The notes beneath the pieces were generated by a model. That model saw nothing but the letters and a program-made list of their open reading frames with translations, had not been told where the DNA came from and searched no databases. A stretch of DNA of 64,000 nucleotides from Manganibacter manganicus (lineage in GTDB: Bacteria > Pseudomonadota > Alphaproteobacteria > Rhizobiales > Rhizobiaceae). The stretch lies in NCBI RefSeq assembly GCF_002075885.1, contig NZ_MDET01000006.1, positions 62,001 to 126,000 on the forward strand. The letters are read 5' to 3'. Of this stretch, positions 1-64,000 are shown one piece after another (the first letter of the stretch is position 1; each line of letters begins with the position of its first letter). Both the position numbers and the translations under genes were made by a program.

Positions 1-878
1 TCGCCATAAACCTTGGAAGGATGCTCCGCCGTCGAGCGCAGCCAGAACGGATAATCCTTGAAGGCGCCTTTCAGATTGTCGGCATAGAAGTCGGGCGAGG
101 TGTAGATGATCGGACGCTGGCCGTAATGCCGCTCCAGCCTGTCCATGAAGACCTGCATCTTTTCCAGCACGGTCGCGCGCGACGGATTGCGCTTGCAACT
201 GGACTGGTGGTTCCACTCCACATCGAGCACCGGCGGCAGAGCGCCGGGCACCTTCGGCACATTGCGGATGAACCAGTCGGCCTGCGAACTGGCCGTGCGG
301 CACCAGTAGAAGAAGTGATAGGCACCGCGCTTCAAGCCGGCCTGCGCGGCATCGCGCCAGTTTTCACGGAACATCGGATCGAGATGATCGCCGCCGTCGG
401 TGGCCTTGATGAAGACGAAATTGGCGCCCTGCCGGCGCAGCTTGTTCCAGTCGATATCGCCTTGCCAGCGCGAGACATCGACGCCGTGCACGGCCAGATG
501 CTTGGGAGAGCGCTTGCCGAAATTGATCGGATGGGCGTCACGGAAGCGCCGCTCATGGACGACGCCGCGCCGCGCCGGCGGCGCGGACGGCTTAGCCATG
601 GGGATGGCGGCCAGCATGTCGAGCGCCGGGCGGGCCGTATTGCCGCCGCCGCTGGGCTCGGAGCCGGCCAATGCCTCGATCTGCGGGGCCCCGACCGGAA
701 AACCGGCATCGGCGCTGACTGTCGATGCGACCTCACGCACCGGCACGTCGGGGCGCGGCCCGATGGCGCTGGTCGTTTCCATCGACGGACGCGGCACCAG
801 ATCTTCAAGCCCGGCGCTCGACGAGCAACCGGCGGCAAGGCAAGCCAGAACTGCAGCGAAAACGCCCGACGAACGCAT
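1..878 (-). CDS. GH25-family lysozyme lipoprotein, 3' end outside window
   Basis: A cell-wall muramidase of glycoside hydrolase family 25, which cleaves the MurNAc-GlcNAc bond of peptidoglycan. The ATG at 878 opens a lipoprotein-type signal (MRSSGVFAAVLACLAAGC, with the likely lipidated Cys at residue 18), then a low-complexity linker of about 80 residues. The catalytic barrel starts at the HGVDVSRWQGDIDW motif and contains the family DxE motif in VLDVEWNHQ. The reading frame is still open at the left edge of the window, so the C-terminus is missing. The lipidation and envelope location are inferred from the signal. No neighbour in the window explains its specific role. Confidence 0.88.
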   Translation of the reverse strand, partial: MRSSGVFAAVLACLAAGCSSSAGLEDLVPRPSMETTSAIGPRPDVPVREVASTVSADAGFPVGAPQIEALAGSEPSGGGNTARPALDMLAAIPMAKPSAPPARRGVVHERRFRDAHPINFGKRSPKHLAVHGVDVSRWQGDIDWNKLRRQGANFVFIKATDGGDHLDPMFRENWRDAAQAGLKRGAYHFFYWCRTASSQADWFIRNVPKVPGALPPVLDVEWNHQSSCKRNPSRATVLEKMQVFMDRLERHYGQRPIIYTSPDFYADNLKGAFKDYPFWLRSTAEHPSKVYG

Positions 879-1051
879 CCTGGAACCCGTACTCGATACA
901 AGCGGGCCGACGGCGGTTGCCGCCGGAACAACAACGCGCTTTATGAACGGGCAATTACCAAGAAAGATTGAATCGATTCGTAAATGTCAGGGTGAAAGCG
1001 GCACAAGCTCTTAACAGATGCGGATTTTCCCCGCATTGCGCTGAAACGAAA

Positions 1052-1081
1052 CGCGCCCCGAAAGCGGTGTTTCGAGGCGCG
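1052..1081 (-). terminator. Probable rho-independent terminator of the gene at 1117-1326
   Basis: The sequence CGCGCC-c-CGAAA, loop GCGGTG, TTTCG-a-GGCGCG forms an 11-bp stem with one mismatch. Read on the minus strand it is followed by TTTCGTTTC. It lies 35 bases beyond the stop of the small minus-strand gene. Confidence 0.55.
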
Positions 1082-1116
1082 CACAACCCGTTGCGGAGAA
1101 TTGGGGAAACTGCCAG

Positions 1117-1326
1117 TTACCGGCACAGCCAATTGGGGCAGCGGCTTTCGGCGATGACATGAGCGGGCGGAACGGCGGGTTCCTCGGCCTCGACGGCAAG
1201 CATCGGTTGCGCTGCGCGTTCGAGCATGAGGCGCAATTCGGTCGGCTCGACACGATCGCGTTCCATCACCAGTTGGACCATAGGGTCGCCCAGCAGCTCG
1301 TCCAGTTTGCTTGTCGTCTCACTCAT
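1117..1326 (-). CDS. Small conserved-looking protein of unknown function, 69 aa
   Basis: A small, acidic, probably helical protein beginning MSETTSKLDELLGDP and ending in a short Cys-containing tail (RCPNWLCR). I do not recognise a named family and no function is proposed. It is judged real because a strong GGAGG ribosome binding site lies 7 bases before the ATG at 1326 and a hairpin terminator follows the stop. The leucine- and glutamate-rich first 40 residues have no signal peptide or membrane segment, so it is probably cytoplasmic. Confidence 0.6.
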   Translation of the reverse strand: MSETTSKLDELLGDPMVQLVMERDRVEPTELRLMLERAAQPMLAVEAEEPAVPPAHVIAESRCPNWLCR

Positions 1327-1459
1327 ATCGCGCCTCCTTCGTCTTTCGTACCATGTGCTTTAGATAGGAACGCGATGATGGCCTGCCAATGATGGTTCGG
1401 CGGCTATCTTGTGGCGATTGTTGGAATTTTCGTCCAAACGGGCGGGAAAACCCGGCGTT

Positions 1460-1708
1460 TCAGTGCTTTCTGGCCTGCACCAGATAGGCCTCGATTATTT
1501 CCTCGCCGAGCCATTTGGCGGCTTCCATGCGGTGCAGACCCTCGACCAGCACATAGCGCTTGCCGTCATGGCGCACCTGGATCGGCGTCTTCATGCCGTT
1601 CTCGACAATGTCCTCGGCCAGATGCCGCACTGTCTCAGGATGCAGCGTCTTGCGCCGCGCCGCCGGCACATAAATGTCGTCGAGCCTGACCTCCACCACG
1701 CGCAGCAT
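1460..1708 (-). CDS. ParB-like nuclease-domain protein, 82 aa
   Basis: A single-domain protein resembling the N-terminal ParB/Srx-like fold. Visible signatures are the opening VEVRLDDIYVPAARR, the segment LAEDIVENGMKTPIQVR and the box VLVEGLHRMEAAKWLG, which matches the ParB 'G-x-HR-x-x-A' motif. The frame continues upstream across the aminotransferase gene, but the start is set at the ATG at 1708 because an AGAGGAG site precedes it and the upstream part has antisense-type composition. It lacks the DNA-binding and dimerisation domains of a partition ParB and has no ParA neighbour, so it is not a segregation protein. It is divergent from the aminotransferase operon with 141 bases between, so a regulatory role is possible but unproven. 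Confidence 0.75.
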   Translation of the reverse strand: MLRVVEVRLDDIYVPAARRKTLHPETVRHLAEDIVENGMKTPIQVRHDGKRYVLVEGLHRMEAAKWLGEEIIEAYLVQARKH

Positions 1709-1849
1709 GCCCACTCCTCTCTGATTGCCTCTGTCATAGATAAGGGCATCCGTGCGCACGGCCAAGTGCGGTTTCGCTGGACCGATGGTTTCCGGTTGAC
1801 GCCTTGCGCGCAGGCCGTTGAAATGCCGACCGATTGAACGGAACACCTC

Positions 1850-3232
1850 ATGCACGCCAAAGCCCCCTCGCCGATCGCCCGGACTGAACAGCCGGCCTCG
1901 CATCTGTTTTACGGGTCGCGCCAACGCCGGCCGCTGGTGGAGCGCGCCGAAGGCATCTATGTCTGGACGCAGGATGGGCGGCGCTTCATCGACGGTTCGA
2001 GCGGGCCGATGGTCGCCAATATCGGCCATGGCAACCGCAACGTCATTGCGGCGATGCAGCGGCAGATGGAAAAAGCCACCTTCGCCTACCGCCTGCATTT
2101 CGAGAACGAGCCGGCGGAAGAGCTGGCGCGGCTTCTGTCGCAAAAAATGCCGGGCGATCTCGACCGCGTGTTCTTCGTTTCCGGCGGCTCGGAAGCGGTG
2201 GAATCGGCCATCAAGCTGGCGCGGCAATGGGCGGTCGCCACCGGCCAGCCGAAACGCTGGAAGGTGATTTGCCGCATGCCCTCCTACCATGGCGGCACGA
2301 TGGGTGCGCTGGCCGTGACCGGCGATCTGGCGCTGACCGAAACCTTCGCGCCGCAGACCCTGGCGATGCCCGCCATTCCCGCGCCAACCGCCTATCGCGA
2401 CCGCGACAACCTCTCCATGGAGCAGCGCGGCATCCGTTATGCCGACATGCTGGAGGAAAAAATCCTGGCGGAGGGGCCGGAAAGCGTCGCTGCCTTCATC
2501 ATGGAGCCGATCGGCGGGGCGGCCACCGCCGCACTCGTGCCGCCGGACAGCTATTTTGCCCGCATTCGCGAAATCTGCGACCAATACGGCATTCTCTTGA
2601 TCCATGACGAAGTGATGAGCGGGGCCGCGCGCACCGGCAAATATCTCGGCGGCGACCACTGGGCCTGCCGGCCGGACATCATCACCATGTCGAAGGGCAT
2701 CGGCTCCGGCTATGCCCCGCTCGGCGCGATGATCGCGTCGCGCCGGGTGGTGGAGCCGGTGCTCGACATGGGCGGCTTCCAGCACGGCTATACCTATGCC
2801 GGCAATCCGCTGGCCTGTGCCGCAGGCCTTGCCGTGCTCGACGAAATGGAACTGCTGGGCTGCGAGGAAAACGCCGCCGCCATGGGCGATTTGCTGATCG
2901 CCGAATTGCAGGGCCTGACCGAGCGTTTCCCCTTCATTGCCGGCGTGCGCGGCAAGGGCCTGCTGATCGGCGCCGACATGGTGGCCGACCCGCAGGATTT
3001 TACGCCGTTGCCGAAGGACAAGCACGCCAACCAGCGCCTGCTCGATCTCGCCTATGAGCGCGGGCTGATCGTCTATTCGCGCCGCATCCGGGGCGACGGG
3101 CTCGGGCTCGACAATTTCATCCTCGCGCCGCCGCTCATCATCACCAAAGAGCAGGTCGGCGAGATGGTCGGCGTGCTGGGCGATTCGCTGGAAGCCTTGG
3201 CGAAAGAACTCGACCTGCCGGTACGAGGCTGA
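1850..3232 (+). CDS. Class III PLP-dependent aminotransferase
   Basis: A fold-type I, class III (omega-amino acid type) transaminase of 460 residues, normal for the family. SGGSEA (about 111-116) binds the PLP phosphate, IHDEVMSG contains the pyridine-nitrogen Asp253, and TMSKGIGSGYAPLG carries the Schiff-base Lys282. Such enzymes move the terminal amino group of diamines, beta- or omega-amino acids to pyruvate or 2-oxoglutarate; the substrate here is not known. It is the first gene of an operon with the BKACE gene (4-base gap), a GNAT and a deacetylase, which suggests amine or amino-acid catabolism. A divergent ParB-like gene lies upstream. Confidence 0.92.
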   Translation: MHAKAPSPIARTEQPASHLFYGSRQRRPLVERAEGIYVWTQDGRRFIDGSSGPMVANIGHGNRNVIAAMQRQMEKATFAYRLHFENEPAEELARLLSQKMPGDLDRVFFVSGGSEAVESAIKLARQWAVATGQPKRWKVICRMPSYHGGTMGALAVTGDLALTETFAPQTLAMPAIPAPTAYRDRDNLSMEQRGIRYADMLEEKILAEGPESVAAFIMEPIGGAATAALVPPDSYFARIREICDQYGILLIHDEVMSGAARTGKYLGGDHWACRPDIITMSKGIGSGYAPLGAMIASRRVVEPVLDMGGFQHGYTYAGNPLACAAGLAVLDEMELLGCEENAAAMGDLLIAELQGLTERFPFIAGVRGKGLLIGADMVADPQDFTPLPKDKHANQRLLDLAYERGLIVYSRRIRGDGLGLDNFILAPPLIITKEQVGEMVGVLGDSLEALAKELDLPVRG

Positions 3233-3236
3233 AGGC

Positions 3237-4172
3237 ATGGCATCCGCGCCCCGCAAGGTCATCATCACCTGTGCCGTTACCGGCTCGGTTCATACGCCGA
3301 CCATGTCACCGCATCTGCCGGTGACGCCGGACCAGATCGCAGCGGAGGCCATCGCAGCGGCCGAAGCCGGGGCCTCGATCCTGCACCTGCATGCCCGGGA
3401 CCCCAAGGACGGCCGACCGACCGCCGACCCCGCCGTGTTCATGCAATTTTTGCCGCGCATCAAGCAAGCGACCGATGCGGTGGTGAATATCACCACCGGC
3501 GGCTCCTCGCTGATGACACTGGAGGAGCGCCTGGCCGCGCCGCTGCAAGCGCAGCCGGAAATGTGCTCGCTCAATATGGGATCCATGAATTTCGGCCTGT
3601 TCCCGATGCTGGACCGCCCGCGCGAATGGCGGCACGAATGGGAACCGAAGCTGTTGGAGGCGACCCGCCACACCATCTTCAAGAACACCTTTGCCGACAT
3701 GGAAACGATTCTCGAAAAGCTCGGCAAGAGTTGCGGCACCCGCTTCGAATTCGAATGTTACGATGTCGGCCATCTCTATTCGCTGGCGCATTTCCGCGAC
3801 CGCGGGCTGGTGTCGGGGCCACTGTTCATCCAGTTCGTGCTGGGCATATTGGGCGGCATCGGCGCCGATCCGGAAAACCTCGTCCACATGAAGCGGATTG
3901 CCGACAAGCTGTTCGGCGACGATTACCGCTTCTCGGTTCTGGCCGCCGGCCGCCATCAGATGCCGCTGGTCTCGATTGCCGCAAGCATGGGCGGCAATGT
4001 GCGCGTCGGGCTGGAGGACAGCCTCTATGACGGGCGGGCATTGGCCAAATCCAACGCCGATCAGGTGCGCCGCATCAGGAGCATTGTGGAAAACCTGTCG
4101 CTGGACGTCGCCACGCCCGCCGAGGCACGCGCCATGCTGGCCCTGAAAGGCGGCGACCGGGTGGCGTTTTGA
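3237..4172 (+). CDS. Beta-keto acid cleavage enzyme (BKACE, DUF849)
   Basis: A member of the BKACE family, Zn-dependent TIM-barrel enzymes that condense a beta-keto acid with acetyl-CoA to give acetoacetate and a CoA ester; the founding member, Kce, cleaves 3-keto-5-aminohexanoate in lysine fermentation. The zinc motif HLHARDP is at residues 50-56, and the conserved MGGNVRVGLED segment near residues 248-258 is present. Length (311) is usual. The second gene of the operon, it starts 4 bases after the aminotransferase stop. Together they suggest that a transaminated amine is oxidised to a beta-keto acid and cleaved here. The exact substrate cannot be read from sequence. Confidence 0.92.
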   Translation: MASAPRKVIITCAVTGSVHTPTMSPHLPVTPDQIAAEAIAAAEAGASILHLHARDPKDGRPTADPAVFMQFLPRIKQATDAVVNITTGGSSLMTLEERLAAPLQAQPEMCSLNMGSMNFGLFPMLDRPREWRHEWEPKLLEATRHTIFKNTFADMETILEKLGKSCGTRFEFECYDVGHLYSLAHFRDRGLVSGPLFIQFVLGILGGIGADPENLVHMKRIADKLFGDDYRFSVLAAGRHQMPLVSIAASMGGNVRVGLEDSLYDGRALAKSNADQVRRIRSIVENLSLDVATPAEARAMLALKGGDRVAF

Positions 4173-4678
4173 GGGATCCAAAACTCGCCATTCGCCCGGC
4201 GCGCGCCGAAGACGCCGACAATATCCTTGCAGGCCTGCGCGGCATCGCCGAAACCATCGGCAAACCGCACAAGGTCAAGGCGACGGCGGACGACATTCGC
4301 CGCTGCGGCTTTGGCGACAGGCCGGCTTTTTCGGTGCTGATTGCAGAAACCGATTCAACATTCGCCGGCATGTGCCTGTATTTCCCGATTTTTTCGAGTT
4401 GGCTGGCGCAGCCCGGCGTTTATGTGCAAGACCTTTTCGTCGATGAAAAATTCCGCGGCCTGAATATCGGGGAGAAGCTGCTGCGTCATCTGGCACGCAA
4501 CGTCGCCGCGCAAGGCGGCGCCTATCTGGAACTGGTCGTCGATAGCGAGAATTTTCGCGCGCAACGCTTCTACGAGCGCATCGGCCTGCCGCATCGCGAT
4601 GACGACCATGTGCACCGGATCACGGGCGAAGCCTTTTTGGATTTCGCCAATAACGACAAGCCCGAGGGAGAACAATGA
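4169..4678 (+). CDS. GNAT-family N-acetyltransferase, SSAT-like
   Basis: A 169-residue acetyl-CoA-dependent GNAT. The acetyl-CoA loop is visible as VDEKFRGLNIGEKLL (about 92-106) and the C-terminal NFRAQRFYERIGL is the usual GNAT beta-strand/helix end. The layout YFPIFSSW...G.YVQDLFV resembles spermidine/spermine and thialysine N-acetyltransferases, but this is by eye only. The start is a TTG overlapping the BKACE stop by 4 bases (TTTTGA), implying translational coupling. The stop overlaps the next start (ACAATGA). Being cotranscribed with an acetylpolyamine deacetylase-like gene suggests that an amine substrate is acetylated and deacetylated during the pathway. Confidence 0.85.
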   Translation: MRDPKLAIRPARAEDADNILAGLRGIAETIGKPHKVKATADDIRRCGFGDRPAFSVLIAETDSTFAGMCLYFPIFSSWLAQPGVYVQDLFVDEKFRGLNIGEKLLRHLARNVAAQGGAYLELVVDSENFRAQRFYERIGLPHRDDDHVHRITGEAFLDFANNDKPEGEQ

Positions 4679-5706
4679 AAGCCTTTTATGCCGACGAACA
4701 GAAACGTCACAATCCGAAGATGTTTTTGTCCAGCGGCGCGCAGAAGCCCAACCCGGAACAACCGGAACGCGTCGAACGCCTGAAAGCCGGCGCCAAGGCA
4801 GCCGGCGTCACCATCGAGCGTCCGCGCAACCACGGCCTCGGACCGGTTTCCGCCGTGCATACGCCCGAATATCTCGATTTCCTCGAACATATTTTTATTC
4901 GCTGGCAGCGGATCGAGGGCGCATCCGAGGAGGTCATCCCCAATATCCACGCACTCGCGCGCGGCGGCTCATATCCGGCTTCCGCCGTCGGCCAGGCCGG
5001 CTATCACATGGCCGACACCGCCTGCCCGATCTCGGCCGAGACATGGGAAAGCGCGCTGTGGAGCGCATGGAGCGCCGTGGAGGCGGCGGAGACGGTGATG
5101 GCGGGTGCGCCCGCCGCCTATGCGCTGTGCCGCCCGCCCGGCCATCACGCCTTCACTGACGCCGCCGGCGGCTTCTGCTTCATCAACAATTCGGCGGTGG
5201 CCGCGCAATCCTTGCGCAAATCCGCGGCGCGGGTCGCGATCCTCGACGTGGACCTGCACCACGGCAACGGCACGCAGGGCATCTTCTATGCCCGTCCGGA
5301 TGTGCTGACCGTCTCGCTGCATGCCGATCCGGTGCGCTTTTATCCGTTCTTCTGGGGACATGCCGACGAGCGTGGTGAAGGCCCCGGCCTCGGCTACAAT
5401 CTCAACCTGCCCTTGCCCCGCAAATCCGGCGACGAGGCGTTTCTCGCTGCGCTCGAACCGGCCTTGCGCCGCATCCGCGCCTTCGCGCCCGACGCGCTGG
5501 TCGTGGCGCTGGGGCTGGATGCCTTCGAGGGCGACCCATTCGGCGGGCTTTCGGTAACGACGCCCGGATTTTCCCGCATGGCCGAGGTAATTGCCGGGCT
5601 GGGCCTGCCAACGGTAATCGTGCAGGAAGGCGGCTATCTGTGCGATGCGCTGGGCGACAACCTCACCGCCTTCCTCACCGGCTTCGGCAGCGCGATGAAA
5701 ACCTGA
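4675..5706 (+). CDS. Histone deacetylase-fold acetylpolyamine amidohydrolase
   Basis: A 343-residue arginase/deacetylase-fold hydrolase close in layout to bacterial acetylpolyamine amidohydrolase. All catalytic residues are seen: His157-His158 in RPPGHHAF, Zn ligands Asp193 and His195 in DVDLHHGNG, Asp282 in ALGLDAFEGDP, and Tyr321 in QEGGYL. The numbering is offset by 2 from that of the Mycoplana enzyme as I recall it. It should release acetate from an N-acetylated amine. Last gene of the operon, overlapping the GNAT by 4 bases. The substrate (acetylputrescine, acetylcadaverine or another N-acetyl amine) is unresolved. Confidence 0.9.
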   Translation: MKAFYADEQKRHNPKMFLSSGAQKPNPEQPERVERLKAGAKAAGVTIERPRNHGLGPVSAVHTPEYLDFLEHIFIRWQRIEGASEEVIPNIHALARGGSYPASAVGQAGYHMADTACPISAETWESALWSAWSAVEAAETVMAGAPAAYALCRPPGHHAFTDAAGGFCFINNSAVAAQSLRKSAARVAILDVDLHHGNGTQGIFYARPDVLTVSLHADPVRFYPFFWGHADERGEGPGLGYNLNLPLPRKSGDEAFLAALEPALRRIRAFAPDALVVALGLDAFEGDPFGGLSVTTPGFSRMAEVIAGLGLPTVIVQEGGYLCDALGDNLTAFLTGFGSAMKT

Positions 5707-5721
5707 GCGCGCGCCGCTACC

Positions 5722-6789
5722 TTACGGACAGGGATTGCCGACCCGCTGGTGCACGGCATCCACCGCCGTCTGCATCTCCTCGGTCCAGGTCACGTCGGCC
5801 GCCGAAAGCGCCACTTCCAGTTGCGCGATGCTGGTCGCGCCGATGATGCTGGACGCAACGAACGGCCGGTTCAGCACAAAAGCACCAGCAAACAGGGCCG
5901 GCTCCATGCCGAAGCTGCGCGCCAGTTCGTTGTATTCGAGCAGCACCTCGGCGGCATTGGGCGTCTCATAGCGCGCGCCTCGGTTGAACAGTTGCGTGCG
6001 CGATCCCTCCGGCCGCGCGCCGTGGTCATACTTGCCGGTCAGATAGCCTTGTGCCAGAGGCGAATAGGCAAGCAGCGCGACGTCCTCCCGCTCGCAGGCT
6101 TCGGCCAGATTCACCTCGAAGGTGCGATTGACGAGATTGTAGGCGTTCTGGATCGACACGGGGCGCGGGCCGATGCCCTTCCCGGCCTCGGCAGTAAAGC
6201 GCATCAGGCCCCAGGTGCTTTCATTGGAAAGCCCGTAATGCCGGATCTTTCCGGCCTTCACCAATTCGTCGAACACCGAAAGCGTTTCGGCAATCGGCGT
6301 TTCGCCCGCCGGCGCGGCCACGGCATCGGCACGCGGCGGCACCGCGCCGATCCGGTTGGGATTGGCGCCCCATGGCGTGTCGCGCTCCGGCCAATGAATC
6401 TGGTAAAGATCGATATAGTCGGTCCTCAGCCGCTTGAGCGACTTCTCGACGGCATCAAAAATATCCGCGCGCACCAGCTTTGACGGACGTCCGCCGCGAA
6501 ACCATTCATTCGCCGTGCGCCCGACCACCTTGGAAGCCAGCACCACCTTGTCGCGATTGCCGCGCGCCTGCATCCAGCTTCCGATGATCTCCTCGGTGCG
6601 CCCCTGCGTCTCGGCCTTGGGCGGGATCGGATAAAGTTCGGCCGCGTCGATGGCGTTGACGCCGCGCGCGAAAGCCAGGTCCATCTGCGCATGGCCCTCG
6701 GTCTCGCTGTTCTGCTGGCCCCAGGTCATGGAACCGAGACAGATGCGCGAGACAAGAAGATCGCTCCGGCCAAGGCGGCGTTTGTGCAT
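5722..6789 (-). CDS. tas: NADP(H)-dependent aldo/keto reductase, Tas-like
   Basis: A (beta/alpha)8 aldo/keto reductase of 355 residues, strongly like E. coli Tas: the segment GSMTWGQQNSE...AIDAAELYPIPP is characteristic. The conserved Asp/Tyr/Lys/His catalytic set is consistent with DAAELYP, VVLASKVVG and IDLYQIHWP. The frame is open 105 bases further upstream, but the ATG at 6789 is chosen because GGAGC lies 7 bases before it and the protein then begins MHKRRLGRSDLLVSRICLG, as in the family. It reduces aldehydes or ketones in the cytosol with unknown physiological substrate. It is convergent with the amine operon, with 15 bases between stops. Confidence 0.92.
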   Translation of the reverse strand: MHKRRLGRSDLLVSRICLGSMTWGQQNSETEGHAQMDLAFARGVNAIDAAELYPIPPKAETQGRTEEIIGSWMQARGNRDKVVLASKVVGRTANEWFRGGRPSKLVRADIFDAVEKSLKRLRTDYIDLYQIHWPERDTPWGANPNRIGAVPPRADAVAAPAGETPIAETLSVFDELVKAGKIRHYGLSNESTWGLMRFTAEAGKGIGPRPVSIQNAYNLVNRTFEVNLAEACEREDVALLAYSPLAQGYLTGKYDHGARPEGSRTQLFNRGARYETPNAAEVLLEYNELARSFGMEPALFAGAFVLNRPFVASSIIGATSIAQLEVALSAADVTWTEEMQTAVDAVHQRVGNPCP

Positions 6790-7033
6790 TGAAGTGCTCC
6801 GGGATTGTGGGCGCGCGCGGCGCGGGGAAGGAGGGCGAACATAGCCATAGGCCGCATGTGCGCCAACCCCTGACGCAACAAATGCGCTCAACAATCAAGC
6901 CAACAATCGGTTATGCCAAAAATCGGGCCAGCAAGCCGCGATCAACGCCTTGAAGCAGCCGAAACCTTGGCGAATCCCGCATCGATCGGCTGGATTGGCG
7001 CATATGGCCCAACAATCGAAACAACAATGCGAT

Positions 7034-7474
7034 TCAGCGCCTCGCGGCGGACAAGGCCTTGCGGCGCGCCTCGTCGATCAGCATGTTGGCGATCTGCATG
7101 CGCACCGCCGCGCGCTGGCGCAGATGCGGCGAAACCCGGTCAGGATGATTGGCAAAGGCGAAATCGCGCCGCAGGCGCTTGAGATCGGCATTGGGCCGGT
7201 CAAGACCGAGTTCGGCGGCGATCGTATGGGGATCGACGGACGGCAAGGCCTCGTGGTCATTGCCGGGACCGGACAGGTCGGCATCCGCCAAAATGGCTGC
7301 AAAATCAGTGGCAAGGCCGGCTCCGGACTCGCGATAGTGCTCGGCCAGCACCTCGCCCGACACCTTAATTCGCCCCGAATGAAGCTCGTCCACCACGGCC
7401 AGATAATCGAAGGGAATAGACGGCTTCGCCGCGCCCTCCTCTCCTTTGGAGGCGACGAACAGGTCGTCCAGCAA
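7034..7474 (-). CDS. J-domain-containing protein, start uncertain
   Basis: The C-terminal half carries a J-domain-like segment with an intact HPD tripeptide (RLRRDFAFANHPDRVSPHL), the motif by which DnaJ proteins stimulate Hsp70. The N-terminal half is acidic and unassigned. The best in-frame start is a TTG at 7474, giving 146 residues, but no strong ribosome binding site is seen. A neighbouring frame beginning MPVDQAKKQAG at about 7546 looks like a natural N-terminus, so either an upstream non-ATG start or a one-base frameshift near 7480 is possible. There is no dnaK next to it. Function beyond a possible co-chaperone role is unknown. Confidence 0.6.
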   Translation of the reverse strand: MLDDLFVASKGEEGAAKPSIPFDYLAVVDELHSGRIKVSGEVLAEHYRESGAGLATDFAAILADADLSGPGNDHEALPSVDPHTIAAELGLDRPNADLKRLRRDFAFANHPDRVSPHLRQRAAVRMQIANMLIDEARRKALSAARR

Positions 7475-7734
7475 AGACGCAAAATCCTGCTTCGGTCCGG
7501 TAGCGATCCTGGCCTCCTGCCTGCTTCTTCGCCTGATCCACAGGCATTTCGGCGGACCATAAAAGCGGCGCGTTAAAAATGAATGCCCGCAGCGAATCCA
7601 GTTTTAGAAACTGGCGCGGCGCAGGTGCGGCGAAAAGAACCGGTGGCCATCGCCAACCGCGACGATGTTGCACCGCACAATCGTCGCAAATCACCTATAT
7701 GCAGCATGAGGGAGGACAAACACGGGGCCTGATC

Positions 7735-7899
7735 ATGGGGTTCTTTACTGAAATGTTCTCTCGTCCACGTCCGCAGGAGTCTGTGCGCACCGGCGTGGTG
7801 CTTGTCCTGCAATATGCGATGAGCCATGGCGAGCGCCGCGAAATCACCGTCAAACCGGCGGATTTCCCGCGCATCGCCCGCGCGCAAGCCTTGCGCTGA
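7735..7899 (+). CDS. Possible small protein, 54 aa
   Basis: An open frame starting MGFFTEMFSRPRPQESVRTG and ending QALR. It is basic, with no signal or membrane segment, and I do not recognise a family. An in-frame ATG also exists at 7699; a GGAGG at 7711-7715 is 19 bases before 7735 and downstream of the other ATG, so the start is unclear. It lies between two oppositely oriented genes where no other gene is apparent. It is called only because its composition differs from the noise frames nearby. Confidence 0.35.
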   Translation: MGFFTEMFSRPRPQESVRTGVVLVLQYAMSHGERREITVKPADFPRIARAQALR

Positions 7900-8014
7900 T
7901 CCGGCGAACCGATGGGCTTCCCGGCAAAGCCGGAGGCCGATTTGCAGCCGCTTTCCGCACGCCACCGCGCCGCCTTATTCCATGCTAGACTCTTCGCATC
8001 GAACGGAGATTTTG

Positions 8015-9061
8015 ATGCGAAACCCGCTTTTTGCCGCGACGGTCTCAACCGGCCTTGTCGTGCTTTTGAGCAGCACGGCAATGGCAGCCGAGGCGCCTTA
8101 CATCGACAACCGGTCAGACCCGGCCGCCGTGGTACGCTCGCTGTACAGCGCCATCAACCGGCACGAATATGCCCGTGCGTGGAGTTATTTCAGCGATCCG
8201 AAACCCGCCAAGGACTTCGACACGTTCGTCAAGGGCTATGACGGCACCGACCATGTCGAGGTCGATATCGGCAATGCCGGCGAAGAGGGTGCCGCCGGCA
8301 GCATCTATTACCAACTGCCCGTCGCCATCCGCGCCACCGCCAAGGACGGGAGCCAAGCGGTGTTTGCCGGCTGCTATACGCTGCGACAGGTGAATGCGCA
8401 GATCCAAGGGCCGCCCTTCAATCCGATCCATATCGAAAAAGGTTCGCTGAAGCCTTCCAAGGCACCGTTCGAAAAAGCGCTTCCCGAAAGCTGCGGCGAC
8501 GGGCCGCCGCCGCCGAAAAAGGATACGTCGCTGGATGCCGCACGCGCGCAGTTCATGCTGGCCTATGGCGGGCAATGCCAGGACCCTCCGGATGGCCCCA
8601 AGGGCGAGCCGCAGGCCTATGCGATCCCGTACCAGAATGCGGAAAGCGACACCAATCAACCCGAACGCACAATGCGCCTGTTCCGCTTCTTCTGTTCGAT
8701 GGCCGCGTATAACGAGAGCGCCGTCTACTACATCGACGACAGTAGCGGCCATGTCAGGCAATTGCAGTTCACGGTGCCCGAACTCGATATCCGCTACGCA
8801 AATGGCGACACGCAGGGCGAGGTCGAATCTGTCAATGTCATCGGCTTCCAGACCGAGGACCGGCTGATCAATTCAGGCTATGACGAACAGGCGCGCACCA
8901 TCACCTCCGACGACAAATGGCGCGGTGTCGGCGATGCGTCCTCGCAAGGCACCTATCTGTTGCGCGACGGCCATTTCTCCCTGGTGCAGTATGATGTCGA
9001 TGCCTCCTATGACGGCCAGGTCGATCCGCAAACGGTGATCGACTACAACACACCGCCCTGA
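8015..9061 (+). CDS. Exported DUF1176-domain protein
   Basis: A 348-residue secreted protein of unknown biochemical function. A Sec signal peptide is clear (MRNPLFAATVSTGLVVLLSS, cleavage probably after AMAAEA). The first 150 residues describe an uncharacterised domain with a Cys-containing loop, and the C-terminal part (from about MRLFRFFCSMAAYNESAVYY) matches the DUF1176 pattern. The start is fixed by GGAGATTTTG directly before the ATG at 8015, although the frame is open further upstream. It is convergent with the next gene, 4 bases between stops. Likely periplasmic. Confidence 0.82.
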   Translation: MRNPLFAATVSTGLVVLLSSTAMAAEAPYIDNRSDPAAVVRSLYSAINRHEYARAWSYFSDPKPAKDFDTFVKGYDGTDHVEVDIGNAGEEGAAGSIYYQLPVAIRATAKDGSQAVFAGCYTLRQVNAQIQGPPFNPIHIEKGSLKPSKAPFEKALPESCGDGPPPPKKDTSLDAARAQFMLAYGGQCQDPPDGPKGEPQAYAIPYQNAESDTNQPERTMRLFRFFCSMAAYNESAVYYIDDSSGHVRQLQFTVPELDIRYANGDTQGEVESVNVIGFQTEDRLINSGYDEQARTITSDDKWRGVGDASSQGTYLLRDGHFSLVQYDVDASYDGQVDPQTVIDYNTPP

Positions 9062-9065
9062 GACC

Positions 9066-9977
9066 TTACCTCGAAACCGACAGCATCCAGTTGAGCGCCT
9101 CACGCCAGTCCGCCATGCGGATCGGCGTGCCGTGCGTACCGGTTTCGAAACGCACGAAGCGGGTCGGATAGCCCGGCGACTTGGCCAGAATGGAGCGAAA
9201 GAACGCTTCCTGATGCTCCACTGGAAACACCTTGTCGTGGCTGCCCTGCGCGAAAAACACCGGAATGCGCCGCTTGAAAGCCGGGCTTTCAAAGAAGCTC
9301 TGATCCCACAGAGAACCCAACAACAGCAACCCGTCGATGCGATTGCCGGTATCCTTGCGGCCGGCTAGTTTCCAGCATATCGCGCCCCCCATCGAGCCGC
9401 AGGCGACGAAGATTTCCGCCTTGGGCGACTGCGCGGCGTAGTGAGCGATTAACGCGGCGATTTCGGCGGTGCCCCTGTCGCCGAAATCGGAGAAATCCGG
9501 CGACAGATAAAGCCCGCCATTTTGCGCCATCAGATTCTTGATGCGGTTGAAATTGCCGCCAAAGGTGAAATCGTCCACCCCCTGCCGGCGCGAACCGCCC
9601 TGCCCGTGCAGGTAAATCGTGATGATGGCAGCGCCTTCTGTCTTGCCCACCGCGACGTGGCGGATGGAGCCGGCGTCTGTTTTCAGCACCAGATCCTGCT
9701 GCACGCCGCGCACCCCTGTCGAGACGTATTTCGCCTGCACGCGGCGTTCTGGAATCTGGTCGCGGCCATTGATATCGCGCATCTCGCGATAATCGAAGAC
9801 GCGATAGAGTTTTCCCTTCTCCGACGAAAGCAGCGCCGGATAGGCAAAGAGTTCGTCCTTGAAGGGCTTGAGGGTGAGGGTTCCGGCGGCCATGGCAGGC
9901 CAGGCCATGATTCCGGCAGCCAATATGAGGACCGCACAGAATCGCGAAATCCGTGAGAAACAGCCTGACCAAATCAT
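9066..9977 (-). CDS. Secreted alpha/beta-hydrolase family protein
   Basis: A 303-residue alpha/beta hydrolase with an N-terminal signal (MIWSGCFSRISRFCAVLILA...AMA). The nucleophile elbow is probably ACGSMGGAICW (a G-x-S-x-G variant, CGSMGG), and the loop FAQGSHDKVFP and the final ETGTHGTP supply a plausible Asp and His. An oxyanion-type YLHGQGGSR segment precedes these. Substrate is unknown; esterase or lipase activity is the default guess. The ATG at 9977 is chosen for the signal peptide, but a TTG two codons earlier is equally possible. It lies 46 bases downstream of the molybdenum accessory cluster, on the same strand, so it could be its last cistron. Confidence 0.78.
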   Translation of the reverse strand: MIWSGCFSRISRFCAVLILAAGIMAWPAMAAGTLTLKPFKDELFAYPALLSSEKGKLYRVFDYREMRDINGRDQIPERRVQAKYVSTGVRGVQQDLVLKTDAGSIRHVAVGKTEGAAIITIYLHGQGGSRRQGVDDFTFGGNFNRIKNLMAQNGGLYLSPDFSDFGDRGTAEIAALIAHYAAQSPKAEIFVACGSMGGAICWKLAGRKDTGNRIDGLLLLGSLWDQSFFESPAFKRRIPVFFAQGSHDKVFPVEHQEAFFRSILAKSPGYPTRFVRFETGTHGTPIRMADWREALNWMLSVSR

Positions 9978-10023
9978 GTCCAAGGCATGGATTGCTTCGG
10001 CATGATTTGTCAATGTGGAGGCG

Positions 10024-11637
10024 TCAACCCTGCGGCACCCCACCGGCGCGCGCCAGCGCCTCGGGCGTATCAACATCGACGGCGGCACCCGCACCGATCT
10101 CGACATCCACCACGTCCAGCCCCTCGGCCTCGACCAGATGGCGCGCGCCCGTATCGCCTTCCAGCTTTGCGACTGCCGGAAACAGCGAGCGCGGCAAGAT
10201 GACCGGATTGCCGCGATGGCCTTGATGCGCGGCCCGCACCACGGCAAGACCGCCGGATTTGCGGAACGCTTCGATCAGCAGGTCAAGATCGGCACTTGAA
10301 ACGTCCGGCATGTCGCCCAAAACGACCAGCGCGCCGGCGGCCTGCTGGGGAAGCACCGCCACGCCGGCCTTGAGCGAAGACGCAAGACCGATCTCAAAAC
10401 CGGGATTGTCGGCCATGGATACGGCAAGGCCGGACAGGGCCTCCCGCACACGCGTGCTTTGATGGCCGGTGACCACTACCGTTCCTGCCGCCGTGGATGC
10501 AAGCGCACGCTCGGCGGTGCGGCGCACCAGCGGCTTGCCCTCGAACAGCGCAAGCAGTTTATTCGGGCCGCCCATGCGGCTGGAGCGCCCGGCGGCGAGC
10601 AGCACGACATGAATTTCGGGATGCAGCGGAACCGGTGCCGGTTCGCGCGGTTGCGGCCGGGTCGGAATTTCCATCAACAGGCCGCCGACTCCCATGCCGG
10701 CAATGTCTTCCTTGGTGACACCGACGCCAGAGACGATGCGGTCGAGCACCCAGTCGAAGCCGTTTTCCTTGGGACTTCTGGCGCAGCCAGGCGCACCGAG
10801 CACCGGCTTGCCGGCGCGCTCGCCGAGCACGAACAGATTACCCGGATCGACCGGCATGCCCGAGCGAAAAACTTCACCGCCGGAAGCGCGGATCGCGGCG
10901 GGAATCACGTCCTCGTCCGGGTCGCTCATGGCGGACGCGCCGAAGACCAGTACCATGTCGCTGTCGGCGGCCAACTCGGTAATCGCCTTAGCCACCTCCG
11001 CTGCGGCATGCGGGGTGCGGATTTCGTTCGAAACACTGCTGCCGGTGCGCCCCAGCCGCGCTTCGGTGACACGCAGCGTCTTGTCCAGAACACTGTCCTT
11101 GATGCTGGGCAGGACGGTTTGCACCACCCCGACGCGAAACGGCTTGTAGGCGTGCATGCGAAACGCCTCGTGCTGGCGGGCCAGCGCCAGCACCTGTTCA
11201 AGCACAGCCTCCGAAATGGCGAAGGGGATGATCTTGATCGTCGCCACCATCTGGCCTTCCACCATCGGCGCGAAGGGTGGCATGGTGGCAACCGTGATAT
11301 CGGGATCGACCGTATTGACGGCGTCGATCAGCGGCTTGTCGACGGTGAAGATTCCCGAAACCGTGGCATGCAGATTGACCCGGCCCGTTGCAGCCGGGCG
11401 AGCCTCGATACCGGCGAAATGCAAAGCGCCGGCGATGCGCTCGGCGGCGGTATTTTCGTCCACGTCATCGTCGGCCAACGTCGCGACGATGACCTCTTTC
11501 AGCCCGACGGCACGGAAGGCGGCGATATCGTCGGAGCTGAGCCGGATTGCCTTGCGCAACCTCTTGTCTCCAACAACAGTGGAGTGCGCCAATATCGCGC
11601 CTTCAGCTTCATCGAGTGGAACGGGACCGAATTTCAT
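10024..11637 (-). CDS. Molybdopterin-binding / MobA-like nucleotidyltransferase fusion
   Basis: A 537-residue two-domain protein. Residues 1 to about 340 resemble a MoeA/MogA-type molybdopterin-binding region (VFGASAMSDPDEDVIPAAI, GMPVDPGNLF, LGAPGCARSPKENGFDWVL). From about residue 350 comes a nucleotidyltransferase domain with the signature LLAAGRSSRMGGPNKLL and a later VVLGDMPDVS, as in MobA/MocA. MocA-type enzymes add CMP to Mo-molybdopterin to form the cytosine dinucleotide cofactor of xanthine dehydrogenase-family enzymes. It overlaps the XdhC C-terminal gene by 4 bases, so the two are translationally coupled. Whether CTP or GTP is used cannot be decided here. Confidence 0.9.
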   Translation of the reverse strand: MKFGPVPLDEAEGAILAHSTVVGDKRLRKAIRLSSDDIAAFRAVGLKEVIVATLADDDVDENTAAERIAGALHFAGIEARPAATGRVNLHATVSGIFTVDKPLIDAVNTVDPDITVATMPPFAPMVEGQMVATIKIIPFAISEAVLEQVLALARQHEAFRMHAYKPFRVGVVQTVLPSIKDSVLDKTLRVTEARLGRTGSSVSNEIRTPHAAAEVAKAITELAADSDMVLVFGASAMSDPDEDVIPAAIRASGGEVFRSGMPVDPGNLFVLGERAGKPVLGAPGCARSPKENGFDWVLDRIVSGVGVTKEDIAGMGVGGLLMEIPTRPQPREPAPVPLHPEIHVVLLAAGRSSRMGGPNKLLALFEGKPLVRRTAERALASTAAGTVVVTGHQSTRVREALSGLAVSMADNPGFEIGLASSLKAGVAVLPQQAAGALVVLGDMPDVSSADLDLLIEAFRKSGGLAVVRAAHQGHRGNPVILPRSLFPAVAKLEGDTGARHLVEAEGLDVVDVEIGAGAAVDVDTPEALARAGGVPQG

Positions 11638-12338
11638 GCTGCTGCCTCTTGTGCCTCCATGCCACGCTCGTGGAAGGCACGGATGATCTGCGCCAGCACC
11701 GCCACTGCGATTTCGGACGGGCTTGCCGCGCCGATCTCGATGCCGATGGGAGCATGAATGCGCTGGATTTGTTCTTGCGTCGCGCCAAGGGCGGCAAGCC
11801 GGTCAACACGCTTTGCATGCGTTTTCCTACTGCCCAGAGCGCCGACATAGAAGCACCCGGCATCAAGCGCGGCCTTCAGCGCGAAGTCGTCGATCTTGGG
11901 ATCATGGGTGACGGCAGCTATCGCGGTATAGCTGTCGAGCGGGCGGCGCTCCAGCACCTCCTGCGGCCATTCGGCATAAAGCGTGGTGTCGGGGAAGCGA
12001 TCTTCGGTGGCAAAGGCGGTACGCGGGTCGATGATTTCGACCGGGTATCCGGCGATCCTCGCCATCGGCGCCAACGCCTGGCTGATATGAACCGCGCCGA
12101 TCACCACAAGGCGTGGCGCCGGCAGATGGGCGTTCAGGAAAAACGTCTTGCCATCGGCCTCGACCGAACCGGAGCGGCCGGTCTGGAAGGCACGCATAAT
12201 GGCCGTGCCAAGTTCGCCTTCGACACTTTCACCCGCATGCACCAGCCTGTCGCCGCTATCGGCAAGGTCGGTGACAAGCACGACGGCGCGGCGTTCGCGG
12301 CGCGCCGCGTTCAGGGCTTCAAGGGTCTTGAGATTCAT
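11634..12338 (-). CDS. XdhC family protein, C-terminal Rossmann portion
   Basis: A 234-residue protein corresponding to the C-terminal XdhC Rossmann domain: LVVIGAVHISQALAPMARI is the dinucleotide-type loop, followed by VEIIDPRTAFATEDRFP and YVGALGSRKTHAKR. XdhC proteins bind Mo-molybdopterin and insert the sulfurated cofactor into xanthine dehydrogenase-type enzymes. Residues 1-100 match only the distal part of the N-terminal domain. The N-terminal XdhC/CoxI domain is a separate gene upstream (12567-12905), with a palindromic element between them. The stop overlaps the next gene's start (ATGA-type). Confidence 0.9.
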   Translation of the reverse strand: MNLKTLEALNAARRERRAVVLVTDLADSGDRLVHAGESVEGELGTAIMRAFQTGRSGSVEADGKTFFLNAHLPAPRLVVIGAVHISQALAPMARIAGYPVEIIDPRTAFATEDRFPDTTLYAEWPQEVLERRPLDSYTAIAAVTHDPKIDDFALKAALDAGCFYVGALGSRKTHAKRVDRLAALGATQEQIQRIHAPIGIEIGAASPSEIAVAVLAQIIRAFHERGMEAQEAAA

Positions 12339-12374
12339 TGGTATGTGCCCTCTGTTGAAGGCTGGCGCCCAAAA

Positions 12375-12534
12375 TTACCCCTCTCTGTCCTGCCGGACAT
12401 CTCCCCCACAAGGGGGGAGATCAGCAATTTCAGCCACACCGCCCCTTCTGCAACCTTGAAGATTGGCGAAAGATATGAAGCAGGCCGTTCTCCCCCCTTG
12501 TGGGGGAGATGTCCGGCAGGACAGAGAGGGGCAA
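12375..12534. repeat. Intergenic palindromic element, 46-bp inverted arms
   Basis: Left arm 12375-12420 and right arm 12489-12534 are inverted copies of each other with a single mismatch, separated by 68 bases. Each arm contains its own smaller hairpin (CTCCCCCACAAGGGGGGAG), so the element is a nested palindrome. It fills the gap between the two XdhC genes, which are on the same strand, and would be transcribed. I recall very similar short elements scattered in Mesorhizobium-like genomes; that recollection needs a search to confirm. Confidence 0.9.
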
Positions 12535-12566
12535 CGTAGAGAGGCAAACCGACAAAATTATCCATT

Positions 12567-12905
12567 TCAGCCAAGCCGCTCGACATAAACCTTGATCTTG
12601 CCGCCACAGGAAAGCCCCACGCGCCAGGCCGTTTCGTCGGCGACGCCGAACTCCAGCAGGCGCGGCTTGCCGCTGCCCAGCACGTCCATGGCTTCGGTGA
12701 CCACCGCCCCTTCGACACAGCCGCCTGAAACCGAGCCATGGAAATTGCCCTCGGCATCGATGACCAGATGGCTGCCGGTCGGGCGCGGTGCCGAGCCCCA
12801 GGTTTCAACAACCGTGGCAAGCGCGACCTCGCGCCCCTCTTTCGCCCAGGCCTCGGCGATAATCAGCGGATCGCGAGCCGCATCGAGATGAACATCGTTT
12901 TGCAT
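12567..12905 (-). CDS. XdhC/CoxI N-terminal domain protein, 112 aa
   Basis: The stand-alone N-terminal XdhC_CoxI domain, seen from VVETWGSAPRPTGSHLVID and the Cys motif SGGCVEGAV, followed by LSCGGKIKVYVE at the end. It is expected to act with the separate Rossmann part encoded downstream in delivering molybdenum cofactor to a hydroxylase-type enzyme. The start ATG at 12905 follows GGGAGAAACGAAG in the minus-strand direction, a good ribosome binding site. It is 32 bases downstream of the VWA gene. A two-gene XdhC is, to my knowledge, common in rhizobia rather than a broken gene. Confidence 0.9.
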   Translation of the reverse strand: MQNDVHLDAARDPLIIAEAWAKEGREVALATVVETWGSAPRPTGSHLVIDAEGNFHGSVSGGCVEGAVVTEAMDVLGSGKPRLLEFGVADETAWRVGLSCGGKIKVYVERLG

Positions 12906-12937
12906 CTTCGTTTCTCCCTACGCCCCTTCCTATATGG

Positions 12938-14194
12938 TCACGCCGCGCGCGACGTGCCAGCCTCCAGCCAACGGCGCGGGTCGGCGGCATGCGGTGACGC
13001 CCCACCCAGCGAGGCGACAAGATCGGCCAGCGCATCCAGATTGTGAACCGCGCGAAACTCATCGACATGGGGCAGCATGGCCACCACGCCGCGCGCTTTC
13101 GCCTCAAAACCGTCGAAGCGCAGCAATGGGTTGAGCCAGATCAGCCGGCGGCAGGATTTTTGCAACCGCTCCATCTCCTGCGAAAGCCCGGTGATGTCGT
13201 CGCGCTCCAGCCCGTCGGTGATGAGCAGCACCACCGCGCCCTGCCCCAGCACACGGCGCGACCATAAGCGATTGAACTCGCCCAGCGTATTGCAAATGCG
13301 CGTGCCGCCCGACCAGTCCTGTACGGCAGCCGCGCAATCCGCCAGCGCCGCGTCCGGATCGCGATGGCGCATCTGCCGCGTGATATTGGTGAGCCTTGTG
13401 CCGAAGACGAAGGCATGGACACGCCGGCGTTTTTCGGTCAACGCATGCAGGAAATGCAGGAAAATACGCGTGTACTGGCTCATCGAGCCGGAAATGTCGG
13501 CCAGAACGACCAGCGGCGGATGCATCTCGCGCGGCGAACGGAATTTCGGCAGGATCAGTTCGCCGCCGGTGCGGGCGGCCGCGCGCATCATGGCACGCGG
13601 GTCAGCCCGCCGACCACGCGGATCCGGCCTGAAGCGGCGCGTCGCCACCCAATCGAAGGGCAGGCGCAGTTCGGCAATCGCCTTACGCGCTTGAGCAAGT
13701 TCAGCCGCGCTCATTTGCGCGAAATCCTTGGCCCGCAGCACCTCATTTCCGGAAACCGCGAAGCGCGCGTCCACCTCGATCTCGGGAATCTCGCGTGGCG
13801 GGCGGTCCTTCTGGTGGCCCTCGAACAACGCCTGGCTGACCCGGTTTTCAGCGGCGCGCGGTTTCTGCTTCTCGCGATGGTCGGGCGCGATCGGAGAGAA
13901 CATGGCCAGCATCTTCTCGACCAGTTCGCGCGACTTCCAGAACAGCCGGAAAGCCTCGTCGAACGTCGCGTGATCCTCGTGCCGCGACACCAGGACGGCG
14001 TGCAGTGTCCAGTAGAAATCGTCTCTGCTGCCGATGCCGGCGGCCAGCACCGCCTCGATGGCCTCCTTGACCGAGGCCGGGCCGACACGCATGCCCGCCT
14101 TCCGCAACGCTCGGGCAAAAAACACGATATTGTCGGCGATGCGGCCTTCCGGTGGGGCCGCCGCAGTCACGACTGAACCAGTGGAAGAAGTCAT
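12938..14194 (-). CDS. CoxE-type VWA-domain protein
   Basis: A 418-residue protein of the CoxE family with a C-terminal von Willebrand factor A domain. The MIDAS metal site is seen as VLADISGSMSQYTR (about 233-246), with GGTRI and LLITDGLERDD supplying later MIDAS loops. In Oligotropha, CoxD (a MoxR ATPase) and CoxE are needed for maturation of the CuSMoO2 site of carbon monoxide dehydrogenase. Here the partner ATPase is the adjacent gene, 7 bases upstream. The region before the VWA domain is helical and Arg-rich. Cytoplasmic; its client enzyme is not in the window. Confidence 0.9.
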   Translation of the reverse strand: MTSSTGSVVTAAAPPEGRIADNIVFFARALRKAGMRVGPASVKEAIEAVLAAGIGSRDDFYWTLHAVLVSRHEDHATFDEAFRLFWKSRELVEKMLAMFSPIAPDHREKQKPRAAENRVSQALFEGHQKDRPPREIPEIEVDARFAVSGNEVLRAKDFAQMSAAELAQARKAIAELRLPFDWVATRRFRPDPRGRRADPRAMMRAAARTGGELILPKFRSPREMHPPLVVLADISGSMSQYTRIFLHFLHALTEKRRRVHAFVFGTRLTNITRQMRHRDPDAALADCAAAVQDWSGGTRICNTLGEFNRLWSRRVLGQGAVVLLITDGLERDDITGLSQEMERLQKSCRRLIWLNPLLRFDGFEAKARGVVAMLPHVDEFRAVHNLDALADLVASLGGASPHAADPRRWLEAGTSRAA

Positions 14195-14201
14195 GGCGCT
14201 G

Positions 14202-15127
<926 letters not shown>

Positions 15128-15131
<4 letters not shown>

Positions 15132-15700
15132 TCCTTCTCCGCAAATGCAGGCACACGCCCGGTCAGCACATGATAGGCGCGGTCGTGATAGATGAGCGGC
15201 TCGAGGTTATCGCCGGTGCGCAAGCCTGTCACCTTGCCAAAAAGCACACGATGGGTGGCAATATCCTTGGTGTCCATCAATTCGCAGTCGAATACGGCAA
15301 GCGCGTCAGTGAGCGTCGGTGCGCCGGTGGAAATGGTCTCCCATTGGCCAAGCGCAAAACGTTCATCCGGTGCAAGGCCGGTCAGGCCGGAAAAAGCGAC
15401 CGAAAGCGGCCTGTGGTGCGAGGCCAGCGTGTTAAGCGCGAAACGGCCATTCTTGAGGAAGGCGTCATTCTTGATGTTTTCGCGGTTGAGGCAGACGAGG
15501 ATCGTCGGCGGCGTGTCCGACACCGAACAGGCCGCGATCACCGTCGCGCCGCGCCGGCCTGCCGGCCCGTCGGTGGTGACGATATGCACATGACCGGCGA
15601 ACTGGCTCATCGCGTCGCGATAGGCCTGCGGCCCTATGTCGTTTTTCTTCAGCACCGACAAATTCCCATATCCCTGCTCCGCAGGTCCAAAACCAACCAT
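15128..15700 (-). CDS. Flavin reductase-like, FMN-binding protein
   Basis: A split-barrel flavin reductase domain protein. AMSQFAGHVHIVTT, GATVIAACSVSDTPPTILVCLNRE (quoted in two pieces in the family signature) and FALNTLA are typical of the short-chain flavin reductases that supply reduced FMN to monooxygenases. The start is uncertain: the ATG at 15700 gives 190 residues, an upstream ATG at 15754 is also open, and a GTG about 16 codons inside is preceded by a GGGA site. It is the first gene of the molybdenum accessory cluster and is coupled to the MoxR gene by overlap, which hints at a redox role in the same maturation process. Confidence 0.85.
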
Positions 15701-15847
15701 ACCGCTATATATGGCCGTATAATCTATGCCACAAGCAAGCGGGCGATGCGGCACGGCCGATTGGCCATGTTGCGTCGCCCACGCCCAGCCTTTAGGTCTT
15801 GAGCGATATGATGAAGTGTGCGCGGTGAAAGGGGCTACGTCCAGCGA

Positions 15848-16909
15848 ATGCGACTCGTCGTCTTAACCGTAGCCGCGCTGGCAGCCTTGTGCGCCGATAG
15901 CGCCGCCGAGGCGTTGACCATCGGCGTATCCGCACCGCTGTCGGGGCCGAGCGCCATTCTCGGGCGGCAGATCGATGCCGGCTCAAGGCTTGCCGCCGAT
16001 GCCGGCGGCGCATCGCTGAAAGTGGTGGACGATGCCTGCACAGCCGAGGGCGGCGCGGCAGCGGCAAGGGAATTCGCAACGGAAAAAGCCGACGTGGTTG
16101 TCGGATTCCTGTGCAGTGAAGCCATCGAGGCGGCGCTGCCTATCCTGAAAGACGCGGGCATCCCGGTCATCACCGTTGGCGTGCGCACCGACAGCCTGAC
16201 CGATGGGCGCGACAAGACCGGCTGGCCGATCTTCCGGCTGGCGCCACGCGAGGATGCCGAGGGTCGGGCAGTAGCCGAGATGGTGACACGGCAATGGCGC
16301 AACGACTTCTTCGCCATCGTCGATGACGGCACCATCTATGGCCGGGGCATAGCCGAGACGGTGCGCGCGGCGGCTGAGCGGAGTGGTTTGAAACCGGTCT
16401 TCATCGATACGTTCCGGCCGGGCATGGACAACCAGATCGGCCTGATCGGCCGGCTGAAGAAGGCAGGCGCTGCCCGCGTGTTCGTTGGCGGTGACGGGTC
16501 CGATATCGCCATCATGGCCCGCGACGCCGGCAAGCTCGGTGCGGACATGGTGTTCGCCGGCGGCGAAAGCCTGCGCATCGCTTCCGGCGACGTTGCCTAC
16601 ACGCAAGGCACGCTGATGGTCGCCCTACCCGAATGGAGCCAGACAGCGGACAAGGCCGCGCTGGACGCCTTTTCTGCCGCCAAGATCATTCCGGACGGCT
16701 ATGCCCTGCCGGCCTTTGCCGCGGTGCAAATCGCCACGCAGGTTGGTGCGGAAGCCTCGGGGACGCCGCTGGGCGAGGCATTGACCGGGCATGACTTCAA
16801 CACCGCAATCGGCCCCATACGCTTCGACGACAAGGGCGACCTTGCCCAAAATCCCTACCGGGTCTTCCGCTTCGATGGCCAGAATTTCGTGCCGCTGGAG
16901 GAAAAATGA
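15848..16909 (+). CDS. Periplasmic substrate-binding protein, Peripla_BP_6 type
   Basis: An exported ligand-binding protein of the leucine/isoleucine/valine-binding family, 353 residues. The signal peptide MRLVVLTVAALAALCADSAA precedes the mature start LTIGVSAPLSGPSAILG, which is the family opening. An in-frame GTG 30 bases earlier is possible, but the ATG at 15848 gives the better signal. No permease or ATPase gene of an ABC transporter is present nearby; instead the gene overlaps a P1 peptidase gene by 4 bases. This suggests it binds an amino acid or peptide product related to that peptidase, or feeds a transporter encoded elsewhere. Confidence 0.85.
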   Translation: MRLVVLTVAALAALCADSAAEALTIGVSAPLSGPSAILGRQIDAGSRLAADAGGASLKVVDDACTAEGGAAAAREFATEKADVVVGFLCSEAIEAALPILKDAGIPVITVGVRTDSLTDGRDKTGWPIFRLAPREDAEGRAVAEMVTRQWRNDFFAIVDDGTIYGRGIAETVRAAAERSGLKPVFIDTFRPGMDNQIGLIGRLKKAGAARVFVGGDGSDIAIMARDAGKLGADMVFAGGESLRIASGDVAYTQGTLMVALPEWSQTADKAALDAFSAAKIIPDGYALPAFAAVQIATQVGAEASGTPLGEALTGHDFNTAIGPIRFDDKGDLAQNPYRVFRFDGQNFVPLEEK

Positions 16910-17913
16910 GCTTTCGCGCCGCCCCCCGCAATCTCATCACCGACGTCGCCGGGCTGAAAATCGGCAATGCGCAGGATGCGCGGCTGAAATCCGGTGTCAC
17001 GGCGGTTCTGTGCGACGAACCGGCGGTGGCCGGCGTTCAAGTGCTGGGCGGTGCGCCCGGCACGCGCGAGACCGACCTGCTGGAGCCACACAATCTGGTC
17101 GAGACGGTCAACGCCATCACGCTTTCGGGCGGTTCGGCCTTCGGCCTCGACGCGGCGTCCGGCGTGCAGGCCGCATTGCGCGAAAAGGGCATCGGCTTCA
17201 ACGCTTTCGGCCATATCGTGCCGATCGTACCGGCGGCGATCCTGTTCGACCTCGCCAATGGCGGCGACAAGGATTGGGGCCGCTATCCGCCCTATCGCGA
17301 ACTCGGCTACGAGGCCGCGCAAAACGCCGGGCTGGACTTCACGCTCGGCACGATTGGCGCCGGAACCGGCGCCACTACCGCCGGCCTCAAGGGCGGGCTG
17401 GGCTCGGCTTCGACGGTGCTTGCCAATGGCATCACCGTCGGCGCGCTGGCCGCCGTCAACGGCGTCGGCTCGGCCACGGTCGGCACAAGCCGGAATTTCT
17501 GGGCAGCGGCGCAGGAGATCGGCACGGAGTTCGGCGGCCTTGGCTTGCCGCATCCTCTGCCGCCCGAAAGCCAGGACATCGTGCTGAAACATCGCCGCAA
17601 CGGCCCGGTGGAAAACACGACGATCGCCGTCATCGCCACCGACGCCGTTCTGACCAAGGCCGCCGCCAAACGGCTGGCGATCGCCGCGCATGACGGCTTT
17701 GCGCGCGCCATATGGCCGAGCCACACGCCGTTCGACGGCGATCTTGTTTTCGCGCTGGCCACCGGGAAAAGCGGCATCGCGCCAGATCCGATCGCGGCCA
17801 TCGAACTTTATGCCGCCGCCGGCGCCACCATGGCCCGCGCCATTGCGCGCGGCGTCCATGCGGCCACGCCGGCCGAGGGCGATCTTCTGCCGGTATGGTC
17901 AGCGCGAATGTAA
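16906..17913 (+). CDS. P1 family (DmpA-like) peptidase
   Basis: A 335-residue member of the peptidase S58/DmpA family, Ntn-like enzymes that self-cleave between an Asn/Gly and the nucleophilic Ser/Thr. The conserved self-processing region is probably NTTIAVIATDA (about 243-253), with nucleophile Thr in NTT. GGSAFGLDAASGVQ and GTIGAGTGATTAGLKGG are other family blocks. Such enzymes release N-terminal D- or L-amino acids or beta-peptides. The gene is coupled to the periplasmic binding protein (ATGA overlap) but itself lacks a signal peptide, so it acts in the cytosol. Confidence 0.9.
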   Translation: MSFRAAPRNLITDVAGLKIGNAQDARLKSGVTAVLCDEPAVAGVQVLGGAPGTRETDLLEPHNLVETVNAITLSGGSAFGLDAASGVQAALREKGIGFNAFGHIVPIVPAAILFDLANGGDKDWGRYPPYRELGYEAAQNAGLDFTLGTIGAGTGATTAGLKGGLGSASTVLANGITVGALAAVNGVGSATVGTSRNFWAAAQEIGTEFGGLGLPHPLPPESQDIVLKHRRNGPVENTTIAVIATDAVLTKAAAKRLAIAAHDGFARAIWPSHTPFDGDLVFALATGKSGIAPDPIAAIELYAAAGATMARAIARGVHAATPAEGDLLPVWSARM

Positions 17914-17919
17914 CTGAGG

Positions 17920-18174
17920 TCAAACCGGATCGGATTTTTCCTCTTCGAACATCACCGCCACGTCCGAATTGGCGGACAGGCGCACCCTGTCCCCCTCGAC
18001 CTCGGCGACGAGACTCAAGGGGATGTAATGGTGATGGCCTTCATGGCGACCCTCGCCGCTGTCCTTCTTCGTCAGCTTGATGCGCTCACCTTCCACGCCG
18101 TCCACCGTGCCGACATGGACGCCATCGGCGCCGATCACTTCCATATGTTCGCGAATTCGTGCCGTATCGTTCAT
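17920..18174 (-). CDS. DUF2171-domain protein, 84 aa
   Basis: A small PRC-barrel-like protein of the DUF2171 group: IREHMEVIGADGVHVGTVDG and IKLTKKDSG are the typical first half, followed by a His-rich loop (GRHEGHHHYIPLSLV). The start is placed at the ATG at 18174 because GGAG lies 8 bases before it; a further ATG 27 bases upstream is in frame. Function is unknown; relatives are often stress-associated cytoplasmic proteins. It is convergent with the P1 peptidase gene (6 bases between stops). Confidence 0.82.
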   Translation of the reverse strand: MNDTARIREHMEVIGADGVHVGTVDGVEGERIKLTKKDSGEGRHEGHHHYIPLSLVAEVEGDRVRLSANSDVAVMFEEEKSDPV

Positions 18175-18333
18175 GATGCTTCTCCATTCGATGCCCACCA
18201 CAACGAACGGGGTGGCATTTGGATGCGCCGCGCATTTGTGAAAAAGCGAGTTTCAACGGCGTGTGCGCTACGTTGAGCATTGCGCCCCGTTCTGTTAGGA
18301 GGCGGCATCTTCCGCTGCAATCAGGACTGATCG

Positions 18334-19641
18334 ATGATCCCTCGCTATTCGCGGCCCGAAATGGTCGCCATCTGGTCGCCCGAGACCCGCTTCCGCATCT
18401 GGTTCGAGATCGAGGCGCACGCCTGCGACGCGCTGGCCGAGCTTGGCGTCATACCGAAGGAGGCCGCGAGGACGATCTGGGAAAAGGGCGGCGCTGCGGA
18501 ATTCGATGTGGCGCGCATCAACGAGATCGAGGCCGTCACCAAGCATGACGTGATCGCCTTCCTCACCCATCTGGCCGGATTCGTCGGGCCGGACGCCCGC
18601 TTCATCCATCAGGGCATGACGTCGTCGGACGTGCTCGACACCTGCCTTGCGGTGCAACTCACCCGCGCCGCCGACCTTCTGCTCGCCGACATCGACGCCC
18701 TTCTGGCGGCGCTCAAGCGCCGCGCCTTCGAGCACAAGGACACCGTCACCATCGGCCGCAGCCACGGCATCCATGCCGAGCCGACGACGTTCGGCATAAA
18801 ACTGGCCGAAGCCTATGCAGAATTTTCGCGTGCCCGTGAACGGTTGGTGCACGCACGCGAAGACATCGCCACCTGCGCCATTTCCGGCGCGGTCGGCACG
18901 TTCGCCAATATCGACCCTTACGTGGAAGAGCATGTCGCGAAAAAGCTCGGCCTGAAGCCGGAGCCGGTTTCGACGCAGGTCATCCCGCGCGACCGCCACG
19001 CCATGTTCTTTGCCACGCTCGGCGTCATCGCTTCGTCCATCGAACGGCTTTCCATCGAAATCCGCCATTTGCAGCGCACCGAGGTGCTGGAGGCGGAAGA
19101 GTATTTCTCGCCCGGCCAGAAGGGCTCGTCGGCCATGCCGCACAAGCGCAACCCGGTGCTGACCGAGAACCTCACCGGTCTGGCACGCATGGTGCGCGCC
19201 TATGCCATGCCGGCGATGGAGAATGTGGCGTTGTGGCACGAGCGTGACATTTCACACTCGTCCGTCGAACGCATGATCGGTCCGGATGCCACGATCACGC
19301 TGGATTTCGCACTGGCGCGGCTGACCGGCGTCATCGATAAATTGCTCGTCTACCCGCAGAACATGGAAAAGAACCTCAACAAGTTCCGCGGGCTGGTGCA
19401 TTCGCAGCGCGTGCTTCTGGCCCTCACGCAAGCTGGCGTTTCGCGCGAGGACGCCTACCGCCTGGTGCAGAGAAACGCCATGAAGGTGTGGGAGGAAGGC
19501 AAGGATTTCCTTGAGGAATTACTTGCTGACAAGGACGTGACAGCGGCGCTATCGGTGGCCGATATTCGAGAAAAATTCGATCTCGGCTACCACACCAAGC
19601 ATGTCGATACCATATTCAGGCGGGTATTCGGCGAGGGTTAG
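18334..19641 (+). CDS. purB: Adenylosuccinate lyase
   Basis: Catalyses two steps of purine synthesis, release of fumarate from SAICAR and from adenylosuccinate. The 435-residue protein shows the fumarase/aspartase superfamily signature [16 protein letters not shown] (about 263-278), the TSSDVLDT loop and the [11 protein letters not shown] segment with the catalytic His. Length and blocks are normal for bacterial PurB. It is located 3.4 kb before purC on the same strand but is not in that operon. A small membrane protein gene follows 68 bases later. Confidence 0.96.
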
Positions 19642-19709
19642 GCTCAGCGCCATCGTCGGAACCCGCATCACCTGCCCGCGTTTAAGGGCACCTTGTGTGA
19701 GAACTGAAC

Positions 19710-19883
19710 ATGGCTGAACACGAACTCGATCACGACAATAGTCGCGGCCACGCAGGCTGGTTCATGCGCGGCTTCGCGACGGCGGTGCTGTTATGTGCCG
19801 CCCTTCTCTATTTCGGCGGCTTCTTCGATCCGGCCGGGTCGCAGGATCTCGATCATTCCCGCACCATTATCGTCGGCAAATAG
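19710..19883 (+). CDS. Small single-pass membrane protein, 57 aa
   Basis: An acidic N-terminus (MAEHELDHDN) is followed by one hydrophobic segment, GFATAVLLCAALLYFGGFF (about 24-42), and a short hydrophilic tail ending TIIVGK. It is a predicted single-span inner-membrane protein with no family that I recognise. A GAGAA precedes the ATG at 19710. It follows purB in the same direction and might be read from the same transcript. Function unknown. Confidence 0.6.
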   Translation: MAEHELDHDNSRGHAGWFMRGFATAVLLCAALLYFGGFFDPAGSQDLDHSRTIIVGK

Positions 19884-19901
19884 CCGGCGCGGCAGGCCGC
19901 C

Positions 19902-20717
19902 TCAACCGGGCTGCCCCGGCACCGTCCTGATGACCGTGCCCCACGGATCCTGTGTTGCCGTTTCTTGCTTTGCCGTCGCGGAGCGCATCTCGACCCAGGC
20001 AAGACCGCTGCGACCGGGATCGCGGTGATCCGCACCGGCACTCTGCCAGGCATTGGCGCCGATGTGGTGATGGTAGCCTCCAGACGACAGGAACACTGCC
20101 TGCGCACCGTAGCGCGCCACCGTATCGAAGCCGAAACTGTCATGCCACCAGGCCTCGGCCTGCCTTGGATCGCCGACCCGCAGATGGACATGGCCGACAA
20201 CGGTGTTTTCTGGCGCCCCTTGCCAACCGGCATCGCCAGCCGGAACGCTGCCGACGACCGCGGGAATATCCATCCGTTCGGTGCTCATTGCGACCTGCGA
20301 ACCGTTCCATGACCAGCTTTCACGCGGGCGATCGACATAGATTTCAATGCCGTTGCCTTCCGGATCGGTCAGGTAGACGGCCTCGCTGACAAGGTGATCC
20401 GACGCGCCTTCTATAGCGATACGGTGTTCGACGGCATGGTTGATCCAGCGGCCGAGATCGGCCCGCGAAGGCAAGAGAAAGGCCGTATGGAAAAGGCCCG
20501 CAGAGCGCGGGGCGTCCGGCCTGGCTGCCGGATCGTTCTCCAGCAACAACAAAGGCCGGTTTGCAGCGCCGAGTGTGATCGTCTCACCGTCCCGGTTCAG
20601 TTCATCGAGCCCGACGACGGTGCGGTAATAAGCCGCCAGCGCGTCAGCATTTCGGGCTTTCAGGCCGACACGGGCGACGCTGATAGGCGTGGTGGCGGCA
20701 AAAGGCAGTTCACTCAT
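19902..20717 (-). CDS. VOC-family dioxygenase-like protein (CatE type)
   Basis: A 271-residue protein with two vicinal-oxygen-chelate modules. Metal-binding positions are suggested by LFHTAFLLPSR and GNGIEIYVDRP in the first half, and GHVHLRVGDP and WVEMRSAT in the second, a His/Glu pattern as in extradiol catechol dioxygenases and glyoxalase relatives. The substrate is unknown. The ATG at 20717 is chosen because GGAGAATAGCTCG precedes it; the frame extends 60 bases further. It is divergent from the hydrolase at 20938, and a 17-bp palindrome lies between them. Confidence 0.86.
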   Translation of the reverse strand: MSELPFAATTPISVARVGLKARNADALAAYYRTVVGLDELNRDGETITLGAANRPLLLLENDPAARPDAPRSAGLFHTAFLLPSRADLGRWINHAVEHRIAIEGASDHLVSEAVYLTDPEGNGIEIYVDRPRESWSWNGSQVAMSTERMDIPAVVGSVPAGDAGWQGAPENTVVGHVHLRVGDPRQAEAWWHDSFGFDTVARYGAQAVFLSSGGYHHHIGANAWQSAGADHRDPGRSGLAWVEMRSATAKQETATQDPWGTVIRTVPGQPG

Positions 20718-20854
20718 CGAGCTATTCTCCTGGCAATTGGATTGGGCAGCCGGCAATCGGAAGGAACCTTTCAACAAGTTCCCGCTGCCGATCGCCTTTC
20801 GCCTGCTGCCATAGAAAATCGTCGCTTAGCATCGTTCACACAAGTACGCATTAT

Positions 20855-20871
20855 ATGAACATCATGTTCAT
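20855..20871. promoter_or_regulatory. Candidate operator: 17-bp palindrome between divergent genes
   Basis: ATGAACAT-C-ATGTTCAT is an inverted repeat with perfect 8-base arms and a single central base. It lies 138 bases before the VOC gene and 67 bases before the hydrolase start, in an AT-rich stretch unlike the surroundings. The position and symmetry suit a repressor site, but no regulator gene is adjacent. It does not match the GTTC-N7-GTTC LexA pattern. Confidence 0.45.
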
Positions 20872-20937
20872 TATTTGTGACCTATGGTCGACCAAGCGGC
20901 GTTGCAACACGCTATCTTCGCGGCTACATGCGGCACC

Positions 20938-21486
20938 ATGAAGGTCAAGGACGCAGATATTCTCATCGTGCCGGGCTACACAAATTCCGGCCCCGATCAT
21001 TGGCAAAGCCGATGGCAAGCCAGGCTGTCCACGGCCCGCAGGGTCGAGCAGGCGGAATGGTCGAAGCCGGTTCGCGAGGACTGGACCGCCAGCGTGGCGA
21101 AAGCCGTCAACGAAGCCAGCCGGCCGGTGGTCTTCGTCGCCCATTCGCTCGGCGTGGCAAGCGTCGTGCAAGCGATGCAGAATTTCCGCAACCGGGTCGC
21201 CGGTGCTTTCTTCGTCGCGCCGCCGGATGTGGCCAATCCAAAAATCAGGCCAAGACACCTGATGACATTTGGGCCGTACCCGCGCGATCCGCTGCCCTTT
21301 CCGTCGATCACCATAGCCAGCCGAAACGACCCTTACTGTCCGTTTCCTGTCGCGGAGGATATTGCGTCGGCATGGGGTTCGCTGTTCATCGATGCCGGCG
21401 AGGCCGGCCATCTCAATGCCGAATCCGGCCATGGGCCATGGCCGGAAGGCTCCATGACTTTCGCGCAGTTCATGACACGGCTGTGA
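20938..21486 (+). CDS. RBBP9/YdeN-type alpha/beta hydrolase
   Basis: A 182-residue serine hydrolase of the RBBP9/YdeN group, recognised from ILIVPGYTNSGPDHWQSRW near the start, the nucleophile elbow VFVAHSLGVAS, and the end motif GEAGHLNAESGHGPWPEG with the catalytic His. Asp is expected in SRNDPYCP. Family members have unknown natural substrates. The ATG at 20938 starts the protein as MKVKDADIL, as in relatives, while the in-frame ATG at 20884 would add 18 residues and lies very close to the palindrome. No clear ribosome binding site is seen for either. Confidence 0.85.
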   Translation: MKVKDADILIVPGYTNSGPDHWQSRWQARLSTARRVEQAEWSKPVREDWTASVAKAVNEASRPVVFVAHSLGVASVVQAMQNFRNRVAGAFFVAPPDVANPKIRPRHLMTFGPYPRDPLPFPSITIASRNDPYCPFPVAEDIASAWGSLFIDAGEAGHLNAESGHGPWPEGSMTFAQFMTRL

Positions 21487-21528
21487 ACAGAAGGGCAGTT
21501 GGCAATCGAAGCAATTTGCTCCGGTTGG

Positions 21529-22308
21529 CTACTGCCGATTGCCGATCGACTTCTTTACATCGGCCAGCAGGACCGAGGCGCCCAGCGCAATCAGCGCATG
21601 CTCGGAACCCATGGCAAGCAACTGGTAGCCCATCTTTACCACCCGTCCCGCGACGGCTGGGTCGACCACAAAAATAGCCGCGTATTTGCCGGCCGCGTGG
21701 GCACGCGCCGCCACGTCCGCGATCGTCTCCATCATGTCCTCATGCGTGGAATCGACCGTGCCGCCCTTGGTCCAGGCGATGGAAAAATCCGACGGCCCAA
21801 GGAAGATACCATCAATGCCGGGCGTTGCCAGTATCCCGTCGAGCACGTCGAGCGCCGCGCGCGTCTCGATCATGGCGAAGGCCAGTGTGCGCTCGTTGCT
21901 CTTGCGCAGCCAGTCCTGCTGGCTGCCTTGCCCATGGCGGGGGAAGGCATAGGTCGGCCCCCAGGAGCGCGCGCCAACCGGCGGGTATTTCATCGCTGCA
22001 GCGAACTGCCTGGCGTCCTCGACGGAGTTGACCATCGGTGCGATCACCGCCTCGGCGCCGAAATCAAGCGCCCGGCTGGCCATATCGAAACGGCCGACCG
22101 GAATGCGCACCAAAGACGGCTTGCCGGCGGCAAGCACCGGTGCCAGACCGCGCAGAACGCTGTCCTCATGATGGCCGCCATGCTGCATGTCGAGCGTCAC
22201 GCAGTCGAAGCCCTGTTGGGCGACGAGTTCGACCGTCAGCGCATCGGGCACCCCAGACCAGGCGGTGCAAAGCGTCTCGCCGGCGGCAAGGCGTGATTTC
22301 AGTGACAT
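21529..22308 (-). CDS. HpaI/HpcH-family class II aldolase
   Basis: A 259-residue metal-dependent pyruvate aldolase of the HpcH/HpaI (2,4-dihydroxyhept-2-ene-1,7-dioate aldolase) family. Visible blocks are VTLDMQHGGHHED, the Arg-containing LVRIPVGR, MIETRAALDVLDGIL with the metal-ligand Glu, and GPSDFSIAW with the ligand Asp. Such enzymes split 4-hydroxy-2-oxo acids into pyruvate and an aldehyde; several related substrates are possible. The ATG at 22308 follows AGGAGCGTGCCA. Its neighbours do not form a pathway with it. Confidence 0.88.
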   Translation of the reverse strand: MSLKSRLAAGETLCTAWSGVPDALTVELVAQQGFDCVTLDMQHGGHHEDSVLRGLAPVLAAGKPSLVRIPVGRFDMASRALDFGAEAVIAPMVNSVEDARQFAAAMKYPPVGARSWGPTYAFPRHGQGSQQDWLRKSNERTLAFAMIETRAALDVLDGILATPGIDGIFLGPSDFSIAWTKGGTVDSTHEDMMETIADVAARAHAAGKYAAIFVVDPAVAGRVVKMGYQLLAMGSEHALIALGASVLLADVKKSIGNRQ

Positions 22309-22415
22309 TGGCACGCTCCTCATTGATCGATTCCAGTTTCAACCGGGAACCGCTGAGAAGGCAAAGGAAAAGCCGCCGCACAGGCCGCAGCCGATTGGTC
22401 CAGCGGCTTGAACCG

Positions 22416-22736
22416 TCAGGCGCCTCGGGCCTGCTCGATGGCCTTGGCCATCAGTTCATCCATGGTACGCCGGATCTGGTGATCCGACTGCTCGACGCCG
22501 GCCGCGTCGAAATCCTTGCGGATCTTGCGGAAAACATCGTGATCGCCGGCCTCCTCGATATCGGCGACGACAACTTCGCGCGCATAGGCCTCGGCATCGG
22601 CGCCGGCCTTGCCCAGTTTCTCGGCTGCCCACAGGCCAAGCGCCTTGTTGCGCCGGGCCATCGCCCTGAACCGCAACTCCTCATCGATCGCGAATTTGCG
22701 TTCGAACCCTTCTTCGCGGTCTTTCAGATTATTCAT
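22416..22736 (-). CDS. F1-ATPase inhibitor zeta subunit (DUF1476)
   Basis: A 106-residue helical protein of the DUF1476 family. In Paracoccus denitrificans this family is the zeta subunit that blocks rotation of the F1-ATPase, with the inhibitory part at the N-terminus. The sequence has the family pattern REEGFERKFAIDEELRFRA, RNKALGLWAAEKLG and VVVADIEEAGDHDVFRKIRK. GGAGGGAAACG precedes the ATG at 22736. It is not near ATP synthase genes, as is usual for the family. How strongly it inhibits ATPase in rhizobia is said to vary, so activity is inferred. Confidence 0.9.
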   Translation of the reverse strand: MNNLKDREEGFERKFAIDEELRFRAMARRNKALGLWAAEKLGKAGADAEAYAREVVVADIEEAGDHDVFRKIRKDFDAAGVEQSDHQIRRTMDELMAKAIEQARGA

Positions 22737-23014
22737 CGTTTCCCTCCAGAGTCGGATGCCGATTCGGCGACGGTGAATTAAGTTGCGATGACGCTCAAAT
22801 CAAAAGGACGTGGGTCGGTCAATATCCTTTCCCCCTGTTGAGACAGGTCTTGCGGCATTTCCATGGCGAAAGCGGTTGACCGGCCATATTTGTCGATTGA
22901 GCAAAGCCCGCGATTGCGCTAGAGACCCGGCTTGAGACCCATGGTGGCCGCCGGTTGCGCGGCAGAAAGAGGCCGGTTGCCGCCGCCTGCCCCTACAACC
23001 AGAGAAAAAATCCG

Positions 23015-23806
23015 ATGAAATCACGCCGCCGCATCTATGAAGGCAAGGCCAAGATCCTTTACGAAGGGCCGGAACCGGGCACGCTGATCCAGTTCTTCAA
23101 GGACGATGCGACTGCCTTCAATGCCAAGAAGCATGAGATCGTGGACGGCAAGGGCGTGCTCAACAACCGCATCTCCGAGCACATATTCAACCATCTGAAC
23201 CGCATGGGCATCCCGACGCACTTCATCCGCCGGCTCAACATGCGCGAGCAACTGATCAAGGAAGTCGAGATCATTCCACTGGAAGTCGTGGTGCGCAACG
23301 TCGCCGCCGGCTCGCTGTCGAAGCGCCTCGGCATCGAGGAAGGCACGGTGCTGCCGCGCTCGATTATCGAATTTTACTACAAGGCCGATGCGCTGGACGA
23401 CCCGATGGTGTCGGAAGAGCACGTCACCGCCTTCGGCTGGGCCAGCCCGCAAGAGATCGACGACATCATGGCGCTGGCCATCCGCGTCAACGACTTCCTC
23501 TCCGGCCTGTTCCTCGGCGTCGGCATCCAACTCGTCGATTTCAAGATGGAATGCGGCCGCCTGTTCGAAGGCGACATGATGCGCATCGTCGTCGCCGACG
23601 AGATTTCACCCGACTCCTGCCGGTTGTGGGATGTCGCCACGCAGGACAAGCTCGACAAGGATCGGTTCCGCCGCGACATGGGCGGACTGGTCGAAGCCTA
23701 TCAGGAAGTCGCGCGGCGTCTCGGCATCATGAACGAGAACGAGCCGCCCCGGCCGACCGGCCCCGTGCTGGTCGCCTCCACCGACCCGAAGACCACCAAG
23801 CATTGA
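23015..23806 (+). CDS. purC: Phosphoribosylaminoimidazole-succinocarboxamide synthase
   Basis: SAICAR synthetase, joining aspartate to CAIR with ATP in purine synthesis. [18 protein letters not shown] is the conserved N-terminus and [10 protein letters not shown] and [14 protein letters not shown] are the two PurC signatures. The ATG at 23015 follows AGAGAAAAAATCCG; an in-frame start 60 bases earlier is not preferred. The 263 residues include a short C-terminal tail ([15 protein letters not shown]) beyond the usual end. First gene of purC-purS-purQ-(lipoprotein)-purL. A 106-bp hairpin element separates it from purS. Confidence 0.96.
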
Positions 23807-23815
23807 GGTAGAACA

Positions 23816-23921
23816 GTGCGTCCTTCGAGGCTCGCTCCGCTCGCACCTCAGGATGAGGAAGGTCGGTTGCTCTGTGGTCCTCATCCTGAGGTGCGAGCGG
23901 AGCGAGCCTCGAAGGACGCAC
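23816..23921. repeat. Perfect 44-bp inverted repeat element (copy 1)
   Basis: Arms 23816-23859 and 23878-23921 are exact inverted copies of 44 bases with an 18-base spacer; each begins or ends with GTGCGTCCTTCGAGGCTCGC. The element lies between purC and purS and would fold into a very long hairpin in the operon mRNA. A diverged copy is at 44199-44308 and an 18-base remnant at 45256-45273. I recall this sequence as a dispersed rhizobial palindrome, which a genome search could confirm. Confidence 0.95.
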
Positions 23922-23952
23922 AACCGGAATGCAACGGAGAAGCCGAAACCAC

Positions 23953-24195
23953 ATGATCAAGGCCCGTGTCACCGTCACCCTCAAGAACGGCGTGCTCGAT
24001 CCGCAAGGCAAGGCGATCGAGCACGCGCTGACCGGCCTCGGTTTCGACGGCGTCGGCCAGGTACGGCAGGGCAAGGTGTTCGACCTCGAGCTTGAAGGTG
24101 CCGATAAAGCCAAGGCCGAAGCCGACCTGAAAGCCATGTGCGACAAACTGCTGGCGAATACGGTGATCGAGAATTACGCGGTGGAGATTGCCTGA
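23953..24195 (+). CDS. purS: FGAM synthase subunit PurS
   Basis: The small 80-residue subunit of the three-part formylglycinamidine synthase (PurS, PurQ, PurL), which helps pass ammonia from PurQ to Pur[23 protein letters not shown] is split here as the family start [13 protein letters not shown] and [23 protein letters not shown] is the middle block. The ATG at 23953 is used; the frame also opens 24 bases earlier in repeat-flanking sequence. It follows the 44-bp inverted repeat by 31 bases and precedes purQ with no gap. Confidence 0.95.
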
Positions 24196-24196
24196 G

Positions 24197-24865
24197 GTGA
24201 AATCCGCCGTCGTCCTCCTTCCCGGCCTCAACCGCGACCGCGACATGATCGCGGCGCTAACCAAGATTTCCGGCCATGCACCCGTAACGGTGTGGCAGAC
24301 CGACACGGAAATTCCTGACGTCGATCTCATCGCCATTCCGGGCGGTTTTTCCTTCGGCGATTATCTGCGCTGCGGCGCGATCGCCGCGCGCTCGCCCGTC
24401 ATGCGGGCGGTGGCCGAAAAGGCCGCCAGGGGGGTCATGGTCGTCGGCGTGTGCAACGGCTTCCAGATTCTGGTCGAGGCCGGCCTGTTGCCCGGCGCGC
24501 TGATGCGCAACGCCTCGCTGAAGTTCGTCTGCCGCGAAGTGAAGTTACAGGTCGTCAACGCCAACACCGCGTTTACGCGCGGCTATCGGCCCAATCAGGT
24601 GATCCGCTGCCCGGTCGCGCATCACGACGGCAATTATTTCGCCGATGCTGAAACGCTGGCCCGCATCGAAGGCGAAGGCCAGGTGGTGTTCCGTTATGCC
24701 GAAAACACCAATCCGAACGGCTCGATCAACGACATTGCCGGCATCGTCAGCGCGGGCGGCAATGTTCTCGGCCTGATGCCGCATCCCGAAAACCTCATCG
24801 AAGCGGCACATGGCGGCAGCGACGGGCGGGCTCTGTTCGAGGGCGCGCTGGAGCTGGCCGCCTGA
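24197..24865 (+). CDS. purQ: FGAM synthase glutaminase subunit PurQ
   Basis: The glutamine amidotransferase (class I) of FGAM synthase. The nucleophile Cys is in [16 protein letters not shown], and the catalytic His/Glu pair in [11 protein letters not shown] near the C-terminus. The start is a GTG at 24197 (product begins [16 protein letters not shown]), with GGAG about 10 bases before it; a TTG at 24188 overlapping the purS stop is the alternative. The 222 residues are normal for PurQ. Lies in the operon between purS and a lipoprotein gene. Confidence 0.94.
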
Positions 24866-24902
24866 TCTTTCCCACGCTTGCCGAAGCCGGAGCCTGGATG
24901 CC

Positions 24903-25316
24903 ATGTCGAAACCTCTTTCCATCGCCGGCGCAATTGCCTTGGGTTTCGTGGCACTTGGCCTGGCTGCCTGCCAATCCGGTTCAAAGAACGACGCGCCTTC
25001 GGGCAAAAGCGCCTCGCTGCGCGCCATGGAGCAGGTGGCGATCGCGGCGCACAAATGCTGGATCGCCAGCAAGGACCCGGCGTTCAAACCGTACCAGATG
25101 GCCAACGAACTCAACAATTTCGGCGGCACGCCGCGCTTCCTTCTGGTGCCGGCGAAGCATTATGGCGGCAAGCCGCTGCTGGTGGTGCAGGCCACCGGCA
25201 ATTCCAGCCGGGTCGAGGCATTCGGGCCGTTGATGGGCGAGACGCTCGGTTCGCGCATCGGCGCCGACATTGCCCGCTGGCAGAGCGGCGACGGCACCTG
25301 CGCGGCTAAAGCCTGA
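24903..25316 (+). CDS. Putative lipoprotein, 137 aa
   Basis: A lipoprotein signal is evident: MSKPLSIAGAIALGFVALGL followed by the lipobox AAC at about residues 21-23. The mature part (about 115 residues) has no family that I can name; it contains two further Cys residues (HKCW and GTC), which could form a disulfide. It starts 37 bases after purQ in the same direction and is followed by purL, so it is probably transcribed with the purine genes. Whether this position is functionally meaningful or just conserved gene order is not known. Confidence 0.8.
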   Translation: MSKPLSIAGAIALGFVALGLAACQSGSKNDAPSGKSASLRAMEQVAIAAHKCWIASKDPAFKPYQMANELNNFGGTPRFLLVPAKHYGGKPLLVVQATGNSSRVEAFGPLMGETLGSRIGADIARWQSGDGTCAAKA

Positions 25317-25412
25317 CAGACCGGTTTCCTGTTCCTGCAATGCCGCAATCCTTGCGGATCGCCGCATTTCAGGCTTTAGGAAAGCCTACATTGGTGGAGC
25401 GACTGAAGTTCG

Positions 25413-27638
25413 ATGACCGTTTCCAACACCCGCCCGATCACGCCCGAACTGATTGCCGCGCATGGGCTGAAACCGGAAGAATATCAGCGCATCCTCGAAC
25501 TCACCGGGCGCGAACCGACCTTCACCGAACTTGGCATCTTCTCGGCGATGTGGAACGAGCATTGCTCTTATAAATCATCGAAGAAATGGCTGCGCACCCT
25601 GCCGACGACGGGCGAGCGCGTCATCCAGGGTCCCGGTGAAAATGCCGGAGTGGTCGATATCGGCGATGGCGACTGCGTTGTCTTCAAGATGGAGAGCCAT
25701 AACCACCCCTCCTATATCGAGCCTTATCAGGGGGCTGCGACCGGCGTCGGCGGCATTTTGCGCGACGTCTTCACCATGGGCGCGCGTCCGATCGCGGCGA
25801 TGAATGCGCTGCGCTTCGGCGAGCCGGATCACCCCAAGACGCGGCATCTGGTGGCCGGCGTGGTTTCCGGCGTCGGCGGTTATGGCAATTCCTTCGGCGT
25901 GCCGACAGTCGGCGGCGAAGTCAATTTCGACCGCTCCTATAACGGCAATATCCTGGTTAATGCCTTTGCCGCGGGCCTTGCCAAGACCGATGCCATTTTC
26001 TTGTCGCAAGCCAAGGGGGTCGGCCTGCCGGTGGTTTATCTCGGCGCCAAGACCGGCCGCGACGGTGTCGGCGGCGCGACCATGGCTTCAGCCGAGTTCG
26101 ATGACAAAATCGATGAAAAGCGCCCGACCGTGCAGGTCGGCGACCCGTTCACCGAAAAATGCCTGCTGGAAGCCAGCCTCGAACTGATGGCGTCGGGCGC
26201 AGTCATCGCCATTCAGGACATGGGGGCCGCCGGCCTCACCTGCTCGGCCGTGGAAATGGGCGCCAAGGGCGATCTCGGCATCGAACTCGATCTCGATACC
26301 GTGCCGGTGCGCGAGGAGCGGATGAGCGCCTATGAGATGATGCTGTCCGAAAGCCAGGAACGCATGCTCATGGTGCTTCGCCCGGAAAAGGAGGCCGAGG
26401 CCAAGGCGATCTTCGTCAAATGGGGATTGGATTTCGCCATTGTCGGCAAGACCACCGACGATCTGCGCTTCCGCGTCCTGCACCAGGGCGAAGAGGTCGC
26501 CAATCTACCGATCAAGGAACTGGGCGACGAAGCGCCGGAATATGACCGGCCATGGGCGGAGCCTAAAACGCACAAGCCGCTTGCGATGGACGACATTCCG
26601 CAAGCCGATATTGCCGATACGCTCCTCAAGCTGCTTGCCGGGCCGGACCTTTCTTCACGGCGCTGGGTATGGGAGCAGTACGACACGCTGATCCAGGGCA
26701 ATTCGCTGCAACGGCCGGGCGGTGACGCCGGCGTCGTGCGCGTCGAAGGCCATGCGACCAAGGCGCTGGCCTTTTCCTCCGATGTCACGCCGCGCTATTG
26801 CGAGGCCGACCCGTACCGGGGCGGCAAGCAGGCGGTCGCCGAATGCTGGCGCAATCTGACAGCCACCGGCGCTGTGCCGCTGGCCGCAACCGACAATCTG
26901 AATTTCGGCAATCCGGAAAAGCCGGAGATCATGGGGCAGCTTGTCAAGGCCATCGAAGGCATCGGCGAAGCCTGCCGCAAGCTCGATTTCCCGATCGTGT
27001 CCGGCAACGTCTCGCTTTACAATGAAACGAATGGCCAAGGCATCTTGCCGACACCCACCCTCGGCGGCGTCGGGCTGATCGACGATTGGTCGAAAATGGC
27101 GCGTGTCGGCTTCGCTGCCGAAGGTGAGATGATCCTGCTCATCGGCGCGCCGTCAAGCTGGGGCACCCATCTCAGCCAGTCGATCTATATGCGCAACATC
27201 CATGAGCGCGTGGACGGCCCTCCGCCCTCAGTCGATCTCGACCACGAAAAGGCGGTTGGCGATCACGTGCGCGGCCTGATCCGGTCGGGTGTGGCAACGG
27301 CCGTGCACGATCTGTCCGATGGCGGGCTGGCGGTGGCGCTGGCAGAAATGGCGATGGTTTCCGGCATCGGCGCAACCATCGGCGCTCCGGAAGAATCCGA
27401 CCCCGTCCCCGTCTTCTTCGGCGAGGATCAGGGGCGTTATCTCGTCACCATCGCGCTGGACCCGCAAAGCGCCGAATGGCACGCTTTGCGCAAGCAGCAG
27501 GAGAAGCTTGGCATTGCCTGTGTGCAAATCGGCTCCACCGGCGGGGCCGATTTGAAACTGGGTGAGGCGCATGCCATATCTGTAACGGACTTGAAGGCCG
27601 CCCACGAATCCTGGTTTCCACGCTTCATGGAAACCTGA
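25413..27638 (+). CDS. purL: FGAM synthase large subunit PurL
   Basis: The synthetase subunit that converts FGAR to FGAM with ATP, using ammonia from PurQ. It is 741 residues, the length of the small (PurS-dependent) PurL type. Conserved blocks include [19 protein letters not shown] (near residues 38-56), [20 protein letters not shown] (the ATP/Mg region), [17 protein letters not shown] and [16 protein letters not shown]. This is the last pur gene of the operon; bolA follows 21 bases later in the same direction. Confidence 0.97.
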
Positions 27639-27659
27639 GACGGAACCAAGGAATACAGC

Positions 27660-27893
27660 ATGGCAATGGACGCGCGCGACATAGAAAGCCTGATCAAGGA
27701 AGGTATCCCGGACGCCAGGGTGACGATCCGCGACCTTGCCGGCGACGGCGAGCACTATGCCGCGGAGGTGGTGGCCGAAAGCTTCCGTGGCAAGACCCGC
27801 GTGCAGCAGCACCAGATGGTTTACAACGCCCTGAAAGGCAATATGGGCGGCGTCCTGCACGCCCTTGCCCTGCAAACCAGCGCGCCGGAATAA
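27660..27893 (+). CDS. BolA family protein
   Basis: A 77-residue BolA/YrbA-type protein, with DARDIESLIKEGIPDARVTI, HYAAEVVAESFRGKTRVQQH and a final LKGNMGGVLHALAL. BolA proteins form [2Fe-2S]-bridged complexes with monothiol glutaredoxins (Grx4), and the partner grxD is encoded 1.1 kb downstream. The conserved His and the loop expected to bind the cluster (His in VQQHQMVY region) are present. The usual bolA-grxD pairing is interrupted here by an opposite-strand glycosidase gene. Confidence 0.9.
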   Translation: MAMDARDIESLIKEGIPDARVTIRDLAGDGEHYAAEVVAESFRGKTRVQQHQMVYNALKGNMGGVLHALALQTSAPE

Positions 27894-28059
27894 GACCCCG
27901 CCGCTTTCCCCTGCGTGCTTGGCCGCCCTGTGTCGTTCGAGGCGGCAACTCACGCTGCTTCCTCAAACAAGAGGAGCGTTCTTTGAAATGGCCAGGGCCG
28001 CAAGGCAGCGTGGCAACGGTGAAGTATAGCCTCGCCTCGCCACCACGGGTCCATGCAGC

Positions 28060-28848
28060 CTACTGCCGCGCCCGCACGGCCAGTATCGGCCCGACCGGAA
28101 ATCTGCCGCCCACGATCAGCCGGCGACCATTGGACAATGCCGAAATCGCGCCGTCGAGGAAGAGCGCATCGGGACATGCCAGTTCGTCGCGAAACAGCCG
28201 CGCAAAGCTGCCGAAGCTAACCGGCGTGCGCGAGATCGCCAGCACGACCGTGCCGTCCGCGCGCACGCCGACGCCGTTGCGGACATAGCGCGAGGCACCG
28301 TCTTCCTCGAAGCGCGGATGCAATTGCCCGCCGATGACCAGCATCGGCCCCGATTGGGTGGCGAGTTCAGCTTCGGGCTGGTGCTGTGCATAGACCGTAC
28401 TTTCCATCACGACCGCACAGCCGGCGCGGTCGATGAAGAACACGCCGTTGGGCTTCATGAAGAAATTTCCGGCGCCTTCGGAAAGATTGAGCGGCGCCGT
28501 CTCGTGGCCGTTCTCGACAAAAAGCCCGACCGGCGAAAAATCCTTGTGATACATGCCGGCATTCATGGCCAGCAGTACCGGCGTGCCGCGCGCAGCCATG
28601 TCTGTGTCGAAGGCCTTCAGCGTGCCATAGGGCTTGCCATTGGCATCCGTGCGCGCCAGCGTAATCTCGTAGGTCCTGAGGTCGATCTCGCAGGTGACAT
28701 AGCCGACGCCTTCAAAGACGCTATCGTGGCAAGGTGGTGGCAAGGCTTCCGATGGCGGCGTTGCCGACCGCCGCAACCACAGCGCCAACGCCAGCCCGGC
28801 GATAACCAGAATGCCGATGAGAATTGCCATCGAAAGCCGTCGCGTCAT
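28060..28848 (-). CDS. Phosphodiester glycosidase (NAGPA/DUF2233) domain protein
   Basis: A 262-residue protein with an N-terminal membrane anchor (MTRRLSMAILIGILVIAGLA, segment about 7-25) and an exported domain resembling phosphodiester alpha-N-acetylglucosaminidases: LLAMNAGMYHKDFSPVGLFV, FFMKPNGVFF and DALFLDGAISALSNGR are family blocks. Such domains remove sugar-phosphodiester groups from polysaccharides or glycolipids; its target is unknown. It sits on the opposite strand between bolA and grxD, which are normally adjacent, and is therefore probably a later insertion of a stand-alone gene. Confidence 0.86.
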   Translation of the reverse strand: MTRRLSMAILIGILVIAGLALALWLRRSATPPSEALPPPCHDSVFEGVGYVTCEIDLRTYEITLARTDANGKPYGTLKAFDTDMAARGTPVLLAMNAGMYHKDFSPVGLFVENGHETAPLNLSEGAGNFFMKPNGVFFIDRAGCAVVMESTVYAQHQPEAELATQSGPMLVIGGQLHPRFEEDGASRYVRNGVGVRADGTVVLAISRTPVSFGSFARLFRDELACPDALFLDGAISALSNGRRLIVGGRFPVGPILAVRARQ

Positions 28849-29043
28849 CCGTTCATGCGCTCATCGGGTGGGTAGAAACATCGGCATGCTCTCGCCTGAA
28901 CCGGCCCTGGATTTGGCCCACTACGGCACCATTCTTTGCGCCATTTCCGCGAGAACCAGGCAAGCGTCTTGTTTCGGACGGCATGGCGGGCTATTTGAAG
29001 GGCATGCTTCGGCCTGCAACGAACGGGCGTGAAAGGATTCTCC

Positions 29044-29397
29044 ATGAGCGGTATCAACGACTACATCAACGGCGAAGTGAAGAGCAATGACGTGGTGCTC
29101 TTTATGAAGGGAACACCTGATTTTCCGCAGTGCGGTTTCTCCGGACAGGCCGTGCAGATCCTCGATTATGTCGGCGTCGATTATAAAGGCATCAATGTGC
29201 TCGCCTCGAACGAGCTTCGGCAGGGCATCAAGGATTATTCCAACTGGCCGACCATCCCGCAGCTTTATGTGAAGGGTGAGTTCGTCGGCGGCTGCGATAT
29301 CCTGCGCGAGATGTTCCAGGCCGGTGAACTGCAAGGTTTCTTCTCGGAAAAAGGCATAAGCGCCAAGGCGCAGCCTGAAGTACGATCCGAGGCTTAA
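29044..29397 (+). CDS. grxD: Monothiol glutaredoxin Grx4 type
   Basis: A 117-residue glutaredoxin that carries or transfers [2Fe-2S] clusters together with BolA. The monothiol active site is CGFS (Cys30, in [14 protein letters not shown]); the glutathione-binding [19 protein letters not shown] segment follows. The start ATG at 29044 follows AAGGATTCTCC; an in-frame start 15 bases earlier is less likely. A strong hairpin terminator lies 46 bases after the stop, so the gene probably ends its own transcription unit. Confidence 0.95.
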
Positions 29398-29442
29398 CGC
29401 CTCGGAACTTCTTTCTCCGGCCTGGCCGGGGCTTTGAATGTC

Positions 29443-29472
29443 AATGCGCCGGTTTTCCGGCGCATTTCTTTT
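29443..29472 (+). terminator. Rho-independent terminator after grxD
   Basis: AATGCGCCGG-TTTT-CCGGCGCATT forms a 10-bp perfect stem with a 4-base loop, followed by TCTTTT. It ends just before the MFS gene, whose ATG is 20 bases further on, so it also reduces read-through into that gene. Confidence 0.8.
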
Positions 29473-29492
29473 CAGTATCGGATTTTTTATAC

Positions 29493-30731
29493 ATGGAACA
29501 GAAATCAGAACCGCAGACATTGAACCTGCGCATTCCACGGTGGGAATTCATTGCGTTGTGCGCGGCCCTGATGGCGCTCAACGCTCTGGCCATCGACATC
29601 ATGCTTCCCGCCTTGCAGCAGATCGGCGGCTCGCTCGGCGTCGAGAACGCCAATCATCGCCAATTCGTCATCACGGCCTACATCGTCGCGTTTGGCATCG
29701 CACAACTCGGCTTCGGCCCGATCTCCGACCGCTTCGGGCGGCGCCCGCCACTGATCGTCGGCCTGCTCATCTATATCGTCGGCGCGTTGGCGGCGGCCGT
29801 CGCGCCCAGTTTCGCCACGCTGCTCATCTGCCGTTTCGTGCAGGGCATAGGTGCCGCCGCAACCCGCGTGATCGCCATCTCGGTCGTCCGCGATTCCTTC
29901 GGCGGCCGGCGCATGGCCGAGATCATGTCGCTGATCTTCATGATTTTCATGGCAATTCCGGTCGTGGCGCCAGGGCTTGGCCAGGTCATCGTGATGTTTG
30001 CAAGCTGGCACCTGATTTTCGTCGCCATGGGCGTCGGGGCGCTTCTAGTCAGCCTGTGGGTGCTATTTCGCCTGCCCGAAACACTGCATCCCGAATACCG
30101 GCGCAGCCTCACCGTACAGTCGGTGACGGGTGGCTTTCGTATCGTGCTCTCGAACCGCATCGCCCTTTGCTACACACTGGCGTGCATGTTCATCTTCGGC
30201 GCGCTGTTCGGCTTCATCAACTCGGCGCAGCAGGTCTATGTCGATGTCTACGGACTCGGCGTCTGGTTTCCCGTCGTATTCGCCGCGATCGCCAGCATGA
30301 TGGCGCTGTCCAACTACCTCAACTCACGGCTGGTGGGCGCGATCGGCATGCGCCGGCTTTCGCAGGGCGCGCTCGTCGCCTTCATCGTCGTCAGCACGAT
30401 CTGGTTCGCGCTTTCGCTTGTCGGGCCGGTATCGTTCCCCATCTTCATCACACTGTTCACGCTCGATATGTTGCTGTTCGGCCTGCTCGGCTCGAACTTC
30501 AACGCGCTGGCGATGGAGCCGCTCGGCCATGTTGCCGGCACGGCCTCCTCCGTGCTCGGCTTCACCCAGACTTTTGGCGGCGGCATCATCGGCACGGTCA
30601 TCGGCCAGGCTTTCGACGGCACGGTCATGCCGCTGGCGGCCGGTTTCTGCGGCGTATCGATCGTGGCGTTGCTGATGGTCATCATCGCGGAGCGTGGCAA
30701 GCTGTTCCTGCCGCACAATGCACCAGTATGA
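29493..30731 (+). CDS. Bcr/CflA-type MFS drug efflux transporter
   Basis: A 412-residue major facilitator with about 12 predicted membrane spans. The motif GFGPISDRFGRRPPL between helices 2 and 3 is the MFS motif A, and the overall order matches the Bcr/CflA multidrug family. Expected to be a proton-driven exporter in the inner membrane; real substrates cannot be read from the sequence. The start follows a terminator hairpin and has no strong ribosome binding site. It is convergent with ttcA, 23 bases apart. Confidence 0.9.
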   Translation: MEQKSEPQTLNLRIPRWEFIALCAALMALNALAIDIMLPALQQIGGSLGVENANHRQFVITAYIVAFGIAQLGFGPISDRFGRRPPLIVGLLIYIVGALAAAVAPSFATLLICRFVQGIGAAATRVIAISVVRDSFGGRRMAEIMSLIFMIFMAIPVVAPGLGQVIVMFASWHLIFVAMGVGALLVSLWVLFRLPETLHPEYRRSLTVQSVTGGFRIVLSNRIALCYTLACMFIFGALFGFINSAQQVYVDVYGLGVWFPVVFAAIASMMALSNYLNSRLVGAIGMRRLSQGALVAFIVVSTIWFALSLVGPVSFPIFITLFTLDMLLFGLLGSNFNALAMEPLGHVAGTASSVLGFTQTFGGGIIGTVIGQAFDGTVMPLAAGFCGVSIVALLMVIIAERGKLFLPHNAPV

Positions 30732-30754
30732 TGGGCACCGGTGTGATCGCCTTC

Positions 30755-31624
30755 TCAGCCGGCGGCTGAAAGTGCGGCGAAATCGAACAGCTTGCGGTCG
30801 AGCAGATGCGAGGGGCGCACATTGGTGAGCGCCCTTATCATCGTGTCCTTGCGGCCCGGCATGCGGCGCTCGATATCGTCGAGCATCGCCTTCATCATGT
30901 TGCGCTGCAATCCGTCCTGACTGCCGCAAAGGTCGCAGGGGATGATCGGAAACCGCATCGCCGTGGCAAATTTCTCCAGATCGGCCTCCGCGCAATAGGA
31001 GAGCGGGCGCAGCACCATGACGTCGCCTTCGTCATTGAGCAGTTTCGGCGGCATGGCGGCCAGCCGCCCGCCATGGAAGAGGTTCAGGAAAAAGGTCTCC
31101 AGAATATCCTCACGATGGTGGCCGAGCACCAGCGCCGAACACCCCTCCTCCCGCGCCACACGATAGAGATGCCCTCGCCGCAGCCGCGAACAGAGCGAAC
31201 AATAGGTGCTCGCCTCCGGCAGCTTGTCTGTGACGATCGAATAGGTGTCCTGATATTCGATGCGGTGGGCAATGCCGTTGGTGTCGAGGAAATCGGGCAG
31301 GATATGCTTTGGGAAATTGGGTTGGCCCTGGTCGAGATTGCAGGCAAGCAGGTCCACCGGCAGCAGGCCGCGCCATTTGAGGTCCAGCAAAAGGGCCAGC
31401 AGCCCATAGGAGTCCTTGCCACCGGAGAGCGCCACCATCCAGCGCTGGCCCGGCGTCACCATCGCGAAATCGTCAATTGCCTGGCGCGCCTGGCGCAGAA
31501 GCCGCTTGCGCAGCTTGTTGAATTCTACAGACGCGAGAACCTCCCGAAACAGCGGATGGCAACCGCTTTCCGGCAAACCCGGCTCTATTGATGCTTCATG
31601 TTTCAAATTTTCGATCCGTAGCAT
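30755..31624 (-). CDS. ttcA: tRNA 2-thiocytidine biosynthesis protein TtcA
   Basis: An ATP-dependent PP-loop enzyme that makes 2-thiocytidine at position 32 of tRNA using an Fe-S cluster. The PP-loop [14 protein letters not shown] (about 65-78) and the cluster cysteines in [11 protein letters not shown] and [11 protein letters not shown] are present. The ATG at 31624 gives 289 residues and overlaps the end of the upstream membrane-protein gene by 29 bases, suggesting translational coupling; a TTG at 31606 is another start. Convergent with the MFS gene. Confidence 0.93.
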
Positions 31625-32309
31625 CCCGACGCGTGCCGAAATACGCCCAGATTGCCAGGAAGGCAAATACGGGAATGCCCAGTTCGAGCGTTTCCTCGAG
31701 CGCGCCAAGCCAGTTGATGGCGGGGCGATCGAGTGTGATGCCGACCATCGCCAGATAACGCCGCGCGCCGTCGAGCCATTCGGACGACGCGATCAGCATG
31801 AGAGCGATGACGGTCGCCAGGCTCGTCGGCTCCAGGCGCATCATGCCCTTCAAGACCGGGCGTGCGTAGGTGCGCAGGAGCGCAAGCACGAGCCATACCA
31901 ACAGCCCGAGCACGATGACACCTGCAATTTTCTCATGCAGAGGCACCGTATCCGAAATATAGAATTTCATCTTGGTGATGCTCATCGTGGTGAAGCGGGC
32001 ATGGAAATCCAGTTCCCGCAATGTGAGAACCAGCAGCATCAGGAGCAGGCTGCGCCCGCGTGTGAGGCCAAACCGAACGCCGCCCATGCCGAGGATCAGC
32101 AGGATGCAGGCGCCGTAGAGGACCGGCGAAAGCTGTTCGACCAGTCCATCCTCCTTGAAAAGAGGGTTCTGATGGCCATCAATGGTGGTGGGATTGAAAA
32201 TGACGATCGCAGCCAGCGCCGCAAATGCCAGCCCCATCAGGGCGAAATAACGTCCGGCGCCATCCGAGAACCGGCGGCTTTCAGCGAATACCAAGGGAGA
32301 ATCTGTCAT
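31596..32309 (-). CDS. Uncharacterised multi-span membrane protein, 237 aa
   Basis: A membrane protein with about six hydrophobic segments: [78 protein letters not shown] and [15 protein letters not shown]. The charged loop [20 protein letters not shown] between spans 3 and 4 looks conserved in character, but I do not recognise a named family. It lies upstream of ttcA on the same strand and overlaps it by 29 bases. Function is not assigned. Confidence 0.72.
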
Positions 32310-32510
32310 ACGAGCAGCATAGAATTATTGCATTTTTAGTTGTTTATCCCCATTCGCCGAAGAGCTGCTGGGGCATGTCATCTCGAAGGCGTGCACGGTT
32401 CGAAGCAAAGACATGCGAAGTCGGCAAACTAAAGCGCAGGGAGCGCGTCCGAAAGATCAGGATGGGCTCGAATGACCCAATTCCACAATTTTCATCCGGG
32501 CCGCCAACCT

Positions 32511-32550
32511 AAAAAAGAAGCCACCCCGGAAAACTTCCCTCCGGGGTGGC
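32511..32550 (-). terminator. Rho-independent terminator of rpsD
   Basis: On the minus strand GCCACCCCGG, an 11-base loop, and CCGGGGTGGC form a 10-bp stem, followed by TTCTTTTTT. It ends 35 bases beyond the rpsD stop. Textbook intrinsic terminator. Confidence 0.88.
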
Positions 32551-32584
32551 TTACTGGTGTTTGCAACCGAGGCGCGGGCGCGGA

Positions 32585-33202
32585 TCAGCGCGAATAATAT
32601 TCGACGACCAGATTCGGTTCCATTTGGACGGCGAACGGCACGTCCGAGAGGCTGGGCACGCGCGTATAGGTCGCGGTCATCTTGTTGTGGTCGGCCTCGA
32701 TATAATCGGGCACGTCGCGTTCTGCGAGCCCGACCGCCTCAAGCACCATCACCAACTGCTTCGACTTTTCGCGAACTTCGATGACATCGCCCGGCTTGCA
32801 ACGGTAGGAACCGATGTTGACGCGCCTGCCATTGACGTTGACGTGGCCGTGATTGACGAACTGGCGAGCCGCGAAAATGGTCGGCACGAACTTGGAACGA
32901 TAGACAACGGCGTCGAGACGCGATTCCAGCAGGCCGATCAGGGTCTCGGAGGTGTCGCCCTTGCGGCGGTTGGCCTCCTCATAGGTCTTGCGGAACTGCT
33001 TTTCCGAAATGTCGCCATAATGGCCCTTGAGCTTCTGCTTGGCGCGCAACTGCAGGCCGTAATCGGAAAGCTTGCCCTTGCGGCGCTGACCGTGCTGGCC
33101 GGGACCATATTCACGCTTGTTGACCGGGGATTTCGGGCGACCCCAGATATTCTCGCCGAGACGGCGGTCGAGTTTGTACTTCGCGGATTCGCGCTTGCTC
33201 AT
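32585..33202 (-). CDS. rpsD: 30S ribosomal protein S4
   Basis: A 205-residue primary 16S rRNA-binding protein that starts assembly of the 30S body; it also serves as translational regulator in some bacteria. [22 protein letters not shown] at the start, [15 protein letters not shown] and the S4 RNA-binding fold [22 protein letters not shown] are clear. The ATG at 33202 is chosen over one 15 bases upstream because AAAGGGAATGCG precedes it. It has the Cys-poor (zinc-free) N-terminus. It is monocistronic: a terminator follows and a leader with a hairpin precedes. Confidence 0.97.
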
Positions 33203-33513
33203 CGCATTCCCTTTCAAAACAATACACCCGGACCATCATGCTCCGGGTGAAGGAAACGCGCCCTCCTCTGGCTTCCGTTTTCGAAGCCTGACAGGATTTC
33301 CACGCACGCTTTGCGGAAAATCCACGGGACACGTCAATAAAGAGCACCGGACGTTGCCGCCCAATGTTCGGCGTTTCGGTAAACTGCGACCGGCAGCCTG
33401 TCAAGCTGGAAAGCTGAAAGCCCGGTTCCGCCGGTGTCACTGGACCGATTATCCGAATTTTTCAGCGTCCAATATCCACGGGTATCGGTTTTTGTGACCG
33501 TGGGGACTTACGG
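33203..33513. other. Gap between DUF3008 and rpsD genes
   Basis: About 310 bases without a convincing coding frame. It must hold the promoter of rpsD (minus strand) but no clear -35/-10 pair was found. The only structure seen is the hairpin at 33225-33249. A short open stretch on each strand looks like noise. Confidence 0.5.
33225..33249 (-). promoter_or_regulatory. Leader hairpin upstream of rpsD
   Basis: CACCCGGA, a 9-base loop and TCCGGGTG give an 8-bp stem that begins 23 bases before the rpsD start. On the minus strand it is followed by TATTGTTTTG, then the ribosome binding site. It could be a weak attenuator, a processing site or an S4-binding structure. No known S4 leader motif is recognised. 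Confidence 0.35.
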
Positions 33514-33699
33514 TTAGTCCGACTTCTTGTCTGGCAGACCCTTGCGGTCGGTTTCAGCGAGTTCCTCAAGCTCCTTTTCGGTCATCGATTCGTACATTCC
33601 TTTCGACGCGCCGCGAAGCTCGCTTTTCTTGGTGTCACCACGTTTGGCGGAAAGGGCAGCACCCGCTGCCTTTTGCTGAGCCTTGGACTTGGCCGGCAT
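33514..33699 (-). CDS. DUF3008-type small basic protein, 61 aa
   Basis: A small charged protein matching the DUF3008 pattern: MPAKSKAQQKAAGAAL...GDTKKSEL, then GASKGMYESMTEKELEELAE. Function is unknown; relatives are common in proteobacteria. Two ATGs lie 6 bases apart; the second (33699) is chosen because AAAGGAG is then 8 bases upstream, while it would be only 2 bases before the first. It lies upstream of rpsD on the same strand, separated by about 310 bases. Confidence 0.83.
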   Translation of the reverse strand: MPAKSKAQQKAAGAALSAKRGDTKKSELRGASKGMYESMTEKELEELAETDRKGLPDKKSD

Positions 33700-33788
33700 T
33701 GGCATTTCTCCTTTCGAAAGGAAAACAACGCCTGCCGTCGAGAGGTGTTCCCAATCGTGAAGCCGCGATCCGCGGTCATGCTCCGGAG

Positions 33789-34592
33789 TCAGGCAATGGC
33801 GAGACCAAAGCCCTGCATCAGCCGCCGGGTGGCGAAATCGGTACGCCCGGAGGTGAAGACCGCACGATCCGGTCCATTCGACAACGGGTCTTCACATGGC
33901 GCGGTTTTGCCATCGGCAATCAGCGAATGCGCGCGTCGCGCGATTGCCTCTGCCGGGTCGAGCCAGTCGACGGGCCAGGGTGCCGTCTTGCGCATGCGGT
34001 TAGCGATGAAAGGATAGTGCGTGCAGGCCAGCACCACGATATCGGTACGCCGGCCGTCCTGCTCGATGAAGCAAGGTGCGATCTCGGCCCGTACCGCCGC
34101 CTCGTCCACGAAACCGTCGCGCATATAGATTTCGGCAAGACCGGCCAGCCGGTTGCTGCCAACAAGGCGGACATGGCATTTGCTCGCCCATTGATGGATC
34201 AGGTCTCGGGTATATTGCCGCTTTACGGTGCCCGGCGTCGCCAGAACCGAGACGAGGCCCGAACGCGTCCGCTCGGCCGCCGGCTTGATGGCCGGCACGG
34301 TGCCGACAAACGGGTGGCCGGGAAATGTCTCCCGCAAAGCCTCGATGACCAGGGTCGAGGCGGTATTGCAGGCAATCACCGAAATTTCAGGCTTAAAGCG
34401 GTCGAGCAGATCGGCAAACAGGCCAAGGATATGTGTCTTCAGCGCTGGCTCCTCCCAAGCGCCGTAAGGAAACGCGGCGTCATCAGCGACGTAAACGAAA
34501 GGCCGATCCGGCATCAACACGCGCGCCTCGCGCAGCACGGTAAGACCGCCAATGCCGGAATCGAACATCAGAACCGGCGGCCTGTCACTCAT
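33789..34592 (-). CDS. murI: Glutamate racemase
   Basis: Makes D-glutamate for peptidoglycan. A 267-residue two-domain racemase with the catalytic cysteines in [11 protein letters not shown] (Cys75) and [10 protein letters not shown] (Cys190), and the N-terminal [14 protein letters not shown] block. It overlaps the end of trmJ by 8 bases, so both are probably cotranscribed and coupled. The C-terminal 20 residues are basic. Confidence 0.96.
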
Positions 34593-35424
34593 CGGCGGGC
34601 CTTCTGTCGGTATGCGTGTTGCGATCGGCCCTGGCCTTGCGCTCCGGATAGCCGGCCCCGCGCGGCTCCCTCGGGGAGAAATAATCGAGCGAGGAAACCA
34701 CGCCGCGCAAAACCTTCAACTCCTGCTCGGCAAAGCCGGCACGGGTAAGCACCGCGCGCAGATTGTCCACCATCTTGGGCTTTTTCTCGGCAGGCCGGAA
34801 ATAGCCGCGGGCCTCAAGGGCCGCTTCCAGATGCGCAAACAGGCCGTGGAGTTGGTCCTTGGTGGCCGGCTGCCTTTCGGGGCCGGTAAAATTGGTATCG
34901 GTTTCAGCTTCCAGGCCCGATTTCATCCATTCATAGGACATCAGAAGCACGGCCTGGGCTATATTCAACGACGCAAAGCCCGGATCTACGGGAAAGGTGA
35001 CGATCTCGTCGGCAAGCCCAACCTCTTCATTGTATAGGCCGAAGCGTTCACGCCCGAACAATATGCCTGTGCGTTGACCGGCACTTGACCGGCCGCGCAG
35101 CATGCGGCCGGCATCCACAGGCCCCCTCACCGTCTTGAAACCGTCGCGCTGACGCGCAGTGGTGGCAAAGATGAAATTAAGGTCGGTCACTGCCGATGGC
35201 AGATCGTCGAAAACCTTCACCGCGTCGATGACATGGTCTGCCCGGCTTGCCGCTGCCCTTGCCTTCTCGCTCGGCCAGCCATCGCGCGGATTGACGAGCC
35301 GCAATTCGGACAGGCCGAAATTGGCCATGGCGCGCGCCACCATGCCGATATTCTCGCCAAGCTGTGGTTCGACAAGGATGATGGCCGGGCCGCTGGAGGA
35401 CAAACTGTTATGTGCTTCGGACAT
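34585..35424 (-). CDS. trmJ: tRNA/rRNA 2'-O-methyltransferase, TrmJ-like SPOUT protein
   Basis: A SPOUT-fold (TrmH family) SAM-dependent methyltransferase of 279 residues. [21 protein letters not shown] is the SPOUT N-terminal block (Asn/Arg motif), and [16 protein letters not shown] and [16 protein letters not shown] form the knotted cofactor site. TrmJ methylates position 32 in certain tRNAs. The start ATG at 35424 follows GAGAAACGC; the frame extends 24 bases further. Followed by murI with an 8-base overlap. The exact RNA target is inferred from family only. Confidence 0.92.
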
Positions 35425-35516
35425 GCGTTTCTCATAATCGGCCTGCAAAATGAAGCAATCGCAAAAAAGCCGGCCCGTAAATGCCCGCTACCGCTATTCG
35501 CGTCGCAATCGCCGAC

Positions 35517-35906
35517 TCAGCCGGGCCGCAGCTCGATTTTTGGATGGCCGGCGACAATGTCCATGACGATCTCGAAAAAGGTCGGACCGATGCCGTTTTC
35601 CAGATCGGCCAGATCATTGCTGATGCGGTTGACGTCGTATCGGTGCGGTTGCTGCAACTTGTCGCGATAGAATTTCCGGGTCGCCTCCAAACCGAGAGCC
35701 GCCCTGCTTTTCTCCATGTCCCGCCAGATGAGTACGACCGCGCCGCAGCCGATCAGCGCGCCGTATCCGCCATGGAACATGTCGTTCAGCCCATCCAGGC
35801 TTCCAATCTTCCAGTCTTCGCCCGCCATGAATACGCGATTGATCTCTTCGTAGAAGGAGGGAATATCGGTGATATTGCAGCCATCGATCGAAAAGAGCGT
35901 CTTCAA
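35517..35906 (-). CDS. Barstar-family protein (orphan ribonuclease-inhibitor-like)
   Basis: A 129-residue protein with the Barstar fold pattern: FSIDGCNITDIPSFYEEINR near the start, WKIGSLDGLNDMFHGGYG, then VLIWRDMEKSRAALG. Barstar binds and inhibits barnase-type ribonucleases; no such RNase gene is seen in the window, so this is an orphan member whose role is unknown. The start is set at a TTG at 35906, because GGAGACAAGGT lies directly upstream and the product then begins as in relatives; the open frame runs 45 bases further. It precedes trmJ by 92 bases on the same strand. Confidence 0.75.
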   Translation of the reverse strand: MKTLFSIDGCNITDIPSFYEEINRVFMAGEDWKIGSLDGLNDMFHGGYGALIGCGAVVLIWRDMEKSRAALGLEATRKFYRDKLQQPHRYDVNRISNDLADLENGIGPTFFEIVMDIVAGHPKIELRPG

Positions 35907-36066
35907 ACCTTGTCTCCATCCGCAGGCCGACGACAATACGCATTTCTTCAATGACGCGAAGCCCGTTTGCGCCCTCTCCGTCCCTTTGATATAGGGGCGA
36001 CATCTTTCGAGGCTGGCGATTGCGCGGCCATTTTCATTTCATTGTTGGCAGCGAGGCACTCTTTCC

Positions 36067-37278
36067 ATGGCGAAGATCAAGGTGGCGAACCCGGTCGTAG
36101 AACTCGACGGCGACGAGATGACCCGCATCATCTGGCAGCTTATCAAGGACAAGCTGATTCACCCCTATATTGACCTCGATCTTGAATATTATGATCTCGG
36201 CATCGAGCATCGCGACGCTACAGGCGACCAGGTGACGATCGACGCGGCCAACGCCATCAAGAAACATGGTGTCGGCGTAAAATGCGCCACCATCACGCCG
36301 GACGAGGCACGCGTCGAGGAATTCAAGCTCAAGAAGATGTGGAAGTCGCCCAACGGCACGATCCGCAATATTCTTGGCGGCACCATCTTCCGCGAGCCGA
36401 TCATCATGAAGAACGTGCCGCGCCTGGTGCCGGGCTGGACCAAGCCCATCATAGTCGGCCGTCATGCTTTCGGGGACCAGTACAAGGCAACCGATTTTCG
36501 TTTCCCCGGCAAAGGCAAACTATCGATCAAGTTCGTCGGAGAAGACGGAAATGTCATCGAACACGATGTGTTCGACGCACCGGGTTCAGGTGTCGCCATG
36601 GCGATGTATAACCTCGACGAATCGATCCGCGAATTTGCCCGTGCCTCGCTGAACTACGGGCTTTTGCGCAATTATCCCGTCTATCTCTCGACCAAGAACA
36701 CCATCCTGAAAGCCTATGACGGCCGCTTCAAGGACATCTTCCAGGATGTCTATGAGCAGGAATTCAAGGCCGAATTCGAAAAGCGCAAGCTCACCTACGA
36801 GCACCGTCTGATCGACGATATGGTGGCATCCTCGCTGAAATGGTCGGGCGGCTATGTCTGGGCCTGCAAGAACTATGATGGCGACGTGCAGTCGGACACG
36901 GTGGCGCAAGGCTTCGGCTCACTCGGCCTGATGACCTCGGTGCTGATGACACCCGACGGCAAGACCGTTGAGGCCGAGGCCGCGCACGGCACCGTCACCC
37001 GCCACTATCGCCAGCACCAGAAGGGGCAGGAAACCTCAACCAACTCCATCGCCTCGATCTTTGCCTGGACGCGTGGCCTGGCGCATCGCGCCAAGCTGGA
37101 CGACAATGCGGACCTCAAGCGTTTCGCCGAAACGCTGGAAAAAGTCTGCATCCAGACCGTCGAGTCCGGCAACATGACCAAGGATCTATCGCTGTTGATC
37201 GGCCCCGACCAGCCGTGGCTTTCCACCACCGGCTTCCTCGACAAGGTGGACGAGAACCTCCAGAAGGCCATGGGATGA
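36067..37278 (+). CDS. icd: NADP-dependent isocitrate dehydrogenase
   Basis: TCA-cycle enzyme that oxidises isocitrate to 2-oxoglutarate and CO2 with NADP. The 403-residue homodimeric (type II, eukaryote-like) form typical of rhizobia: [19 protein letters not shown] at the N-terminus, the substrate block [19 protein letters not shown], and [14 protein letters not shown] near the coenzyme site. The metal-binding Asp residues lie in [10 protein letters not shown]. It is a stand-alone gene; a conspicuous hairpin follows the stop. Confidence 0.97.
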
Positions 37279-37285
37279 GAGACGA

Positions 37286-37333
37286 TTCGCAGAGCAAACT
37301 CATCACGCCGGTGGCGCGATGAAACTCTGCGAA
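37286..37333 (+). other. Long interrupted hairpin just after icd
   Basis: Starting 8 bases after the icd stop, TTCGCAGAG (37286-37294) pairs with CTCTGCGAA (37325-37333); inside it, TCATC-a-CGCC pairs with GGCG-c-GATGA around a GGT loop. There is no T tract after it, so it is more likely an mRNA 3'-end stabilising structure or processing site than a simple terminator. No sequence match to a known RNA is claimed. Confidence 0.6.
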
Positions 37334-37416
37334 CGAAGGGGACTTGCGGCGCAAGAAGAGCCCGGCGGAGGCGCTGAACATGCGCGCGGACGTATAGCCG
37401 AAAGCGGATTTCAGCC

Positions 37417-38043
37417 ATGAGCCGCCCTATCCTTTATGGCGCCGACTACAGCGTCTATGTACGAATCGCGCGCATGGCGCTTGAGGAGAAGGGCGTCGGC
37501 TACGACCTGGTGCCGGTAGACATCTTCGCCGAGGGCGGCTCGCCGGCCTGGTATCTGGAGCGTCATCCGTTCGACCGCATCCCGGCCTTCGAGCACGGGA
37601 CTTTCCAATTGTTCGAAACGGCTGCAATCACCCGCTACATCGATGAGGCGTTCAAAGGTCCGCCCTTGCAGCCGGCCGATGCGAAAACCTCTGGCGTAAT
37701 GAACCAGGTCATCGGCCTGATCGATTCCTACGCCTATCGCGCCATGGTGTGGGATGTCGCCGTCGAACGGCTGGAGCACAATCCGCCCGACGAGAAGCGG
37801 ATATCGGCGGGTCTTTGCACGGCCGAAACGGCATTGCAGACGCTGGCGGCGTTGAAGGCCGACAATGACTGGCTGATCGCAGATCGGATCAGCCTTGCCG
37901 ACCTGCATGCCGCCCCCGTCATCGCCTATTTCATCAAGGTCGAGGAAGGACAGAAACTGGTAGCAGCCTTCCCGAAACTCAGCGACTGGTGGGCACGGAT
38001 CAGCACGCGCCCGAGTTTCCTCGCCACCGAAAAAGCCGGTTGA
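37417..38043 (+). CDS. Glutathione S-transferase family protein
   Basis: A 208-residue GST: thioredoxin-like N-terminal half with PILYGADYSVYVRIARMALE and FELFETAAITRYIDEAF-type glutathione-binding segment (FQLFETAAITRYIDE), then an all-helical C-terminal half ending SLADLHAAPVIAYF. Tyr/Ser at the start (YSVYVR) may be the catalytic residue. Transfers glutathione to electrophiles in the cytosol; the substrate is unknown. Placed between icd and alaS, convergent with alaS. Confidence 0.88.
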   Translation: MSRPILYGADYSVYVRIARMALEEKGVGYDLVPVDIFAEGGSPAWYLERHPFDRIPAFEHGTFQLFETAAITRYIDEAFKGPPLQPADAKTSGVMNQVIGLIDSYAYRAMVWDVAVERLEHNPPDEKRISAGLCTAETALQTLAALKADNDWLIADRISLADLHAAPVIAYFIKVEEGQKLVAAFPKLSDWWARISTRPSFLATEKAG

Positions 38044-38048
38044 AGACC

Positions 38049-38074
38049 AAAAGCAGCCTTCCGTCAGGCTGCTT
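38049..38074. terminator. Shared terminator hairpin between GST and alaS
   Basis: AAGCAGCC-TTCCGTCA-GGCTGCTT is an 8-bp stem; the alaS stop lies within its loop. On the minus strand it is followed by TTGG after the stem TTTs (GGCTGCTTTTGG). It probably ends alaS transcription and possibly that of the convergent GST gene. Confidence 0.6.
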
Positions 38075-40727
38075 GCAGCGCGGTCTTGACCGCCGCAATG
38101 GCATCATTTGCCTTCGAGGCGTCCGGCCCGCCAGCCTGCGCCATATCCGGCCGGCCGCCGCCGCCCTGCCCGCCGAGTGCGGCGGACGCCTTGCGCACTA
38201 GATCGACCGCGGAGAAACGCGCGGTCAAATCATCGGTGACGCCAACCACCACGCTGGCCTTGCCTTCCGTCTCGCCGATCAGAACGACCACGCCGGACCC
38301 CAGGGTCTTCTTGCCCTCGTCGACGAGGGACTTGAGATCCTTTGGCGCCACGCCCGAGACGGCTCTGCCCATGAAGCCGATGCCGGAAACGGTTTCGCTC
38401 GCAACCTCCGCTCTGGCACCGCCACCGCCGCCCATGGCGAGCTTCTTGCGCGCGTCGGTCAGTTCGCGTTCCAGTTTCTTGCGCTCTTCCAGCAGCGCCT
38501 CGATGCGCGCCGGCACATCGGCGGGCGAAATCTTAAGCACTGTCGCCGCGGCCTTCAGACGGCGGTCCTGTTCGTCGAGATGGCTGCGCGCCGCCTCGCC
38601 GGTCAGCGCCTCAATGCGGCGAACACCGGCTGCAACCGGGCTGTCCGAAAGAATGCGCACCAGGCCGATATCTCCGGTGGCGCGGACATGAGTGCCCCCG
38701 CAAAGTTCGATCGAATAGGGCCGGTTGACCTTTTCGCCGTGAAGTGAGGTGCCCATCGAGACGACGCGTACCTCATCGCCGTATTTTTCACCGAACAGAG
38801 CCATGGCACCCTCGGCGCGTGCATCGTCCACCGACATCAGCCGGGTCGTCACCGCGCCGTTCTGACGGACAATCTCATTGGCCATCTTCTCCACCTGTTC
38901 GAGTTCGTCGGCCGAAACAGGCTTGTTATGCGAAATGTCGAAGCGCAGGCGGTCGGGCGCAACAAGCGAACCCTTCTGTGCGACATGGGTGCCCAGCACC
39001 TCCCTTAGAGCCTCATGGATCAGGTGCGTGGCCGAGTGATTGGCACGAAGCCTGGAACGCCGGGCATGATCAACCGCCAGTTCGACCGCGACGCCGACCT
39101 TGACGTCGCCTTTGACGACCTTGCCGAGATGTATAAAGAGGCCATCGGCCTTTTTTTGTGTGTCGGTGACGACGACTGAGAAGCCTTCGCCGGAAATAAT
39201 GCCGGTATCGCCCATCTGGCCACCGGATTCACCATAAAAAGGCGTCTGGTTGACGACGACCGCAACGGCGTCGCCGGGCGACGCGCTCGCCGTTTCCTTA
39301 CCATCTGCAACGAGCGACAGCACGATGCCTTCGGCCTTCTCGGTGTCGTAGCCGAGGAATTCGGTCGCGCCCAGTTTCTCGCGCAGCGCAAACCAGATCG
39401 TCTCCGTCGCCGCCTCCCCGGAACCGGCCCAATTCGCCCGCGCCTCGGCGCGCTGGCGCTGCATGGCGTCGTTAAAACCGTCGAGATTGACCGAGATATT
39501 GCGTTGGCGCAGCGCATCCTGCGTCAGATCGAGTGGAAAACCATAGGTGTCGTAGAGCTTGAAAGCGGTTTCTCCGTCCAGCATGTCACCGGCGGAAAGG
39601 TCGCCGGTTGCCTCCTCAAGCAGGGTCAGGCCGCGCGCCAATGTCTTGCGAAAGCGCGTTTCCTCCAGCTTCAGCGTTTCGGTGATCAGCGCCTCACCAC
39701 GCACCAGTTCCGGATAGGCCTGGCCCATCTCGCGCAGGAGCGCCGGCACCAGCTTCCACATCAGCGGCTCACCCGCCCCGAGCAACTGACCATGGCGCAT
39801 GGCACGGCGCATGATGCGGCGCAGCACATAGCCCCTACCCTCGTTGGAAGGCAGCACGCCATCGGCGATGAGGAAGGAGGCCGAGCGCAAATGATCGGCG
39901 ATGACACGGAACGAGGCGGTGTTGTCCTTGGTCGGAGCATGCCCGAGCGCCGACGCGGCAGCGTCAATCAGATGCCGGAACAGATCCGTTTCAAAAACGC
40001 TCTCGACCCCCTGCAGGATAGAGGCCATGCGCTCCAGGCCCATCCCGGTGTCGATGGACGGGCGCGGCAGGTCAACGCGCTCTTCCTTCGTCACCTGCTC
40101 GTATTGCATGAAGACAAGATTCCAGAATTCGAGGAAGCGGTCGCCGTCTTCCTCGGGACTGCCGGGCGGGCCACCCCAGATGTGCTCGCCACGATCGATG
40201 AATATTTCCGAACACGGCCCGCAAGGGCCGGTGTCGCCCATCGCCCAGAAATTATCCGAGGTCGGAATGCGGATGATGCGGTCGTCCGGGAAACCGGCGA
40301 TCTTCTTCCAGTAATCGGCCGCCTCGTCGTCGGTGTGATAGACCGTGACCAGCAATTTGTCCTTCGAAAGGCCGAACTCCCTGGTGATGAGGTTCCAGGC
40401 GAGTTCAATGGCGCGGTCCTTGAAATAATCGCCAAAGGAGAAATTGCCGAGCATCTCGAAATAGGTGAGATGGCGCGCGGTATAGCCGACATTATCGAGA
40501 TCGTTGTGCTTGCCACCAGCCCGGACGCATTTCTGCGATGTCGTTGCCGTCGAATAGGGACGCTTTTCCAGACCGGTGAAGACGTTCTTGAACTGCACCA
40601 TCCCGGCATTGGTGAACATCAGCGTCGGATCGTTGCGCGGCACCAGAGGGCTTGAGGCAACGACCTCATGTCCGTTCTTCCGGAAATAATCGAGGAAGGT
40701 TGACCGGATATCGTTGACGCCACTCAT
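38064..40727 (-). CDS. alaS: Alanyl-tRNA synthetase
   Basis: Charges tRNA-Ala; 887 residues, the usual length. Class II motif blocks are in the first 250 residues ([52 protein letters not shown]). The editing domain has the zinc motif [13 protein letters not shown] with [13 protein letters not shown], and the C-terminal region is coiled-coil followed by the Gly-rich C-Ala domain. The ATG at 40727 starts [15 protein letters not shown]; upstream in-frame sequence is leader. A terminator-like hairpin stands 20 bases before the start. Confidence 0.97.
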
Positions 40728-40746
40728 CGAGATTGCCTTTTGCATG

Positions 40747-40769
40747 AAAAAACGCCGGTCAACCCGGCG
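40747..40769 (-). promoter_or_regulatory. Terminator-like hairpin in the alaS leader
   Basis: Read on the minus strand, CGCCGG-GTTGA-CCGGCG is followed directly by TTTTTT, an intrinsic-terminator layout ending 20 bases before the alaS start codon. Since alaS must be transcribed through it or from a promoter inside it, it may act as an attenuator, or be the terminator of recA with the alaS promoter overlapping. No T-box features were seen. Confidence 0.5.
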
Positions 40770-40820
40770 GAACAGAACATGGCCTTTTAGCCGCAGCCTC
40801 GCACCCTGTCCAGAAATGCA

Positions 40821-40844
40821 ATCGCCGGCCACAGGGCCGGCGAT
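40821..40844 (-). terminator. Hairpin after recA
   Basis: ATCGCCGGCC-ACAG-GGCCGGCGAT is a perfect 10-bp stem with a 4-base loop, 43 bases beyond the recA stop. The following minus-strand bases (TGCATTTCTG) are only moderately T-rich, so termination may be partial or rely on the second hairpin at 40747-40769. Confidence 0.5.
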
Positions 40845-40886
40845 GCAATACTCAAAACAACACAAAAGTCCGACGAGGCCGGGCGG

Positions 40887-41984
40887 TTACATCGCCCCGG
40901 CTTCGCTGTCCGAGCCGTCATCGTCATCCTTTGCGCCGCCGTCCTCAAGGAATTTCTCCGCGATAAGGCCGGCATTCTGCCTGAGCGCCAGTTCGATCTC
41001 GCGCGCGGTTTCGGGATTGTCGCGCAAAAACTGCTTGGCGTTCTCGCGGCCCTGGCCAAGCCGCTGCGAATTATAAGAGAACCAGGCTCCCGATTTCTCG
41101 ACCACGCCCGCCTTGACGCCGAGATCGACCAGTTCGCCGGTCTTGGAAACGCCTTCGCCATACATGATGTCGAACTCGACCACCTTGAAGGGCGGCGCCA
41201 GCTTGTTCTTGACCACCTTGACGCGGGTCTGGTTGCCGACAACCTCGTCACGATCCTTGACCGACCCGATACGGCGAATGTCGAGGCGCACCGACGCATA
41301 GAATTTCAGGGCGTTGCCGCCCGTCGTCGTCTCGGGCGAGCCGAACATGACGCCGATCTTCATTCGAATCTGATTGATGAAGATGACCATGGTGTTGGAG
41401 CGCGAGATCGAAGCGGTGAGCTTACGCAGCGCCTGGCTCATCAGACGGGCCTGCAAGCCGGGCAGCGAATCTCCCATCTCACCTTCGATTTCGGCACGCG
41501 GCGTGAGGGCCGCGACCGAATCGACCACCAGAACGTCGACGGCACCCGAACGCACCAGCGTGTCGCAAATCTCCAATGCCTGCTCGCCAGTGTCCGGCTG
41601 CGAGATCAGGAGGTTCTCCAGATCGACACCAAGCTTGCGGGCATAGACGGGATCGAGCGCATGCTCGGCATCGACGAAGGCGCAGATACCGCCCTTCTTC
41701 TGCGCCTCGGCCACGGTGTGGAGCGCCAGCGTGGTCTTGCCCGAGCTTTCCGGCCCATAAACTTCAATGATGCGTCCGCGCGGCAGACCACCAACACCGA
41801 GTGCAATGTCGAGGCCGAGCGAACCTGTCGGCACCGTCTCGATCTCGACAACCTGCTCATTGGCTCCCAGCCGCATGATCGAGCCCTTGCCGAAAGCACG
41901 CTCGATCTGTGACAACGCCGCGTCCAGAGCCTTCGATTTGTCCACTGATCTTTCCTCTACAAGCCGCAAAGCATTCTGAGCCAT
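40887..41984 (-). CDS. recA: Recombinase RecA
   Basis: The strand-exchange ATPase and LexA co-protease of the SOS response. 365 residues with Walker [14 protein letters not shown], loop L1/L2 regions ([36 protein letters not shown]) and an acidic C-terminal tail with many Asp. The start ATG at 41984 follows AAGGGGTGATGTATC. Upstream are a plausible promoter and two LexA-type boxes. It is followed by hairpins and alaS. Confidence 0.98.
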
Positions 41985-42040
41985 GATACATCACCCCTTG
42001 ATCGTCAATGGACGCCTGATCGCGCCGTGAGCTTTTTTTG

Positions 42041-42069
42041 TTTGTACCTTTTTTGTTCCGATCTTGCAA
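42041..42069 (-). promoter_or_regulatory. Candidate recA promoter
   Basis: On the minus strand TTGCAA (42069-42064), a 17-base spacer and TACAAA (42046-42041) form a sigma70-like pair. The predicted start is about 50 bases before the recA ATG. The proximal LexA-type box overlaps the -10 element and the spacer, as expected for SOS repression. Confidence 0.5.
42044..42058. promoter_or_regulatory. Proximal LexA-type box of recA
   Basis: GTAC-CTTTTTT-GTTC fits the alphaproteobacterial LexA box GTTC-N7-GTTC with one base changed in the first half-site. It overlaps the -10 region of the candidate recA promoter, 60 bases before the start codon. Confidence 0.6.
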
Positions 42070-42108
42070 GATGCGCAGCGCATTGATAAGATTAGGCAAT
42101 TCATATTT

Positions 42109-42123
42109 GTTCTTTTTTTGTAC
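42109..42123. promoter_or_regulatory. Distal LexA-type box
   Basis: GTTC-TTTTTTT-GTAC is the mirror arrangement of the proximal box, again one base from GTTC-N7-GTTC. The box starts are 65 bases apart, roughly six helical turns, so the two could be bound on one DNA face. Confidence 0.5.
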
Positions 42124-42268
42124 CATGAATTCAGAGGCATGAAGTGGCTGCCATCGATATCATCGCCAGTACAGAAATGCGGCGAATCGGAGAACGCAAC
42201 GCCTGTCCGGCGCGAATGTGCTCTCCATTTGGCTTGCAGGTGCGAGGCATGAGATAAAGACGCGATAG

Positions 42269-43213
42269 ATGAGGACAAAACCGGACATTCTGGCCGTCGG
42301 CGGCGCCCATATCGACCGGCGTGGCCAGATTTCGGACGCCTATGCGCCTGCTGCGTCCAATCCCGGCACGATGCGCGAGGATGTCGGCGGCGGTGTCTTC
42401 AATGCGCTACGCACCGCTGTCCGGCGCGGCGCCTCCGCCTCGCTGCTGTCCATGCGTGGCGGCGATGCAGCCGGGGAGACGGTGGCCATGGCCATCACGC
42501 GCGCCGGCATCGCCGATCTGTCGGCGGTGTTCCTCGACCGTGCCACACCGAGCTATACGGCGCTGATCGATCGTGAAGGCGAATTGATCGTCGGCCTTGC
42601 CGACATGAGCCTTTACGATCTTGCCTTCCCCAAACAAATCCGGCGTTCGAAGATACGCGAGGCGATCGCGACTGCCGATGCGCTGTTCTGTGACGCGAAT
42701 TTGCCACAAGCCGCCCTGGAACGGCTGGCATTATCGGCGGAGGGCAAGCCCATCTTCGCCATTGCCATTTCACCGGCCAAGGCCGTTCGCCTTGTTCCTG
42801 TCTTCAGCCGGCTGACAACGATCTTTCTCAATCGCCGTGAAGCAGCCGCCCTGACGGGTCAGGAGCAGGAGGCATCCATGGCGGTTTTCATGGCCGATCT
42901 TCGGCAGGCGGGCCTCAATAGCGGCGTGATAACCGATGGGAGCAATCCAGTTTTCGGTTTCGACGCCGATGGCGGCTTTACGCTGGCGCCGCCACCCCTG
43001 CCCCAAATAGCCGATGTGACAGGCGCGGGCGATGCGCTGGCGGGGGCCACGGTGGCGGCGATGTTGCGCGGTCTGCCCTTGCGCGCGGCGCTGCGCGAAG
43101 GTGTGGCAGCAGCGGCCCTTGCCATAGGAAGCCCGCTTGCCGTGCCCGAGTTCACTGAAAGCGATTTCGAGACGGCACTGGCCCTTGTGCCGAGCGCACG
43201 GGAAATGGCATAG
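42269..43213 (+). CDS. psuK: PfkB-family sugar kinase, pseudouridine kinase
   Basis: A ribokinase-like kinase of 314 residues that should phosphorylate pseudouridine to its 5'-phosphate. It opens with PDILAVGGAHIDRRG (PfkB start), has GGGVFNALRTAVRRGA and the ATP/anion-hole motif DVTGAGDALAGATVAAML (catalytic Asp in GAGDA). Assignment as PsuK rather than another PfkB kinase relies on psuG, 54 bases downstream on the same strand. It is divergent from recA, so its promoter shares the region containing the LexA boxes. Confidence 0.88.
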   Translation: MRTKPDILAVGGAHIDRRGQISDAYAPAASNPGTMREDVGGGVFNALRTAVRRGASASLLSMRGGDAAGETVAMAITRAGIADLSAVFLDRATPSYTALIDREGELIVGLADMSLYDLAFPKQIRRSKIREAIATADALFCDANLPQAALERLALSAEGKPIFAIAISPAKAVRLVPVFSRLTTIFLNRREAAALTGQEQEASMAVFMADLRQAGLNSGVITDGSNPVFGFDADGGFTLAPPPLPQIADVTGAGDALAGATVAAMLRGLPLRAALREGVAAAALAIGSPLAVPEFTESDFETALALVPSAREMA

Positions 43214-43267
43214 GGCGGCAACCGCCCGGACAGGCTTATGCGGGCCACCGGGCCGCGGAGACAGGAC

Positions 43268-44185
43268 ATGACGCTGGATACGGCACGCCCCTTCATCGAC
43301 ATCCGCCCGGCCGTGGCGGAGGCGCTTGCGGCAAAGCGCGCGGTGGTGGCGCTGGAATCCACCATCATCACCCATGGCATGCCTTATCCCGACAACGAGG
43401 CCATGGCGGCCAATGTCGAGGCGATCGTCACGGCGCAAGGCGCTGTGCCGGCAACCATCGCCGTTATCGGCGGGCGCATCAAGATCGGGCTTTCCGACGA
43501 AGAGCGCGAAGCCTTGGCGAAAACCACCGACGCCATGAAGCTTTCGCGCGCCGATCTCGCCTTTGCGGTGTCGCAGGGGCGCACCGGCGGCACCACGGTG
43601 GCGGCGACAATGATCCTCGCCGCTCTTGCCGGCATCCGCGTCTTTGCCACCGGCGGTATTGGCGGCGTGCACAAGGGAGCAGAAAAGAGCTTCGACATTT
43701 CGGCCGATCTGGACGAACTGGCACGCACGCCCGTCATCGTGGTTTCGGCCGGCGCCAAGGCGATCCTCGACATCGAAAAGACGCTGGAAGTGCTTGAGAC
43801 AAGAGGCGTTCCGGTCGTTGTCCATGGCTCAGACACGATGCCGGCTTTCTGGTCGCGGCAGTCTTCTTTTCAGGCGCCGCTGAGACTGGAGACGCCGGAC
43901 CAGATGGCCGATCTTTTCAAAACGCGCCGCGCGCTCGGCCTCGAAGGCGGCATGCTGGTGGCCAACCCTGTGCCGCAGGATCAGGAAATAGCCGCGCATG
44001 AGATGGCCGAATATATCGCCGCTGCGCAGAAGGCGGCGAAGAGCCAGGGCATCAGCGGCAAGGCGGTGACGCCCTTCCTTCTCGGCAATATTTTGGAATT
44101 GACCGGCGGGCGGAGCCTGAAAACCAACATTGCGCTGGTGGAAAACAATGCGCGGCTGGCAGCGGCGATCGCCAAGGCATTGTGA
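43268..44185 (+). CDS. psuG: Pseudouridine-5'-phosphate glycosidase
   Basis: Splits the C-C bond of pseudouridine 5'-phosphate into uracil and ribose 5-phosphate. The 305-residue protein contains VALESTIITHGMPYPDN, GRTGGTTVAATMILA and FATGGIGGVHKGAEKSFDIS, all PsuG blocks, and a C-terminal TPFLLGNILELTGGRSLKTN. GGAGACAGGAC precedes the ATG at 43268; an upstream GTG-like start is not preferred. Forms a two-gene operon with psuK for catabolism of pseudouridine from RNA turnover. A palindromic element follows 14 bases after the stop. Confidence 0.95.
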   Translation: MTLDTARPFIDIRPAVAEALAAKRAVVALESTIITHGMPYPDNEAMAANVEAIVTAQGAVPATIAVIGGRIKIGLSDEEREALAKTTDAMKLSRADLAFAVSQGRTGGTTVAATMILAALAGIRVFATGGIGGVHKGAEKSFDISADLDELARTPVIVVSAGAKAILDIEKTLEVLETRGVPVVVHGSDTMPAFWSRQSSFQAPLRLETPDQMADLFKTRRALGLEGGMLVANPVPQDQEIAAHEMAEYIAAAQKAAKSQGISGKAVTPFLLGNILELTGGRSLKTNIALVENNARLAAAIAKAL

Positions 44186-44198
44186 TTTTTAGTTTTAG

Positions 44199-44308
44199 GT
44201 GCGTCCTTCGAGGCTCGCCTCTTGGGCTCGCACCTCAGGATGAGGGGGGGGGTAGCGCAAAAGGTCCTCATCCTGAGGTACTCGCGAAGCGAGCCTCGAA
44301 GGACGCAC
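44199..44308. repeat. Palindromic repeat element (copy 2, diverged)
   Basis: Starts GTGCGTCCTTCGAGGCTCGC and ends GCGAGCCTCGAAGGACGCAC, the same outer arms as the element at 23816-23921. The central parts differ (CTCTTGGGCTCGCACC against TACTCGC), so the arms are no longer perfectly paired. It lies between the convergent psuG and TfoX-domain genes, where it could serve as a terminator for both. Confidence 0.92.
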
Positions 44309-44320
44309 CAACAAAATCGA

Positions 44321-44644
44321 TTACTTTTCCACCCGAAGGCCTGCCGCATAGGCCTTGCACGCCCAAATAGTCATTTCGTCCGGATCGTCCAACGCGCTTT
44401 CGGGTGCTGTCCAGTAAGGCATGGCGACGTCCTTGCCGTGGCGCTTGTTGCGGTAGGTCCAGCGCCTGCCGCCCGCCGCCTCATATTCGGCGGCGATCTC
44501 GCCATCGCCCTTCAACATAAATTCCCCGCGCAGGAAAAGCGCGAAGATTACACCATTGTGGTAGATGCCTTTGCCGCTGAACATGCGACGGATCGAGACC
44601 GGTCCCAGCCCTTCAAACAATTCACGAATACGTTCGTCATCCAT
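44321..44644 (-). CDS. TfoX N-terminal domain protein, 107 aa
   Basis: A stand-alone TfoX/Sxy N-terminal domain: ELFEGLGPVSIRRMFSGKGIY at the start, VIFALFLRGEFMLKGDG in the middle, and the ending YWTAPESALDDPDEM. In gamma-proteobacteria the full-length TfoX regulates competence; single-domain forms in alphaproteobacteria have no established role. The gene is convergent with psuG, separated by a palindromic repeat. Confidence 0.87.
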   Translation of the reverse strand: MDDERIRELFEGLGPVSIRRMFSGKGIYHNGVIFALFLRGEFMLKGDGEIAAEYEAAGGRRWTYRNKRHGKDVAMPYWTAPESALDDPDEMTIWACKAYAAGLRVEK

Positions 44645-44759
44645 GCCGCGATCATCTCACGACACCATGCCGCTGTCATGTCGCTGATGCGGCAAGCGAA
44701 CCTCCCTGACACATTGATAGCGCATGGTATCATCTCTTTCTCGTCAAGGAGTCCTGCTC

Positions 44760-45257
44760 ATGCCCGTTCTGCTCAAAGGATCGTGCCGCTGCGGTGCCGT
44801 CCGCTTCGAAGTGCAAAGCCACACGCCCGTGCCCTACCAGCTTTGCTATTGCTCGATCTGCCGCAAGCAGCAGGGCGGCGGTGGATATGCGATCAATCTC
44901 GGCGCGGATTCCGCGACACTCAAGATAACCGGCGAAGACAATCTCGGCGTCTATCGCGCGGAAATTCAGGATGACGAGCGGCCGGTGTGCGAGCTTTCCA
45001 CGGGCGAGCGCAATTTCTGCACCCAATGCGGATCGGCGCTGTGGCTCTATGACCCGACATGGCCGGACCTCGTGCATCCGTTCGCATCGGCGGTGGATTC
45101 GGACCTTCCCGCACCGAAGGAACGCACGCATCTGCTATTGAAATACAAGGCCAACTGGGTCGAGCCGGAAATCAGGCCCGGCGACAAGGCATTCGATATC
45201 TACCCCGACGAATCGATCGCCCAATGGCACAAGAGAACGGGCATGTGGGTGGAGTGA
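44760..45257 (+). CDS. GFA-family (glutathione-dependent formaldehyde-activating-like) protein
   Basis: A 165-residue zinc protein of the GFA/CENP-V fold. Zinc ligands are seen in GSCRCGAVRFEV, CYCSICRKQQGG and FCTQCGSALWLYD. Such proteins bind metal and sometimes glutathione adducts, but most are uncharacterised, so a formaldehyde role is not implied. AAGGAGTCCTGCTC precedes the ATG at 44760. The stop TGA overlaps the first bases of an 18-bp repeat remnant. Confidence 0.88.
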   Translation: MPVLLKGSCRCGAVRFEVQSHTPVPYQLCYCSICRKQQGGGGYAINLGADSATLKITGEDNLGVYRAEIQDDERPVCELSTGERNFCTQCGSALWLYDPTWPDLVHPFASAVDSDLPAPKERTHLLLKYKANWVEPEIRPGDKAFDIYPDESIAQWHKRTGMWVE

Positions 45258-45273
45258 GCCTCGAAGGACGCAC
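45256..45273. repeat. 18-bp remnant of the palindromic repeat
   Basis: GAGCCTCGAAGGACGCAC is identical to the outer end of the elements at 23816-23921 and 44199-44308. Its first two bases (45256-45257) are the last two bases of the GFA stop codon, and its last base (45273) is the end of the sufA stop codon. It thus fills the whole gap between two convergent genes. Confidence 0.8.
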
Positions 45274-45659
45274 TATACCGCGCTCTGCGCCCTCGCCTCG
45301 GCAAGCGCCTTCAAATCGGCGGGTTTCAACTCGACCGATTCGCCGCAGCCGCAGGCCGACGACTGGTTCGGGTTCCTGAAGGTGAAGCCGGTGCGCAGCG
45401 TCGTCGCCTCGAAATCCATCTCGGTGCCGAGCAGGAACAGCGCCGCCTCCGGCGCGACATAGACATGCGCGCCATCGCGTTCGACGTGATCGTCCTTGAG
45501 GCTCGGCTCGGTCACGAGATCGACCGTATATTCCATGCCCGCGCAGCCGCCCTTCTTGATTCCCAGGCGGATACCATGAGCATTCTCGCGGGCGCCCACG
45601 ATTTCAAGCACACGCGCGGCAGCCTTTTCACTCATCGATATGACGGCAAAGCGACCCAT
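45273..45659 (-). CDS. sufA: A-type Fe-S carrier SufA
   Basis: A 128-residue A-type carrier that receives Fe-S clusters from SufBCD and passes them to targets. The cluster cysteines are in KKGGCAGMEYTVDL and the C-terminal SSACGCGESVELK. GGAGAAGGAAGT precedes the ATG at 45659, which fixes the start in a longer open frame. Last gene of the suf operon, 88 bases after sufT; convergent with the GFA gene. Confidence 0.92.
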   Translation of the reverse strand: MGRFAVISMSEKAAARVLEIVGARENAHGIRLGIKKGGCAGMEYTVDLVTEPSLKDDHVERDGAHVYVAPEAALFLLGTEMDFEATTLRTGFTFRNPNQSSACGCGESVELKPADLKALAEARAQSAV

Positions 45660-45747
45660 ACTTCCTTCTCCATGCCATGCAGGTTCAAGGCCTGCCGGAT
45701 GATTCATCCAATAAGATGGTGAAGATTCGCCACTTTCGCAAGTGAGG

Positions 45748-46134
45748 TCAGTACCACCCCACCGCGATCTGGGCTTCCTCCGACATGCGGTCCGGCGTCC
45801 ATGGCGGGTCGAACACCATCGAGACCTCGACGCCGGAAACGCCTTCCACGGCACCGACGGCATTTTCCACCCAACCGGGCATTTCGCCGGCCACGGGGCA
45901 ACCCGGCGCCGTCAGGGTCATGTCGATCTTGACGGAGCGGTCGTCCTCGATGTCGATCTTGTAAACGAGGCCGAGTTCATAGATGTCGGCCGGGATTTCC
46001 GGGTCATAGACGGTTTTCAGCGCCGAAACGATGTCATCGGTCAACCGCGCCAGTTCATCGGGATGGATGCTCGTGGCGGCGGCCGACGTATTGGCCGCTG
46101 TATCCTCAGTCATGTTGGTGGCAGCATCATCCAT
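45748..46134 (-). CDS. sufT: SufT-like DUF59/MIP18 protein
   Basis: A 128-residue protein of the MIP18/DUF59 family that helps Fe-S cluster maturation in vivo. TVYDPEIPADIYELGLVYKI and LTAPGCPVAGEMPGWV carry the conserved Asp and Cys positions. A GTG at 46143, overlapping the sufS stop, or the ATG at 46134 may be the start; the latter is listed. In Suf operons this gene commonly follows sufS. Confidence 0.9.
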   Translation of the reverse strand: MDDAATNMTEDTAANTSAAATSIHPDELARLTDDIVSALKTVYDPEIPADIYELGLVYKIDIEDDRSVKIDMTLTAPGCPVAGEMPGWVENAVGAVEGVSGVEVSMVFDPPWTPDRMSEEAQIAVGWY

Positions 46135-46139
46135 GATCT

Positions 46140-47378
46140 TCACCCGAAAAATTTCCGCGCTTTTTCCAGCGCATCGGCCAAGGCGTCAACTTCGGCCCTG
46201 GTATTATACATGCCGAACGACGCCCTGCATGTGGAGGTCACGCCGAAGCGTTTCAACAGCGGTTGGGCGCAATGGGTGCCCGCGCGGACGGCAACACCTT
46301 GCCTATCAATGACCATCGACACGTCATGCGCGTGGATGCCCTGCAATTCGAACGAGACGATGGCGCCCTTGCCCGGCGCATCGCCGAAGATGCGCAGCGA
46401 ATTGATGGCGCGCAGACGCTCATGCGCGTAAGCCTTCAGATCGGCCTCATGGGCTGCGATACGGTCGCGCCCGACCGACTGCATGTAATCCAGCGCAACA
46501 CCGAGCCCGATCGCCTGCACGATGGGCGGCGTGCCGGCCTCGAAGCGGTGCGGCGGGTCGTTATAGGTGACGATATCCTCGTTCACCTCCTCGATCATCT
46601 CGCCGCCGCCCATGAAGGGGCGCATGGCTTCCAGCCGCTCCGCCTTGCCATAGAGGACGCCGATGCCGGACGGCCCATAAACCTTGTGCCCGGTGAAGAC
46701 GAACCAGTCGCAATCGAGGTTCTGAACGTCGATGGGCATATGGACCGCGCTTTGCGAGCCGTCCACCAGCACCGGAATGCCGCGCTCATGCGCGATGCGG
46801 CAAATCTCCTTGATCGGCGTAACCGTACCCAACGCATTCGACATATGGGTGATGGCGACGAGTTTGGTCTTTTTCGTCAGGCTTTTTTCAAAATGCTCGA
46901 TATGAAAACCGCCGAGATCGTCGACCGGCACCCAGACCAGCTTCGCGCCCTGCCGCTCGCGGATGAAATGCCACGGCACGATGTTGGAATGGTGTTCCAT
47001 GATCGAAAGCGCGATCTCGTCGCCCTCGCGCAGATGCGTCATGCCCCAGCCATAGGCAACCGTATTGATGGCGGCAGTCGAATTCGAGGTGAAGATGATG
47101 TTGTCGGTGGACGGCGCGTTCAGGAAGCGGCGCACGCTTTCGCGCGCCTTTTCATAGGCGTCCGTCGCCGCGTTCGACAGGAAATGCAGGCCCCGATGAA
47201 CGTTGGCATATTCCTTGGCGTAGGCGTGCTGGATGGCGTCCAGCACCACCTGCGGCTTTTGGGCCGAAGCGCCATTATCGAGGTAAACCAGCGGCTTGCC
47301 GTAAATCTCTTGAGCAAGGATCGGGAAGTCGCGCCGGATCGCATCGACGTCGTAGCGGATGCTTGCGGTCTGATCCAT
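46140..47378 (-). CDS. sufS: SufS-type cysteine desulfurase
   Basis: A PLP enzyme (group II) that supplies sulfur to SufB. It is 412 residues with HHSNIVPWHFIRE, the PLP lysine in VFTGHKVYGPSGIG, and the active-site Cys in RAGTHCAQPLLKRFG, a Thr/His-rich loop characteristic of SufS rather than IscS. The ATG at 47378 is listed; a TTG 6 bases earlier is also open. Its stop overlaps the GTG candidate of sufT. It is the second cysteine desulfurase in this operon. No sufE is next to it. Confidence 0.95.
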   Translation of the reverse strand: MDQTASIRYDVDAIRRDFPILAQEIYGKPLVYLDNGASAQKPQVVLDAIQHAYAKEYANVHRGLHFLSNAATDAYEKARESVRRFLNAPSTDNIIFTSNSTAAINTVAYGWGMTHLREGDEIALSIMEHHSNIVPWHFIRERQGAKLVWVPVDDLGGFHIEHFEKSLTKKTKLVAITHMSNALGTVTPIKEICRIAHERGIPVLVDGSQSAVHMPIDVQNLDCDWFVFTGHKVYGPSGIGVLYGKAERLEAMRPFMGGGEMIEEVNEDIVTYNDPPHRFEAGTPPIVQAIGLGVALDYMQSVGRDRIAAHEADLKAYAHERLRAINSLRIFGDAPGKGAIVSFELQGIHAHDVSMVIDRQGVAVRAGTHCAQPLLKRFGVTSTCRASFGMYNTRAEVDALADALEKARKFFG

Positions 47379-47391
47379 CTTCAACGCTTAT

Positions 47392-48657
47392 TCATCCATG
47401 GGTGGCGAACCAGCGGTCAAGCTTGGCTTCCAGCGCCTCGACCAACTGCTCGTCTTCCAGTTCCTCGATGACCTCGGCCAGAAACGCCTTGACCAGCAAC
47501 CCGCGCGCCGATTTCTCCGAAACACCGCGCGCCATCAGATAGAACAGATGACCGTGGTCGATCTCGGTGACGGTGGCGCCGTGCCCGCACTGGACGTCAT
47601 CGGCGAAGATTTCCAGTTCCGGCTTGGTCGAGAACTCGCCGTCGTCCGAAAGCAGCAGCGTGTTGCACGCCATCTTGGCGTCGGTCTTCTGGGCGTATTG
47701 ATGCACGTTGATGCGGCCCTGGAAGACGCCCTTCGCCTTGCCGGTCACGACATTGCGCACGATCTCGCGCGAACCGGTATGCGGCACCTCATGGTCAAGC
47801 ACCATGGTTACATCGGTGTGCGTGTCGCCGGAGAGCAGGTTGACGCCGCGCAACTGGAAGTCCGAACCCTCGCCCTTGGCGGCGACGCGGATTTCCTGGC
47901 GCACCAGCCTGCCGCCGGCATTCATGAAGAACAGCGTCAGCTTGGCGTCCTTGCCTATCCAGGCATTGAACTGGCCGAGATGCGTCGCGCTTTCGGGCTG
48001 CTCCTGCACGATCACCCAGGTGACGTGGGATCCGTCGCCGACGACGACATTGTCGACGCACGAAACCAGCGCGTCCCCGCTGCCCGTCTGGCGCTCGACG
48101 ATTGTGGCGGTGACGCCCGCGCCCACCTTTGCCGCAAGCCGCGCATGGACCTGCCCGCCGGCCTGCACGTTCTGCAGTTCGATCGGCTTGTCCAGCACCG
48201 TGCCGTCGGCAATGTTCAAAAGCCAGCCATCGGCGACAAAGGCGCTGTTCAGCGCGCCGATGGCATCGTCAGCACCTTGGGGGCCGAGTGCGGGCGCATA
48301 AGTGCCGTCACCCAGTTTCTCCGATATCCGCTCGACATCGACGCCCTCGATGGCGACCGGCCTGGCGGCGACGCCGTTCAGCAGCGCAAGTACCGGCGAT
48401 CCCTCGATCAAGGGCGCGGCCGGCTTGCCAGCCAGGGTCGCATCAAACTCCGGAACGGCCGTCAGCAACCGGCGCAGATCCGTATAGTGCCATGTCTCGA
48501 TGCGCCGCGTCGGCAGACCCCGCTTCAACGCCTCGACCGACTGGTCGCGCTTGAGCGCAACTTCGCCGTCGCCGGGCAAATGCGACAGGCGCTCGCCGAA
48601 CGCGTCGATCAGCGCGGTCTCGGCGGGCGTGCTTTGAGGTTGGGCATGCATGTTCAT
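47392..48657 (-). CDS. sufD: Fe-S cluster assembly protein SufD
   Basis: The SufB paralogue that completes the SufBC2D scaffold; 421 residues with a C-terminal beta-helix and the block DDVQCGHGATVTEIDHGHLFY, where the His near the end (ATVTEID) is thought to be functional. GAGGAGGACACC precedes the ATG at 48657. The gene is 13 bases before sufS and 10 bases after sufC. Confidence 0.95.
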   Translation of the reverse strand: MNMHAQPQSTPAETALIDAFGERLSHLPGDGEVALKRDQSVEALKRGLPTRRIETWHYTDLRRLLTAVPEFDATLAGKPAAPLIEGSPVLALLNGVAARPVAIEGVDVERISEKLGDGTYAPALGPQGADDAIGALNSAFVADGWLLNIADGTVLDKPIELQNVQAGGQVHARLAAKVGAGVTATIVERQTGSGDALVSCVDNVVVGDGSHVTWVIVQEQPESATHLGQFNAWIGKDAKLTLFFMNAGGRLVRQEIRVAAKGEGSDFQLRGVNLLSGDTHTDVTMVLDHEVPHTGSREIVRNVVTGKAKGVFQGRINVHQYAQKTDAKMACNTLLLSDDGEFSTKPELEIFADDVQCGHGATVTEIDHGHLFYLMARGVSEKSARGLLVKAFLAEVIEELEDEQLVEALEAKLDRWFATHG

Positions 48658-48667
48658 GGTGTCCTCC

Positions 48668-49423
48668 TCAGGCCGCCTCGCCGATCACGCCGGCATAGCC
48701 GTTGGCTTCAAGCTCGAGCGCCAGCGACTTGTCGCCAGACTTGATAACCTGGCCCTTGTAAAGCACATGCACGGCGTCCGGCACGATGTATTCGAGCAGC
48801 CGCTGGTAGTGGGTGATGACGACGATGGCGCGGTCCGGCGCGCGCAGCGAGTTGACGCCGTCGGCGACAACCTTCAGCGCGTCGATGTCGAGGCCCGAAT
48901 CGGTCTCGTCCATGACACACAGCTTCGGCTCCAGAAGCTTCATCTGCAGGATTTCGGCGCGCTTCTTCTCGCCGCCCGAAAAGCCGACATTGAGCGGGCG
49001 CTTGAGCATGCCCATGTCCATCTGCAGGGTTGCGGAGGCCGCCTTCACCCGCTTGAGCAGTTCCGGCACTTTCAGCGGCTCCTCGCCGCGCGCCTTGCGC
49101 TGCTCGTTCATCGCCACCTTGAGGAATTCCATCGTGGCCACGCCCGGTATCTCCATCGGATACTGGAAGGCGAGGAAGATGCCGGCGGCGGCGCGCTCGG
49201 CCGGATCCATTTCTAGAATGGATTCGCCATTGTAGAGGATATCGCCTTCCGTGACATCGTAATCCTCCTTGCCGGCCAGGATGTAGGACAGCGTCGACTT
49301 GCCCGAGCCGTTCGGCCCCATGATGGCGGCGACTTCGCCGGCGTTCACGGTAAGGTTCAGGCCACGGATGATCTCTGTGCCGTCCTCGACGATGCGGGCA
49401 TGCAGGTTCTTGATCTCAAGCAT
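48668..49423 (-). CDS. sufC: Fe-S assembly ATPase SufC
   Basis: ABC-type ATPase of the SufBCD complex, 251 residues. Walker A IMGPNGSGKSTLSYIL (about 34-49), signature VGFSGGEKKRAEIL and Walker B LCVMDETDSGLDID are all intact. AGGAAGAACAA precedes the ATG at 49423. Located between sufB (28 bases) and sufD (10 bases). Confidence 0.97.
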   Translation of the reverse strand: MLEIKNLHARIVEDGTEIIRGLNLTVNAGEVAAIMGPNGSGKSTLSYILAGKEDYDVTEGDILYNGESILEMDPAERAAAGIFLAFQYPMEIPGVATMEFLKVAMNEQRKARGEEPLKVPELLKRVKAASATLQMDMGMLKRPLNVGFSGGEKKRAEILQMKLLEPKLCVMDETDSGLDIDALKVVADGVNSLRAPDRAIVVITHYQRLLEYIVPDAVHVLYKGQVIKSGDKSLALELEANGYAGVIGEAA

Positions 49424-49451
49424 TTGTTCTTCCTGAATTTCTTGTCGCCGG

Positions 49452-50978
<1,527 letters not shown>

Positions 50979-51159
50979 CAGCGTTCTCCATCCACGCCGG
51001 GGTCAAGGCCCGGCAGTTTTCAAACTATGGCGCCACTCGCGACCCTCGGCCGACACTCTGGCGTAAGTTCCATATAGTGCACCGCAACCGGAAAATCACC
51101 CGGTCAAAACGCAATGCACGGCTCTGCCAGGCGCAAGGCTCCCGGCCATCCACCGCCTG

Positions 51160-52320
51160 TCAGGCGGCTTCCTTCCCATTCGCGCGGCGCGCAAGGATCG
51201 TTGCCAGCGCCGAACGGAACAGTACGATGTCCTCGTCGCTCGTCAGATGTCCGATAGAGACCCTGATCGCGCCGAGATTGTCTTTTCCCATGGCCTTCAG
51301 CACATGGCTCGGCCCGACCCTGCCGGATGAGCAGGCCGAACCGGCCGAAAGGGCCACCCCGGCGAGATCGAACGCGATCTGCGCCGTCTCGGCCTTCATG
51401 CCGGGAATAGCGAAGAATGTCGTATTGGCAAGGCGCGGCGCGCAGACTCCGAAGATTTCGGCGTCCGGTACCATATCCGTCACGATTTTCTCGATCTCGT
51501 CGCGCTTTACCCGCACGGAAGCGATGTCGGTCAACCTGTCCCGCGCTTCGCGCGCGGCGGCGCCGAAGCCGGCAATGGCGGGCAGGTTCTCCGTGCCGCC
51601 ACGATGGCCTTTCTCCTGTCCACCGCCATTGACCAACGGCGCCGGCATCATAAGGTCGGCGGCGGCGACGAGGGCGCCAGCGCCCTTGGGACCGCCGATC
51701 TTGTGCGAGGACAGAATCAAATAATCCGCGCAAGGCTTTGACATATCGAGAATAATACGTCCCGCCGCCTGCACGGCATCGAGCACAAACACACCGCCGG
51801 CCGCCTTGACGACAGCCGCAATGTCTTCGACGGGCTGCACCACACCGGTCTCGTTATTGGCGGCATGGATCGCCACCAGCGGCAGGCCTTGCCCCTTGTC
51901 ATGCGCGGCGAGAGCGGCTCTCAGTTCTTCAAGCCGTACCAGTCCGTTGCCATCGACACCGATGCGCGTGACCCGGTCGGCGGCAAAATGCCCGCCATTC
52001 AGCAAGCAGGGATGATCGGCCGCACAAACATAGAGCCGGCTCATGCGCACTGCGCCACGCCCCATTCGCCACTCTGGCGAAAGCAGTGTGGAAGCTGCCT
52101 CCGTCGCGCCGGAAGTAAAGACGACATGCTCCGACCTGGCATTGACCAGCGTCGCCACATCGCGGCGGGCGCGTTCGACGACCTGCCGCGCCGACCGGCC
52201 TTCGGCATGGACGGAGGACGGATTGGCGGTAATATCGAGCGCAGCCACCACGACCAGACGCGCCGCCTCATAAAGCGGTGCGCTGGCATTATGGTCAAGA
52301 TAGGCGCGCTGCGCTGCCAT
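51160..52320 (-). CDS. NifS/IscS-type cysteine desulfurase, first gene of the suf operon
   Basis: A group I cysteine desulfurase, 386 residues: LDHNASAPLYEAAR at the start, the PLP Lys in LSSHKIGGPKGAGAL, and the mobile loop Cys in SAGSACSSGRVGPSHVL. It is a second desulfurase beside SufS; this arrangement is usual in rhizobia, where it may feed the Suf scaffold or other thiolation routes (tRNA via ttcA is possible but not shown). The 181-base gap to sufB may hold a promoter or processing site. An Irr-like box and a 16-bp palindrome lie upstream. Confidence 0.93.
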   Translation of the reverse strand: MAAQRAYLDHNASAPLYEAARLVVVAALDITANPSSVHAEGRSARQVVERARRDVATLVNARSEHVVFTSGATEAASTLLSPEWRMGRGAVRMSRLYVCAADHPCLLNGGHFAADRVTRIGVDGNGLVRLEELRAALAAHDKGQGLPLVAIHAANNETGVVQPVEDIAAVVKAAGGVFVLDAVQAAGRIILDMSKPCADYLILSSHKIGGPKGAGALVAAADLMMPAPLVNGGGQEKGHRGGTENLPAIAGFGAAAREARDRLTDIASVRVKRDEIEKIVTDMVPDAEIFGVCAPRLANTTFFAIPGMKAETAQIAFDLAGVALSAGSACSSGRVGPSHVLKAMGKDNLGAIRVSIGHLTSDEDIVLFRSALATILARRANGKEAA

Positions 52321-52374
52321 TTTCGCCGATTGTTTCCCTGTTAACAGCCCCTGCGCCTGGAGAACGCGTTATTT

Positions 52375-52390
52375 CCTTGAAATTTCAAGG
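52375..52390. promoter_or_regulatory. 16-bp perfect palindrome upstream of the desulfurase gene
   Basis: CCTTGAAATTTCAAGG is self-complementary over 16 bases and lies 55 bases before the desulfurase start. It could be an operator (for example for the iron regulator RirA, which reads a different published motif) or part of a promoter. The regulator is not identified. Confidence 0.4.
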
Positions 52391-52454
52391 CGAGCCGTCC
52401 TATTTACGCGCAAGCGACACGACTGGCCAAGCATGATAAATGCCGAGCCGCCAG

Positions 52455-52471
52455 TTTTGAACAATTCTAAA
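52455..52471. promoter_or_regulatory. Irr/ICE-like box of the suf promoter region
   Basis: TTTTGAA-CAA-TTCTAAA matches the rhizobial ICE (iron-control element) pattern TTTAGAA-N3-TTCTAAA with one difference in 14 arm bases. It lies 135 bases before the first suf-operon gene and 107 bases before the divergent hydrolase. Irr, the haem-sensing Fur relative, is known to act on such boxes near iron genes, including suf, in Rhizobiales. Confidence 0.7.
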
Positions 52472-52577
52472 CTAGCTTTTAAGAAGACGCCTGTCCTGCG
52501 TCAAGGCCAGAGGCAACCGTTGTGGACCTGAGGGAAGGTTCCGGGCATCGCCGTCAGTGTGCAGTTGGAGTGAATAT

Positions 52578-53252
52578 ATGCCAGAGGTCATTTTCACCGG
52601 TCCGGCCGGTCGCCTTGAGGGTCGCTATCAGCCTTCCAAGGAAAAGAGCGCGCCGATCGCGATCATCCTTCATCCGCATCCGCAATTCGGCGGAACGATG
52701 AACAACAAGATCGTTTACGACCTCTTCTATATGTTCCAGAAGCGCGATTTCACCACGCTGCGCTTCAATTTCCGCGGGATCGGCCGCAGCCAGGGCGAGT
52801 TCGACCATGGCACCGGCGAACTTTCGGATGCCGCGTCAGCCCTTGACTGGGTGCAGTCGTTGCATCCCGATTCCAAGAGCTGCTGGGTCGCCGGTTATTC
52901 CTTCGGCTCATGGATCGGCATGCAACTCCTGATGCGCCGCCCGGAGATCGAGGGATTCATCTCCATCGCGCCGCAGCCCAATATCTATGATTTCTCGTTC
53001 CTGGCGCCCTGCCCTTCATCGGGCCTCATCATCCATGGCGACGCCGACAAGGTCGCGCCTCCCAAGGACGTGCAGGGCCTCGTGGACAAGTTGCACACGC
53101 AAAAGGGCATCACCATCACGCAAAAGACGCTGCCCGGCGCCAATCATTTCTTTTCCAACGACGCCGAACTTCTGCTCGACGAATGTGCCGATTATCTCGA
53201 CCGCCGCCTGGCCGGCGAACTGGCCGACCCGCGCCCGAAACGGCTGCGATAG
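52578..53252 (+). CDS. Alpha/beta hydrolase family protein
   Basis: A 224-residue cytoplasmic alpha/beta hydrolase. AIILHPHPQFGGTMNNKIVYD is the oxyanion start, nucleophile elbow VAGYSFGSWIGMQLL (Ser), and late blocks IIHGDADKVAPP (Asp) and PGANHFFSND (His). This layout matches a family of small bacterial hydrolases of unknown substrate that are frequent in alphaproteobacteria. TTGGAGTGAATAT precedes the ATG at 52578. Divergent from the suf operon, so it shares the region with the ICE-like box. Confidence 0.88.
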   Translation: MPEVIFTGPAGRLEGRYQPSKEKSAPIAIILHPHPQFGGTMNNKIVYDLFYMFQKRDFTTLRFNFRGIGRSQGEFDHGTGELSDAASALDWVQSLHPDSKSCWVAGYSFGSWIGMQLLMRRPEIEGFISIAPQPNIYDFSFLAPCPSSGLIIHGDADKVAPPKDVQGLVDKLHTQKGITITQKTLPGANHFFSNDAELLLDECADYLDRRLAGELADPRPKRLR

Positions 53253-53326
53253 AGCATTTTCAGCAAAAGTGTGTGCGGTTTTCCGACAAGATCATGCTCA
53301 GCCAGGAAGACGAAAGCCAAGCCGCT

Positions 53327-54199
53327 TTATCCGCGCTCCGGTAACACTGCATCGGTCGCGGCGGCGTCTTGACGCGGCCCATCCTGGCTGTGCTCCCGCG
53401 CTCTCATCGAGCGGCGCAAGACGGGCAGCGAAGCTGACGTCTGCCGAAACAGGAAGCCGAGCCGGGCGAACACCTGTGCCGTCATGATGGACAGGCCGAG
53501 GCCGAGGCCGAAGCCGGTCACCGCATCGCTTGGATAATGCGCGCCGAGAAGAACGCGCGTCGAGGCAATCCAGACCGCCGCAAGCATGACGCCGTATTTC
53601 CAGCGCGGACATAAAAGCATGATCACGCCGGCGACGGCGCCGACCGTCGTCGAATGGCCGGACGGGAAGCTCGCATAAAGCGGACTCAGCTTGAAAGGGT
53701 GAAACGACAGGATTCCGACATCCTGATAGTCGAATGGCCGCTCGCGCCCAACCAGTAGCTTGATCCCGAGAGTGGCCAAACCCGGCAGCCCGACGGCGAT
53801 CAGGACAAAGAAGGACAGGCAGGTGCGATTATAGGCCGCGACGAGCCGCTCACGCGAGAGGCTGTTCCAATCGATCTGGTTGGCCACCATCAGCCACGCG
53901 AGCGGGGGCAGCAGATACCATTTGCCAAGCCCGAGCGGCGTGGTCTCCTCGGCAAACACCTTGAGAGGCGAAGGCCAGTGCTGCCAGTATCGGCCGGCCG
54001 CATCATCGAGCAACACGACACAAATGCCTGCCAGCAGCAGCACGGCAAGCGCCCATGACAGCCATGGCGTAGGCGGATAGAGCGGCGGGCGGCGCTCGAA
54101 ACGGCGATGAACAATCGAGATCGGTCGACGCAAGTTCTCGACGCACCGCGCCCGAACCTCATCGAACCCTGCCCCAGCCGGCTCTTGCGAAGCGTCCAT
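53327..54199 (-). CDS. PAP2-family lipid phosphatase
   Basis: A 290-residue integral membrane phosphatase. The three PAP2 motifs are present: KLLVGRERPFDY, SFPSGHSTTVG and STRVLLGAHYPSDAV, with about five membrane spans. Such proteins dephosphorylate lipid phosphates, for example undecaprenyl pyrophosphate or lipid A 1-phosphate. GGGAGCAA precedes the ATG at 54199. Last gene of a module with a lipid glycosyltransferase, LAB_N protein and ArnT-like transferase, which suggests a role in lipid-sugar transfer. Confidence 0.9.
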   Translation of the reverse strand: MDASQEPAGAGFDEVRARCVENLRRPISIVHRRFERRPPLYPPTPWLSWALAVLLLAGICVVLLDDAAGRYWQHWPSPLKVFAEETTPLGLGKWYLLPPLAWLMVANQIDWNSLSRERLVAAYNRTCLSFFVLIAVGLPGLATLGIKLLVGRERPFDYQDVGILSFHPFKLSPLYASFPSGHSTTVGAVAGVIMLLCPRWKYGVMLAAVWIASTRVLLGAHYPSDAVTGFGLGLGLSIMTAQVFARLGFLFRQTSASLPVLRRSMRAREHSQDGPRQDAAATDAVLPERG

Positions 54200-54239
54200 T
54201 TGCTCCCTGCCGAAACCCGTTCCCAAGCCTGGCCCCAAC

Positions 54240-55886
54240 CTATTGCCGCGCGATACGGTAAAGCTCCAGAGAAAGCGCGTCACCAGACGAATAGTTGATG
54301 CCATCGATCCGTGTCAGCCGATCCGCTTTTTTTCCATGGCCAGCCAGGATCGAAGCCAGTTTTTCGTCGTCCTTAAGCGGGATCAATGCCATGGCGCAGA
54401 CGGGATCAGACAGAAGATGCCGCGCCGCGCCCGCCACATCGGTAAATTCCGTGTCGGTCCCGGCCAGAAACACCAGGCTCGGCTCCTCATAGCCCACGGA
54501 TGCCAGCACGGTGTTCGGACATGCACCATTGACGCGCATGGCGTTTACGATACGCGGACTGAGCCAGATCGGCGAGAGCGACGGTGCGATGACGGCAAAC
54601 AACAATGCATAAGCAATGCCGACGGAAACCGCGATTGCAGCAATTCGGCGCATCGACATTTGCGGACGGCGTGAAGAGCCGAGATAACCGGCAAAAAGCG
54701 CCGCCAATGCGGCCGGAACGCTCCACCAGGAGAACGTTCCCATGAGATAAAGCGGCGCCGCCACCGCCAAAACGGCAATTGCCAAGCCAACAATGCCAAA
54801 GCCGAATGCTGTCGCCCACCAAAGCCAGTTTTGCCAATTTTTCAAAGGCCTTGCGGCCTCCGAGGCAGGCAAGGTGGCCAACCAGCCAAGCAACAATGCG
54901 GCGGCTGGATAAACAGGCAAAACATAATGCGGCAGCTTCGTCGGAATCAGCTCGAATAACAACCAGAACGGGATATACCAGGCAAGGCAGAAGCGCAGCC
55001 GGGCATCGTCACGCAAGCGATTGAGCGCCTGCAGGCCGGCATTGACCGCGACAAGGCCGAAAGGCCACATGAACAGCGAATAGGTCAGCACATAATAGCC
55101 GGGTGGCGCGCCATGCGACTCGGCTCCGCCCGCAACCTTGCCGAGCATGTCCTTGCCGACCGAATTTTCCAGAAACAGCCCGCCGCTCTTCCACGAGATC
55201 AGGATGACCCAGGGCAGCACGATGAGGACTGCGAGCGTCAGTCCCCATTTGGCCTTCAACCGACTGAGCCAGCGCCAATCGCGATCGTAAAGAGAGACGG
55301 CGACGATCGTAATGGCGGACAGCAAGGGCGCAATCGGCCCTTTGATCAGTATACCGACACCCTGCGCGGTCCAGAACAGCCAGGGCAGGCCGGGTGGCGT
55401 CCGTTCGCCTCGGCGCGACGCAATGTAAATCTGCGCCAATGCTCCTTGCGCCAATACACAACAGGCAAGCAGCGCGGCATCCGTCTTGGCCGTGCGTCCC
55501 TCCATGGCGACGCCGAAGATCGCCGCCAGAACCAACCCGGCAATCGTCCCCGCATTCGGTCCGAACAGTCGAGTTCCAGTCCAGGCAATCCCAACAACAG
55601 CAATAGCGACGGCAAGAAGCGAAACCAGCCGATAAACCCAGATCGAGGCTGCGGCACCCTCGCCGCTGAGTGCAACCGCCGCGGATTGAAGCCAATAGAT
55701 ACCAACGGGCTTTTGATAACGCGGCGTATCCTGGAAGCGGATATCGATATAATTTCCGGTCTCGGCCATCTGCTTGGTAGCCTGGACGAAACGCGATTCG
55801 TCGCGGTCCAAAGGCGGCATATTGAACAGACCCGGCGCCGTGATGACCAGACTGAATAGAAACAGAAGCAGATAACGTATCTTCAT
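54240..55886 (-). CDS. ArnT-like GT-C (PMT_2) glycosyltransferase
   Basis: A 548-residue GT-C-fold transferase with about 11-12 membrane spans. The N-terminal loop LDRDESRFVQATKQMAETGNY and the catalytic Asp-Glu of PPLDRDE are typical of ArnT/PMT enzymes, which move a sugar from undecaprenyl phosphate to lipid A or another acceptor in the periplasm. The sugar is not identifiable. It lies directly after the LAB_N gene (49 bases) and before the PAP2 gene. Confidence 0.88.
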   Translation of the reverse strand: MKIRYLLLFLFSLVITAPGLFNMPPLDRDESRFVQATKQMAETGNYIDIRFQDTPRYQKPVGIYWLQSAAVALSGEGAAASIWVYRLVSLLAVAIAVVGIAWTGTRLFGPNAGTIAGLVLAAIFGVAMEGRTAKTDAALLACCVLAQGALAQIYIASRRGERTPPGLPWLFWTAQGVGILIKGPIAPLLSAITIVAVSLYDRDWRWLSRLKAKWGLTLAVLIVLPWVILISWKSGGLFLENSVGKDMLGKVAGGAESHGAPPGYYVLTYSLFMWPFGLVAVNAGLQALNRLRDDARLRFCLAWYIPFWLLFELIPTKLPHYVLPVYPAAALLLGWLATLPASEAARPLKNWQNWLWWATAFGFGIVGLAIAVLAVAAPLYLMGTFSWWSVPAALAALFAGYLGSSRRPQMSMRRIAAIAVSVGIAYALLFAVIAPSLSPIWLSPRIVNAMRVNGACPNTVLASVGYEEPSLVFLAGTDTEFTDVAGAARHLLSDPVCAMALIPLKDDEKLASILAGHGKKADRLTRIDGINYSSGDALSLELYRIARQ

Positions 55887-55935
55887 CTCAGCCTGGCCGT
55901 GAACGGGAACCCTCGCCTTCGTCCGGATAGGCGGA

Positions 55936-56271
55936 TCAATCGACCTTGGTCATTGCCGCGGCTTTGCGCTCGTTGGCGATCAGCCACAGATTGCGGAAAT
56001 AGATGAACAGACCCAGCGCCTGACCAGCGATAAAAACCGGATCGCGCCGCTGGATGGCGTAGATCAGGAGCAGGCCGCCGCCACCCAGCGAAAAAAACCA
56101 GAAAGCGACCGGCACCACGCTTCGCTTTGCGCGCTCGGAGGCCAGCCACTGTACTACGAACCTCATGCCGAAGAAAAATTGGGCGACGAAACCGAGCAGC
56201 ACCCAGCCGTTGAATTGCAGGATGAAGACCTGATGGAACCAGGTGAACAGATGATCAAATACGCTACCCAT
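55936..56271 (-). CDS. Lipid A biosynthesis N-terminal (LAB_N) domain protein
   Basis: A 111-residue membrane protein with three hydrophobic spans, matching the LAB_N domain: FNGWVLLGFVAQFFFGMRFV at the start, QWLASERAKRSVVPVAFWFF in the middle, and RRDPVFIAGQALGLFIYFRNLW at the end. The domain is found alone or joined to lipid-sugar enzymes and is thought to help in lipid A modification. The start overlaps the GT2 stop by 8 bases. Confidence 0.88.
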   Translation of the reverse strand: MGSVFDHLFTWFHQVFILQFNGWVLLGFVAQFFFGMRFVVQWLASERAKRSVVPVAFWFFSLGGGGLLLIYAIQRRDPVFIAGQALGLFIYFRNLWLIANERKAAAMTKVD

Positions 56272-56998
56272 GCCCGACTTCCTCTGCCCTTGGCATTCTG
56301 CGGCGCCTGCGCCTCAGCCACCAGACACCGCCAAGATCGAGAACGCCCTGCAGACCGCGGTCGAAGATGCCGTAGTTGGATTTTCCATGGCGACGAGAAC
56401 GATCCACCACATCGCAATGGACGACCCGGTATCCTTCCTGGATCACCAATGCCGGAACAAAGCGGTGCGTGCCATCGAAGAACGGCAGGCGGCGCAGTAT
56501 CTGCGTATGAACGGCCTTGAGGCCGCAGCCGGTGTCGCGCGTTTCGTCATGCAGGATCACGTTGCGCAGCCAGTTGGCGAAGCGCGATGCCAATTGCTTG
56601 GGTTTGCTGTCGCGTCGTTTCAGGCGTTGCCCCTGCGCCGCACCATAGTTCGGCCCCGCCTGTCGCAAGGCATCCACCAATGCCGGTATATATTGCGGGT
56701 CGTTTTGCCCGTCACCATCAATGGTGGCGACAATTTCTCCGCGTGCCGCCCATGCGCCGGTACGCACGGCGAGGCTTTGGCCACAGGACGAGGCGTGTCG
56801 CATATGCCGCACCGCAAACGGACGTTTGCCAGCTTCGGCGGCCAGCACGGCAGGAGTATCGTCGCTCGATCCGTCGTCAACGACGATGATCTCGAATTCG
56901 CGCCCCTGCATAGCCGCCGCGATCTCGTCGATAAGAAGTGGAAGATTGGCCGCCTCATTACGGCAGGGAATGACGATGGATATCAGTGCATCCGCCAT
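56264..56998 (-). CDS. GT2-family polyprenyl-phosphate glycosyltransferase
   Basis: A cytoplasmic GT-A transferase of 244 residues (DPM1/ArnC type). ISIVIPCRNEAANLPLLIDE at the N-terminus, EIIVVDDGSSDDTPAVL with the DDGSSD motif, and ATIDGDGQNDPQYIPAL supply the catalytic Asp residues. It should transfer a sugar from a nucleotide to undecaprenyl phosphate; there is no C-terminal membrane span, unlike ArnC. It is the first gene of the module and is followed by the LAB_N gene with an 8-base overlap. The ATG at 56998 is selected inside a longer open frame. Confidence 0.9.
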   Translation of the reverse strand: MADALISIVIPCRNEAANLPLLIDEIAAAMQGREFEIIVVDDGSSDDTPAVLAAEAGKRPFAVRHMRHASSCGQSLAVRTGAWAARGEIVATIDGDGQNDPQYIPALVDALRQAGPNYGAAQGQRLKRRDSKPKQLASRFANWLRNVILHDETRDTGCGLKAVHTQILRRLPFFDGTHRFVPALVIQEGYRVVHCDVVDRSRRHGKSNYGIFDRGLQGVLDLGGVWWLRRRRRRMPRAEEVGHG

Positions 56999-57226
56999 GA
57001 GTCCGGTCCAGTCGTCACATGTTGTTGCTCTACGGCGGGCAGAGCACCAAGACCGGCCCGACGATCGCATGGCTCAAAAGCCTTCGATGTGCCGCACCAT
57101 TACGCCAGCGCAAAAACCGAAGCAAGTTCCCCTGTCGCGGTTGCTGGTCGGCGCACAATCGCCGCCAGGCCCAAGCGGAGAGGCCAAGACAAAACTATAA
57201 GCACATGACACGGAGCCCGAGACGAG

Positions 57227-57880
57227 ATGTATCAGCCGCCACACCATGTTGAAGACCGTATTGAGGTTATGCATGCACTGATCGGTGCGCACCCGTTGGG
57301 ATTGCTCATCTCCGCAGGTTCGGAGGGCCCAACAGCAAATGCGATACCGTTTCTGCTCGATACGGATATTGGTCCGAATGGCCGTTTACGCTGCCATCTG
57401 GCACGGGCCAACAGCCAATGGCGGGAGATCTCCGCCAATCCCGACAAGCCGGTTCTGATCGTGTTTCAGGGGCCGGACGTGTATGTCAGCCCGTCCATGT
57501 ACGCCACCAAACGCGAAACGGGCAAAGTGGTCCCGACCTGGAACTATGTCATGGTGCAAGCGCGCGGTATGGCGCGGGTGGTCGACGACCGCGATTGGAT
57601 CGCCAATCAGATCAGCGATCTTACTCAAAGTCACGAACAGGGCCGTCAGCCTGAATGGAAGGTTACAGACGCGCCCGCACCGTTCATCGACGCGCAGATC
57701 AAGGGCATTATCGGCCTGGAAATCGAGATCACGGATCTCCAGGGCAAGTGGAAGATCAGCCAGAACCGTCCGTTGGCCGACAGGGCTGGCGTGGTCGCGG
57801 GCTTGACGGGGTCTGCGCCGGAAATGGCTGGACTGGTGCGTCGCTATAGCGACGAGCGCGAAATTAGAAGTGGCAAATGA
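57227..57880 (+). CDS. PaiB-type FMN-binding transcriptional regulator-like protein
   Basis: A 217-residue split-barrel protein of the PaiB/FMN-binding negative regulator family. MYQPPHHVEDRIEVMHALIG opens it, with LLISAGSEGPTANAIPFLLD, YVSPSMYATKRETGKVVPTW and IIGLEIEITDLQGKWKISQN as conserved blocks. In Bacillus, PaiB with PaiA affects sporulation and protease genes; in proteobacteria the function is mostly unknown and may be FMN-dependent enzymatic rather than DNA-binding. It is convergent with anmK, only 3 bases apart. Confidence 0.88.
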   Translation: MYQPPHHVEDRIEVMHALIGAHPLGLLISAGSEGPTANAIPFLLDTDIGPNGRLRCHLARANSQWREISANPDKPVLIVFQGPDVYVSPSMYATKRETGKVVPTWNYVMVQARGMARVVDDRDWIANQISDLTQSHEQGRQPEWKVTDAPAPFIDAQIKGIIGLEIEITDLQGKWKISQNRPLADRAGVVAGLTGSAPEMAGLVRRYSDEREIRSGK

Positions 57881-57883
57881 TGG

Positions 57884-59008
57884 CTATGGCTTGGCAAAAA
57901 CGCCCCCGGTGACAGGCTCCCGACATCCCGTTGTTGTCGGAAATGTCAGCGGCAGACCCTTTAGCGACCGCATCGCCAGATAGGCCCAGGCCTCCGCCTC
58001 TGTGGCGTCACCGTCCATTCCGACATCCTCGGCAACGGCGACGACCGCACCCGACTTCCGCGCACCATCGACCAGATCGTCAACGATATGCGGGTTTTTC
58101 CGGCCACCGCCACAGACGATCCATAGCCGTGGCGCTTCCGGTAGGTGGTCTGCCGATTTCAGGATCGCCTGAGCAGAAACAGCGGCCAAGGTCCGCGCCC
58201 CGTCAGCGAGGTCGAGCCTTTGCGCCTCCAGCAATGTAAAATCGTTGCGGTCCAGCGACTTCGGACCCGGCCTGTCGAAAAACGGCTTGCTCAGATATCG
58301 CTGAACCACGCTTTCCACAACGCCGCCCTCGCTGGCAATAGCGCCGCCCGCATCAAACGGCACGCCCCCTTTCCGTGTGACCCATTGATCGATCAACGTA
58401 TTGCCAGGTCCGGTATCGAAAGCAATCGGATCGCCCTGTGCCGGTACATAGCTAATGTTGGAAATTCCGCCGATATTGACGAACACGATGGGAGCACGGC
58501 CGGCATAAGGCTGTGGCAGTCCCCGAGCCAGCGCCATATGGTAGACGGGCACGAGAGGAGCCCCCTGCCCGCCATAGCGCATGTCATTGGCACGCATGTC
58601 ATAAACCACGGGAATTCCGGTCAGTGCGGCCAGAAGCGGCCCATTGCCCAATTGGATGGTGAGCCCCTTTTGCGGCCGATGCAACACGGTCTGCCCATGG
58701 AAGCCGATGATTTCGGGCTTCCTCCATCCATTGCCGACGCGTGCCAGCAAGTCCGCAACGGCATCGGCATGGCGTTCCGTGATCTCGCGCTCCAGCACCG
58801 CAAGGTCATCGGGCCTCTCCTCGCGCCGTTCGATCCTCTTCGCTGCCTCCAGCGAAACCTCTATACGCCGGCGAAACGCAGCATCGTAAGGCGCTGACAG
58901 TGTCGGGCCGCGCTCGACCAGCCTGTCACCGTCGGTCCGCAACATGGCTAGGTCGATGCCATCCATCGAGGTGCCGCTCATCAATCCAACCGCGCATATT
59001 GCCGCCAT
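57884..59008 (-). CDS. anmK: Anhydro-N-acetylmuramic acid kinase
   Basis: Recycles peptidoglycan by opening and phosphorylating anhydro-MurNAc. The 374-residue protein has the hexokinase-fold start VGLMSGTSMDGIDLAMLR, FHGQTVLHRPQKG, and NIGGISNISYVP and FDTGPGNTLIDQW nucleotide and substrate blocks. It is adjacent to tyrS on the opposite strand, an arrangement I recall from other rhizobia. Convergent with the PaiB-like gene. Confidence 0.95.
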   Translation of the reverse strand: MAAICAVGLMSGTSMDGIDLAMLRTDGDRLVERGPTLSAPYDAAFRRRIEVSLEAAKRIERREERPDDLAVLEREITERHADAVADLLARVGNGWRKPEIIGFHGQTVLHRPQKGLTIQLGNGPLLAALTGIPVVYDMRANDMRYGGQGAPLVPVYHMALARGLPQPYAGRAPIVFVNIGGISNISYVPAQGDPIAFDTGPGNTLIDQWVTRKGGVPFDAGGAIASEGGVVESVVQRYLSKPFFDRPGPKSLDRNDFTLLEAQRLDLADGARTLAAVSAQAILKSADHLPEAPRLWIVCGGGRKNPHIVDDLVDGARKSGAVVAVAEDVGMDGDATEAEAWAYLAMRSLKGLPLTFPTTTGCREPVTGGVFAKP

Positions 59009-59108
59009 TTGGTCGGTATCCTTGTGATTCCTTGGCCGCAGATGCTAAACGCGCGCGTTACCACTTGCCATGCCGACATTTTTGTCCGGCATATTCGGGA
59101 AAAGAAAA

Positions 59109-60362
59109 ATGTCCGCCTTCAGATCCGACTTCCTGCGCACTCTTTCCGAGCGCGGCTTCATCCACCAGATCTCCGATGAATCCGGCCTCGATGAGCTTTT
59201 CGCCAAGGAAACGGTCACGGCGTATATCGGCTTCGACCCGACCGCCAGTAGTTTGCATGCAGGCGGTTTGATCCAGATCATGATGCTCCATTGGATGCAG
59301 CAGACCGGTCATCGGCCAGTCGCGCTGATGGGCGGCGGCACGGGTATGATCGGCGATCCTTCGTTCAAGGACGAGGCCCGCAAGCTGATGACGCCAGAGA
59401 CGATCCAGACCAATATTGACGGCATCCGAAAAGTCTTTTCCAATTATCTTACCTTCGGCGAAGGCCCCCGCGACGCACTGATGGTGAACAATGCCGATTG
59501 GCTGCTGCCGCTCAACTATCTCGAATTCCTGCGTGATGTCGGCCGTCATTTCTCGGTTAATCGCATGCTTTCGTTCGATTCCGTGAAATTGCGTTTGGAC
59601 CGCGACCAATCGCTGTCGTTCCTCGAATTCAATTACATGATCCTGCAGGCTTATGATTTCGTAGAACTGAACAAGCGCTACGGCGTCCGCCTGCAAATGG
59701 GCGGGTCCGACCAGTGGGGAAATATCATCAACGGCATCGACCTCGGCCACAGGCTCGGCACACCGCAATTGTTTGCGCTCACGTCGCCGCTATTGACCAC
59801 AGCCTCCGGCGCCAAGATGGGCAAATCACTCAACGGTGCGGTCTGGCTGAACCCGGACATGCTTAGTGCCTATGATTTCTGGCAATACTGGCGCAACACG
59901 GAAGACGCCGATGTCGGCCGCTTCCTGAAATTGTACACGACGTTGCCGCTCGATGAGGCCGCAAGGTTGGCAGCACTGGGCGGCGCGGAGATCAACGAGG
60001 CCAAGAAGATGCTTGCCACCGAAGTGACCGCGATGCTGCATGGCCGCGATGCTGCCGAGCAGGCCAGTGAGACAGCCCGGAAGACCTTCGAGGAAGGCAT
60101 TACCGCCGACACGCTCCCGTCCGTCGAAGTGCCGCGTTCCGCGTTTATCAATGGAATCGGGATCCTGTCTCTTTTCGTGACGAGTGGCCTTGCTGCTTCA
60201 AACGGCGAGGCGCGGCGACACATTCAAGGTGGCGCGGTACGGCTCAACGACGAACCGGTTTCCGACGACCGGCGCTTGATCACGCTTGACGATCTGGACC
60301 AGGAGAACGGTCTGAAGCTCTCTTTGGGCAAGAAGAAACATATCCTCGTGCGACCGGTCTGA
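59109..60362 (+). CDS. tyrS: Tyrosyl-tRNA synthetase
   Basis: Charges tRNA-Tyr; 417 residues. Class I signatures are [17 protein letters not shown] (HIGH-type region) and the KMSKS variant [13 protein letters not shown]. The C-terminal S4-like RNA domain is visible as [20 protein letters not shown]. The ATG at 59109 gives [17 protein letters not shown], preceded by GGGAAAAGAAAA. Convergent with the AsmA/DUF3971 gene (4 bases between stops). Confidence 0.96.
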
Positions 60363-60366
60363 ACTA

Positions 60367-63300
60367 TCACCGGAATTCGAAGATCGAGCGGAAAATGCCA
60401 GGAGCGATGACCGACAACGGGTTTATCGAAAGATCCGGCTTATTGGCGTCTCCCTTCAAACGATAGGTGACGCCGATCAATCCTCTGTCGCGACCATTGC
60501 CAAGCAGTGCGCCAACCAATGGCAGTTCACCAAAAATCCGGTTGAGGCCATAGGCAGGCATGAACGTGCCAGTCAGGTCCATATTGTTGTCGTCGTCGTA
60601 GAGCGTGCCCTGGAAGGTCGTTCCGATCAACGGACCACGCAACACACCCTTTGCGAGTTTGACATAACCATTGCCCTTCTCGATTTCGGCAAAGCCGCGT
60701 TCAAACCTGACCCGCGAGGCGTCGATCCTGCCCTTCACAGCCTGGTTGAGGCTCCGACGGTCGCCTTGCGGTGTTGTCGAGACGATCGAAGCGAGTTTGG
60801 GCTCATCCACAATCAGGAAGTCGCGCGCCGCTATGGTTCCGCGCAGTGGTCCCGATCCATTGCCTGACAAAGCGAGCGTGATCCCGCCGCCCTGCATGTG
60901 CTCGTAGACATCGAGAAACCGCAGGATTGCACCGGCATCCGCCGATTTCATGTTTAGCTTGCGTCCATCGGCGCTGCCAATATTGGCAATGGTGATGGAC
61001 GCGCCGGAGGCGGCATTGGCACTCACCTCCAAGTCTCCCACGCGTGCGCCAGTGCCGCTATAGTTCAATTTCAGGTTCGACAATTTCTCATTATGAAAGC
61101 CGGTAAGCGAATCCACCTTTGCGTCGATGGATATCGGATCCGATTCCACACCTTTGGCGGCTGGCCCATCCGAGATCAGTTGCTTGATCAGTGAGCGGGC
61201 GTCGAGTGCGGCGCCTTTCACGTCGACATCATACCCGCCTTTTGACGTTCGCTTGATCGTAACGTCCACATCGTCACCCCGATTCAGCCGAACCTTGTTG
61301 AAACTGGCGGAGATCAGATTGCCATGTGAAAGAACAACATCACCGTCGATGGCGAAGCTCTGGCCGTCCAGATCGAAACCGGACAATCTCGTCTCGCCAT
61401 TTGACTCCGCCAAGGTGAAAGCAACCTTTGCCGGAACGCCTGGCCCTTTCGACCAGCCGACCCACGGCAAATTCAGCCGGGCATTGGTGAGATCTGCCGA
61501 TGCACGCTGCCCGTTGCCTGTGCCCTTCTCCATCGTCACCCGTACAGTGCCGGAAAGGAGTGTTGCCAAGCCCGGCATCAAAGTCTCGCGGGTCTTGTCG
61601 TCCAGCACGAGCACAACCTTGCGGCTGCGTGGCGGCCCGGTGTCTTCCAATGGCTCAATCAGGTCGAGTTCCGCTGGTATGCCATTCAGACGAGCCTTGG
61701 CCGCAATGACAGCCTTCTGCGGGCCGACGGTGATGGTTCCATCCGCCTCGCTGATAGCCTGGCCGTCAACCGGTTCGGCAATCGAAAGGTTCTCATAGTC
61801 CAGGGAAACCAGCCAATCGAGCATGCCGGGATCAACCCCGGATTGCAACGGGATGTCCGCCTTCACATGCCCAGCAACAGTGCCCGAGAAATCGTCGGGC
61901 GAAAGGCCGACAAAGCGCATGGCATTGATCGGGTCGTAGGAGGCCAGTTCGGCGATTGCCGGCGCCTCTCCCGCAACATCGATGTCGAGCGCGCCGATGA
62001 CCGGGGAAATGTTGGCGCTCTTGATCTTCAGCGTGCCGTTGCTGGCGGCCACGACACGGCCGCTTGGCAGATAAACGGTGCCGGACGACAGCGAAATATC
62101 AACGTCATTGCCGTGAAACTCCACCACGCCCACCGCATCGCGAATCGGCGGGATACGGCCGGCCGTGTCGAAGCGTGAACCGTCGATCACGAAGCGGCCG
62201 AATACCTCGTCGCGGGAAAGCGGCACGCCATTTCCCGCCCTGCCTGGAACGACCTGATATTGCAGGCTGGCATCGGTCACGCGCCCTCCAAAAAGGTTCT
62301 CCAAGACCCAGAGCCGGGCATTGCCGGCTGTGAACCATGGCCAGAGTTGCTTAACATGCGACACCGGCATGTTATGAACTTTAATGGCAACCGACACGCC
62401 CGGCGCTTCGCCCTCAACGAAGTTAACGGCGGCTGTACCCAGCGCCTCGCCATCGGGGCCGGACTTGACCGCGATTGTGTCTGCCAGAAGCCTGTTCTTC
62501 GCTGGTAGATAGCGCCCAGCTATCCTGGCAATAAATTCGAGCGCAGGTTCGGGTGATGTCGAGGGAATCAGCGTCGAGCCGTTGCTGACGAAATCATAGC
62601 GATAGGATGGGTCTTCGCCGACAGTACCCGCCATCGGTGTCGGTCCGATCGATCCCTGGAAATTGAGCGTGGAGTGCCCGTTCCTGATCTTCAATTGGCC
62701 CACGTCAATCTTATTGGTGCCCTTCACCAGCGCCGCATCGGCGACTACATCGGCCTTAAACAGACCACGCCTGCCGAGGTCAATCACCGAGCCCGCCAGC
62801 GAAAGGGATGCAGCAAGTTTTGGTGGTTGGTCACCCTCACCTTCAGTGCCGCTGATATGAAGCTTGATCGTACCAAGAGCCGGCGCCATTGCTGCTCTCG
62901 CAGATGCGCCGGCATCAATGGCGATGTCAGCCTGCAAACCGGTGATCCGGCCGGAAGCATGGCTGGCAGCCGATGCAGCGAGCGTCAACGCCTTATCATC
63001 GAGCGCGATGGTGGCTGAGGCGACCATCTTGTCCGGCCCCGCCTGCGAAACAATAGCGTGAGCCACTTTGACCGCGCTTATGGGTTCGCCTTCCGGCAAC
63101 ACGAATTCAACATTGTCGAGTTCGATCTCGCGCAGCGAATCCAAGCGTACCGCATCGAGCATATCGCGAACCGAGGCGAACACAGCGTCAATAACCTTGT
63201 CAGGATCCAGCAACCCGTCGGTATTGCGCAGCGATGTATAGCGTTTGTCATCGCCAGACGGCATGACCGCCGTCACAATGCGCGCGTCAGATATGCGCGC

Positions 63301-63765
63301 GCTGGTCAGGCGTACTTGCCCGGATAGCAGCGGAAGAAGCCTCACACCGAAACGCACACTTCCGGCATCCGCCATCTTGGCTCCACCAGCCTGCTTCAGG
63401 CCGACGTCATTCACTTGGAGCGCAAGGAAACTAGACCGGTCGAGCGTAATCCCCGCCTGGCCGACGGAAACCTCGACATCGAAACCAACCATGTTCTCGA
63501 CTGCGGTCTCCGCTTCGGCGTTCAGTTTCTCGGTGCCGATGCCGGAAGCGCCCAATGCATAAACCGCAACGGCAAGGATCACCACAACGGCCAAGACGCC
63601 ACCGAGCACACGCGCCACAACCCTGAACCCGCTTCCGATTGCCGCTCGCCCTAATGGCGGCATTCGACACGCCGACGGAAAGGCTCCCAGATCGGCGATT
63701 TCGTCTCGTCTGAATTTGATTTTCTGGTGCCGCGGAGGCTCCTGATCCACCCGATTTTCCGCCAT
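60367..63765 (-). CDS. Large AsmA/DUF3971 (YhdP-like) membrane-anchored protein
   Basis: A 1132-residue protein with one N-terminal span ([20 protein letters not shown], about 47-66) and a long periplasmic beta-rich region. It resembles the DUF3971/AsmA-like C-terminal family (YhdP, TamB relatives) implicated in moving phospholipid to the outer membrane; the sections [38 protein letters not shown] and [17 protein letters not shown] are typical in composition. The start at 63765 ([13 protein letters not shown]) is chosen within a longer open frame. The family assignment is by domain order and length, not by specific motif. Confidence 0.85.
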
Positions 63766-63845
63766 GTCAGTTCGATCGTGGACGAATCCCGTTGCGACAA
63801 TATATCGATGATGGCCTGCACGTAACCACAAACGAGGGCACCTCT

Positions 63846-64000
63846 ATGGCCGAACTTCAAATTGGCGACATGGCACCGCAATTCGAACTCCCACGCGATG
63901 GCGGCGGATCGCTCAAGCTTTCCGATTTCCGCGGCCAGCCCGTGGTGCTGTATTTCTATCCCAAAGACGACACGAAGGGCTGCACAACCGAGGCCATCGA
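63846..64000 (+). CDS. bcp: Thioredoxin-dependent peroxiredoxin Bcp, 3' end outside window
   Basis: The first 51 residues of a Bcp/PrxQ-type peroxiredoxin: [40 protein letters not shown], and [10 protein letters not shown] with the peroxidatic Cys in the KGCT motif. It reduces hydroperoxides using thioredoxin. GAGGGCACCTCT precedes the ATG at 63846. The frame runs off the right edge of the window. Divergent from the DUF3971 gene, with 80 bases between. Confidence 0.93.

What the first reader, a model, noticed from the sequence alone, without database searches (positions are those of the whole stretch)
1850..5706. Operon combining transaminase, BKACE, GNAT and acetylpolyamine deacetylase
Seen: four tightly packed genes (gaps of 4 bases or 4-base overlaps) with complete active sites. 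Known: class III aminotransferases act on terminal amines, BKACE enzymes cleave beta-keto acids with acetyl-CoA, and the last enzyme deacetylates N-acetyl amines. Inference: a pathway that acetylates an amine, transaminates it, cleaves the keto acid and removes the acetyl group. The joint use of acetylation, deacetylation and BKACE in one operon is not a route I know, and the substrate (a diamine, polyamine or beta-amino acid) is open.
Basis: partly seen in the sequence, partly recalled or inferred. Interest (0 to 1): 0.6.

Follow-up and report, generated by a model that had tools for sequence, protein, structure and literature searches.

The report
Operon for eating beta-lysine
Four tightly linked genes in a bacterium related to Mesorhizobium very probably break down beta-lysine, an unusual form of the amino acid lysine, by capping it with an acetyl group, cutting it and uncapping it; this would give genes to a pathway described by enzyme work decades ago.

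Summary
In detail: four same-strand genes at 1850-5706, spaced +4, -4, -4 bases: class III aminotransferase (AT), BKACE, GNAT, HDAC-fold deacetylase. Order recurs in relatives (123 of 124 multi-gene loci). Relatives swap steps: 8 loci have CoA-transferase plus M20 (ArgE/DapE) deacylase and none of them BKACE or HDAC, 6 of these with a thiolase; 2 other loci have HDAC and M20 together. The swapped order AT-CoAT-CoAT-M20 occurs in two Bacillota, followed by beta-lysine acetyltransferase (ablB) and lysine 2,3-aminomutase (ablA). On Rhizobium plasmids a GNAT relative lies in one gene run with, or some kb from, a lysine-2,3-aminomutase-like gene; one such operon has an AT nearest to beta-transaminases. 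Only a beta-amino acid gives a beta-keto acid on transamination. Best reading: N6-acetylation, transamination, cleavage and deacetylation of beta-lysine to GABA, the route I recall from Barker's laboratory. Against: none of the 136 AT- or BKACE-centred loci holds the aminomutase. My searches found no paper assigning genes. Nothing was assayed.

The parts
1850..3232 (+). class III aminotransferase; proposed N6-acetyl-beta-lysine transaminase (gives 3-keto-6-acetamidohexanoate)
   Evidence: PF00202 2e-94; best NCBIfam PRK06917, 420.5 bits, below its cut-off 535; that model scores 767 bits on the AT of the Bacillus velezensis ablB-ablA operon; 37% identical to it over 426 aa; SKG motif
3237..4172 (+). 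BKACE (beta-keto acid cleavage enzyme); proposed 3-keto-6-acetamidohexanoate + acetyl-CoA -> 4-acetamidobutyryl-CoA + acetoacetate
   Evidence: PF05853 2e-108; NF053538 529 bits over cut-off 430; nearest solved chains 3e49, 3e02, 8rio
4169..4678 (+). GNAT acetyltransferase; proposed beta-lysine N6-acetyltransferase
   Evidence: PF00583 3e-15; family profile (30 rows) hits thialysine acetyltransferase 12jc 6.8e-33, diamine acetyltransferase 2 (SSAT2) 2bei 4.7e-30, NATA1 ornithine N5-acetyltransferase 8xbn 4.4e-20; 48% identical over 157 aa to the GNAT in the gene run with the KamA-like gene of Rhizobium sp. C104
4675..5706 (+). HDAC-fold (acetylpolyamine-amidohydrolase-like) deacetylase; proposed to act on 4-acetamidobutyryl-CoA or 4-acetamidobutyrate, giving GABA
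   Evidence: PF00850 4e-76; best solved chain 3men 9.9e-106; catalytic motifs present; polyamine salt-bridge residues E106 and E117 of the M. ramosa enzyme replaced by V105 and A116

Best explanation
The operon encodes an acetyl-capped catabolic route for L-beta-lysine (3,6-diaminohexanoate) or its N6-acetyl form. GNAT acetylates the terminal N6 amine; this stops the later 3-keto-6-amino acid from closing to a cyclic imine (inferred). AT removes the beta-amine to give 3-keto-6-acetamidohexanoate. BKACE and acetyl-CoA cut it to 4-acetamidobutyryl-CoA plus acetoacetate. The HDAC-fold enzyme removes the acetyl group, from the CoA ester or, after a thioesterase, from 4-acetamidobutyrate, leaving GABA, which goes to succinate. 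Shown here: gene content, order, conservation, replacement of steps in relatives, linkage of the replaced version to ablA/ablB-type genes, and enzyme families. Inferred: every substrate and product.
For: Order and strand conserved. L189 reads ABC importer - AT - CoA-transferase A/B - M20 deacylase - thiolase; L190 has the same type of importer with AT - BKACE - HDAC. Of 8 loci with CoA-transferase and M20, none has BKACE or HDAC (two of the 8, L244 and L245, have no window-type AT); 6 of the 8 have the thiolase; L177 is a hybrid AT-BKACE-GNAT-M20. CoA-transferase plus thiolase and BKACE both act on beta-keto acids. Bacillus velezensis and Cytobacillus spongiae carry AT - CoAT A - CoAT B - M20 - ablB - ablA; identities of the B. 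velezensis proteins to M382/type C ones: AT 39%, CoAT 46-53%, M20 34-36%. Rhizobium sp. C104: KamA-like - CoAT A/B - M20 - thiolase - GNAT, M20 69% identical to type C and GNAT 48% to the window's; both Asp positions that I recall as binding the lysine side chain are kept in that KamA-like protein (read from the alignment). The AT of the sister operon in R. bangladeshense is nearest to the Mesorhizobium beta-transaminase 2yku, 1.7e-129, and beta-phenylalanine aminotransferase 4ao9. GNAT profile: thialysine/lysine-type side-chain acetyltransferases. Own genome has acetoacetyl-CoA synthetase (996 bits, cut-off 521) and succinate-semialdehyde dehydrogenase (2 over cut-off) for the products.
Against: KamA linkage is direct only for the CoA-transferase/M20 version: in 138 loci KamA relatives occur in L244 and L245 only, and AblB in none. 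Own genome has no KamA-family gene, so beta-lysine would have to be imported, and no transporter lies beside the window operon. 20 KamA neighbourhoods from Pseudomonadota, picked from the 72 genomes with a match, had no AT, BKACE, GNAT or HDAC relative; of 42 plasmid records with KamA I opened 5 by the KamA hit: 2 Bacillota have the set, 3 others (L248-L250) do not. The C104 KamA-like gene belongs to AblA_like_2 (TIGR03822), a group also found beside epmA (EF-P modification, hit H54), so its neighbourhood may be partly coincidental. HDAC and M20 are not strict alternatives: L182 and L186 have both in one gene run, and L081 has a 51% M20 about 9 kb away on the other strand. 27 of 137 loci have AT-GN-HD without an intact BKACE, one of them with BKACE in two pieces; all 8 such genomes tested have BKACE genes elsewhere, but the best is only 60-69% identical. 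GNAT is missing in 8 of 11 loci with a PotD-like importer. The window AT does not reach the PRK06917 cut-off, and the AT tree could not place the Bacillus rows with certainty.
Confidence: 0.7

Rival explanations
1. Catabolism of acetylated diamines or polyamines (acetylputrescine, acetylcadaverine, acetylspermidine), with the HDAC as a true acetylpolyamine amidohydrolase.
For: HDAC nearest in sequence to chains named acetylpolyamine amidohydrolase; 11 of 138 loci have a PotD-like binding protein (family hit PotD 3e-12); GNAT profile also hits SSAT1 diamine acetyltransferases. PsApaH, a polyamine deacetylase, also lacks E106 and has Gly117, so loss of these two is not proof.
Against: Transamination of a terminal amine of a diamine gives an aldehyde, not a beta-keto acid, so BKACE or CoA-transferase/thiolase would have no role; the E106 and E117 positions are V/A/S and A/S in all 27 operon HDACs aligned, and PIS becomes P-F/L-x (roles of E106, E117, PIS from passages of PMC11532494 and PMC5454378).
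Confidence: 0.1
2. The same scheme on another omega-amino-beta-amino acid (other chain length), or on a beta-lysine conjugate that a separate amidase opens first.
For: A DMFase-like amidase relative lies in 103 of 138 loci, 97 of them with GNAT; two marine loci add an amidohydrolase and an alanine racemase. No BKACE locus holds the aminomutase.
Against: The ablA/ablB linkage of the sister version points to beta-lysine; GNAT relatives fit a lysine-type side chain.
Confidence: 0.15
3. BKACE works as named by NCBIfam NF053538 (3,5-dioxohexanoate cleavage), and the neighbours belong to an unrelated amine detoxification.
For: NF053538 score 529 over cut-off 430; BKACE15 of Paracoccus (8rio, 389 bits) accepts 3,5-dioxohexanoate and other neutral beta-keto acids (PMC11961710, passages).
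Against: Conserved four-gene order; nothing in the operon makes a 3,5-dioxo acid; BKACE15 also takes plain beta-ketohexanoate, so the family tolerates neutral side chains, which acetamido is.
Confidence: 0.05

Closest known systems
L-beta-lysine degradation in an aerobic Pseudomonas (Barker laboratory, 1979-81; recalled: N6-acetylation, N6-acetyl-beta-lysine transaminase EC 2.6.1.65, 3-keto-6-acetamidohexanoate cleavage with acetyl-CoA, 4-acetamidobutyryl-CoA deacetylase/thiolesterase EC 3.5.1.51, GABA)
   Same: Four reaction types match four genes one to one, including acetyl-CoA-dependent cleavage to acetoacetate (recalled)
   Different: That work was on purified enzymes without sequences (recalled); this is a gene cluster without enzymes; organism differs
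Bacillus ablA - ablB - M20 - CoA-transferase - AT operon (kamA/yodO to yodT in B. subtilis, gene names partly recalled)
   Same: Homologous AT; same acetylation, transamination and deacetylation steps by family
   Different: Makes beta-lysine itself (ablA); uses CoA-transferase and M20 in place of BKACE and HDAC. PMC6522883 (passages): B. subtilis KamA makes beta-lysine in vitro but its physiological function, and that of YodT, are given as undetermined
Lysine fermentation with Kce (3-keto-5-aminohexanoate cleavage enzyme)
   Same: BKACE-family cleavage of a lysine-derived beta-keto acid with acetyl-CoA
   Different: Fermentative, 3,5-diamino intermediate, no acetyl cap (recalled); the window BKACE scores 236 bits on the Kce model, under its cut-off 382
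Acetylpolyamine amidohydrolases (M. ramosa APAH, P. aeruginosa PA0321/PA1409)
   Same: Family, zinc and catalytic motifs
   Different: Polyamine-binding acidic residues of the M. ramosa enzyme absent; context is beta-keto acid cleavage
Thialysine/SSAT2/NATA1 acetyltransferases
   Same: GNAT group that acetylates the side-chain amine of lysine-like amino acids
   Different: Here part of a degradation operon; only profile-level similarity

Membership tests
L-beta-lysine degradation via N6-acetylation (Barker route) | genes for acetyltransferase, transaminase, beta-keto acid cleavage and deacetylase together | tested here: met
L-beta-lysine degradation via N6-acetylation (Barker route) | linkage to beta-lysine formation, CoA-transferase/M20 version in relatives | tested here: met
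   ablB-ablA after the homologous AT-CoAT-CoAT-M20 genes in two Bacillota; KamA-like next to CoAT/M20/thiolase/GNAT in Rhizobium C104
L-beta-lysine degradation via N6-acetylation (Barker route) | linkage to beta-lysine formation, BKACE/HDAC version itself | tested here: not met
   no KamA or AblB relative in the 136 loci other than L244 and L245; none of the four genes in 20 Pseudomonadota KamA loci; none in own genome. Not needed for a route fed by uptake
L-beta-lysine degradation via N6-acetylation (Barker route) | enzyme activities on the named intermediates | not testable with these tools
   needs assays
BKACE (PF05853) | family profile and zinc-binding motif | tested here: met
   2e-108; HLHARD at 50
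NF053538 3,5-dioxohexanoate:acetyl-CoA acetone transferase | model cut-off 430 bits | tested here: met
   529 bits; says which subfamily, not which substrate in this organism
Kce, 3-keto-5-aminohexanoate cleavage enzyme (NF052387) | model cut-off 382 bits | tested here: not met
   236 bits
Acetylpolyamine amidohydrolase (substrate polyamines) | zinc and catalytic motifs of the HDAC superfamily | tested here: met
Acetylpolyamine amidohydrolase (substrate polyamines) | acidic residues E106 and E117 (M. ramosa numbering) and PIS motif | tested here: not met
   V105, A116, PFG in the window; V25/A1/S1 and A15/S12 of 27. PsApaH, a proven enzyme, has His106 and Gly117 but keeps PIS, so lack of the two acids alone is not proof
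AblB beta-lysine N-acetyltransferase (TIGR03827) | match to the model | tested here: not met
   no match listed at E <= 0.001 for the window GNAT nor at 1e-5 among 30 relatives
PRK06917 (YodT-type aminotransferase, NF005375) | cut-off 535 bits | tested here: not met
   420.5 bits, best model by a hair over PRK07483 420.4

The most novel reading that the evidence does not exclude
A catabolic module of rhizobia and marine alphaproteobacteria that takes up beta-lysine or N6-acetyl-beta-lysine made by other organisms, with an HDAC-fold enzyme serving as the 4-acetamidobutyryl-CoA deacetylase (a new substrate class for the HDAC superfamily, as far as I know), a BKACE with a new substrate, and a DMFase-like amidase that frees beta-lysine from amides; GNAT is kept where free beta-lysine is eaten and lost where the acetylated solute is taken up.
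Probability: 0.35. Interest if true: 0.75.

Novelty: new variant of a known kind. Interest (0 to 1): 0.6.

Why it matters
It gives candidate genes to a pathway known, as I recall, only from enzyme work of about 1979-81, with orphan activities (transaminase and 4-acetamidobutyryl-CoA deacetylase), and makes them directly testable. It would correct annotations that now read aspartate aminotransferase family protein, 3-keto-5-aminohexanoate cleavage protein and histone deacetylase family protein (names seen), and show an HDAC-fold enzyme working in amino acid catabolism. It also points to beta-lysine (recalled as part of an osmolyte, several antibiotics and modified EF-P) as a food source.

Tried and rejected
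Polyamine catabolism as the first guess from the deacetylase: held less likely for the aldehyde argument and the missing acidic residues. KamA in the own genome: none. KamA neighbourhoods in Pseudomonadota: 20 loci, none with the four genes, one with CoA-transferase. KamA or AblB inside the AT-centred loci: none outside L244 and L245. A radical SAM gene near a Roseomonas AT (L191): best model MoaA, no KamA model among the best 25 of 53 shown. AblB membership of the GNAT: no match. Streptothricin acetyltransferase (STAT): 18 of 30 GNATs match at 1e-5, but RimI matches 26 and two other models 24 each, and the STAT scores seen (32 and 43 bits) are far below the cut-off 420, so it is only a hint. 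A first gene caller by longest ORF missed genes in this G+C-rich DNA and was replaced by a codon-score caller plus tblastn. The AT tree (36 rows, midpoint root) has very long rows (Thioflavicoccus, Deinococcus) and does not settle the place of the Bacillus AT. No structure was predicted; a fold would not give the substrate. Bastard 2014 on BKACE and the Barker papers were not found in the library's listings and were not read (recalled).

Counts: one search kept 137 of 138 loci given (thresholds AT 330, BK 260, GN 60, HD 250 bits); L064 fell below them; the AT of L056 was dropped by the script (a stop was reported inside that gene); the sets overlap (128 different AT sequences). Neighbour counts are over the same 138 loci, many with cut flanks.

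Papers: PMC6522883, PMC11961710, PMC11532494, PMC4784309, PMC5454378 and PMC12133276 seen as passages only; others as search listings with the start of the abstract. No paper assigning these genes was found (open-licence PubMed Central only).
Full report
Observation. The genome looks like a Mesorhizobium: the two nearest named AT matches are Mesorhizobium (85-86%), and the same-genus genome G073 has a contig of the same length (80006) as one of Mesorhizobium sp. B2-4-15.

Conservation. AT relatives at E <= 1e-120 were found in 28 of 121 genomes of the family, own genome included, and at 1e-125 in 21 of 398 of the phylum, all in the same class. Among 137 loci (overlapping sets) 76 hold all four genes, 27 have AT-GN-HD without intact BKACE, 13 AT-BK-HD without GNAT, 21 fewer. 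Of 124 loci with two or more of them all have one strand and 123 the same order. Context differs: many have a divergent LysR gene with a polar amino acid ABC importer, others a PotD-like importer. A DMFase-like protein (PF20254) occurs in 103 of 138 loci. The window operon stands alone; its genome has a 53% DMFase-like relative and a 38% relative of the importer's binding protein elsewhere.

Replacement of steps. Rhodobacteraceae M382 has importer-AT-CoA-transferase A/B-ArgE/DapE deacylase-thiolase-amidohydrolase-alanine racemase; Parasedimentitalea marina has importer-AT-BKACE-HDAC-amidohydrolase-alanine racemase, without GNAT; the two ATs are 62% identical to each other, and 60% (M382) and 58% (P. 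marina) identical to the window's. L180 has GNAT in the CoA-transferase version and L177 combines BKACE with M20. Of 8 loci with CoA-transferase and M20, none has BKACE or HDAC. The rule is not strict for the deacetylase: L182 and L186 have BKACE, HDAC and an M20 relative (47%) in one run. From established chemistry, CoA-transferase plus thiolase and BKACE are two ways to cut a beta-keto acid; M20 and HDAC are two kinds of amide hydrolase. So the intermediate is best read as an N-acylated beta-keto acid, and its precursor by transamination as an N-acylated beta-amino acid (inference).

Which beta-amino acid. In Bacillus velezensis and Cytobacillus spongiae the order AT-CoAT A-CoAT B-M20 is followed by ablB and ablA; model scores in B. 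velezensis: ablA 628 over 525, ablB 303 over 205, AT 767 over 535, M20 742 over 428. Identities between the Bacillus and alphaproteobacterial proteins are modest but nearly full-length. On the Rhizobium C104 plasmid a lysine-2,3-aminomutase-like gene precedes CoAT A/B, M20, thiolase and GNAT; R. bangladeshense and R. leguminosarum plasmids have LysR-CoAT-CoAT-M20-thiolase-GNAT-AT with such a gene about 7 and 17 kb further on. The R. bangladeshense AT is of another kind, nearest to characterised beta-transaminases. The GNAT group, including the window's, is by profile nearest to thialysine, SSAT2 and ornithine N5-acetyltransferases. This fits N6-acetylation of beta-lysine.

Deacetylase. Catalytic motifs are intact; the residues that bind polyamine nitrogen in M. 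ramosa APAH (E106, E117) are not acidic in any of 27 operon proteins (roles; positions read by me from the alignment). PsApaH, a polyamine deacetylase, lacks them too. R221 (26 of 27) and W227 (27 of 27) are group features that could serve a carboxylate or CoA (inference). Whether the substrate is the CoA ester or the free acid is open; a hot-dog thioesterase lies in 23 of 138 loci.

Downstream. Own genome has acetoacetyl-CoA synthetase and succinate-semialdehyde dehydrogenase; no 3-oxoacid CoA-transferase over cut-off, no KamA.

Against. No cluster of BKACE/HDAC with KamA was found: of 138 loci only L244 and L245, which lack BKACE and HDAC, hold KamA, and 20 KamA loci of Pseudomonadota hold none of the four genes. 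Of five plasmid KamA loci opened by that hit, out of 42 records, two carry the AT-CoAT-M20 set and three do not. Loci without BKACE must rely on a paralogue (8 of 8 genomes have one, best 60-69%). The missing GNAT in 8 of 11 PotD-like loci is explained only by the guess that the acetylated compound is imported. The role of the DMFase-like protein is unknown.

Verdict. Known enzyme families in a well-conserved operon whose substrate can now be named with fair confidence. New, as far as I could search, is the link of genes to the route; the chemistry, as I recall it, is old.

Noticed in passing
L046:10556-12199 and 103 of 138 loci: A protein of about 545 aa with the N,N-dimethylformamidase beta C-terminal domain (PF20254) occurs next to or near the aminotransferase in most loci; no role is known to me in this context.
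   Followed up: partly
L189:14186-16461 and L190:12367-14653: Amidohydrolase and alanine-racemase genes appended to the operon in two plasmid loci of Rhodobacterales.
   Followed up: partly
L244, L245, L282 (Rhizobium plasmids): KamA-like gene, ATP-grasp or biotin-carboxylase-type ligases and the CoA-transferase/M20/thiolase/GNAT operon lie near each other on plasmids typed as conjugative; could be making and eating of a beta-lysine compound.
   Followed up: partly
G000:C11:84285-85205 (L063) and G000:C14:58918-59793 (L064): Two BKACE paralogues in the own genome (58%, and 34-51% in two pieces); each has in its neighbourhood a dehydrogenase that I read as carnitine- or 3-hydroxyacyl-CoA-dehydrogenase-like (cluster c27).
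   Followed up: no
L086:11391-12307: BKACE gene in two pieces (84% and 80% identical) in Rhizobium sp. RCAM05350 plasmid; possibly a frameshift or assembly error.
   Followed up: no
L248:7902-11271 (Deinococcus radiodurans plasmid 3): KamA family gene close to a class III aminotransferase 37% identical to the window's and a semialdehyde dehydrogenase: another aminomutase context.
   Followed up: no
L182:12391-13662 and L186:12587-13843: M20 deacylase relative (47%) downstream of BKACE, HDAC and an FAD oxidoreductase: both kinds of deacetylase in one run.
   Followed up: partly
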